Assembly: GCA_035764935.1 (NCBI GenBank)
Contig: DASTYK010000090.1
Location: 1-36,685, forward strand
Direction of reading: 5' to 3'
DNA length: 36,685 bases
Source: Longimicrobiales bacterium
Lineage (GTDB): Bacteria > Gemmatimonadota > Gemmatimonadetes > Longimicrobiales > RSA9
This document shows positions 1 to 36,685 of this stretch, piece by piece. The translations under genes and the position numbers were made by a program. The notes under the pieces were generated by a model. The model made no database searches. It was not told the origin of the DNA and worked only from the letters and a program-made list of their open reading frames with translations. Positions within the stretch are counted from its first letter, which is position 1; every line of letters starts with the position of its first letter.

Positions 1-24
1 GGGGGGACGCCGCCCGCTGCTGCC

Positions 25-69
25 GTTCCCTCACCGCTCGCGCTAGCGCTCGTCCTCGCCCTGACCGTT
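25..69. repeat. Family B inverted-repeat arm (element cut by window edge)
   Basis: Forty-five bases from GTTCCCTCACCGCT to CCCTGACCGTT closely match the right arm of the complete element at 11055-11172. They differ by one substitution and a 1-bp deletion near the CTGA(T)CCGTT end. The last base is also the first base of the dapF-like stop triplet (69-71 on the minus strand), so the arm starts directly at the end of that gene. The partner arm would lie beyond the left edge and cannot be seen. By position it could act as a 3'-end stem or terminator for the dapF-like gene; that is inference. Confidence 0.75.
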
Positions 70-929
70 CATCCCAGGACCTCCAGCGTCATTTCCCCGC
101 TGAACACCATTCCCGCCGGCCCCAGCAGCTTCACATCGAAGTCGGGCGAGATCTCGACCTCCGTGTGACCGCCCAGCATGTCGATGCGAAACGTGCCGGG
201 CTGCACGAAGCCTCGCTTCACCGCCGCGGCAGCTACCGCGCACGAGCTCGAGCCCGACGCCAGCGTTTCCCCCGCACCCCGCTCCCAGATCCACGCCTCG
301 AGCGTGTTCGGGCCCACGACGCGCGCCAGCTGCACGTTCGTACCCTCCGCGAACGACGGGTGCGTGCAGAGTCGCGGCGCCCGCCTCTCGAAGTCTTCGC
401 GCGTCAGCTCATCCACGAAGACGACGCAGTGCCGGTTGGACAGCGACACCGTGTTGATGCGGGCGCTCAGGCCATCGCCGAGATCGAGATGATAATCCAG
501 CGTTTCACCGGGACTGGGCGTGAAGTCGACGTCCGCGCCGTTGAACGTCGCGCGTCCCATCTCGACACGGATCATGAGCTGCCCGCGCTCGAGCCGGTCC
601 TCGACGCGCATGCGCACCGTGTCACGGATCAGGCGGACGGGAAACCACTCGTGCATCTGCACGACCCCGCGCCCGTGCAGCCACGCGCCGAAGATGCGCA
701 GCCCGTTCCCGCTCTTCTCCGCCTCCGTTCCATCGGGATTCCAGATCCGGAGTGCGATGCCGTCGGAGAGATCCGCCACCAGGATGCCGTCGGAGCCGAC
801 ACCGCGGTGCCGGTCGCAGATGCGACGGATGCGCTCGGTGGTCAGCTCGACGGGCAGCTCCGCCGCGTCGATGACGATGTAGTCGTTGCCGAGGGCTTCG
901 CCCTTGGAGAAACGGAGTGAGTCAGACAT
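69..929 (-). CDS. dapF: Diaminopimelate epimerase homologue with both catalytic Cys replaced by Ser
   Basis: The 286-residue length and landmarks are those of the DapF fold. There is an N-terminal KGEALGNDY (family K-x-x-G-x-GNDF), DG(x)VGSDG-type residues at 42-48, the first active-site loop GNGLR at 74-78, NRH at 165-167, GTNV at 196-199, and ERGAGET at 216-222 before the second active-site loop. DapF interconverts LL- and meso-diaminopimelate for lysine and peptidoglycan synthesis, using two cysteines as acid and base. Here the aligned positions read Ser73 (KSGNG) and Ser225 (LASGSSS). The nearby Cys230 is five residues too far downstream to be the catalytic residue. The reading frame is otherwise intact. 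It may be a divergent epimerase with weak or different chemistry, or a paralogue with another substrate. The start at 929 is the first Met before the conserved N-terminus. It follows the HMT/MTHFR gene by 106 bp, which contain a long palindrome. Confidence 0.82.
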   Translation of the reverse strand: MSDSLRFSKGEALGNDYIVIDAAELPVELTTERIRRICDRHRGVGSDGILVADLSDGIALRIWNPDGTEAEKSGNGLRIFGAWLHGRGVVQMHEWFPVRLIRDTVRMRVEDRLERGQLMIRVEMGRATFNGADVDFTPSPGETLDYHLDLGDGLSARINTVSLSNRHCVVFVDELTREDFERRAPRLCTHPSFAEGTNVQLARVVGPNTLEAWIWERGAGETLASGSSSCAVAAAAVKRGFVQPGTFRIDMLGGHTEVEISPDFDVKLLGPAGMVFSGEMTLEVLG

Positions 930-966
930 TCGGGCTCGCGGTAATCAGTGGAGCATCCCGGCCACC

Positions 967-1010
967 CCTCACTGCTAGCGCTAGCGCGAGCGCTCGCGCT
1001 AGCCGTGAGG
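967..1010. repeat. Long palindrome related to family B arms
   Basis: An imperfect palindrome opens with CCTCAC and closes with GTGAGG. Inside it, CTAGCGC (975-981) pairs with GCGCTAG (996-1002). Both halves resemble inner portions of family B arms (CCCTCACCGCTNGCGCTAGCGC and its complement). It lies between the HMT/MTHFR stop and the dapF-like start, both on the minus strand. A transcript would form a strong hairpin, but no run of T follows on either strand, so a classical intrinsic terminator is not supported. Confidence 0.7.
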
Positions 1011-1035
1011 AACTGCTCTGATGGATCGCGGCAAC

Positions 1036-2982
1036 TTACGCCTGGCCGGTAACGGGCGCGACTGCCTTCCGGTGCGCCGGCGGTGGGAACCCGAACTCCG
1101 CATCCTCCTCGACCGACTCGAGTGGCAGCGTGCAATTGATGCCATTGATGCCGTCGAAGACCTGCAGCGCGAACTCGACCTTGCCGAACGGCGCGCTCAC
1201 CTGCAGCCCCTGCACGGCGCCGCTCACGTCGTGGAACATCTCGCGCGCGATCGCGATCCCCTCGGCCAGGGCGTGCTCGCGGCTCTGTGCGCTCGCGCGC
1301 TGCATCCGCTCGACGATCGACGGCGGCACGGTCACGCCGGGCACTTCGTTGGCCAGGAACTCCGCGTTTCGCGCGGAGACGAGGGGCCAGATGCCCGCAA
1401 TGATGGGAATGCGCAGGCCCCGTCGCTCGAGCTCCTCGATGAAGCGCAGCAGCTGCGCCGCATCGAATACGGGCTGCGTGATCGCGTACTCCGCGCCCGC
1501 ATCCACCTTCCAGTAGAAGCGCGACAGCTCGTTCTCGAGATCGGGCGCACCCGGGTTCACGCCGACGCCGATCGTGAACGACGTCGGCTCGCCGATTGAG
1601 TTGCCGCCTGGATCGAGCCCGTGGTTCAGCCGGCTCACCAGGTTGGTGAGTCCGATGGAGTCGATGTCGAAGACCGCGGTCGCGTCCGGGTACGGCCCCA
1701 TCTTCGGCGGATCGCCGGTGATGAGCAGCAGGTTGCGCAGCCCGAGTGCGTGCGCGCCGAGCAGGTCGGACAGCATGCCGAGCAGGTTGCGGTCGCGGCA
1801 GCAGTAGTGCACCACCGTCTCGATGCCGACGACCTGCTCCACCAGTGTGGCGGTCGGCAGAACGCCCATGCGCATCTGCGCGCGCGGGCCGTCGGGCACG
1901 TTCACCGCATCGACCCCGGCCTGCTTCAGCAGCCGCACGCCCGCGAGCATCTTCGCGGGAGTGATGCCGCGCGGCGGCACGATCTCGACCGTCGTGGCCA
2001 GCTCGCCCGCTGCGATCTTCCGCCCCCAGTTGGAGCGTTCCGCGAGCGGCGCCCCCTGCACCGGAACCGTCTCTTCCGGATGCGACTGCACGTGCACCAG
2101 CGTGCGACGCGGCGCCACCGAGTGCACCGCGTCCGCGATGCGGCGGATGTGCTCCGGTGTGGTGCCGCAGCAGCCGCCGACGAACCGCACGCCCGCGCGG
2201 ATCATCCGCTGCGCATGCTTGGCCATGTATTCCGGCGACGCCATGTACATCTTGCGCCCCGCGATCTCGCGCGGCAGCCCCGCATTCGGCTGCGCGCTGA
2301 GCGGCCGCTCCGTCGCCTGCGCCATCTTCTCGAGCGCGCTGTTGATGACCGCGGGCCCGACCGAGCAGTTCAGCCCGATCGCATCCGCACCCCACTCATC
2401 CAACTTCGCCGCGAGCACGTCGGGTGCGGTGCCGTACACGGTGGTGCCGTCCTCCTGCACCGTCATCTGCGCGATGACGGCTGCGGCACCCGCGTCGCGT
2501 GCGCCCAGCAGTGCCTGGTGCACCTCGTCCAGGTCGGCAAACGTCTCGAGCAGGATGAAGTCGGCGCCCCCCTCGAGCAGCGCGCTCGCCTGCTCGCGGA
2601 ACAGCGCCCGCGCCTCCTCCAGCGACGTCGGCCCGTACGGCTCGATGCGGATGCCCAGCGGCCCTATCGCACCCGCCACCAGCGCATTCGCCCCCGCCAC
2701 CTCCTTCGCGATCCGCGCCGCCGACGCATTGATCGCCTCCACCTGCGCCTCCAGCCCGTGCTCCGCCAGCTTCAGCCGGTTCGCCCCGAAGCTGTTCGTC
2801 TCCAGGATCTCCGCACCCGCCCGCAGATACTCGCGGTGCACCTCGCGGATCAGGTCCGGCTCCCTGAGCGACAGCTCGTCGTAGCAGCGGTTGATGTAGA
2901 TGCCGCGCGAATAGAGCATCGTGCCCATGGCGCCGTCGAAGACGGCGGGGCGCTGGTTGGTCAGCAGGTCGTGGATGGTCAT
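1036..2982 (-). CDS. Bifunctional homocysteine S-methyltransferase / methylenetetrahydrofolate reductase (YitJ-like)
   Basis: 648 residues with two fused domains. Residues 1-300 are a zinc-dependent homocysteine methyltransferase barrel: FDGAMGT near residue 15, then the zinc ligands Cys206 (GLNCS) and Cys271-Cys272 (GGCCGTTPEH). Residues from about 325 onward are an FAD-type MTHFR barrel (VEIVPPRG, then RDRN and TGDPPK motifs), which reduces methylene-THF to methyl-THF. This is the arrangement of Bacillus YitJ. Its methyl-THF product is the methyl donor for the MetH encoded just upstream, so the pair makes methionine from homocysteine. The homocysteine domain duplicates that of MetH. The ATG at 2982 overlaps the stop of the four-helix-bundle gene (2979-2981) as ATGA, so translation may be coupled. 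It is complete. Confidence 0.9.
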   Translation of the reverse strand: MTIHDLLTNQRPAVFDGAMGTMLYSRGIYINRCYDELSLREPDLIREVHREYLRAGAEILETNSFGANRLKLAEHGLEAQVEAINASAARIAKEVAGANALVAGAIGPLGIRIEPYGPTSLEEARALFREQASALLEGGADFILLETFADLDEVHQALLGARDAGAAAVIAQMTVQEDGTTVYGTAPDVLAAKLDEWGADAIGLNCSVGPAVINSALEKMAQATERPLSAQPNAGLPREIAGRKMYMASPEYMAKHAQRMIRAGVRFVGGCCGTTPEHIRRIADAVHSVAPRRTLVHVQSHPEETVPVQGAPLAERSNWGRKIAAGELATTVEIVPPRGITPAKMLAGVRLLKQAGVDAVNVPDGPRAQMRMGVLPTATLVEQVVGIETVVHYCCRDRNLLGMLSDLLGAHALGLRNLLLITGDPPKMGPYPDATAVFDIDSIGLTNLVSRLNHGLDPGGNSIGEPTSFTIGVGVNPGAPDLENELSRFYWKVDAGAEYAITQPVFDAAQLLRFIEELERRGLRIPIIAGIWPLVSARNAEFLANEVPGVTVPPSIVERMQRASAQSREHALAEGIAIAREMFHDVSGAVQGLQVSAPFGKVEFALQVFDGINGINCTLPLESVEEDAEFGFPPPAHRKAVAPVTGQA

Positions 2983-3401
2983 GGGTGGTTACTGCTCGTG
3001 ATGCGGGCCGGGGCCCGGGGCCCTGGGCCGGGGCCGGGGGCGCCCCGGCCCTCGACGCTGGTCATCATGGTCGTCAGCATGGCCGCGACCTGGTTGAGAC
3101 GCTTGATCGCGCGCTCGGTCTCCTGCGGCGTGAACACGCCGAACCGAACCAGCAGGGTCAGTGCACCCGCCGTCTCGGCCGCGGACCTGCGCGCCATGCG
3201 GTAAAATCGAACCTTTTCCGCAACGCGAAACTCATCAGCGCCCTCTGCAATGTTGAGCGCCACGGACGCGGAGGAGCGCGAGACCTGATCGCGGAGTGCG
3301 CGATGAGCAACCGGAATCCGACGCGCCAGCCCGTTCACATCGGCCGCAGCGTCCGCCGCAGCATCGAACACCCGCAGCCGCTGGAATTCGAAACCGCCCA
3401 T
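2979..3401 (-). CDS. Four-helix-bundle protein of the 23S rRNA IVS/Avd-like family
   Basis: About 140 residues. From the ATG at 3401 (preceded by GAGGG about 6 bases upstream) it reads FQRLRVFDAAAD, then LRDQVSRSSASVALNIAEGAD and FYRMARRSAAETAGAL. These are hallmarks of the four-helix-bundle family first seen as ORFs inside 23S rRNA intervening sequences: the LxxQxxRSAxSIxxNIAEG core and a later S-x-x-E. The upstream in-frame extension to 3566 runs through repeat DNA and is not counted. The C-terminal tail is Gly-Pro-Ala rich (GAPGPGPGPRAPAR) because it is encoded by a GC-rich TIR, and it ends 20 bp outside the element. The gene sits between inverted GC-rich repeats (2999-3511), which sets it apart from its metabolic neighbours. 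The biochemical function of the family is not established. Confidence 0.85.
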   Translation of the reverse strand: MGGFEFQRLRVFDAAADAAADVNGLARRIPVAHRALRDQVSRSSASVALNIAEGADEFRVAEKVRFYRMARRSAAETAGALTLLVRFGVFTPQETERAIKRLNQVAAMLTTMMTSVEGRGAPGPGPGPRAPARITSSNHP

Positions 3402-3511
3402 GGTGCACCCTCGAGTGAAGCTGACATGCAAGGGCTCTGGCCTCGCACGTGGCCGCCGGACGGGGCCACCCCCGGGCCCCGGCCCAGGGCCCCGGCCCCC
3501 GGCCCGCCTCA
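2999..3511. mobile_element. Family A element carrying the four-helix-bundle gene
   Basis: The left end (2999 to about 3052) reads TGATGCGGGCCGGGGCCCGG and continues as alternating GGCC/GGGG blocks. The right end (about 3459-3511) read in reverse complement gives TGAGGCGGGCCGGGGGCCGG, followed by the same block pattern including GGGCCCTGGGCCGGGGCC. The arms are about 50 bp and nearly identical when inverted. The four-helix-bundle ORF occupies the interior and exits through the left arm. No transposase is present and no target duplication is evident. The same ends occur at 7403-7561 and, shortened, at 5031-5182. The 8 bases outside the left end (ACTGCTCG) resemble those beside the 7403 copy (ACTACTCG), so the true boundary may be slightly further out. 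Confidence 0.7.
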
Positions 3512-3558
3512 TCGCTGGTTCAAACACCGGGGCACCAGCATAGCCACAAAAACCAGTC

Positions 3559-6500
3559 TCACGCACTGAAATACTTCGCCTCCGGATGATGCACGACGAT
3601 CGCGGCCGTCGAGAGCTCCGGCACCAGTGCGCCGGCCTCCGTGACCTCCATGCCCAGCTTCTCGCGGGCGGGCAGCAGGTCGAACAGGATGTGGTGCTGC
3701 GTGTGGTCGGGGCATGCGGGGTAGCCCCACGAGTAGCGCAGGCCGCGGTCCTTCTCGAGCCCCAGCTCCTCGCGGATGCGGCGGTTCACCACTTCCGCGG
3801 CCGCCTCGGCCAGGCGTACACCGTAGCCGTGCAGGTAGTAGCCCTCGGAGTAGTCGCCGCCCTTCATCATCGCTTCGCTCTTCGTGAGCAGTGCGTCGCC
3901 GACCGTGACGATCTGGAATGCGACGACATCGCGAGTGCCGGTGCCGGCCTCGCGGAAGTAGTCGCTCAGGCAGAGCAGGTCGCGCGTGTCCTGGCGCGGG
4001 AAATCGAAACGCGCGATCTCGCGGTTCTCGTCCTCCGGGTCGTACACCACGACCGCGTCACCGTCGGCCGCGGCGGGGAAGTACCCGTACACCGCGGCCG
4101 GTCGCAGCCAGTCCGTGGTGCGCGTCTCCTCGATGTACTTCTGCAGCCGCGGCTCGAACTCGTCGCGCACCAGCTGCTCCCACTGCTCGCCCTTGGCGTT
4201 CTTCGCACCCCAGTGCAGCCGGAAAAGCGTGTTGCGATCGATGTAGCGGAACAGTTCCTCGATCGGCAGTGCCTCGATGTGGCGCGTGCCGAAGAACGGC
4301 GCATCAGGAATGGCGACGTCGCGCGAGGGCCCGCTCGTCGCACGGTTCGCGTGCATCGCCTTCGCCTTCTCCTGCAGCGCTGCCCGCTTGGCGACGCCCT
4401 CGATCACGTCCTGGTGCCGCGCACGCACGAACTCCGGGCGTGCCGCCGGGTCCACCAGCTTCTCGACGGAGCCCAGCCCCTCGAATGCGTCCTTGCAGTA
4501 GAACACGCCGGGGCCGTACAGCGTCTGCTTCTCCTGGTCCGCAAATGCGGCAGAGCGCACGAACGACGGATTGATCGCCGCACCACCGCACAGCACCGGA
4601 ATGTCCAGCCCGCGCTGGTGCAGCTCCTGCACGATCAGCGGCATCTGCTTGGACGTCGACACCAGCAGCGCCGACAGCCCGATCGCATCCGCCCCGACCT
4701 CGACCGCCTTCTCGATGATCGTGTTCGCCGGCACCTGCTTGCCGAGGTCGTACACCGTGTAGCCGTTGTTCGTCAGGATCGTGTTGACCAGGTTCTTGCC
4801 GATGTCGTGCACGTCGCCGAACACCGTCGCCAGCACGACCTTGCCCTTGGTCTGCCCCTCGACCTTCTCGAGGTACGTCTCCAGCCGCGCCACCGCCCGC
4901 TTCATCACCTCCGCCGACTGCAGCACGAACGGCAGGATCAGCTCGCCGGCGCCGAACTTGTCGCCGACTTCCTTCATGGCGGGCAACAGGACCTGGTTCA
5001 GTACTGCTACGGCGGCTTCGTGCTGATGAGGATGCGGGCCGGGGCCAGGGCCCGGGCCTGGGCCCGGGGCATTCGCCAGCTCCTCGCCCGCCGCAGCGTT
5101 CTCTGCGACCGCCACGGATGCTGACTCGGCCGCAGCGTTCGACGATGCCACCCCGGCCCCGGCCCCGGCCCGGGCCCGCAGTTCCTTGTGAATAGCCCGA
5201 TCCACCCACCCCTCGATCCCATCCTTCTTCCGATGCAGTATCTTCCAGTGCAGCGCCTGCTCCGGCTCCATGCTCTCGGTCGGGTCGACGGCTTCCTCAG
5301 AAGCGATGTCGCGCGTCTCGAAGTACGCGATGAAGCGCGCGAGCGCGTCCTCGCTGCGGTCGTAGATCAGGTCGTCGGCCAGGCGACGCTGCTCGTCGTC
5401 GATCTCGGCGTACGGCGTGATGTGCGCCGGGTTGACGATCGCCATGTCCAGGCCGGCCTCGACACAGTGGTGCAGGAACACGGAGTTGAGCACCGCGCGC
5501 GCGGGCTTCGACAGGCCGAAGCTGACGTTGGATACGCCGAGCGACGTGAGGACGCCGGGCAGTTCCTGCTTGATCAGGCGGATACCCTCGATCGTTTCGA
5601 TCGCGCTCCTGCGGAACTCGGCGTCGCCGGTCGCGAGCGTGAACGTGAGGTCGTCGAAGATGATCGATTCCGGTTGGATGCCGTAATCGCTCGTCACGAT
5701 GTCGACGATGCGGCGCGCCACCTCGAGCTTGCGCTCCGCCGTCTTCGCCATGCCCTCCTCGTCGATCGTGAGCGCGACCACGGCCGCACCGTGCTCCGCG
5801 ATGTGCGGACATACGGCGTCGATCTTCTTCCTGCCATTCTCGAGATGGATCGAGTTGACGACGGCACGGCCGGGATACTGCTCCAGCGCGGCGGCCACGA
5901 CATCGGCCTCCGTGCTGTCGATCATGAGCGGGGCTTCGACGCCCTGCGCGAGCAGCTTCACGAGCGCGCGCATCTGGTCGGCCTCGTCCTGCCGCTCCGT
6001 CAGTGCGACGCACACGTCGAGCAGGTGCGCGCCACCCTCCACCTGCTCGCGCGCGACGTCGAGGATCCCCTCGTAGTCGTCCGCCAGGAGGAAGCGCTTG
6101 ACCGCGCGCGAGCCCTGCGCGTTCACGCGCTCACCGACCAGTGTCGGCGCAGGGATCTGCTTCAGGTCGAATGCGCGCATCGCACTCGCGACCCGCGGCA
6201 CGCGCTCCACGTTGCGCGCAAGCGGCGCGCGGCCGTGACAGCGCTCGACCACCGCCGCGATGTGCTCCGGTGTCGTGCCGCAGCAGCCGCCGACGATGTT
6301 CACGCCGTACTTCGCGACGAACTCCTCGTGCGCCTCCGCGAGTCCCTCGGGACCCAGCGGGTAGATCGCGACGCCACCGTCGTTCTGCGGGATACCGGCA
6401 TTGGGGATCACGCTGATCGGAAGCGGCGTGTTGTCGCACAGGAAGCGCACCGCCTGGCGCATGTGCTCCGGACCCGTCGAGCAGTTCAGCCCGATCACAT

Positions 6501-7173
6501 CCGCGCCCATGTTCTCGATGATCGTGGCCGCCGCGCCGATCTCCGTGCCGAGCAGCATGCGGCCATTCACGTCCAGCGTGACCTGCACCTGCAGCGGCAC
6601 GCTCGCACCGAGCTCACGGAAGAGCCGCCGGATGCCGACCATCTGCGCGCGCACCTCGAGGATGTCCTGCGACGTCTCGATCAGCAGGACATCGACACCA
6701 CCCTCGACCAGGCCGCGCGCCTGCTCCGCGAACACGTCCACCAGCTCCGCGAACGTGATGTTGCCCAGCGACGGATCCGATGTGCTCGGGAGGTAGCCTG
6801 ACGGTCCGATCGAGCCGGCGACGAAACGCGGTCGGTCCGGCGTCGCATACTGCTCCGCCGCGCGACGCGCGACCTGCGCGGCCGCGCGGTTGATCTCGAG
6901 CACGCGGTCCTGCAGCCCGTACTCGCGCAGCGTCAGCCGGTTCGAGCGGAACGTGTCCGTCTCCAGCACGTCCGCTCCCGCCGCCAGGAAGGACGCGTGG
7001 ATCGACTCGATCGCGTCCGGCCGCGTGATCACGAGATAGTCGTTGCACCCCTCCAGCCCGGGACCGCCAAAATCCTCAGCAGTCAGCCCCAGCCCCTGGA
7101 TGCTCGTCCCCATCGCCCCGTCATAGATCAGGACGCGCTGCTTCAGCTCGTGCAGATACCGGTGTCCCGCCAT
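3559..7173 (-). CDS. metH: Cobalamin-dependent methionine synthase, full-length, with an insertion in the cap domain
   Basis: 1204 residues with all MetH modules. The homocysteine domain has zinc ligands Cys231 and Cys297-Cys298. The pterin-binding domain runs from about residue 345 (GERVNAQGS, then LMIDSTE). The cobalamin cap helices lie at about 640-760. The Rossmann B12 domain has GDVHDIGK with ligand His789. The activation domain from about 955 carries the AdoMet motif ending GYPACPDH (1150-1157). It transfers methyl from methyl-THF to homocysteine. Residues about 666-716 are a low-complexity stretch (AGAGAG..., then APGPGPGPGPGP) encoded by an inverted-repeat element at 5031-5182. It falls in the loop between cap helices, where other MetH proteins have about ten residues. 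The frame is preserved. The start at 7173 has GAGGGG 5 bases upstream, directly after a leader terminator. Confidence 0.96.
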   Translation of the reverse strand: MAGHRYLHELKQRVLIYDGAMGTSIQGLGLTAEDFGGPGLEGCNDYLVITRPDAIESIHASFLAAGADVLETDTFRSNRLTLREYGLQDRVLEINRAAAQVARRAAEQYATPDRPRFVAGSIGPSGYLPSTSDPSLGNITFAELVDVFAEQARGLVEGGVDVLLIETSQDILEVRAQMVGIRRLFRELGASVPLQVQVTLDVNGRMLLGTEIGAAATIIENMGADVIGLNCSTGPEHMRQAVRFLCDNTPLPISVIPNAGIPQNDGGVAIYPLGPEGLAEAHEEFVAKYGVNIVGGCCGTTPEHIAAVVERCHGRAPLARNVERVPRVASAMRAFDLKQIPAPTLVGERVNAQGSRAVKRFLLADDYEGILDVAREQVEGGAHLLDVCVALTERQDEADQMRALVKLLAQGVEAPLMIDSTEADVVAAALEQYPGRAVVNSIHLENGRKKIDAVCPHIAEHGAAVVALTIDEEGMAKTAERKLEVARRIVDIVTSDYGIQPESIIFDDLTFTLATGDAEFRRSAIETIEGIRLIKQELPGVLTSLGVSNVSFGLSKPARAVLNSVFLHHCVEAGLDMAIVNPAHITPYAEIDDEQRRLADDLIYDRSEDALARFIAYFETRDIASEEAVDPTESMEPEQALHWKILHRKKDGIEGWVDRAIHKELRARAGAGAGVASSNAAAESASVAVAENAAAGEELANAPGPGPGPGPGPHPHQHEAAVAVLNQVLLPAMKEVGDKFGAGELILPFVLQSAEVMKRAVARLETYLEKVEGQTKGKVVLATVFGDVHDIGKNLVNTILTNNGYTVYDLGKQVPANTIIEKAVEVGADAIGLSALLVSTSKQMPLIVQELHQRGLDIPVLCGGAAINPSFVRSAAFADQEKQTLYGPGVFYCKDAFEGLGSVEKLVDPAARPEFVRARHQDVIEGVAKRAALQEKAKAMHANRATSGPSRDVAIPDAPFFGTRHIEALPIEELFRYIDRNTLFRLHWGAKNAKGEQWEQLVRDEFEPRLQKYIEETRTTDWLRPAAVYGYFPAAADGDAVVVYDPEDENREIARFDFPRQDTRDLLCLSDYFREAGTGTRDVVAFQIVTVGDALLTKSEAMMKGGDYSEGYYLHGYGVRLAEAAAEVVNRRIREELGLEKDRGLRYSWGYPACPDHTQHHILFDLLPAREKLGMEVTEAGALVPELSTAAIVVHHPEAKYFSA
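5031..5182. mobile_element. Family A derivative inserted in frame within metH
   Basis: The left arm starts GATGCGGGCCGGGGCC (5031). The right arm, read in reverse complement from 5180, starts TGCGGGCCCGGGCCGGGG. The arms are about 35 bp each, around a centre of about 80 bp encoding Ala/Ser/Glu-rich sequence. The total is about 150 bp, a multiple of three, so metH stays open. Compared with the 513-bp copy, it lacks the four-helix-bundle gene. The arms are less well matched than in the other two copies, consistent with an older insertion or with selection on the encoded protein. Confidence 0.65.
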
Positions 7174-7195
7174 GCGCTCCCCTCAAAACAGAAAA

Positions 7196-7219
7196 CCCCG
7201 CAGCCGTATCGGTGCGGGG
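7196..7219 (-). terminator. Intrinsic terminator in the metH leader
   Basis: On the minus strand, CCCCGCA (7219-7213) pairs with TGCGGGG (7202-7196). A small inner CC/GG pairing lies around ATA, and TTTTCTGTTTT follows at 7195-7185. The U-tract ends about 12 bases before the metH start codon, in front of the GAGGGG ribosome binding site. A strong terminator after a promoter and before the ribosome binding site is the arrangement of an attenuator or riboswitch expression platform. Confidence 0.8.
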
Positions 7220-7339
7220 ATCCTCTCGCGCGCCCGGTGACCGGCACGCATGCATGACTCCCGGCACTTTAGGCTTTTGGTTCGGCAGATCCCCCGGGAC
7301 CCACCAGGCGGTAGCAATCAGCCACAAATCCATCCGCCG
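7220..7339 (-). promoter_or_regulatory. metH 5' leader, candidate riboswitch or attenuator sensor
   Basis: About 120 nt lie between the predicted transcription start (near 7339) and the terminator. GGCGG near the 5' end can pair with CCGCC about 25 nt later. A TGGT...ACCA pairing and CGTGCCGGTCACCGGGCG follow. I do not see the B12 box GCCACTG, the SAM-I core, or the SAH riboswitch core. A class cannot be assigned by eye. A leader peptide could start at 7333 (MDLWLIATAWWVPG), but it is not obviously Met-rich. Confidence 0.4.
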
Positions 7340-7345
7340 ATCCGG

Positions 7346-7374
7346 ATTATAGGGTGGTTACTGGGGGGCGGCAA
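7346..7374 (-). promoter_or_regulatory. metH promoter, sigma70-type
   Basis: On the minus strand, TTGCCG (7374-7369) is followed by exactly 17 bases and then a perfect TATAAT (7351-7346). Transcription would start near 7339 and give a leader of about 165 nt before the metH ATG. This is the best consensus promoter in the window. Confidence 0.75.
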
Positions 7375-7402
7375 GGCTGCGGGGTTGGCTCTGAACTACT
7401 CG

Positions 7403-7561
7403 TGAGGCGGGCCGGGGCCCGGGGCCCGGGGCCGGGGCCGGGGGATGCGAGCGCTGCTCCTCGCCTTCAGGAACCTTCGCGGCTGTGAAATCCTCGCGAG
7501 GGTGCGGGACGTGACGGGCGACCCGGCCCTGGCCCCGGGCCCCGGGCCCCGGCCCGCCTCA
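7403..7561. mobile_element. Family A short element without a gene (159 bp)
   Basis: The left arm 7403-7443 and the reverse complement of 7521-7561 match for about 40 bp with one visible mismatch. Both start TGAGGCGGGCCGGGGCCCGG. The centre of about 77 bp has no plausible coding sequence. The first three bases of the right TIR are the TGA stop codon of pepP (7559-7561, minus strand). The left flank ACTACTCG resembles the ACTGCTCG beside the 513-bp copy. It looks like an internal-deletion derivative, comparable to a MITE or BIME. Confidence 0.72.
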
Positions 7562-8845
7562 AGAAATCTCGAGCGCCGCCCCCTCCGTCAAAACCTCCAC
7601 CCCATCCGAAGTCACCAGCAGATCATCCTCGATCCGCACGCCCACCCCGCGCAGCGAACCGGGAGCGTTCGAGTCGAGCGCCCCGACATACAGTCCCGGC
7701 TCGACGGTGAACACCATGCCTGGCTCGAGTCGGCGTGACCTGCCGTCGATGACGTAGTCGCCGACGTCGTGGACGTCGAGGCCGAGCCAGTGCGAGGTCT
7801 GGTGTGGGTAGTAGCGGCGCAGCGCGTTCGTACGTTCGTCGCCCTCGAGCCCCTTCCGCATGAGTCCGAGTGCGACGAGGCCTTCGGCGAGGGCGTCGCA
7901 TGCGGCGTCGTGAACGTCGCCGATGCGGGCGCCCGGTCGAGCGGCGGCGATCGCGCGATCATGTGCATCGCGTACGACCTGGTGCAGCATGCGCACCTCG
8001 CCCTTTGCCACGCCGACTGCGCAGGTGCGGGAGATGTCGGCGCAATACATGTCGGCGCGTGCACCGGCGTCGAGCAGCACCAGGTCACCCGCGCGCATGC
8101 GGCGGTTGTTGGCGACGTAGTGCAGCACCGTCGCGTTGGGGCCGGATCCGACGATGGTGGGAAATGCGGGTCCGTCGCCGCCGAGAGCGCGGAAGCTGCC
8201 GTCGAGTGCGGCCTCGACTTCCCACTCGCCTGCGCCGTCGCGGATGGCGTCGCGCGCGTTCTCGAACGCGGCCACGGTGATGCGCGCGGCGTTGCGGATG
8301 CGTGCGATCTCGTCGTCGTCCTTGCGCAGTCGCAGCTCGTCCAGGAGCAGCCCCGGCTCGGCGACGGTGTGGATGCCGGCGCCCTCGCGCGCACGCCGTC
8401 GCCGGCCGGTGGAAACGAGCTGTGCAATGGCCGGGAAGCCCTGGATGGGGGGCGCGTCGAGGCGGGCGTAGAGCACGTCCGCGCCTGCGAGCATCTTCGG
8501 CAGGCGCTCGGCCAGCTCGCTCAATGGGAATGCGGAGTCGACGCCCGTCACCTCACGTGCGCGGTCGGGCCCCAGGCGCTCACCGCTCCACAGCTCGCGC
8601 TCCGGGTCGCGCTCGCGTACGAAAAGAGCGCACGGTCCGTTCTCGACAACGGTGCCGAGCACCAGCACTGCCTCCGGCTCGACGATGCCGGTGAGGTAGT
8701 AGAAGTCCGCGTCCGGCGCGTAGCGCAGCTCGGTGTCCCTGCCGATACGCAGCTCGGGGCCGGCGACGAGCACCATTGCGGCTTGCTCGCCGAGCTGCGC
8801 CAGGACGCGTGTTCGTCGATCGTGGAAACGTGCGACGTCGCTCAT
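7559..8845 (-). CDS. pepP: Xaa-Pro aminopeptidase (M24B), PepP-like
   Basis: 428 residues from the ATG at 8845. An N-terminal creatinase-like domain (to about residue 165) precedes a pita-bread M24 domain. All five metal ligands are visible: Asp259 (LLDAG), Asp270 (CADIS), His352 (SHWLG), Glu382 (VEPG) and Glu406 (RIED). It removes an N-terminal residue preceding proline, using two Mn or Co ions, in the cytoplasm. A longer frame to 8983 exists but overlaps the upstream gene. The chosen start overlaps that gene's stop as ATGA (8842-8845), which supports it. It is the last gene of a three-gene minus-strand group. The stop codon lies within a family A TIR. Confidence 0.92.
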   Translation of the reverse strand: MSDVARFHDRRTRVLAQLGEQAAMVLVAGPELRIGRDTELRYAPDADFYYLTGIVEPEAVLVLGTVVENGPCALFVRERDPERELWSGERLGPDRAREVTGVDSAFPLSELAERLPKMLAGADVLYARLDAPPIQGFPAIAQLVSTGRRRRAREGAGIHTVAEPGLLLDELRLRKDDDEIARIRNAARITVAAFENARDAIRDGAGEWEVEAALDGSFRALGGDGPAFPTIVGSGPNATVLHYVANNRRMRAGDLVLLDAGARADMYCADISRTCAVGVAKGEVRMLHQVVRDAHDRAIAAARPGARIGDVHDAACDALAEGLVALGLMRKGLEGDERTNALRRYYPHQTSHWLGLDVHDVGDYVIDGRSRRLEPGMVFTVEPGLYVGALDSNAPGSLRGVGVRIEDDLLVTSDGVEVLTEGAALEIS

Positions 8846-9729
8846 GATGTTATCCAGTCCGCTTCCTTTTCCCAGGGGCGGTCCTCCCAGCGCAGGCCGG
8901 AGTACATCGCCAGGAAGTGCGGTGCGAGGTTGATGTCGATCCAGCGTGCGGCGACGTCTGCGCCGAGTCCGCGCAGCGCCCACTCTTCGAAGGGACCCGA
9001 CCAGTAGGCGTGCACCTGGTCGAGCTGCAGTACATGCACCCGCTCATGCGCGAACGTTCGCGTGCGCTCCGCCGGCGAGCGATGCTCGTCGCGCGTCAGC
9101 AGGATGACGCCGCCGATGGTCGCGCCGTATGCGACGCGCCCGTTGTCGCCGCGTGCGATCTCGCTGTCGCTGTGGTAGACCAGCGCGCCGGAGCTCAGGG
9201 AAGCGCCGGCATCGAAGTCGCGCTCGCCGTCGAACAGGGCGTAGACCGCCCAACCGGTGGTGACCAGGTCGAAGCGCGGCTGCACAGGCCTTTCGGTGGC
9301 GTGCGGGTGCACCTCCAGCCGTACGAGCCAGAGCGGGAAGTAGAGGCGGTCGAGCAGCGGGACGCCCTCCGCTGCATTGCGCACGAACGAGTCGCCGACG
9401 GAGCCGACCTGGCGCGCGAGGAATCCCGCGCCGTCGAAATGCTGTGCTGCGAGCTTCTTCGCGCCGTACGTGACGCCCCCGCCGAGTGCGCCTTTCAGGA
9501 AGGCGTCCGAGAAGTCGCCGCCGCGCAGCTTCTGGAGCAGCCCGGCGGTGATGCCGCCGATCGCCGCATTGACGCCGAGCAGACGTGCCTCGCGCTCCCA
9601 GTCGGTCGCCGGTGCCGGGGCCGCAGGGTCACTCGGTATGCACGGCATCGGTGGTGCACCGCACTGCGCATGCGCGAAGCGCGGTGCAGCCAGCGCCGCG
9701 AGCAGCATGAGAAGGAGGCGGCGCCACAC
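8842..9729 (-). CDS. Secreted protein with HExxH metalloprotease-like motif (function unknown)
   Basis: 295 residues. Residues 1-21 are a signal peptide (MWRRLLLMLLAALA, cleavage near AHA-Q). Gly-rich hydrophobic segments occur at about 50-66 and 78-90. Near the C-terminus is HERVH (His228, Glu229, His232) followed by LQ. About 55 residues later comes WEKEADW (Glu287 to Asp291). HExxHxxQ followed by ExEAD resembles the putative zinc-peptidase pattern of DUF4157-type proteins (HELxHVxQ...ExEAD). Zinc binding is therefore plausible but unproven. The protein would act in the periplasm or be exported. It starts 6 bp after the nfu-N stop and overlaps pepP by 4 nt. Confidence 0.75.
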   Translation of the reverse strand: MWRRLLLMLLAALAAPRFAHAQCGAPPMPCIPSDPAAPAPATDWEREARLLGVNAAIGGITAGLLQKLRGGDFSDAFLKGALGGGVTYGAKKLAAQHFDGAGFLARQVGSVGDSFVRNAAEGVPLLDRLYFPLWLVRLEVHPHATERPVQPRFDLVTTGWAVYALFDGERDFDAGASLSSGALVYHSDSEIARGDNGRVAYGATIGGVILLTRDEHRSPAERTRTFAHERVHVLQLDQVHAYWSGPFEEWALRGLGADVAARWIDINLAPHFLAMYSGLRWEDRPWEKEADWITS

Positions 9730-9735
9730 GCGCGG

Positions 9736-10002
9736 TCAGCCCATCGCCTGTTCGATCGCGCTGACGACGCGTGGCGTCAGCTCGGCCCAGTCCGCGCCGG
9801 GCTGGCGCGTCACCGTGAGGAAATCATCCGCCATGAACACGCTCTGCACGCCATTCAACGCGAACACCGCGGCCGCGACGGGGTTGGCCTCCGCCTGCGC
9901 GGCGTTGTAGAACGACTTCGACTCGCGGCCCTCCACGAGCCGGCGGTCGGCGGTGAACTTCATGGCGTCGGGATTCGGCGTGGGCTGCGGCGTGACCGGC
10001 AT
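9736..10002 (-). CDS. NifU/Nfu N-terminal domain protein
   Basis: 88 residues. The start PxPTPNPDAMKF and the pattern NPVAAAVFALNGVQSVFMADDFLTVT match the Nfu N-terminal domain found in Fe-S scaffold proteins. The CxxC-bearing C-terminal scaffold domain is absent, so this is a stand-alone N-domain that probably assists Fe-S delivery rather than binding a cluster itself. The start at 10002 has AGGAG 7 bases upstream. The longer frame to 10170 is non-coding in character. It is the first gene of the nfu-N/HExxH/pepP group. Confidence 0.85.
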   Translation of the reverse strand: MPVTPQPTPNPDAMKFTADRRLVEGRESKSFYNAAQAEANPVAAAVFALNGVQSVFMADDFLTVTRQPGADWAELTPRVVSAIEQAMG

Positions 10003-10230
10003 GATTCTCCTGGGACTCGTCGTGTGAACCGTCGATGGTGGCGGCCGCGCGGCGAAGTCGAACCCGCGCGTCCACCACCGCAAGGCACCGCGTTGAATTG
10101 GCGCTCCACCGGGCGTCCGGTCAATGCGGAGACGGACGGTGGAGTCGCTGCCGGTCGGATGGGACTGCAAGGGGAACGCGCCAGCACGGCAGGCCGTGAC
10201 CGCGCGGGCAGCGCCACTCCTGACTTCCGC

Positions 10231-10260
10231 TTGTCCGACCCGCCCCTGCCGCCCTAGCTT
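10231..10260 (+). promoter_or_regulatory. Probable thyX promoter
   Basis: TTGTCC (10231-10236), 18 bases, then TAGCTT (10255-10260), about 30 bp before the thyX ATG. The same TAGCTT hexamer lies upstream of the aminotransferase gene (32797-32802). The rest of 10003-10230 holds no recognisable gene. Confidence 0.45.
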
Positions 10261-10289
10261 CCCGCGAACTCGAGAATGGGAGCCGGAGC

Positions 10290-11054
10290 ATGCACATCTA
10301 CCGCGAGCCGAAGGTCACACTGCTCGCGCGACAGGAGTACCTGGGCGCGCCGCACATCCGCTGGGAATCCGACAGCGACGTGCCTGCGGAATCCGTCGCA
10401 GAGTTCGCCGGACGACTCTGCTACCTCAGCTTCGGCCCCGACGCCGGCTTCGAGGGTGGCCACAAGCTCATCCAGGGCCGCACGTCCAACAGGGACTACC
10501 TCGACAACATCCTCAACGTCCGGCACGGCAGCGTTCTCGAGCACGGGGTATGGACCTTCCTCTTCGAGGGGATCAGCCGGGCGCTGACCCACGAGCTCGT
10601 GCGGCATCGCCATTTCTCCTTCTCGCAGCTCTCGCAGCGCTACGTCGACGAGTCCGAAGTCGGGTTCGTGCTGCCGCCGGAGATCGAGGAAGGCACAGCC
10701 GCGTTCGATGTGTGGAAGCGCGCGTGCGGGACTGCGCTCGAGGAGTATCGCGCCCTGCTCGGCGAGATCGAGCAGCTCGTTCAGGACGAGCCGAAGGCGA
10801 CGCTGCGCCGCAAGCGCGCACGCCAGGCCGCGCGCAGCGTGCTGCCGAACGCGACCGAGACGAAGATCGTCGTGACCGGCAATGCGCGCGCGTGGCGCCA
10901 CTTCATAGAGCTGCGTGCGTCCGATGCCGCAGAAGCCGAGATCCGCTCCCTCGCCGTCCGCGTGCTCGAGGTGCTGCAGCAGGAGGCCCCGCACATTTTC
11001 GGGGACTACCGCCTGGAGAACGGGGTGGCGGTGACGGAATACCGGTCGGTCTAG
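10290..11054 (+). CDS. thyX: Flavin-dependent thymidylate synthase
   Basis: 254 residues with the diagnostic ThyX motif RHRxxSxxxxSxR at 105-117 (R105, H106, R107, S110, S115, R117), and EHGVWTF and NATETKIVVTGNARAW flanking the FAD/dUMP site. It converts dUMP to dTMP with methylene-THF and reduced FAD, and yields THF rather than dihydrofolate. The start is the ATG at 10290 with GGAG 6 bases upstream. It is transcribed alone, convergent with the dksA-like gene, and the 116-bp gap is filled by a family B element. Confidence 0.96.
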   Translation: MHIYREPKVTLLARQEYLGAPHIRWESDSDVPAESVAEFAGRLCYLSFGPDAGFEGGHKLIQGRTSNRDYLDNILNVRHGSVLEHGVWTFLFEGISRALTHELVRHRHFSFSQLSQRYVDESEVGFVLPPEIEEGTAAFDVWKRACGTALEEYRALLGEIEQLVQDEPKATLRRKRARQAARSVLPNATETKIVVTGNARAWRHFIELRASDAAEAEIRSLAVRVLEVLQQEAPHIFGDYRLENGVAVTEYRSV

Positions 11055-11172
11055 AAACGGATCAGGGCGAGGACGAGCGCCAAGGCGAGCGCGAGGAACG
11101 ACGGGGCGCGAGCACCCGCCTCTGTTGTTCCCTCACCGCTGGCGCTAGCGCTCGTCCTCGCCCTGATCCGTT
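11055..11172. repeat. Family B complete inverted-repeat element
   Basis: The left arm (11056-11099) starts AACGGATCAGGGCGAGGACG. The right arm (11127-11172) ends with the exact reverse complement of the first 25 bases. The inner parts (to GAGGAAC / GTTCCC) are also related, giving arms of about 45 bp and a 27-bp centre. The element spans the gap from the thyX stop (11052-11054) to the dksA stop (11171-11173), overlapping the latter by 2 bases. It could serve as a two-way terminator. It contains no gene. Confidence 0.8.
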
Positions 11173-11584
11173 ATCGCTCGTCCTGGCTCTGATCCGTCCC
11201 CGTCACGCACTCCATCCCGAACCGCGCCCACGGCACCATCTCCAGCCGTTCGTAGGGAATCTCGCGCCCGCAGTTCTCGCAGATCCCGTAGCGCTCCGGC
11301 TCCTTGTAGATCTTGCGGAGCGCGTTGTCGATGAGCGCCATGTGCTCGCCGTCGCGGCTGCGCATGAGCAGGTCCTGCTCCTGCTCCATGGTGTCGGTGC
11401 CCTCGTCGGCGAGGTGCAGCGGGTAGAGCGTGATGTCGCCGTCCTCGTCGGAGCCGGCGATCTCGTCTTCATGCCTGCCGGCGCGCTCGGCCACGCGCTG
11501 GCGTTCCTCGACGAGCCGCTTCTCCAGAGTGCTGCGCTGCTCGTCGGTGAGCGACGACCGGAGCGCGCTCTGTTCGTCTGCCAT
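11171..11584 (-). CDS. DksA/TraR-family RNA polymerase-binding protein with incomplete zinc finger
   Basis: 137 residues from the ATG at 11584 (GGAGG 5 bases upstream). Residues 15-45 form a charged coiled-coil helix. Residues 95-126 are the TraR/DksA finger (YGICENCGREIPYERLE). Family members use CxxC...CxxC. Here Cys102 and Cys105 are followed by GMEC, so the third ligand is Gly123 and only Cys126 remains. The C-terminal tail DQSQDER is encoded by a partial family B repeat (11174-11197), so the end of the protein has been reshaped by that DNA. The likely role is binding the RNA polymerase secondary channel. Whether zinc is still bound is uncertain. Confidence 0.85.
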   Translation of the reverse strand: MADEQSALRSSLTDEQRSTLEKRLVEERQRVAERAGRHEDEIAGSDEDGDITLYPLHLADEGTDTMEQEQDLLMRSRDGEHMALIDNALRKIYKEPERYGICENCGREIPYERLEMVPWARFGMECVTGTDQSQDER

Positions 11585-11673
11585 TCTGCCTCCGCGGAGT
11601 TGTGTTGCTCGCAGCGTCTGCGACGCTGAGGCATGGGGCAACAAACGTTCCCGGAAAGGCGTCGCGGCGCCGT

Positions 11674-13083
11674 CTAGTCCGGCGGCCGGGTGCCCGGCGG
11701 ATACTCGATCGGCGTCCCCAGGATGCGCGGCCCCGTCTGGCGTGGTCGTGCCGGTGCCTCCGCGGAATCGGCTGTGGCCGTGTCCCCGGACGCGATCGCC
11801 GCTGCGACGCTGTCAGCGACCTGCTGCTCGTAGCGCGCGAAGCGGAACGGTCCTGCGGCGGTGTCGGCATAGAGCGTGAGAAACGCGGGGCTGGGCGGCG
11901 TGGTGTCGCCCGGGATCGGTGCGCCGCCCGGAATCGCCACCGGCGAGGATGCGGCCGCGCCCGGCGTCGCCTGCGGCGCCGTGCTGGAGGGTGGCCGCTG
12001 CGCCGCGGCGAGTCGCTGCTGCTGCGCCATGAAGAAGCGGAAGGGGCCGCGCGCGGTGTCGGCGTACAGCGCGAGGAATGCCGGGTCGGGTGGCATGGTG
12101 TCCGCCGCCAGGGCCGGCGTTTCGACGCGGCGCGGAAACAGGAAACCCGGGATCGCGTAGCGGGTGGTGCGCGTGGCCTCGAACGAGCCGTCGCCGTCGG
12201 GATCCCACACCTCGCGCTCCACGATGCTGTCGGCGTTCATGTCGATCAGGTACTTGCGCGGCGCACCCTCGTGGTAGAGGACAATGAAGCGTCCGCCGTC
12301 GTCGCTCTGATAGACGACGCTCTGCAGCTGCACCGGCTGCTGCGGATCGCCGCACGTCGCCTCGCTCATGGCGAGCTGGTACAGTGCGTCCAGCGGCGGC
12401 AGCTCGATCGCGGGCTCCTCGAGCATCGGCGGGCCGGGCTCTCCCATGACCGCGGGCGGCACGCGCAGCAGCGTGGAGTCCACGCGCACGCGCAGCAGAC
12501 CGGCCTGGCGCGCATCGGTGTCCGGCGTCAGGAACGAGTAGAAGACGTCGACCTTGCCGAGCAGTGCGGGGTTCACCGGCGGGCGCGGCTGGAACTCGGG
12601 AACGCCGTCGGTCAGGACAGCGCAGGTGTAGCTCGAGAGGTCCGGCTCGAGCCAGAGCGTGTCCAGCAGCAGCTCCGGTACGCCGCCCGGCACCAGCGTC
12701 GCGGCACTCAGGCCGAGACGGTAACGCCCGAGCGGTGTGCCGACCGCGATCTCCTGCGGCAGCTCCTGCCCATCCCGGTCTACCAGGCGGAAGCCGAGCG
12801 GGACGCTCAGGTCGAGCACGGCCGGCTGTGCGGCCGCGAAGCCGACGTTCTGCGCGGCCAGCACCAGCGGGAAGCGGATGTCGCCGCCCACCTGCTGCGG
12901 CGCGGGCGTGATCGAATCGGTGAACGTGCCGTCGGGCTGCAGCGCCAGCAGTCGCAGCTCCGGCGGCAGCGGCCGGAGCGGGCCGATCCAGTACGCCGCG
13001 CCGATCAGCAGCCCGAGAATCAGCAGCGGGATCGACCACACCGGCGAGAAACCTGACCCGAGACGCTTGAGAATGTAGGACAT
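11674..13083 (-). CDS. Membrane-anchored protein of unknown function with internal repeat
   Basis: 469 residues. One transmembrane helix lies at about 14-34 (WSIPLLILGLLIGAAYWIG) with a long extracytoplasmic part. Residues about 327-351 and 391-415 are two copies of a motif: DTxPPxPAFLxLYADTAxGPFRF. They are separated by an Ala/Pro/Ser-rich linker. A middle segment (DMNADSIVEREVWDPDGDGSF) looks Asp-rich and possibly calcium-binding. I do not recognise the family. The start at 13083 is the Met just before the helix. No clear ribosome binding site is visible, and upstream in-frame codons are less protein-like. It lies 61 bp after threonine synthase on the same strand. Confidence 0.7.
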   Translation of the reverse strand: MSYILKRLGSGFSPVWSIPLLILGLLIGAAYWIGPLRPLPPELRLLALQPDGTFTDSITPAPQQVGGDIRFPLVLAAQNVGFAAAQPAVLDLSVPLGFRLVDRDGQELPQEIAVGTPLGRYRLGLSAATLVPGGVPELLLDTLWLEPDLSSYTCAVLTDGVPEFQPRPPVNPALLGKVDVFYSFLTPDTDARQAGLLRVRVDSTLLRVPPAVMGEPGPPMLEEPAIELPPLDALYQLAMSEATCGDPQQPVQLQSVVYQSDDGGRFIVLYHEGAPRKYLIDMNADSIVEREVWDPDGDGSFEATRTTRYAIPGFLFPRRVETPALAADTMPPDPAFLALYADTARGPFRFFMAQQQRLAAAQRPPSSTAPQATPGAAASSPVAIPGGAPIPGDTTPPSPAFLTLYADTAAGPFRFARYEQQVADSVAAAIASGDTATADSAEAPARPRQTGPRILGTPIEYPPGTRPPD

Positions 13084-13144
13084 GGTCGGCGATGGTCGCA
13101 GAAAGTGGACCCGCGCGGCAGCCCGCTGCAGGTGCTCGAGGCCG

Positions 13145-14320
13145 CTACAGGTACTTGAGGCCGCTGCCCGTATTGAACAGAACGATCTCCGCATCCGGAT
13201 CGACGCGCTCCTGCTGGATCAGCGCGGCGAGCCCCGCGGCCGTCGCGCCACCCTCGGGTGCGGCAAAGACACCGGTGGTGCGGCCCATCATCCTGACTGC
13301 ATCCCGCATTGCATCGTCACTTACGGCTATGGCGTCGCCCCCGGATGCGCGCAGCGCATCGAGGATCAGGAAATCGCCGACCGCGCGCGGCACGCGCAGC
13401 CCGCTCGCGTACGTGTGCGCATCCTGCCATGGCTCCGCCCCGGCCGCGCCGGCCGCGAAGGCACGCACCATGGGGGCGCACCCCGCGGCCTGCACGCTGA
13501 CCATGCGCGGCCGCTCACTGCCGATCCAGCCGAGCTGCTCCATCTCGTCGAACGCCTTCCACATGCCGACCAGCCCCGTACCGCCCCCCGTCGGGTACAC
13601 GATCACGTCGGGCAGCCGGCCGAGCTGCTCGAACAGCTCGTACCCCATCGTCTTCTTGCCTTCGACCCGGTAGGGCTCCTTCAGCGTCGACAGGTCGAAC
13701 CAGCCATGCTCGGCCGCGCCGTCCGCGATCACCTTCGCGGCATCCGTGATCAGGCCGTCCACCAGCGTCAGCTCCGCACCCAGCGCGCGCGTCTCCTCGA
13801 GAATCGGCCGCGGCGTGTCCGACGGCACCGCGACATGCGCACGGATGCCCGCCGCCGCCGCATACGCCGCCGTCGCCGCGCCGGCATTGCCCGCCGAAGG
13901 GATGCCCACCTCGGTGATGCCCAGCTCCCATGCGCGCGCAATCGCCATGGCCAGGCCGCGCGCCTTGAAGCTGCCGGTCGGATTGAGTGCTTCGTCCTTG
14001 ATCAGCACCCGGCGCGCCCCCAGCTCCTGCGCCAGTCGCCCCGCCTCCAGCAGCGGCGTGAACCCCTCACCCAGGCTCACGCGGTAGCGTGAGTCGCGGA
14101 CCGGCAGGACCTCCGCGTAGCGCCACATCGTGGGCTCGCGGCCGACCAGCCGCTCCGGCCGGAAGCCGGCGCGCAGCGCGTCCAGGTCGTAGCGCGGGTA
14201 GAGAGGCTTGCCGCAGCAGGGCGAAAGCCCCTGCGGCCGATCGATGTCGTGCGACGCGCCGCACTTCGTGCACTCGAGGTGCGTGGCACCGGCCGTCGCG
14301 GGCAGTGTACTCGGGCTCAT
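13145..14320 (-). CDS. thrC: Threonine synthase with N-terminal zinc ribbon
   Basis: 391 residues. A small zinc ribbon (Cys17, Cys20, Cys35, Cys36) precedes a fold-type II PLP enzyme. Lys119 in GSFKARG forms the Schiff base. SAGNAG and PTGGGTG bind the cofactor phosphate and substrate. It converts O-phosphohomoserine to threonine. The start at 14320 is chosen because the zinc ribbon follows at once. The longer frame to 14503 runs into the divergent sigma gene. No Shine-Dalgarno sequence is visible, so the mRNA may be leaderless or weakly initiated. The gene is divergent from the ECF sigma gene at 14457. Confidence 0.93.
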   Translation of the reverse strand: MSPSTLPATAGATHLECTKCGASHDIDRPQGLSPCCGKPLYPRYDLDALRAGFRPERLVGREPTMWRYAEVLPVRDSRYRVSLGEGFTPLLEAGRLAQELGARRVLIKDEALNPTGSFKARGLAMAIARAWELGITEVGIPSAGNAGAATAAYAAAAGIRAHVAVPSDTPRPILEETRALGAELTLVDGLITDAAKVIADGAAEHGWFDLSTLKEPYRVEGKKTMGYELFEQLGRLPDVIVYPTGGGTGLVGMWKAFDEMEQLGWIGSERPRMVSVQAAGCAPMVRAFAAGAAGAEPWQDAHTYASGLRVPRAVGDFLILDALRASGGDAIAVSDDAMRDAVRMMGRTTGVFAAPEGGATAAGLAALIQQERVDPDAEIVLFNTGSGLKYL

Positions 14321-14456
14321 AACGCCAATGGAACGCAGGGCGCGGTGCGGCGCCAGTCCCGGCCACTCCTCGCCAGACACAAGCCCCCGCAGGCAACGCT
14401 TCCCGCCGGCCCGGCATCCCATGGACGAACGAGTGCGGGCCGCCACGCGAGAGCGC

Positions 14457-15017
14457 ATGACCGATTCGGAATGCATCGCCCGGGCACGACAGGGCGACGG
14501 CACAGCTGTTCGTGAGCTGTACGCGCGCTACTCAGCGCGCGTGTACGCCGTCGTGCGCAGGCTGGCCGGTGACGACGCGCTGGCGGAGGACTACGCGCAG
14601 GAAGCGTGGGTGCGTGCGATCCGTGCGCTGCCGTCGTTCCGCGGAGACAGCGCGTTTTCGACGTGGCTGCACCGGATCGCGGTGAACAGCGCGCTGCACG
14701 GGCAGCGCTGGCGCACGCGGCGGACGAGCAACGAGATCCCGCTGCCCGTTGCGCCCGAACCCGCACGGGCGACGGACCAGCCGGTCCTGCGCATCGAGCT
14801 GGAACGTGCGCTGCGCAGGTTGCCGCCCGGCATGCGGCAGGTGCTGGTCCTGCACGACGTCGAGGGCTACACGCACGACGAGATCGCAGAAGCAATGGGG
14901 ATCTCCGCCGGCACGTCGAAGAGTCAGCTCTTCAAGGCGCGCGCGAAGATGCGCGAGATGCTGTCGGCGCCGTCGCGTGAGGTGAAGGAGAGAGAGCATG
15001 TCACATCTGAACGCTGA
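14457..15017 (+). CDS. ECF-type RNA polymerase sigma factor
   Basis: 186 residues. Region 2 (about 3-75) includes the RARQGDGTAVRELYARY pattern and the region 2.3/2.4 helix FSTWLHRIAVNSAL. Region 4 (about 115-170) has LPPGMRQVLVLHDVEGYTHDEIAEAMGISAGTSKSQLFKARAKMR, a helix-turn-helix for -35 recognition. An alternative Met at 14421 has no ribosome binding site. The start at 14457 follows GAGAG and begins directly with region 2. The 3' end overlaps the anti-sigma gene by 20 nt, so the pair is co-transcribed and probably forms an extracytoplasmic signalling switch. Confidence 0.93.
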   Translation: MTDSECIARARQGDGTAVRELYARYSARVYAVVRRLAGDDALAEDYAQEAWVRAIRALPSFRGDSAFSTWLHRIAVNSALHGQRWRTRRTSNEIPLPVAPEPARATDQPVLRIELERALRRLPPGMRQVLVLHDVEGYTHDEIAEAMGISAGTSKSQLFKARAKMREMLSAPSREVKEREHVTSER

Positions 15018-15996
15018 AACGCTTGCGCGGCTGGTCGATGAGCGGCCGGACGCGCTCGAGGCCGCGCACCTCGACGGCTGCCCTGCCTGTCGCGCGGAGC
15101 TCGACGCGCTGCGCGCCGACGTCCGTGCGCTCGGCGGGCTGGGCGGAATCGAGCCGCCGGCGCGCGCCTGGGACGAGCTGCACGAACGCCTGGTCGACGA
15201 GGGGCTGGTGCGCGACACGGGGCGTCGCATCCCGGCCTGGATGCAGATCGCCGCCGCGCTCGCGCTGTTCCTGACCGGCACCGCCGCAGGCTTCACCTGG
15301 CGGAACGCGACGCTGCCGGCACAGACCGTCGTGGCAGCCGGTGACAGCACGGCCGCCACGCGTGATGCCGCGCCCGCCGCGGCGCGCACTCCTGAAATGC
15401 TGGAGCCATCGGCCGATGCCGCGCCACGGCTCGCAAGCAACGACGCGCCGGCGTCGGGCGCGTCGGACGACGTCCCGGCCCCTGCTTCCACCCGCGATGA
15501 CGTTCGCGGCAGCGGCAGCGACGCGGCAGGCACGGAGCCGCGCAACCCGTCCGGGACCGATCGCAGCGGTTCACTCGCAAGTGACGTTCGCGGCGGCGAT
15601 CGGCCCACCCAGGCGCCACGCAGCGAGACGCGCGCCGATGACGTCGCACCGCGCGGCGAGCCGCGCATCACGGGGCCGTTGCGGGCAGACCCGCGCTTTG
15701 CGATGCAGCCGTACGGCGCCCGCAACGCGCAGGAGGCCGCAACGATGCTGCGCGACGCAGAGAGCATGTACCTGGACGCGCTCGCACAGTACGCACAGCT
15801 CTCCGGCGAGCTGCGCGAGATCGACGATCCCGTCGCGCGCCTGGTCGTGCTCGAAAGCATCGTGCTGACCACGCGCGAGGCGCTGGACCGCGCCCCCGCG
15901 GACCCGATCATCAACGGCTACCACATGACGGCCGTCGCGCAGCGCGACGCCACACTGCGACAGCTCGCGACACGCTCGCGCCAGCCGCAGTACTGA
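14998..15996 (+). CDS. Anti-sigma factor, zinc-finger type, with transmembrane helix
   Basis: 332 residues. The N-terminal anti-sigma zinc motif HxxxCxxC is at His24, Cys28 and Cys31. A transmembrane helix lies at about 80-98 (MQIAAALALFLTGTAAGF). A long disordered Ala/Asp/Arg/Pro-rich region (100-220) leads to a helical C-terminal part (about 240-325) with AATMLRDAESMYLDALAQYAQL. It should bind the sigma factor encoded upstream in the cytoplasm and sense conditions outside. The C-terminal helical segment resembles no sensor I can name. It overlaps the sigma gene and is followed after 59 bp by the PDZ protein. Confidence 0.87.
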   Translation: MSHLNAETLARLVDERPDALEAAHLDGCPACRAELDALRADVRALGGLGGIEPPARAWDELHERLVDEGLVRDTGRRIPAWMQIAAALALFLTGTAAGFTWRNATLPAQTVVAAGDSTAATRDAAPAAARTPEMLEPSADAAPRLASNDAPASGASDDVPAPASTRDDVRGSGSDAAGTEPRNPSGTDRSGSLASDVRGGDRPTQAPRSETRADDVAPRGEPRITGPLRADPRFAMQPYGARNAQEAATMLRDAESMYLDALAQYAQLSGELREIDDPVARLVVLESIVLTTREALDRAPADPIINGYHMTAVAQRDATLRQLATRSRQPQY

Positions 15997-16055
15997 CCAG
16001 AACGACATCCGACCGACGCGATAGAGGACACAAACGCAGTACGAGGAGCATACCG

Positions 16056-17177
16056 ATGCAGCTACGAACGTTCATACCCACACTGATGTGCGCGCTGCTG
16101 CTGCCTGCAGCCGCGGTGCACGCCCAGGACCCGACAGACACGCCGTTGCGGGTGTTCACGCGTGCGTCTTCCGGCTGGCTGGGCTTCGGCTACGGCAGCG
16201 GCCTGGGGCGCGACGGCGTTGTCGTGGACACGGTCATCCCGGAATCGCCTGCCGCAAAGGCGGGACTGCAGAAGTCCGACACGATCACGGCGGTCAACGG
16301 GCTGCGCGCGACGTCGCAGCTCCTGCGCAACCTCGGCCTGCGGCCCGGCGACGATGTCGAGCTTACCGTGCGTCGAGCAGGTGGTGAGCGCACGCTGGAG
16401 CTCGTGGCGGCCGAGCGACCGGAGGGTCTCGCAAGCGCCGGCGCGTGGAGCGTGACCGTCGACCCGGAACGCATCCTCGAAGCCGTACGCGTACAGCTCG
16501 ACAGCCTCGATCTGCCCGATGTCCACGTGCAGACACTGCCGGACAGCAGCGGTCGAGTGATGATGATCCGCCGCCACGGCAATCAGATCGATACGGTTCG
16601 CTTCGACTTCGATGCGGACTCGATGCAGCGGAACATGTTCATCTTCCGCGACAGCCTGCGCATGTTCGGGGACAGCGCGTGGGGCCATGCGTTCCGCTTC
16701 TTCGACGACAGCCTGCGCACCGCGATGGACAGCGTCTTCGTCCGCCTCGGTCGGCCGGGCATGCACTTCCGGTTTTCCAGCGACTCGGTGTTCGTGGTCA
16801 ATGGCGACACGATCCGGATCCCGGAGTTCCGCATGCTCCCCGAGGGCTCCGCGTTCCGCGTCCCGAGCATGGCGCGCGTCGGCTTCAGCTCGATCGCGGG
16901 CATGCAGCTCGAAGAGCTCAGCGAGCGCCTGGGTGAGTACTTCGGTACGAGTCACGGGCTGCTCGTGCTCGAGGTCGCCGACGACACGCCTGCCGCACGC
17001 GCCGGGTTGCAGGACGGCGACGTCATCCTGCAGGCCAACGGCGAGGATATACGAACCATTTCGGCGCTGCGCCGCATACTCGCGCGCAGCGACGACGAGT
17101 ACGTGCGGCTGCAGGTCCTGCGCGAGCGCCAGGAGCTGACGCGCACGCTGGAGATGCGCCGCGGCGGAAACAGGTAA
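16056..17177 (+). CDS. Secreted protein with two PDZ domains
   Basis: 373 residues. Residues 1-23 are a signal peptide (LMCALLLPAAAVHA-Q). The first PDZ domain (about 38-118) includes GDGVVVDTVIPESPAAKAGLQKSD. The second (about 290-370) includes GLLVLEVADDTPAARAGLQDGD. The middle is rich in Asp/Ser/Arg/Phe, with recurring RDSLRMFGDSAW / DDSLRTAMDSVF-like segments. No protease triad is visible, so it is a binding protein rather than a DegP. It sits behind the sigma/anti-sigma pair. In known RpoE-type systems PDZ proteins sense misfolded outer-membrane proteins, and a similar role is inferred here. Confidence 0.85.
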   Translation: MQLRTFIPTLMCALLLPAAAVHAQDPTDTPLRVFTRASSGWLGFGYGSGLGRDGVVVDTVIPESPAAKAGLQKSDTITAVNGLRATSQLLRNLGLRPGDDVELTVRRAGGERTLELVAAERPEGLASAGAWSVTVDPERILEAVRVQLDSLDLPDVHVQTLPDSSGRVMMIRRHGNQIDTVRFDFDADSMQRNMFIFRDSLRMFGDSAWGHAFRFFDDSLRTAMDSVFVRLGRPGMHFRFSSDSVFVVNGDTIRIPEFRMLPEGSAFRVPSMARVGFSSIAGMQLEELSERLGEYFGTSHGLLVLEVADDTPAARAGLQDGDVILQANGEDIRTISALRRILARSDDEYVRLQVLRERQELTRTLEMRRGGNR

Positions 17178-17218
17178 CAGCAGTCCACGCGACGTGAGCT
17201 GCTGCGGGCGCTCGGATG

Positions 17219-18541
17219 CTACCGCAGCAGCCGCTCCGCCGCGCGCAGCCCGCTGCGCACCGCACCTTCGACCGACGGCGCCACCAGGTAGTCACCGGCC
17301 AGCGCGAGCCGCGCCGGCACCTCGACATGCTGCAGTGCGTGCAGGTGCCGCAGCGAGCCCGGACCGAACAGCGAGTACCCTTCCGGAAACGAGTACGTCC
17401 GCGCCCGCGTGATACGGGCTTCGATGTCCGGAAACGCGGCGATCAGTCCCGGCATCAGTGCATCCACCTGCCGCTGGGGCTCCGCGTCCGCGATCCGCTC
17501 ACCCAGCTCCGGCTGCGGGTACACCACGATCGCCTCGCCTTCCGGCACGAGCGACGCCAGCTTGCGTGACTGCGCTGCAATCGCGGCGATGTAGCCGCCC
17601 GGCCGGCTCGCGCGCGGAAACGAAAGACCGAACCAGTCCGGACCCAGCGGCGCATCGAGCAGAAACGCCGCCGTCGCGGTCGGCGCCGTGTGCACGCGCT
17701 CGAGCCATGCGGCAAGCGACGGCAGACCGGCGAGGAGGGTTCGCGCGGCAGCGGGCGGCGTCGCCAGCACCACGGCGTCGTATGGCGCCTCCGTGCCCCC
17801 AGCCACGACGCGGGCACCGCTGTCGTGCACATCGATCGAGGCGACGGCTGCACCGGTCTGCAGCTCCGATCCCTCTGCGGTGAGCCACTCCGCAATGCGC
17901 GCGGGCAGCCGGCCGGCGCCGCCAACCACCGCATTGACGCGCACGTCCATCCCGACGCGCGCAAGCGCGTGATACAGCGCCGCGGTCGTTTTCTCCGGCA
18001 GGCTCCCGTAGTACGCGGCGAGAAGCGGGTAGGTGAGCAGCTCCACGAAATCGCTCCCCATCTCGCGCTCGCCCCAGGAAGCCACGGATTCCCCGTCGTG
18101 CTCCAGTCCACCCGTTGCTGCGGGGTCGTTCGCGTCCAGCTTGCGGGCCGACGCATTCAGGAACGGCAGGTAGCGCGTGCCGAGGCGCAGCTTCAGCATC
18201 GTCGGCAGCGCACTGGAGCCGATCATGCTGGGCACCGAGCCGTACGTGATGCCGTGCGCACGCTCGTCGCGCCACAGTGCATCGCGACCCGGCGCACGCA
18301 CGAGCAGGTCGCGCGCGCCCGTCGAGCGCGCCAGCTCGAACAGCTCCGTGTACGTGCTGCTCACGAGCTGTACACCCGGATCCACGGTAGCACTGCCGAG
18401 CTGGTCGCTCCGCATCCGCCCGCCCGCCACCGCCCGACTCTCGTAGATGCGCACGGCCACTCCCGCGCGCGTGAGCGCAACGGCAGCCGCAAGCCCCGCC
18501 ATCCCCGCACCAACCACTGCCGCCGTACGAATGTTGTTCAT
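17219..18541 (-). CDS. FAD-dependent amine-oxidase/protoporphyrinogen-oxidase-like flavoprotein
   Basis: 440 residues from the ATG at 18541. The N-terminus has the dinucleotide-binding motif VVGAGMAGLAAAVALTRAG, followed by ESRAVAGGRMRS, the second FAD motif of the amine oxidase/phytoene desaturase superfamily. The C-terminal LALAGDYLVAPSVEGAVRSG is the matching FAD-binding end. A hydrophobic substrate domain lies between (WFGLSFPRASRPGGYIAA). The substrate cannot be read from the sequence; HemY-like porphyrin, carotenoid or amine oxidation are all possible. It is convergent with the PDZ gene (41-bp gap). Confidence 0.85.
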   Translation of the reverse strand: MNNIRTAAVVGAGMAGLAAAVALTRAGVAVRIYESRAVAGGRMRSDQLGSATVDPGVQLVSSTYTELFELARSTGARDLLVRAPGRDALWRDERAHGITYGSVPSMIGSSALPTMLKLRLGTRYLPFLNASARKLDANDPAATGGLEHDGESVASWGEREMGSDFVELLTYPLLAAYYGSLPEKTTAALYHALARVGMDVRVNAVVGGAGRLPARIAEWLTAEGSELQTGAAVASIDVHDSGARVVAGGTEAPYDAVVLATPPAAARTLLAGLPSLAAWLERVHTAPTATAAFLLDAPLGPDWFGLSFPRASRPGGYIAAIAAQSRKLASLVPEGEAIVVYPQPELGERIADAEPQRQVDALMPGLIAAFPDIEARITRARTYSFPEGYSLFGPGSLRHLHALQHVEVPARLALAGDYLVAPSVEGAVRSGLRAAERLLR

Positions 18542-18591
18542 CTCAGAAGTCTGCCGCGCAAACGGAAATGCGGCCACCCCAGAAACAGGGA

Positions 18592-18614
18592 AGCCCGCGG
18601 ATCATCCGCGGGCT
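18592..18614 (-). terminator. Probable terminator of the 53-residue gene
   Basis: Perfect 11-bp stem: AGCCCGCGGAT (18592-18602) against ATCCGCGGGCT (18604-18614). On the minus strand it is followed by TCCCTGTTTCT, a moderate T-rich tail. It lies about 43 bp after the small gene's stop and before the flavoprotein start. Confidence 0.6.
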
Positions 18615-18656
18615 CCCATGCAATTGCCGTTCGTCGGCGGTGCGTCGCCTGCGTGT

Positions 18657-18818
18657 CTATGCGGCCTTGTGCCCGTATGGCAGCGACGGCGTCGGACGGA
18701 CCTTGCCGCCCCAGATGAACGCCGTGATCGCCGGCCGACGCTGCGGCTCCTGGCGGTCCCGGATCACGATCCCGGCCGGCATCAGCTCCGCTTCGCGAAC
18801 CTCACCCTTGATAGTCAT
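18657..18818 (-). CDS. Small protein, 53 residues, unknown function
   Basis: A short frame starting at ATG 18818 and ending at TAG (18657-18659). It begins MTIKGEVREAELMPAG and ends PSLPYGHKAA. GGGGGAGGG immediately upstream is a very strong ribosome binding site. A hairpin with a T-rich tail follows the stop. The protein is basic and polar, with no signal peptide, transmembrane helix or Cys. The flanking gaps and its own control signals suggest a genuine independent gene. I do not recognise it. Confidence 0.55.
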   Translation of the reverse strand: MTIKGEVREAELMPAGIVIRDRQEPQRRPAITAFIWGGKVRPTPSLPYGHKAA

Positions 18819-18945
18819 GCCCTCCCCCTTCACTCAACCGGCGCGCTTGCACGCACGCGTCTGCTTCTGCTGCTGCGCGCGTACAAGGCACGCGGCATTC
18901 CAGACGGGACAAACCAGAATATGTTGGGGGAGAACAGATTTGAAG

Positions 18946-19254
18946 CTAGTCCGGTCGGATGGTGCGCGCCGCTGTCTCTTTTCGATGACGCGCAGCCGTG
19001 TCAGTTTGACACGCACGCCGCCATGCGCGGTAGTCGGGAAGCTGCAGCTTGCGGAAGAGCAGTGCGTCGACGGCGTCGCGCAGGAGGATCTCGGTCAGGG
19101 GATACTGGCCGTCGGGCGCATCGAACAACTGCTGGACTGCCACGTCGGCGAGCTCCAGCAGCTCATCGCGGGTGAGCCCCGCCTTGTACTCTTCGATCTG
19201 CTCCTCGACCCATTCCATGTACTGCTGGCGAGGAGCGGTGCGGGGTGCGCTCAT
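18946..19254 (-). CDS. Conserved-looking small acidic helical protein, unknown function
   Basis: 102 residues from the ATG at 19254. It is predicted to be mostly helical (YMEWVEEQIEEYKAGLTRDELLELADVAVQQLF, then LTEILLRDAVDALLFRKLQLPDYRAWRRA), with a basic tail rich in Arg/Thr. There is no signal peptide or transmembrane segment. The codon pattern and acidic helices look like a real protein. The upstream frame to 19290 adds nothing protein-like. It lies 39 bp after the TPR-like gene and may be the last gene of the holA group. The function is unknown. Confidence 0.65.
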   Translation of the reverse strand: MSAPRTAPRQQYMEWVEEQIEEYKAGLTRDELLELADVAVQQLFDAPDGQYPLTEILLRDAVDALLFRKLQLPDYRAWRRACQTDTAARHRKETAARTIRPD

Positions 19255-19293
19255 CGGCTGAACGCTAACGGCGGTGTGCGCAGGACACAAGAA

Positions 19294-19842
19294 TCACGAC
19301 GTGCATGCGCGCGCTTCTTCTGCTTCGATCAACAGCGATGTTTCCGCTCGCGTCTGCAGCGTGCCCGCCTCGCGCAGCGTGCTGCATGCCGCGTCGTCGC
19401 GACCGGTCGCGCGCTCTGCGCGTGCGAGCCACAGCATCGCCTCCGCGCGGTCGCTTGCATTGGGATAATCGCGCACCAGTCGCTCGAGGTACCCGCGCGC
19501 ACGTTCGGCTTCGCGCGTGGCAAGCAATCCCTGGCTGAGTCGCAGCAGTGCAACCGGCGCGTGACGCGACGTCGGGTAGGTAAGCGCGAGTGCCAGGTAT
19601 GCGTCCGTAGCGCTGCTGGCATCCGTCGCGAGCTGCGCCGACAGCAGCAGCGCATACGCTTGCTGGTCTGATGCGGCGCGCGGGTTCTGCTCCTGCCACA
19701 GTGCGAGAGCGCTGCGCGCGTCGGTGAGGCGACCGCGCAGCAGCAGCGATTCGACATGGTCCAGCCCCTGCGCACTCGCCGGGTCCGGAAGGGCGAGCAG
19801 CGTGACGAACGCAATGCCGATGCAGAGGTGGCGCACTCTCAC
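19294..19842 (-). CDS. Secreted TPR-like protein (BamD/YbgF-type repeats)
   Basis: About 182 residues from GTG at 19842, which overlaps the holA stop as GTGA. Residues 1-23 look like a signal peptide (CIGIAFVTLLALPDPASA-Q). The rest consists of paired helices with TPR spacing: VESLLLRGRLTDARSALALWQ, DAYLALALTYPTSRHAPVALLRLSQGLLATREAERARGYLERLVRDYPNASDRAEAMLWLARAE. The RDYPNASDRAEA type of turn is typical of YbgF/BamD repeats. It is probably a periplasmic scaffold. The longer frame to 20208 overlaps holA and is rejected. Confidence 0.75.
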   Translation of the reverse strand: MRVRHLCIGIAFVTLLALPDPASAQGLDHVESLLLRGRLTDARSALALWQEQNPRAASDQQAYALLLSAQLATDASSATDAYLALALTYPTSRHAPVALLRLSQGLLATREAERARGYLERLVRDYPNASDRAEAMLWLARAERATGRDDAACSTLREAGTLQTRAETSLLIEAEEARACTS

Positions 19843-20855
19843 GCCGCGGCCCTGTGCGCGCGCTGCTGCAGCCGGAGCAGCAGCTCTTCCATGATCTGAC
19901 GCTCGTCCAGAGAGGCAGACTTGAGCAGGCGGTCCGCACGCAGCAGATCGGCGAGTGCACGATCGAGCGCGTCCGGGTGCCAGCCGCGCGCCTGCTTCGC
20001 AAGTCGCTTGCTCAGCCAGCGCTGATGCGGCGGCAGCGCGTCCGCGAGCGCGCGCTCCCCGCCGCGCGCGGCGATCGCGAGTCGCAGGAATTGCGTGCCC
20101 AGCCCGATGACCAGCCCGACACCGGACTCGCTCTCGTCGAGCAGCACGTGCAGGCCCGCACGCGCCTCCGGGAAGCGGCCGTCGCTCACCAGGTCGAACC
20201 AGTCCCACCGGTTCTGGCGCGGAACGCTCCCTACCATCTCTGCGACATCCGCCCTGGTGATCCGCTTCCGCTCGCCGACATAGTCGACGAGCTTCGCCAG
20301 CTCCTGTGTCAGCACGCCGAGACCCTCGCCGATCGCGCTCGACAGCGCACGCGCCGCGCCCGTTTCCAGCTCCACCCCCTGCTCCTCAGCGTGTGCGATC
20401 AGCCAGCCCGGGACGTCGGCGGCGGCGAGCGGCGTGAACTCAACGGACGTCGCCTTCTTCTTCAGCGTTTCCCAGATCTGCGCCCTGGATCGATCCGGCA
20501 GCGACGCCAGCAGCACGACCACGGTGCCCTGCGGCGGATCGTCCACGACGTCCTCGATCACGCTGCGCAGCCGCGCCTGGGTCGCGATCGCCTGCACGTC
20601 ACGCACGACCACCACGCGCCACTCCGCCATCATCGGCGGTGTCGCCAGGATCGACGCGAGCGTCTCCGGCTCGACGTCGCTCGCGCGCAGCTGGTCGTAA
20701 TTGAAGTCGCGTGTGGAGGGCTCGAGGTGTGCCGCGACGATCCCGCTCGCGGTTTCTTCCTTCAAGTACTCTTCATCGCCAAACAGAAAGAAGACGCCGC
20801 CGCCCGGTCCTTTCGCGAGGGTGCGGGCGACGGCGTCGGCGGATGTCAGGGCCAT
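19839..20855 (-). CDS. holA: DNA polymerase III delta subunit
   Basis: 338 residues. It has the HolA layout: an N-terminal degenerate AAA+ domain (VFFLFGDEEYLKEE, then FNYDQLRASD, ILATPPMMAEWRVVVVRDV), a middle lid (ITRADVAEMVG...NRWDWFDLVSDG), and a C-terminal collar helical domain (DALDRALADLLRADRLLKSA). Delta opens the beta sliding clamp within the clamp loader. The start at 20855 is 1 bp after the anti-sigma-like stop, so expression is tied to that gene. It is an essential replication gene inside an otherwise regulatory cluster. Confidence 0.93.
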   Translation of the reverse strand: MALTSADAVARTLAKGPGGGVFFLFGDEEYLKEETASGIVAAHLEPSTRDFNYDQLRASDVEPETLASILATPPMMAEWRVVVVRDVQAIATQARLRSVIEDVVDDPPQGTVVVLLASLPDRSRAQIWETLKKKATSVEFTPLAAADVPGWLIAHAEEQGVELETGAARALSSAIGEGLGVLTQELAKLVDYVGERKRITRADVAEMVGSVPRQNRWDWFDLVSDGRFPEARAGLHVLLDESESGVGLVIGLGTQFLRLAIAARGGERALADALPPHQRWLSKRLAKQARGWHPDALDRALADLLRADRLLKSASLDERQIMEELLLRLQQRAHRAAA

Positions 20856-20856
20856 G

Positions 20857-21447
20857 CTAGTCCAGAGCTGTCAGGTGCGCGGGCACCATGGTGACGCCGC
20901 GGCGCTGATCGACCACGGGTGGCATGACGATAAGCGGTGAGTACGGTCCCGGGAATGCCGTCTCGATGTCGGGCGCCGGGCTGACGCCACCGAAGGCGGT
21001 CCCGGTTGCCGGAGCCTGCCACCAGTCGGGGGCGGGCAGCGGCATGAGCGACTCTGCGACCGGCTGCGTGTAGCCCCGCTCCACATCGACGATGCGGTCG
21101 GTCGGCTCCTGCAGCTCGGCGCCGAGCATCGGTCCCCACGCCGCGAGCGCGAGCAGCGCCGCGATCGCGAGAGATACGACGGCGCCGGACGCCGCCGCCG
21201 TGCCGCGTGCTGCGAAGACATCGTCACGGGCGGTTTCGATGCGCGCGTCCAGCTGGCCCATGAAATCCGCGGAGACCGGAGCGGGCGGCAGCCGCCGGAG
21301 CACCTCGATGCCGCGACGTACCACGCGATCATAGCGGCCGCACGATGCGCACGCGGCCGCATGCGCCGCGCAGCGGTCCGCATCTTCTGCTGCGAGCCGC
21401 TCGTCGAGGAACTCCGAATGAAGCCTCAGAAACTCCTGGCAGTTCAT
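20857..21447 (-). CDS. Anti-sigma-like zinc-finger membrane protein
   Basis: 196 residues. The N-terminal MNCQEFLRLHSEFLDERL and HAAACASC motifs (Cys3, His29, Cys33, Cys36) match the anti-sigma zinc-finger (zf-HC2) fold. A transmembrane helix spans about 83-105 (AVVSLAIAALLALAAWGPML). The extracytoplasmic tail is short and Pro-rich (PLIVMPPVVDQRR). It probably restrains an ECF sigma factor, and the sigma gene at 22330-22962 is the natural candidate, although a winged-helix gene and two terminators lie between them. The ATG at 21447 is preferred to a GTG at 21456. Confidence 0.8.
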   Translation of the reverse strand: MNCQEFLRLHSEFLDERLAAEDADRCAAHAAACASCGRYDRVVRRGIEVLRRLPPAPVSADFMGQLDARIETARDDVFAARGTAAASGAVVSLAIAALLALAAWGPMLGAELQEPTDRIVDVERGYTQPVAESLMPLPAPDWWQAPATGTAFGGVSPAPDIETAFPGPYSPLIVMPPVVDQRRGVTMVPAHLTALD

Positions 21448-21825
21448 CGCCTGCACCTGCTGCGGGGTATCGGCCGACCCCCGTTGATGCGCGGGCGGTC
21501 GCCGGTTTTCGGCCTCTCATACTGGGCGATGGAACGGGAGGTTCCCGCCCGGCATGTGAACCTTGCGGACGGGCCGCGGCAAGGGGCGGCAGTGCTCCGG
21601 AGGACGCTGGTGCAGACCCATGCATGGCACAACTTCTGCACTCCGCGAGAACACGGCGGCTCGAGCCACCCTCCCTCGGTGGTCCCCAAGCCACTACAGA
21701 ACAGCTCGGTCGCCAGAAGGGCAGCCCCGGTTTTCCGGGAGCTGCCCTTTACCTCTTGGTACGGTACCCATGTGCGCGTGCGTGTGCGTGTGCGCGACCC
21801 GATTCTCGCAGCCCTGCCCCCTGGC
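21448..21825. other. Intergenic region between anti-sigma-like and winged-helix genes
   Basis: 378 bp with no convincing gene on either strand. It holds the hairpin at 21717-21749 and must contain the promoter of the anti-sigma/holA group. A GGGAACCTCCCGTTCC-type sequence near 21535-21553 contains the inverted repeat GGAAC/GTTCC and would suit an ECF -35 or an operator, but this is only suggestive. Confidence 0.4.
21717..21749. terminator. Hairpin terminator near winged-helix gene
   Basis: AAGGGCAGC (21717-21725) pairs with GCTGCCCTT (21741-21749). An inner CCCGG/CCGGG pairing lies around TTTT. On the plus strand TTACCTCTT follows; on the minus strand CTGG follows. It lies 77 bp beyond the stop of the minus-strand winged-helix gene and may terminate it. 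The T-tract is better on the plus strand, so the direction is uncertain. Confidence 0.55.
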
Positions 21826-22083
21826 TCAGCCGCTCGCCTCCACGTGATCGACACCCGCCGCCGTCAGGCGCACCGTTCCGGAACGATGGTCATCCACGTG
21901 AACGAGCCCCTTCTCCGCGAAATACTCCACGACCCGGCGTGCTTCAGCCCGATCCATCCCGATCGCGTCCGCGATATCCCATGCGGAGACAAACGCGCTG
22001 ACGTCGCCGTCGACCGTCTCGTAGAGGCGTGCAAGAAACGCCGCGCGCTGCCGCCGGCGCGCTTCGATGTTGGATGTATTCAT
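21826..22083 (-). CDS. Small winged-helix DNA-binding protein
   Basis: 85 residues from the ATG at 22083. It reads RQRAAFLARLYETVDGDVSAFVSAWDIADAIGMDRAEARRVVEYFAEKGLVHVDDHRSGTVRLTAAGVDHVE. The layout is a helix, a helix-turn-helix (DIADAIGMDRAEARRVVEYF), and a beta wing (VRLTAAG). This is the fold of MarR/PadR-like or Rrf2-like regulators in minimal form, with no ligand domain or Cys. Its target is unknown; proximity to a sigma/anti-sigma pair suggests local regulation. The upstream in-frame extension to 22263 runs through the sigma terminator and is rejected. Confidence 0.75.
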   Translation of the reverse strand: MNTSNIEARRRQRAAFLARLYETVDGDVSAFVSAWDIADAIGMDRAEARRVVEYFAEKGLVHVDDHRSGTVRLTAAGVDHVEASG

Positions 22084-22250
22084 GCCCGCGAAAATGTCCA
22101 CCGTCGCGGATGGCGAGCAAGAGCCCCGCTGCTGCAGAGTCGAAAGGATTCGCGACTGCGAGTCGGAACGATTCGGCTGCGGAGCCGGAAGGACTGGCGC
22201 CAGCACGACTCGCCATTCTCTCCGTGCACGTTGCGCCCGGTGGTGCAACG

Positions 22251-22280
22251 AAAACGGCGGCACCCCGGAGGATGCCGCCG
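22251..22280 (-). terminator. Terminator of the second ECF sigma gene
   Basis: On the minus strand, CGGCGGCATCC (22280-22270) pairs with GGTGCCGCCG (22264-22255) around a short loop (one G-T pair) and is followed by TTTTCGTT. It lies about 50 bp after the sigma stop at 22330. Confidence 0.8.
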
Positions 22281-22329
22281 CTTCGATGAGTGATGAGGCT
22301 GGAGCGCGTCGTGCCTCACCGCTCGTGTA

Positions 22330-22962
22330 TCAGTCGAGCATCGGCTCGATGAGCTGCGCGAAGTTGTTGCGCGCGCGGTTGAGCCGGCTCTTCACCGTGC
22401 CGAGGTTGACGCCCGTGATCTCGGCGATCTCCTCGTACGTCTTGCCCTCCATCTCGCGGAGCACGAACACCATGCGGTGGTGCTCCGGCAGCTGGGCGAC
22501 CGCACCGTCGATCATCTCCTTGAGGTGCCGCTTGCGGTAGAGATCGTCCGGGCGGTACGTGTTGTCCTCCCACTCCAGCGGCCGGTGGTCCGCGTCCCAG
22601 TTCTTCTTGATCGTCTGGAACAGCACCAGCGGATTGCGCGAGCGGTTGCGCAGCTCGTTCTTCGCCAGGTTGCCCGCGATCGTGTAGACCCAGGTCGAGA
22701 ACTTCTTCGTCTGGTCGAACCGGTGGAGATGGCGGTAGACCCGGATAAAGGTCTCCTGCACCAGGTCCTCCGCCCGCTCCCGGTCGCCGATCGTACGCTG
22801 GATGAAGTTCATCAGCCGCACGTGATACCGGTCGGCCAGCTCCGTGAACGCGCGGCGCTCTCCCGCGAGGAAACGCGCGACGAGCATGCTGTCGTCGGCT
22901 TCCTTCAGCGTGGGCGTCCGCGCCTCTTCGCGCTCCGCGCGTACCACTGCCAGGTCGATCAT
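22330..22962 (-). CDS. ECF-type RNA polymerase sigma factor (RpoE/SigW-like)
   Basis: 210 residues from the ATG at 22962 (GGGGAG 6 bases upstream). Region 2 is strongly conserved: LVARFLAGERRAFTELADRYHVRLMNFIQRTIGDRERAEDLVQETFIRVYRHLHRF, then KFSTWVYTIAGNLAKNELR. Region 4 is LPEHHRMVFVLREMEGKTYEEIAEITGVNLGTVKSRLNRARNNF. A linker insert (about 120-150, NWDADHRPLEWEDNTYRPDD) separates the regions. It is transcribed away from the 23-kb repeat gap. A zinc anti-sigma candidate lies about 0.9 kb downstream. Confidence 0.95.
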   Translation of the reverse strand: MIDLAVVRAEREEARTPTLKEADDSMLVARFLAGERRAFTELADRYHVRLMNFIQRTIGDRERAEDLVQETFIRVYRHLHRFDQTKKFSTWVYTIAGNLAKNELRNRSRNPLVLFQTIKKNWDADHRPLEWEDNTYRPDDLYRKRHLKEMIDGAVAQLPEHHRMVFVLREMEGKTYEEIAEITGVNLGTVKSRLNRARNNFAQLIEPMLD

Positions 22963-23179
22963 GGCGGCTCCCCTTTCGGGCTCGGGATCACCGGAGCGCT
23001 GCTCCCTCCGGCGCCAGGTATCAGGGCAGAGACCGTACCCGGGTCCCGCAGCTCGTACCACCCGTCTAAGCAGTTGGAATTACTGGACTTGTGGCGAGGC
23101 TACGGGCATGGGCGGGCGAGGGGCGTGTCACATCGCGATGACAGGGGAGCGACACAGGCGGCATCTTTTGGGGACGGGC

Positions 23180-23420
23180 CGTATGGGCCGGGGGCCGTCA
23201 GGGCCGGGGGCGTCGGGGGTCGGGGGCCGTGGGCTCGGGGCGTCTGGGCCGCGGGCGTCAGGGCCGCGGGCTTCTGGGCCGGGGGCCGTCAGGGCCGGGG
23301 GCCGTCAGGGCCGGGGGCGTCAGGGGCCGGGGGCGTCAGGGGTCGGGGGCGTCAGGGGTCGGGGGCCGTTTGGGCCTGGGGGCCGTTCTGGGCCGGGGGC
23401 CGTCTGGGCCGGGGGCGGCT
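23180..23420. repeat. G-rich tandem repeat, about 15 copies of about 16 bp
   Basis: Units follow the consensus GTCAGGGCCGGGGGCC, varying at GTCA/GTCT/GTTT and CCGG/TCGG/CCTG, with lengths of 13-17 bp. The plus strand carries dense runs of three to five G and could form G-quadruplexes. The minus strand is C-rich. No reading frame with plausible protein character was found. Confidence 0.85.
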
Positions 23421-23577
23421 GGACTGACTTGGCCGATGATTTCGGGCCAGCTGAGACAACTGCGCCATCTGAAGGCGACCCACCTTCGGAGCACTCCCGA
23501 GTGCTCGCGGCAGGCAGCTGCCGCCCCTTCGGCGCTCGGTACCGTCTGGTCGGCGGGTGCTTCCTGAATCGACTCAG

Positions 23578-23760
23578 CTAACGTTGCACTCAACGGGTGG
23601 GTACGCGATCCGTGCAACATTGCCTTTGATTATCCAAGCCAACGTTGCACTCCTGACCACGACACCCGATACGAGCAACGTTGGCTGCGATTATCAAAGG
23701 CAAGGTTGCACGCATTCAGTGACGGGCGGTCGCGAGCAACGTTGCCTGAGATGGTGTGTC
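23578..23760. repeat. Regular palindrome array, 61-bp period
   Basis: Six copies or variants of the 10-bp palindrome GCAACGTTGC begin at 23578, 23614, 23639, 23675, 23700 and 23736, so the spacing is 36, 25, 36, 25, 36. Each 61-bp unit starts NNAACGTTGCAC (third copy GCAAGGTTGCAC) and has a variable stretch of about 22 bp, then GAGCAACGTTG. In the first two copies it closes with GATTATC(C/A)AAG. In the second unit AGCCAACGTTGC and GCAACGTTGGCT form a perfect 12-bp inverted repeat. Confidence 0.85.
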
Positions 23761-23832
23761 TCAACGCCGAAACTTCGAGGGCCGCGCCGTTTGGGGATGC
23801 CCGCCCGAGCCGCCCGATCCGCCCGATTCCGG

Positions 23833-23889
23833 CCCGCCCGCCGCCCGCCGCCCGCCGCCCGCCGCCCGCCGCCCGCCGCCCCGCCCGCA
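23833..23889. repeat. CCCGCCG heptamer tandem repeat
   Basis: About seven head-to-tail copies of a 7-base unit (CCCGCCG), ending in CCCCGCCCGC just downstream of the Nudix stop. Such pure short repeats can change length by slippage. Confidence 0.85.
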
Positions 23890-23929
23890 AAAAGTCCGTC
23901 CGGATCCCCTCGCCCTGCTCCCCGCCCGC

Positions 23930-24694
23930 CTAGCTCAGCACAAAGCCCGCGGCATAGAGCAGCGTAACAATCGTCTTGGCATCCGTGATCTCGCCGTCGC
24001 GGATCCTAGCGAGGGCGTCGGACAGGGGCATGGTGACGGGCTCGATGAATTCGTCATCATCGAACTTGGTCTCGGCGGCCTTCAGGTCGGTAGCCAGGAA
24101 GAGATGGATGCGCTCGTCGGTGAAGCCGGGGGTGGTGTAGATCATGGTCAGGTAGCGCAGGTTGCCGGCGACGACGCCGGCTTCCTCCTGCAGCTCGCGC
24201 TGGGCGCACTCTTCCCAGGGCTCCCCTTCGCGCTCTGGCCGGCCGGCCGGCACTTCGAGCATGTAGCCGCCCGCAGCGTATCGGTACTGGCGGACCAGCA
24301 GGATCTGTGGATCGGGTCCGTCCGGGTCGGACAGGACCGGGAGCACGGCTGCAGCCCCGGAGTGGCGGATCAGCTCGAGATCGCCGGTCGAGCCGTCCGG
24401 AAAGCGGACGGTGTCGATCGACAGATCGACGATTCGGCCCCGGTGCACGGGTTTGCGGCCCAGGAGACCGGGCGTGACGGGCGGCTCCGCCGAAGTGTCG
24501 CCCGACTCTGGGAGCTGATCGCGCCCGTGCTGGCCGTGCGCGAGGGAATGCTCGCCGCGCGGCGCCCCGTCGGCACGTCCACCCGCACCCGCACCCGCAC
24601 CCGCACCCGCCTCGTCGCCCGAGGCCGGCCTGTCCGCACGTTCGCCCTTGCCCGCCCCCGGTTCCCTGTCCGATCCCGAGCCTTTCCCTCTCAT
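23930..24694 (-). CDS. Nudix hydrolase, ADP-ribose pyrophosphatase-like, with low-complexity N-terminus
   Basis: 254 residues. The Nudix box spans 151-175 (GRPEREGE...RELQEEAGVV) and keeps REL-x-EE-x-G. There is one more residue than the classic five between the first Gly and the Glu. LEVPAG before it and the TPGFTDERIHLFLA pattern after it are typical of ADP-ribose/NDP-sugar pyrophosphatases. Residues 1-75 are disordered, including (AG)n at 29-38 from a CACCCG hexamer repeat. The ATG at 24694 overlaps the M16 stop as ATGA, which supports this long start, although an internal start nearer residue 75 is possible. It ends the M16 operon. Confidence 0.88.
   Translation of the reverse strand: MRGKGSGSDREPGAGKGERADRPASGDEAGAGAGAGAGGRADGAPRGEHSLAHGQHGRDQLPESGDTSAEPPVTPGLLGRKPVHRGRIVDLSIDTVRFPDGSTGDLELIRHSGAAAVLPVLSDPDGPDPQILLVRQYRYAAGGYMLEVPAGRPEREGEPWEECAQRELQEEAGVVAGNLRYLTMIYTTPGFTDERIHLFLATDLKAAETKFDDDEFIEPVTMPLSDALARIRDGEITDAKTIVTLLYAAGFVLS
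24580..24612. repeat. CACCCG hexamer microsatellite within the Nudix gene
   Basis: About five copies of a 6-base unit (CACCCG on the plus strand) encode an alternating Ala-Gly run in the Nudix N-terminal region. Length changes by whole units would preserve the frame. Confidence 0.8.
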
Positions 24695-26064
24695 GCTGCC
24701 TCGCCGTTGGGCTTCACGTCATGCAGCGCGCCGTGCTGCAGCTCCTGGATGCCGTCGCGCACGGAGGCGGCATCGCCCACCACGATGATCGCGAACTCGT
24801 CCGGGCGCAGATGCGCGCGTGCAACGCGCCGCACGTCGTCGGCTGTGACCGCCGCGATGCGCTCGCGGTAATGATCGTAGTAGTCGAGCGACAGCCCGTA
24901 GGTCACGAGGTCTGCGAGTGCGCCCGCGAGCTGCTCCGTGGTCTGCATCTGGAGCGGCAGGATGCCGACGAGGTAGTCGCGCGCGTTTGCGAGCTCCTCG
25001 TCGGTGACGCCGGCGGTTCGGAGCCGATCGCTCTCCTTCAGCACTTCCTCGACCGCGCGGACCGTAACGTCCGTGCCCACTGCGGTGGAGACCAGGAAGG
25101 GGCCGGGGCCGCGACGGAAGGTGTACGCGCTGCGAACGCCGTAAGTGAAGCCGTTGGTCTCGCGCAGGTTCATGTTCAACCTGCTGGTGAAGGCGCCGCC
25201 GAAGATCGTGTTCATCACGATCAGCGGGAAATAGTCCGGGTGGCTGCGCCGCACGCCGATGTGGCCGATGCGCAGCTCAGACTGAACGGCGCCGATGCGG
25301 TCGACGATGTGCACGCTCGGTCCGTCGTTCAGCGGTGCGACGTCGAATTCCGGCGTTGGTGCGGGCGCCCCGCTCCAGTCGCCGAAGCAGCGTTCGGCCA
25401 GCGTGGTGGCGGTCTCCATGTCGATGTCGCCGACCAGCACGAGCGTGCAGCTGGCCGGGGTGAAGCGTTCGCGGTGGAATGCACGCAGGTCCTCTGCAGT
25501 GATCGCCGTGACCGATGCGGTGGAGCCGATCAGGGCGCGCGCGTACGGCACGCCGGGCGCGTAGAAGCAGCGGCCGACGACGTCGTTTGCGAGCGCGCGC
25601 GGCTCCTTCATGCGCTGCAGGATCTCGGCGAGCTGCTCCTCGCGCAGGCGCTCGACCTCGCCCGCCGGAAAGGCTGCGTTGCGTACGACGTCCGCGAGCA
25701 CGACCAGTGCGTCCGCGAGTTGCGCAGCAGGCGGCGTGATCGACGCCTCGATGGCATCCCACGTGACGTCGGTGTTGAGCTGGACGCCGAGCCGCTCGAG
25801 GTCCCATGCCAGTCGGCTGCCATCCCGCTGCGTGGTTCCGGCGTGCAGCGCACTGGCGGCGAGCTGGGCGAGTCCGCCACGATCGGCCGGCTCGCCTGCC
25901 GCGCCGGCGTCGATCACGACGTGTGCGCTGACGACCGGCATGCGGCCGTGACGGGCATGGACCACGCGCATGCCGTTGCGCAACGTCGCGCTGCGCACGT
26001 CCGGAAACTCGAACGTGCGCGGTGGTCCGGGCTCGGGCGCCTGCTCGCGCCATGTGTCGTTCAC
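24691..26064 (-). CDS. M16 peptidase family, non-catalytic partner (second pair)
   Basis: 457 residues with the two-domain M16 fold, but the metal motif is missing. Where HxxEH is expected it reads GGLAQLAASALHAGT. The C-terminal half keeps the R/Y substrate motif region (NLRETNGFTYGVRSAYTFRRGPGPF), which non-catalytic M16 subunits supply to their catalytic partners. It should form a heterodimer with the product of 26061-27335, as in mitochondrial processing peptidase. It overlaps that gene and the Nudix gene by 4 nt each. No signal peptide is seen. Confidence 0.9.
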   Translation of the reverse strand: MNDTWREQAPEPGPPRTFEFPDVRSATLRNGMRVVHARHGRMPVVSAHVVIDAGAAGEPADRGGLAQLAASALHAGTTQRDGSRLAWDLERLGVQLNTDVTWDAIEASITPPAAQLADALVVLADVVRNAAFPAGEVERLREEQLAEILQRMKEPRALANDVVGRCFYAPGVPYARALIGSTASVTAITAEDLRAFHRERFTPASCTLVLVGDIDMETATTLAERCFGDWSGAPAPTPEFDVAPLNDGPSVHIVDRIGAVQSELRIGHIGVRRSHPDYFPLIVMNTIFGGAFTSRLNMNLRETNGFTYGVRSAYTFRRGPGPFLVSTAVGTDVTVRAVEEVLKESDRLRTAGVTDEELANARDYLVGILPLQMQTTEQLAGALADLVTYGLSLDYYDHYRERIAAVTADDVRRVARAHLRPDEFAIIVVGDAASVRDGIQELQHGALHDVKPNGEAA

Positions 26065-27335
26065 GCGCCCACCTCCCTCGGCACATAGGTGAGCACCGCA
26101 CGGTTGTCCGTGCCGAGGTAGCGCGCGGCGAAGTCGCGCACGTGCTGCGGCGTGACGGCGCGGATCCGGTCGACCTCCGTGTTGATGCGCTCCGGCTCGT
26201 CGAAGAGCTGCGTGTACATGGACAGCTGGTCCGCCCGCTCGTCCAGGCGCTGCAGCTCGTTGAGACGCTCCGTCGCGAGCAGGTTCACCGCGCGCTGCAC
26301 GTCGGCGTCGTCCACGTCGCGCAACCGCTCGATCTGTTCGGTGAACGCCCGCTCGACGTCGGCCGCACTGCGACCCGGCCGCGCCGTCGCCCAGGTCACC
26401 AGCATGGATGCGCCGACCACGATCGGGAAGGCGTACGCAACGACGTCCTGCGCGACCTGCTGCTCACGAACGAGCGAGCGGTACAGCAGCGCTGCCTTGC
26501 CGTAGCCGAGGATGTAGCTCGTGACGAGCGCGGTGTAGTACTCCGCGCCGCCGAACGGCGGGATCCGGTATGTCACGTACACGCGCGGCAGCGACACGTC
26601 CTGGTGCACCAGCTCACGCACCTCGCCGCCCATCACAGGCTCGAGGCGGGTACGGCCGGGGATCGGCGGGATGTCCGGCCCGCGCGGAAGCTGTCCGAAA
26701 TACTGTGCGATCAGTTCCCGGGCCTGCGTGGGATCGAAGTCGCCGCACAGGGTGAGCACCGCGTTGTTGGGCGCGTAATACGTGCGGAAGAACTGTTCGA
26801 CGTCCTCGAGACTGGCTGCGTCCAGGTCTTCCATCGAGCCGATCACCGAGTGATGGTACGGATGATCGGGCGGGTACATGAGCGCCTGGATGCGCTCGTC
26901 CCAGTCGCCGTACGGCTGGTTGTCGACACGCCAGCGTCGCTCGTTCTTCACGACGTCGCGCTGGTTGTCGAGCTTCTCCTGCGTCATGGCGGGCAGCAGC
27001 CAGCCGAGGCGGTCGCTCTCGAGCCAGAGGCCGAGCTCGAGGTAGTTGGCAGGCAGGGTCTCGAAATAGTTGGTGCGATCGAGCCACGTGGAGCCGTTGA
27101 GCGAGCCACCGGCCTTTTCGATCAGCGCGAAGTGCCCCATCTCGGGCACGTGCTTCGAGCCCTGGAACATCATGTGCTCGAAGAGGTGTGCGAAGCCGGT
27201 GCGCCCCGCACGCTCGTTTCGCGAGCCGACGCCGTACCAGATGTTCAGCGCCACCACGGGCGCCGCATCCTCGCGCGAGAGCACGATCTCCATGCCGTTG
27301 TCGAGCCGGTAACGCTCGATCGGAATGCGTATCAC
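26061..27335 (-). CDS. M16 zinc peptidase, catalytic subunit (second pair)
   Basis: 424 residues. The inverted zinc motif HLFEH is at 50-54 (His50, Glu53 base, His54), and the third ligand Glu132 lies in NERRW. GRTGFAHLFEHMMFQGS is typical of the M16 processing-peptidase group. It degrades or processes peptides inside a clamshell formed with its non-catalytic partner. No signal peptide is seen, so a cytoplasmic location is likely. It overlaps both neighbouring M16 genes by 4 nt. Confidence 0.94.
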   Translation of the reverse strand: MIRIPIERYRLDNGMEIVLSREDAAPVVALNIWYGVGSRNERAGRTGFAHLFEHMMFQGSKHVPEMGHFALIEKAGGSLNGSTWLDRTNYFETLPANYLELGLWLESDRLGWLLPAMTQEKLDNQRDVVKNERRWRVDNQPYGDWDERIQALMYPPDHPYHHSVIGSMEDLDAASLEDVEQFFRTYYAPNNAVLTLCGDFDPTQARELIAQYFGQLPRGPDIPPIPGRTRLEPVMGGEVRELVHQDVSLPRVYVTYRIPPFGGAEYYTALVTSYILGYGKAALLYRSLVREQQVAQDVVAYAFPIVVGASMLVTWATARPGRSAADVERAFTEQIERLRDVDDADVQRAVNLLATERLNELQRLDERADQLSMYTQLFDEPERINTEVDRIRAVTPQHVRDFAARYLGTDNRAVLTYVPREVGA

Positions 27336-28723
27336 GTTCCTGTCCGGTTGAGTTCGGTTTCCGCGCGCGACGCCGCCTTCACCACGGGCCCGACGCCGAG
27401 CGCTTCGAGCGGCCCCGCGATCTCGGCGTGATCGCCCGCGACGACAACCGTCGCGTGCGCGGGATCGAAGCGCCGCTGCGCCGCCTCCAGGACGTCTTCC
27501 CTGCTCACGGCGCGGACGCGCTCGACGTACTCGTCGTAGTAGCGGTCGCCCAGGCCGTGCAGCTCCTGCTCGCTGACGATGCGCAGGATGTCGGCGGTCG
27601 TTTCCAGGCGGCGCGGCAGCCCCAGCGCAAGGTAGCTCTTCGCTCGATCGAGCTCCTCGTCGCTCACCCGCTCCTCGCGGATGCGCTGCATCTCGTGCAG
27701 CACGATGCCCACGGCTTCCGCGGATGCACCCGTGAATACGGCGGAGCTTGCGACGAAGGGACCACCATCGCGTCGGAAGGCGAAGGCGGAGCCCGCGCCG
27801 TACGTGAAGCCCTTCTCCTCTCGCAATCGGCTGTTCAGCCGGGAGGTGAAGGCGCCCCCAAAGATGGTATTCAGTACCAGCAGCGCGAAATAGTCAGGCG
27901 CGCCACGCGGCGGCCCGATGTGCCCGATCCTGAGCTCGGACTGCGGCGCACCCGGCCGGTCGACGACGTGAATCGTCGTCGAGCCTGGCGGGCCCGCTGT
28001 GGGCACGTCCACTTCCGGCACGGGCGCGTCCTGCCACGCCCCCAGCACCGGCTCCAGTGCCCGGACCACCTCGTCTGCCACGACATCACCGACGACGACC
28101 AGGAACGCGTTGCCGGGCCGCTGCCGCGCCTCGTGGAACGCCGCGAGTGCGCCACGATCCAGTGCGCTGACGCTCCGTGCCGTACCGCCGATCGGTGAAC
28201 CGTACGGATGCGCATCGCCGTAGACGACGCGCGCAAACTCGTTGGACGCGACGACGCGCGGCTCGTCCTGCTCCTGCAGGATCGCGGCGAGCCGCTCCTT
28301 CCGCTTCCGTTCGACCTCCGCTTCCGCGTACGCAGGGTGCAACGCGACGTCGATCAGCAGGTCCATTGCACGGGCGAATCGTGGCGTGAGCACGTGCATT
28401 CCGACTTCCGTGTCGTCCCACGTCGCGCGTGCGTGCAGCGCCGCACCGAGCAAATCCGCCTCCTCGGCGATCTGCAGGGCGGAGCGGCTCGTCGTACCCT
28501 CGTCGAGCAGATCGGCGGCGAGGTGCGCGCGACCGGCGACGTCGGAAAGGTCGGCGTGTGCGCCGGATCGTGTTACCAGCGCCACGTCCACGACGGGCAG
28601 CTCACGCATCTCCACGACGAGCAGTGTCAGCCCGTTCGAGAGTGCGCGTTGCTCGATGTGCGGCAACGTGACACGCGGCGGCGGCCCGGCAGGTGGGACC
28701 CGGCTGCGATCGATCGGCGTCAT
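27332..28723 (-). CDS. M16 peptidase family, non-catalytic partner (first pair)
   Basis: 463 residues. It has the M16 fold with no HxxEH motif; the region reads AGRAHLAADLLDEGT. NTIFGGAFTSRLNSRLREEKGFTYGAGSAFAFRR carries the partner-type R/Y motif. It closely resembles the protein of 24691-26064 (shared PQSELRIGHIG-type stretch and NTIFGGAFTSRLN), which indicates that one pair arose by duplication. It overlaps the catalytic gene upstream and the next catalytic gene downstream by 4 nt each. Confidence 0.9.
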   Translation of the reverse strand: MTPIDRSRVPPAGPPPRVTLPHIEQRALSNGLTLLVVEMRELPVVDVALVTRSGAHADLSDVAGRAHLAADLLDEGTTSRSALQIAEEADLLGAALHARATWDDTEVGMHVLTPRFARAMDLLIDVALHPAYAEAEVERKRKERLAAILQEQDEPRVVASNEFARVVYGDAHPYGSPIGGTARSVSALDRGALAAFHEARQRPGNAFLVVVGDVVADEVVRALEPVLGAWQDAPVPEVDVPTAGPPGSTTIHVVDRPGAPQSELRIGHIGPPRGAPDYFALLVLNTIFGGAFTSRLNSRLREEKGFTYGAGSAFAFRRDGGPFVASSAVFTGASAEAVGIVLHEMQRIREERVSDEELDRAKSYLALGLPRRLETTADILRIVSEQELHGLGDRYYDEYVERVRAVSREDVLEAAQRRFDPAHATVVVAGDHAEIAGPLEALGVGPVVKAASRAETELNRTGT

Positions 28724-30024
28724 GCGTCGCCTTCACTTCCCGCCGCGAGCTCACGACGCCCGCGCGGCACGACGCTGAGCGTCACGCAGGGCCTGGTCAG
28801 CACGCGACGCGCCACGTCGCGCACATGGTCGGCGGTGACTGCCCGGTAACGCTCCAGGTCCTGCGCACTGTATCCGGCATCGCCCACGAAGAACCAGTAG
28901 TTGTTCAGGCGGTCGGCACGGCCGCCGAAGCCGCCCACGTTCTGCAGCTCGTCGACGAATGCTGTCTCCATGTGATTGCGTGCGCGCTCGACCTCTTCGC
29001 TGCGCACCCCCTGCGTCGCGAGCGCGGCAATCGTGCTGCGCACCTCGTCCTCGAGGGGGCCGAGCGCCACACCGGGCCGCGCCGTGATGACGATGTAGAA
29101 CGCGGAGCCCAGCCGGCCGCCATCCTGGAAGGCGCTCACTGACTGCGCGACCTGTTTCTCGTACACGAGCGAGCGGTAGAGCCGGGACGCCTTGCCATCC
29201 GCGAGCACCTGGGCAATCGCTTCCATCTCGGCGTCGCCCTCCGCGTATGCGGCCGGCGAATGCCACGTCATGTACAGCCGTGCGAGCTGCACGTCGTCCT
29301 CGAGCACCTGGTGCACGTCACGCGCGAGCGCCACCGGCGTTGCGCCCACCGGCTGCACCGCCCCTCCGGCGGGGATCTCGGCGAAGTAGCGTTCCACCAG
29401 TGCACGCGCATGATGCGCGTCGATGTCGCCGGCAATCGCCAGCGTCGCATTGCCCGGCGTGTACCACGTCCGGAAGAACGCGAGCACGTCGTCCATCGTC
29501 GCGGCGGCCAGGTCGGCCATGGAGCCGATGGTCGGCCAGCTGTATGGATGCTCCGATGGATACAGCGCTGCGAGGATGGTTTCGAACGCGAGGCCGTACG
29601 GCCGGTTCTCGTAGCTCTGGCGACGCTCGTTCCTCACGACATCGCGCTGGCCGTCGAGCCGCTCCTGCGTCATCGCGTCCGCGAGCCAGCCCATGCGGTC
29701 TGCCTCCAGCCAGAGTGCGACCTCGAGACCGTTGGACGGCACGTCCTCCCAGTAGTTCGTTCGATCGGGATTGGTCGAGCCGTTGTTGGTCGCGCCGAGC
29801 GACTCCAGCAGGTTGTCGAACTGGCCCGGCGGTACATGCTTCGACCCCTCGAACATCAGGTGCTCGAACAGGTGCGCGAAGCCGGTGCGCCCCGGCCGCT
29901 CGCTGGCGGAGCCGACGTGGTACCAGAGGTTGACCGACACGAGCGGCGTCGCGTGATGCTCGTGCAGAAAGACGCGCAGTCCGTTGTCGAGGACGAAGGT
30001 GTCGTACGGCAGTGAAATCTGCAT
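28720..30024 (-). CDS. M16 zinc peptidase, catalytic subunit (first pair)
   Basis: 434 residues from the ATG at 30024. The zinc motif HLFEH is at 51-55 and the third ligand Glu133 lies in RNERR. The flanking GRTGFAHLFEHLMFEGSKHVP is shared with the other catalytic subunit. AGGAG lies about 14 bases before the ATG, further than ideal. An upstream frame reaches 30162, but it overlaps the DUF218 gene and is not protein-like. It is the first of four overlapping M16 genes. Confidence 0.93.
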   Translation of the reverse strand: MQISLPYDTFVLDNGLRVFLHEHHATPLVSVNLWYHVGSASERPGRTGFAHLFEHLMFEGSKHVPPGQFDNLLESLGATNNGSTNPDRTNYWEDVPSNGLEVALWLEADRMGWLADAMTQERLDGQRDVVRNERRQSYENRPYGLAFETILAALYPSEHPYSWPTIGSMADLAAATMDDVLAFFRTWYTPGNATLAIAGDIDAHHARALVERYFAEIPAGGAVQPVGATPVALARDVHQVLEDDVQLARLYMTWHSPAAYAEGDAEMEAIAQVLADGKASRLYRSLVYEKQVAQSVSAFQDGGRLGSAFYIVITARPGVALGPLEDEVRSTIAALATQGVRSEEVERARNHMETAFVDELQNVGGFGGRADRLNNYWFFVGDAGYSAQDLERYRAVTADHVRDVARRVLTRPCVTLSVVPRGRRELAAGSEGDA

Positions 30025-30047
30025 CCGGCTGTGAAACTCTCCTGCGG

Positions 30048-30635
30048 TCAGCGGCCGCCCAGCAGTGCGGTCGCGGGGAAGAGAAGGCTTTCGCGCAACA
30101 CGTAGTGCCAGCGTGTGCCGCGCGTCCTGTCGATCGGTGCGCCGGGTGTCGGTGCGCGCCACGGCCGGATCCCGGAACGGCGTGCCAGCACATCGAGACG
30201 CATCATGTGGTACGAGTCGCTCACGACCAGCGCTGTGTGCAGCCCGTTCGCCCGCATCAGCGCAGCGGCGTAGCCCATCGATTCCGCTGACGTGACACCG
30301 CGCCGTTCCACCAGGATCACGGAATCCGGCACGCCAGCGCCCACTGCGTATCGCCGGGAGACCTCCCCCTCACTCAGCGTGTCGCCCTGGCCGACACCAC
30401 CCGTGAAGATGAGGCGCGGCGCGTAGCCGCGGCGGTACAGGTCGAGCGCATGATCGAGTCGCGCCTTCAGTACGGGCGATGGCCTGCCGTTGTACTGGGC
30501 CGCACCCATCACGAGAATGGCATCGGCCTGGCGCACCTGCGACCATGCGCCACCGAGCAGCACCAGCAGGAGCGCCGAGACCCACAGCACGCCGACAGCG
30601 ACGAGCAGCCGGCGCAATGCGCGCAGCACCCGCAT
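30048..30635 (-). CDS. DUF218/YdcF-SanA family membrane protein
   Basis: 195 residues. A transmembrane anchor lies at about 8-30 (LLVAVGVLWVSALLLVLLGGAW). DUF218 follows with ADAILVMGAAQYNGRPSPVLKARLDHALDLYRRGYAPRLIFTGGVG, then ES.GYAAALMRANGLHTALVVSDSYHMMR. This matches SanA/YdcF-like proteins linked to envelope permeability, possibly binding a nucleotide-like ligand. It starts 1 bp after the TPR gene and lies 23 bp before the M16 operon, so it is part of the same transcription unit. Confidence 0.9.
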   Translation of the reverse strand: MRVLRALRRLLVAVGVLWVSALLLVLLGGAWSQVRQADAILVMGAAQYNGRPSPVLKARLDHALDLYRRGYAPRLIFTGGVGQGDTLSEGEVSRRYAVGAGVPDSVILVERRGVTSAESMGYAAALMRANGLHTALVVSDSYHMMRLDVLARRSGIRPWRAPTPGAPIDRTRGTRWHYVLRESLLFPATALLGGR

Positions 30636-30636
30636 G

Positions 30637-31479
30637 TCAGAGCGGCTGTGTCAGGCGATCGTGCAGCGCGGTGGGCGCGACAGTCTCGAGCAGAAACGTG
30701 CGTGCGGCATCCGCCCCCAGCACCAGCCGATCATCGATCTCGCTCAGCAGCTCCTGATCGACCGGCTCCTCCGCATAGCCGGCGCGTGCATACGCATCCT
30801 CGGCCGCATCCGCCCAGCCGGCCGCTGCGGCCGCCAGCGCTGCCAGCGCCTGCGCTTCGCCGTCCTCCGCACGCTCGTTCGAGGCCTCGATCAGCAGCTC
30901 CGCCGCCAGCTCGACATGCCCGAGCTCCAGCTCGATCAGGCCGAGCAGCACACGGGTCCAGGAATCGTCCGGCGCGAGCGACAGCGCCTCGTTCATGGCA
31001 TCGGCGGCAGCAGCGTAGTCCTGCTTCAGCGCGAGCGCGATGCCCAGCTCCGCATGCATCACCGGATCGTCCGGTGCGAGCTGAACGGCCGCACGCAAGT
31101 GCGTGAGCGCGTCGTCGAACAGCCCTTCGCGGGCCAGGTAGGCGCCGTACTGCAGCCGCGTGTCGGGCAGGTTCGGGCCCGTGACGGCCGCGTTGCGCAG
31201 TGCGGTCTCCGCTTCCGGATCGTCGAACGCCGCCAGGCCTGCACCCGCGAGCGCGAGAAGCTGCGGATCCTCCGGCTGCTCGGCGAGGCAGCGCTTGAAA
31301 TAGTCGTATGCGACGCCGTCGCGATCCATCTCCCGGTTCGCGACGCCCAGCCAGCCGAGCAGGTAGGGATCATCCGGGGCATCGCGCAGTGCGGTCTCGA
31401 GAAGGTCCGCCATCTCGTCGAAGCGCCCCTCGTCGCCCAGGCCGAGCGCGTCCTGCAGCAGTGCGTCGATGTCGCTCAT
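30637..31479 (-). CDS. TPR repeat protein
   Basis: 280 residues from the ATG at 31479, which overlaps the apgM stop as ATGA. At least five TPR units are readable (FDEMADLLETALRDAPDDPYLLGWLGVAN, YDYFKRCLAEQPEDPQLLALAGAGL, FDDALTHLRAAVQLAPDDPVMHAELGIAL, YAAAADAMNEALSLAPDDSW, GHVELAAELLIEA). It is acidic and cytoplasmic, with no signal peptide. It probably acts as a protein-protein scaffold; the partner is unknown. Confidence 0.87.
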   Translation of the reverse strand: MSDIDALLQDALGLGDEGRFDEMADLLETALRDAPDDPYLLGWLGVANREMDRDGVAYDYFKRCLAEQPEDPQLLALAGAGLAAFDDPEAETALRNAAVTGPNLPDTRLQYGAYLAREGLFDDALTHLRAAVQLAPDDPVMHAELGIALALKQDYAAAADAMNEALSLAPDDSWTRVLLGLIELELGHVELAAELLIEASNERAEDGEAQALAALAAAAAGWADAAEDAYARAGYAEEPVDQELLSEIDDRLVLGADAARTFLLETVAPTALHDRLTQPL

Positions 31480-32684
31480 GCGCCGAACTTCGCGAGTCGG
31501 CCCGCATGGGCGAGCATCAGCGTCATCAGCTCCTTCGCGGGGAACACGCCGAGCTCGCCACGCGCGCACGCGCGCTCTCCGAACACCGCCTGCGGATCCG
31601 GACGCACCCATTCCGACACGATCATCACCGGCACCGGGTGCCACGAATGCTTGCGCAGCTTCGATGGCGTGGAATGATCGCCCGTCACGACCAGCACGTC
31701 CGGCGCCCGGATGTCCAGCTCCCCGACCAGCGCGTCCGCGGCCTCGATCGCCGCCACCTTTGCATCGAAATCGCCGTCCTCGCCGCGCGAGTCGACTGCC
31801 TTGAAGTGCACGAAGTGGTAGTCGTAGCTGTCGAAGTTGGACTTCAGCCGGCTGATGCTCTCCGCATCATCCCTGCTGCCCGGCTGCGTTTCCATGCCGA
31901 GCAGGCGTGCGACGCCACGGTACATCGGATACCGCGCGATCGCCTCCGCCCTGAGCTTGTAGCGCGAGTCGAAGGTCGGGTACGGATGGTACGCATCGAT
32001 GCCACGGGCGAGCAGCGCGTTCGCGGCCTTCTCGTCCGCCAGCACCTCGAACGCGCGGTCCAGCACCTGCTGCAGCAGCTGCGCGGTTTCTGCAGCGTTG
32101 GGCGCGAGCGGCGCGACCGGCAGCGGGGGCACGCCCTCCTCCTGCGGGTCCGTGTCGCCGAGCTCCGCGGAAAGCGCGCGACCCCGCACCACCAGCACCG
32201 CGCGGTGCTCCTTTTCCGACTCGAAGAAGATCTTCAGCCCGCCCGGCGACTCCACGCCCTCGCGCAGCTTCGCGATCAGGCGGCGGTTTTCCTCGTCGCT
32301 CGGGCGGCCCGCGCGTCGGTCGGTGACCCGACCCTGCCCGTCGATCGTCGCAAAGTTGAGCCGGATCGCGATATCGCCGGGCTCCAGCGGGAAGTCCACC
32401 CCCAGGGCCGAGAGCACGCCACGCCCGATGTTGTAGCGCGCGGGATCGTACCCGAACAGCGCCAGGTGCCCCGGTCCGCTGCCCGGCGTGATGCCGTAGC
32501 CGACCGGCTGGTGAAGGCCGAGCGCGGCCCGACGGGCGAGCGCATCCAGGTTCGGCGTGCGGGCAGCCTCCAGCTCGGTGGGCCCACCGGGCTCGAGCGG
32601 CAGACCGCCCAGGCCATCCAGGACGAGCAGAACGATTCGACCACCCGTCGTGTCGACGAGGTCATCGGGGAAAGTCACATTCAT
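31476..32684 (-). CDS. apgM: 2,3-bisphosphoglycerate-independent phosphoglycerate mutase, archaeal type
   Basis: 402 residues, the ApgM length (about 400, shorter than GpmI at about 510). LLVLDGLGG carries a metal-binding Asp. GYGITPGSGPGHLALFGYDP holds the catalytic Ser and the family signature. VVTGDHSTPSKLRKHSWHPVP holds C-terminal metal ligands. It interconverts 3- and 2-phosphoglycerate in glycolysis and gluconeogenesis. The start at 32684 precedes the conserved core by about 17 residues. It is the first gene of a long minus-strand unit that continues through TPR, DUF218, M16 and Nudix genes. Confidence 0.95.
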   Translation of the reverse strand: MNVTFPDDLVDTTGGRIVLLVLDGLGGLPLEPGGPTELEAARTPNLDALARRAALGLHQPVGYGITPGSGPGHLALFGYDPARYNIGRGVLSALGVDFPLEPGDIAIRLNFATIDGQGRVTDRRAGRPSDEENRRLIAKLREGVESPGGLKIFFESEKEHRAVLVVRGRALSAELGDTDPQEEGVPPLPVAPLAPNAAETAQLLQQVLDRAFEVLADEKAANALLARGIDAYHPYPTFDSRYKLRAEAIARYPMYRGVARLLGMETQPGSRDDAESISRLKSNFDSYDYHFVHFKAVDSRGEDGDFDAKVAAIEAADALVGELDIRAPDVLVVTGDHSTPSKLRKHSWHPVPVMIVSEWVRPDPQAVFGERACARGELGVFPAKELMTLMLAHAGRLAKFGA

Positions 32685-32773
32685 GGCTATCTCGCGTGTG
32701 GCGACTCCAGGGAGGCTTCAAGGTATCCGGGCCGGGTGGGGCGGCAAGGGTCGTTCCCCGCCCGGGAAAGCGC

Positions 32774-32802
32774 TGGTTGGCGACGCACACCGTGGCTAGC
32801 TT
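32774..32802 (+). promoter_or_regulatory. Possible promoter of the aminotransferase gene
   Basis: TGGTTG (32774-32779), 17 bases, then TAGCTT (32797-32802), 30 bp before the ATG at 32833. The -10 hexamer and its distance to the gene match those at thyX; the -35 is weak. Confidence 0.35.
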
Positions 32803-32832
32803 GCAGGATTACCCGACACACACGAGTGCGCC

Positions 32833-33978
32833 ATGAACAGATTCCATCCCTTCGCTCTCGAGCGCTGGCAGTCGACGTACGAGAACAGCGTCGAGTTCAA
32901 CCTCTCCGAGAGCGGCGTGCATCCGCTCACGATCGGTGAGCTGCGCGCGCTCGCGGGCGACGTCGACATCGACGACGTCGTGCTCGGCTACGGTCACACC
33001 AACGGAACCGACGAGCTGCGCAGCCGGATCGCGGCGCTGTACCCGGGTGCCTCCCCTGACGACGTCGCAATCGCGAACGGGAGTGCAGAGGCCAACTTCG
33101 CCGCCACGTGGCGGTTCGCCGAGCCGGGCGCGACGATCGCCGTCGTGGTGCCGACGTACATGCAGACACCCGGCGTCGCGCACGCCTTCGGAGCACGCGT
33201 CGTGCGAATCCCGCTGCGCCCGGAACTCGGCTGGCAGCCCGATGGCGACGAGGTGCGTCGCCTGACGCAGGATGGCGTGCAGGCGATCGTCATCACCAAC
33301 CCGTGCAATCCGACCGGCACGGCGCTGAGCGACGAGTCCCGCCGCATATTCATCGAGGCCGCAGCCGCCCACGACGCCTGGATCATCGCCGACGAGGTGT
33401 ACGCCGGCGCCGAGCTGGACGGCACGCAGACCCCCAGCTTCTTCGGCAGCTACCCGCGCGTCATCGCGACCGGCTCGCTGTCCAAGGCGTACGGGCTCCC
33501 GGGTCTCCGGATCGGCTGGGCCGTCTCGACGCCGGAGATGACGGAGCAGCTCTGGGCACGGCGCGACTACCTGACGATCGCACCCGCGACCCCCAGCGAC
33601 CGGCTTGCCACACTCGCACTCCAGCCAGCAATCAGGGCTCATCTGCTGGACCGCACCCGGCGCCACATCCGCGACGGCATCACCGTCCTCGAGGCGTGGC
33701 TCGAGGAGCAGCAGCTGTTCACCTGGCAGCGGCCGGCCGCCGGCGCGATCTGCCTGGCCAGCCTCCGGGAACCGGTCGACACCAGTCAGCTCGCCGAACG
33801 GCTGCGCGTCGAGCAGAGCGTGCTGGTCGTGCCGGGGGAGCAGTTCGGCGTGCCGCACGCCCTCCGCTTCGGCTTCGGCGCTCCCGCGGCCACACTGCGG
33901 ACCGCCCTGGGGCGCGTGGCGGTAACATTGAGAGACGTCCACCGCGGCATGGACGCGGATGTGGCCGTAACTGGCTGA
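32833..33978 (+). CDS. Class I/II PLP aminotransferase
   Basis: 381 residues of fold-type I. NPCNPTG (156-162) and ADEVY (186-190, with Asp187 and Tyr190) contact PLP. Lys218 in GSLSKAYGLPGLRIGW is the Schiff-base lysine, and Arg226 contacts the phosphate. A C-terminal Arg (LRFGFG, about 346) would bind the substrate carboxylate. The short N-terminal segment and FNLSESG start resemble capreomycidine-synthase/aspartate-like aminotransferases; the substrate cannot be fixed from the sequence. It stands alone, divergent from apgM. Confidence 0.9.
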   Translation: MNRFHPFALERWQSTYENSVEFNLSESGVHPLTIGELRALAGDVDIDDVVLGYGHTNGTDELRSRIAALYPGASPDDVAIANGSAEANFAATWRFAEPGATIAVVVPTYMQTPGVAHAFGARVVRIPLRPELGWQPDGDEVRRLTQDGVQAIVITNPCNPTGTALSDESRRIFIEAAAAHDAWIIADEVYAGAELDGTQTPSFFGSYPRVIATGSLSKAYGLPGLRIGWAVSTPEMTEQLWARRDYLTIAPATPSDRLATLALQPAIRAHLLDRTRRHIRDGITVLEAWLEEQQLFTWQRPAAGAICLASLREPVDTSQLAERLRVEQSVLVVPGEQFGVPHALRFGFGAPAATLRTALGRVAVTLRDVHRGMDADVAVTG

Positions 33979-34049
33979 AAATCCTGCACACAGGCACGTC
34001 GCTTGCTCCCGTTCGATGGCCGGAGCACATGAGACGCAGGGAGGAAATC

Positions 34050-34886
34050 GTGCGGTTTTCGCGTAAACAGACTGTCTTCAGCGGGTTACTGGTGCTGGGA
34101 CTCGCCGGCGCAGGCATCAACTACGGTGCCGGGACGCCGAAGGCGGTGGAGGATCCGCCGCTGCGCCTGGTGCTGAACGTGCCGGCGAATCGCATCTACG
34201 TGTACGAGCAGGGTGAGCGCACGAAGTCGTATCGTGTGTCCGTCGGTGCGCGGAAGTATGCGACGCCTGCGGGCAGCTACACGCTGTCGACCGCGAACTG
34301 GAATCCGTGGTGGCATCCGCCGAAGAGCGGGTGGGCGCGGGGCGAAAAGCCGACGCCTCCGGGCTGGGACAACCCGATGGGGCGCGTGAAGATCAATTTC
34401 ACGGAGCTGTACTACATCCACGGCACGCCCGAATTCAACGAGGATGCGCTCGGCCTGCCGGTTTCGCACGGCTGCGTGCGCATGGCGAACCGGGACGCGA
34501 TCGAGCTCGCGCAGCTGGTGCACCGGTATGCGAACCCGGACCTGTCCGAGGAGGAGCTGCAGGCGCTGATCAGCAATCCCAAGGACACGCGGACGATCCG
34601 CTTCGCGCGCAAGATCCCGTTCTCGGTCGTTTACAACGTGGCGATCGTGCGCGACGACTTCCTGATCATCTACCCGGACGTGTACGCCCGTCTGGGCGAT
34701 GAGGAGGCGCTGGCGGACCAGGTCGAGCAGGTGCTCGAGGACCACGGCATCGATCGCTCGGCGATCAACCGCTCGCACCTGAAGCGGCTGGTCGAGAAGG
34801 GCATGAAGATGCGCGTCGCGATGTCGCTGGACGAGCTGACGACGCCTGCGGCCGTGGGAGCGTTGCCGGAAGAGTCAGAGCTGTGA
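34050..34886 (+). CDS. L,D-transpeptidase (YkuD domain)
   Basis: 278 residues from GTG 34050, which has AGGGAGG about 5 bases upstream. An ATG at 34029 without a comparable site is the alternative. Residues 7-27 are an N-terminal hydrophobic segment. The YkuD domain (about 38-160) carries YYIHGTP (His124) and SHGCVRM (Ser139, His140, Cys142 nucleophile, Arg144). It would cross-link peptidoglycan stems between two meso-diaminopimelate residues, or attach proteins to them, outside the membrane. The C-terminal 110 residues are extra, helical, and of unknown role. The much longer in-frame upstream extension overlaps the aminotransferase gene and is rejected. Confidence 0.92.
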   Translation: MRFSRKQTVFSGLLVLGLAGAGINYGAGTPKAVEDPPLRLVLNVPANRIYVYEQGERTKSYRVSVGARKYATPAGSYTLSTANWNPWWHPPKSGWARGEKPTPPGWDNPMGRVKINFTELYYIHGTPEFNEDALGLPVSHGCVRMANRDAIELAQLVHRYANPDLSEEELQALISNPKDTRTIRFARKIPFSVVYNVAIVRDDFLIIYPDVYARLGDEEALADQVEQVLEDHGIDRSAINRSHLKRLVEKGMKMRVAMSLDELTTPAAVGALPEESEL

Positions 34887-34892
34887 GGCGGA

Positions 34893-35273
34893 ATGGCCCG
34901 CATCCTGATCGTCGAGGACAACCCCGACCTGCTGATGATTCTCGATCAGCTGCTGAGCGCCGAGCATGAAGTTCTGACGGCGCGGCGCGGGGAGGACGGG
35001 GTCGCGCTGGTTCGCACCGAACGGCCCGACGCCGTGATCCTGGACGTTCAGCTGCCGTCCATGGACGGGATCGAGGCGGGCCTCTGGATGAAGCGGGAAA
35101 CGCAGCCGGCGCCGGTGCCGATCCTGGTGCTCACCGGGATGGCGAGTGCAGGCGACGCCGAGGCGATCCTCGCCTCCGGCTGCTGCGACATGTACCTGGC
35201 CAAGCCGGCACCGCTGGCGCGGATCCGCGAGAGTGTGGAGCAGCTCCTGAGCAGGGAGCGCACGCTGACATGA
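34893..35273 (+). CDS. Stand-alone response-regulator receiver domain
   Basis: 126 residues, receiver domain only. Acidic pocket Glu8-Asp9, phospho-acceptor Asp51 (VILDVQLP), switch Thr81 (VLTG) and Lys104 (AKP) are all present, so phosphorylation is expected. There is no output domain, as in CheY or Spo0F. It starts 6 bp after the L,D-transpeptidase and overlaps the kinase gene by 4 nt. No histidine kinase is in the window. Confidence 0.92.
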   Translation: MARILIVEDNPDLLMILDQLLSAEHEVLTARRGEDGVALVRTERPDAVILDVQLPSMDGIEAGLWMKRETQPAPVPILVLTGMASAGDAEAILASGCCDMYLAKPAPLARIRESVEQLLSRERTLT

Positions 35274-36259
35274 AGAAGACCAGCATTGCGCAGCCGAGAC
35301 GGCTCGGTCTGCTGCAGACGGACGGCGGTCGCGCGGCACCCCCGCGCGGCCGCTTCGCATATTCGCCCGGCGACAGGATCGCAGGCGACCTCACGGTGAT
35401 CGGCCACCTGGCCGTGGGCCGGTTCGGGCAGCTCTACCAGGTGTGGAGCGCGAACGAGTGGTGCGCGCTCACCTGCAAGATCGTTTCGCCCCAGCGCCGC
35501 GACGACCGCGCCGCCCTCGCCGCGCTGCGCCGCGAAGCGCGCATCCTGCGACGCGTCCGACATCCCACGATCGTGCGCGGATTCGGCGGCGGCGAACACG
35601 ACGGCCTGCCCTTCCTGCTGATGGAGTACCTCGAGGGGCCGTCGCTGTTCGACGTGATCGAGAACCGTCCGGATCGGCAGCTCGAGCCGAACGACGCGGT
35701 TCGTGTCGCGGTTCATATCGGCGCCGCGCTCTACCACCTGCACCGTCGCGGCTTCCTCTACCTCGACATGAAGCCCGCCAACATGCTGCTGCGCGACGGT
35801 GTGCCCGTGCTCATCGATCTCGATGCAGTGCGTCGCATCAGCGACCAGGCGCGTCCCGTGCGACGCGTCGGCACCGCGCCGTACATGGCACCCGAGCACG
35901 TGCGCCGCGAGCCGCTCTCACGTGCATGCGACGTCTACGGGCTCGGTGCACTGCTCTACGAGATGCTCACCGGCCGCTGGCCCTTCGAGCACGTGTACGA
36001 GGAGGAGGAGCTGTCCGACGACGACGCGCGCCAGTACCCGCAGATCCGCGGCGAGGCGCCGCCGCCGGTCCGTGACTTCGTGCCGGGTGTGAGTGCGTCA
36101 CTGGAGCGGGTTGTGATGAAGTGTCTCGCTCCCGATGCCGCGAACCGGTACGAGTCGATGCATCCACTGCTGGTGGAGCTGGCGGAAGAGCTGGACGAGC
36201 CCGCGGCACTGTGGCCGGCTGGGGTCACGACGGAGCGGCGGAGCACGCCCAGAGGGTAG
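35270..36259 (+). CDS. Ser/Thr protein kinase, non-RD, with altered DFG
   Basis: 329 residues. The kinase domain spans about 40-305: glycine loop AVGRFG (48-53), Lys70 (LTCK), Glu89 in helix C, catalytic loop YLDMKPAN (Asp166, Lys168, Asn171), and metal Asp183. The activation segment ends APYMAPE. The usual HRD is Tyr-Leu-Asp and DFG is Asp-Leu-Asp. The key acids remain, so activity is plausible but control differs from RD kinases. There is no transmembrane helix or sensor domain. Its ATG overlaps the receiver gene's stop, so a shared pathway is likely. Confidence 0.9.
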   Translation: MKKTSIAQPRRLGLLQTDGGRAAPPRGRFAYSPGDRIAGDLTVIGHLAVGRFGQLYQVWSANEWCALTCKIVSPQRRDDRAALAALRREARILRRVRHPTIVRGFGGGEHDGLPFLLMEYLEGPSLFDVIENRPDRQLEPNDAVRVAVHIGAALYHLHRRGFLYLDMKPANMLLRDGVPVLIDLDAVRRISDQARPVRRVGTAPYMAPEHVRREPLSRACDVYGLGALLYEMLTGRWPFEHVYEEEELSDDDARQYPQIRGEAPPPVRDFVPGVSASLERVVMKCLAPDAANRYESMHPLLVELAEELDEPAALWPAGVTTERRSTPRG

Positions 36260-36263
36260 ACTC

Positions 36264-36625
36264 GCCTCGTTCACGCAGAGACGCGGAGGAGCAGAGGCGC
36301 TGGTTCTTTCTTTCGCGCCTTTTTTTCACACAGAGGTCACAGCGGACACGGAGGGCACAGCCGTCCGGTGACGCCCGCACCCTTCTCGGCATCGAGACAT
36401 CTCTTCTTTTAGTGGGGGCTTACCGGCGCCGAGCGTTACCGGGTGCCAGGATCGTCATGCCGCCGCGAAGCACCTACAAGAAAAAGATGCTGAAATGCAG
36501 GTGAGTCGGCGTAAGCTCGTCGAAGCCGCTGTGACCTCAGTGCCCACTGTGACCTCTGTGTGAAAAGAGAGCGGCGAGAAAGAACCTGCGTCTCTGCTCC
36601 TCCGCGTCTCTGCGTGAAACGAGGC
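36264..36625. mobile_element. 362-bp inverted-repeat element without a gene
   Basis: The left arm 36264-36365 and the reverse complement of about 36525-36625 align for about 100 bp with high identity. Shared stretches include CACGCAGAGACGCGGAGGAG and TTTTCACACAGAGGTCACAG. The centre of about 160 bp is lower in GC and has no convincing frame. It begins 4 bp after the kinase stop. The ends resemble CTCTGCGT-type dispersed repeats that I recall in many bacterial genomes. The window continues for 60 bp with nothing recognisable. Confidence 0.8.
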
Positions 36626-36685
36626 AAGCCCCCGCATATCGGTCACACGAAGAAGACGCTAGCCCTGGACGACACTCCCGCTCTG

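Follow-up and report, generated by a model that had tools for sequence, protein, structure and literature searches.

Which kind of element separates metH from metF in this genome, and how did it come to lie there? In the 36,685-nt stretch of DNA analysed here (the window; contig C90 of a 3.83-Mb genome of 195 contigs, G000), the minus strand carries metH (7173-3559), an inverted-repeat element and metF (2982-1036), a bifunctional homocysteine methyltransferase/MTHFR gene, in this order. A first-pass annotation made from the letters had described the element as a four-helix-bundle gene bracketed by inverted repeats and had read it as one of a family of elements outside rRNA that resemble intervening sequences (IVS), with the helix-bundle gene as the associated gene. 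Relatives retrieved with the proteins of the window genome belonged to the Gemmatimonadota.

The element and its gene-free copies in the window genome

The two arms of the element comprise 42 nt each, are 93% complementary and enclose 429 nt (Table 1). Alignment of the arm pair as an inverted repeat (IR) gave a score of 34.5-36 compared with a maximum of 13.5-15.5 for shuffled flanks, and folding of the element as RNA yielded z = -6.8; such a stem may be a substrate of RNase III, as the first-pass annotation had supposed. PF05635 (23S_rRNA_IVP) is the sole gene family in the loop, matched with 67.5 bits against a curated cut-off of 33.8, and the same gene matches TIGR02436 (four helix bundle). 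Both the inverted arms and the type of gene read from the letters were thus confirmed. The reading frame of this IVP gene runs through the metF-proximal arm, which encodes a C-terminal GPGPGP tail, and its stop codon overlaps the metF start (ATGA). The G+C content is about 90% in the arms and 65% in the IVP gene. Rfam gave no match in the window or in the copies of G049, a genome of another genus described below. The element is a real, non-random feature.

Table 1. Positions of the metH-metF element and of the gene-free copies in the window.
Feature	Position	Strand	Remarks
Whole element	2999..3511		metH-metF intercistronic junction; inverted repeat; gap 576 nt vs -5 to 74 nt in nine relatives
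metF-side inverted arm	2999..3040	+	starts TGATGCGGGCCGGGGCCC; imperfect 6/7-nt units; gapped match reaches inward to ~3052
metH-side inverted arm	3470..3511	-	ends in GGCCCGCCTCA; gapped match reaches inward to ~3458
IVP / four-helix-bundle gene	2979..3401	-	140 aa + stop; PF05635 1.4e-18, TIGR02436 1.4e-18
Arm of gene-free copy inside metH	5033..5062	+	in frame, linker before B12-binding domain; IR 20 vs shuffled max 11.5
Partner arm of gene-free metH copy	5151..5180	-	IR 20 vs shuffled max 11.5
Arm of gene-free copy upstream of metH	7403..7442	+	adjoins pepP 3' end; inverted-repeat scan
Partner arm of gene-free copy upstream of metH	7522..7561	-	inverted-repeat scan

The two nearby copies of the arms without a gene that had been noticed before were recovered at 5033-5180, in metH, and at 7403-7561. 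The arm start TGAKGCGGGCC applies to the first and third copies, but not to the metH copy, which starts with GGATGCGGGCC. A genome-wide search with the arm consensus, as proposed in the first-pass annotation, located the arm core GCGGGCCGGGGC 42 times, compared with five occurrences of the reversed control pattern; pattern and BLAST searches are the basis of all results for the whole genome. Among 30 of these places that were inspected, one is the copy with the IVP gene and eight distinct elements, the two window copies included, are pairs of arms that lack a gene and differ in their spacers. Roughly twelve places are single arms, and five resemble coding background. This arm family is thus represented in the genome by a single copy with an IVP gene and by many copies without a gene. 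In 40 relatives the arm core was not enriched, its counts being close to those of their own controls except in G036. The window genome harbors four IVP genes in total, all with inverted arms of a sequence that differs for each, and the arms of a second IVP element occur at about nine further gene-free places. Several contig ends (C43, C140, C161 and C167) have an arm-core match no more than a few hundred bases away, as if the assembly tended to break at arms, and arm copy numbers may be underestimates; the C140 match near a contig end is probably coding background.

Association of IVP genes with tandem-repeat arms

PF05635 is a common bacterial family that has, to our knowledge, no assigned function, and whether its members in rRNA are mobile elements has been under discussion since the 1990s. 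IVP loci from multiple phyla were picked by protein similarity across GTDB species, without selection for arms, and arms were called at a flank IR score of at least 17, which is reached by 1% of control positions at the same loci. Inverted arms were present at 33 of 56 testable loci, compared with 2 of 173 other small ORFs at the same loci (Fisher OR 123, p 2e-22). Elsewhere in the Gemmatimonadota, 61 of 67 IVP loci, a few of them counted twice, displayed arms, mostly with 7-nt units, and on named cyanobacterial and Riemerella plasmids arms were found at 11 of 16 IVP loci, where the units include the heptamers AGGGAGT and GGGAACA. Arms therefore accompany PF05635 genes much more often than chance would allow, and a random placement unrelated to four-helix-bundle genes, which the first-pass annotation had considered, does not agree with these counts. 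About 40% of the multi-phylum loci, several in Legionella and Chlamydiota, stayed below the arm threshold, part of them because the arms overlap the 3' end of the gene (L041). The multi-phylum elements span 407-904 bp and have units of 6 nt (17), units read as 12 nt (10) and rarely units of 7 nt (2). Further arm copies within 20 kb were detected at only 7 of the 33 loci with arms, yet they amount to 20 copies where 0.8 were expected. Full-text literature searches, which covered few subscription papers, gave no earlier account of PF05635 genes lying between arms of tandem repeats.

The arms are short-unit tandem repeats, and their sequence is private to a genome and often to a single copy. In G160, five IVP copies carry five heptamers (AGAGTTG, TGCAGAG, AGGCATC, AGAGGTC and ATCGTGA), each identical in both arms. 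A tree of 132 IVPs (119 columns) splits into two clades with a support of 100/99. Periodic arms in one clade have units of 6 nt (31), 7 nt (2) or 8 nt (2), those in the other clade units of 7 nt (30) or 8 nt (8) and none of 6 nt, so that 6- and 7-nt units segregate with the clade at a Fisher p of 6e-16, with rows that are not independent and a short tree. Both unit lengths occur within the Gemmatimonadota, each following the protein clade, and heptamers occur at plasmid IVP loci of two further phyla, whose proteins lie outside the tree. The window IVP, which sits on a long branch, is one of the two 7-nt exceptions in the 6-nt clade; units of 6 nt and of 7 nt alternate with each other irregularly in its arms. 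Tandem 7-nt intergenic units are present in relatives of the 7-nt clade (clade B). The assumption that arms track the four-helix-bundle clade therefore holds for repeat-unit length, but not for arm sequence.

The IVP gene is under purifying selection, with a dN/dS of 0.05-0.15 in eight related pairs; three further pairs were saturated. A profile of the IVP relatives matches PDB 2GSC (Xanthomonas XCC0516; E 1.5e-18) and 2RLD. The Xanthomonas relative forms a homopentameric ring of four-helix bundles (PMC4990558).

A second gene family was encountered between inverted arms. GxxExxY genes (TIGR04256) were flanked by arms at 6 of 13 testable loci, with units mostly of 9 nt (CACAGAGGA, GTCGCGGAG); the loci are L270 (G147:C24:34200-35900), L315-L319 and L325. 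IVP is thus not the sole cargo of such arms. On plasmids of Pseudanabaena and Anabaena (L297, L299), IVP genes with heptamer arms are located in CRISPR loci, between cas6 and cas4, and the Anabaena plasmid record holding the IVP gene contains a type I-D CRISPR locus.

Presence, absence and dispersal

Nine relatives have no element between metH and metF (Table 1). At the same junction G008 carries a different IVP element with CGTGCC arms and G011 a gene-free palindrome with other arms. The metH linkers of G000, G004 and G001 contain in-frame palindromic hexamer inserts of private sequence (IR 20-24 compared with maxima of 10-11.5 for shuffled sequences), while this linker is absent or short in G008, G005, G007 and G013. 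The TCGGAT unit of the G004 linker insert recurs just before metF of that genome. Arms in frame would be tolerated because their 6-nt units encode open dipeptide repeats. Insertion of such elements explains in-frame low-complexity linkers such as that of MetH.

In G049 (genus g36) the ends of the IVP element L239 recur at 23 gene-free places, with none in four congeners. A common non-repetitive core of about 175 nt, folding as one hairpin, is present in 16 of these 23 copies; their consensus fold is one long hairpin with a near-invariant stem, so that covariation is uninformative. The L239 site is empty (3 nt) in G114, is occupied by gene-free palindromes with other arms in G157 and G055, and holds a GxxExxY gene between arms in G147. 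The AGAGTTG array of G160 gave 129 matches compared with 0 in the four other genomes that served as control (the reversed pattern only shifts the phase of this tandem repeat and is no control). Beside the four G049 copies examined no transposase was found that could act as an autonomous partner.

The loci are thus not fixed among relatives, and the pattern of presence and absence fits mobility; dispersal of the elements is well supported. Target-site duplications were not seen at the G000 pairs or at the L239/G114 site, where the exact ends are uncertain, and no jump from strain to strain was seen, the empty sites lying between species or genera. These two points, together with the many single, unpaired gene-free arms, the multi-phylum IVP loci below the arm threshold and the GxxExxY genes as further cargo, weigh against the explanation we favor, namely that the metH-metF feature is a dispersed IVS-like element outside rRNA with IVP, not a transposase, as its own gene. 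The association with IVP genes within and beyond the Gemmatimonadota and the empty sites make this reading, which agrees in its main point with that of the first-pass annotation and extends far beyond the window, the probable one. From anatomy, gene linkage and empty sites we infer that the feature is the gene-bearing member of a family of small palindromic elements, which disperse in bacterial genomes and occupy protein linkers and the gaps between cistrons.

If the elements were ordinary MITEs, mobilised in trans by a transposase encoded elsewhere, with one of them having acquired an IVP gene, they would likewise have terminal inverted repeats without an enzyme of their own, and gene-bearing and gene-free copies with common ends. 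Termini differ between nearly all elements, however, even within G160, and no single transposase should accept them all. A duplicated target was not seen at the uncertain ends, nor was a transposase near the inspected G049 copies. We consider this origin very improbable. A passive origin, in which replication slippage and template switching make and homogenise palindromes of inverted tandem repeats and IVP is a passenger captured in the loop with no role in dispersal, is unlikely for other reasons: it does not predict that one or two gene families are enriched, that unit length follows protein clade, or that the 23 copies of one species have a common non-repetitive core. It does account for arms that are slippage-prone and differ between copies, for the many single or gene-free arms and for GxxExxY as a second family in similar arms.

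A further alternative is that the copies are regulatory hairpins of the host, serving as terminators, mRNA stabilisers or operon attenuators, with an IVP gene that has been domesticated and no recent mobility. It is suggested by the position of copies at the ends of genes and at operon junctions, by the very stable fold, by purifying selection on IVP and by the coupling of its stop codon to metF. Presence and absence of elements, differing occupants at the same junctions, a copy within the metH reading frame and species-private copy families all argue against such a role, which we judge to be rather improbable.

Known repeat systems and a possible mode of dispersal

The dispersed, IVS-like element that we favor resembles the 23S rRNA IVS of Leptospira, Coxiella and Brucella in its size class (about 0.4-0.6 kb), in the long stem formed by its terminal inverted repeats and in the PF05635 gene in the loop. 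The Coxiella IVS comprises 428 nt with 28-bp terminal inverted repeats, an S23p ORF and tandem GACAGAT heptamers before the ORF, and is excised by RNase III (PMC4990558). In contrast, the window element lies between metH and metF, outside rRNA and not in a 23S helix, and is therefore IVS-like but not a 23S IVS. Many gene-free copies and hexamer or heptamer arms private to a genome or element further distinguish the present elements from those in 23S rRNA. REP/RAYT systems likewise combine dispersed palindromic repeats with one gene-bearing parent type, but the gene found here encodes a four-helix bundle instead of a Y1-type transposase, and the arms are much longer and not conserved in sequence. 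With MITEs the elements have in common the short length, the inverted ends and the prevalence of copies without an enzyme; they differ in having no transposase relative and ends that vary between elements instead of conserved terminal inverted repeats.

Heptamer and other short tandemly repeated repetitive (STRR) sequences offer a further comparison, as they form 7-nt tandem arrays in gaps, and the cyanobacterial plasmid IVP genes lie between such arrays. Described examples are GGGGA(C/T)T in Nostoc and GGGAATC in Xanthomonas, the latter with 70-75 inverted pairs; no link to a gene family was found and origin and role were left open (PMC4692102), as they were for the TAACTGA repeats of Beggiatoaceae (PMC4679880). 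We predict that the Xanthomonas, Nostoc and TAACTGA repeats are arms of such elements, the sole support in our data coming from the cyanobacterial plasmid loci. This would offer an origin for abundant intergenic repeats of 6-9 nt, as in Nostoc and Xanthomonas, that were unexplained in PMC4692102.

An element consists of two inverted arms of short-unit tandem repeats with the IVP gene or a short non-coding core in the loop. In the mechanism we envisage, its transcript, or a single DNA strand, would fold into a long hairpin that the host may tolerate in the gaps between genes, behind a stop codon or as an in-frame insert. Much as the TRAP ring does with spaced triplets, the IVP ring might bind the repeat arms at 6- or 7-nt spacing, largely independent of sequence, and might help the hairpin to spread by copying or by insertion at other sites. 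That IVP acts as a mobility factor is a tentative proposal. Avd of diversity-generating retroelements is a four-helix-bundle pentamer related to IVP and works with a reverse transcriptase; an RNA intermediate is thus conceivable for IVP elements, although neither a reverse transcriptase nor a template repeat was seen with them. More speculatively still, the IVP ring may recognise arms by unit length (6 or 7 nt according to clade) and not by sequence, with GxxExxY as a variant of about 9 nt, in hairpin mobile elements that would occur bacteria-wide and be the source of orphan heptamer and STRR repeats.

Most of the PF05635 members sampled outside rRNA lie in tandem-repeat hairpins, accompanied by dispersed gene-free copies and empty sites; this places the family in a genomic setting in which its role can be tested. 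The elements look like a class of tiny mobile element that is widespread but has hardly been recognised, and they could explain short repeats in bacteria that have been puzzling for decades.

Other short repeats were observed in the window genome. At L022 and L023, tandem 8-nt arrays (CTGAACCG and GAACAGCG) lie beside single arms, so that the same gaps attract short-unit arrays of different kinds. An intergenic tandem array with units of about 14-16 nt, such as GGGGGCCGTCAGGGCC, occupies positions 23195-23420 of the window, and a second palindromic repeat family (CACCGCTGGCGCTAGCGCTCGTCCTCGCCCTGA), gene-free and near gene ends, is present at 11056-11172, 28-68 and 966-1006.
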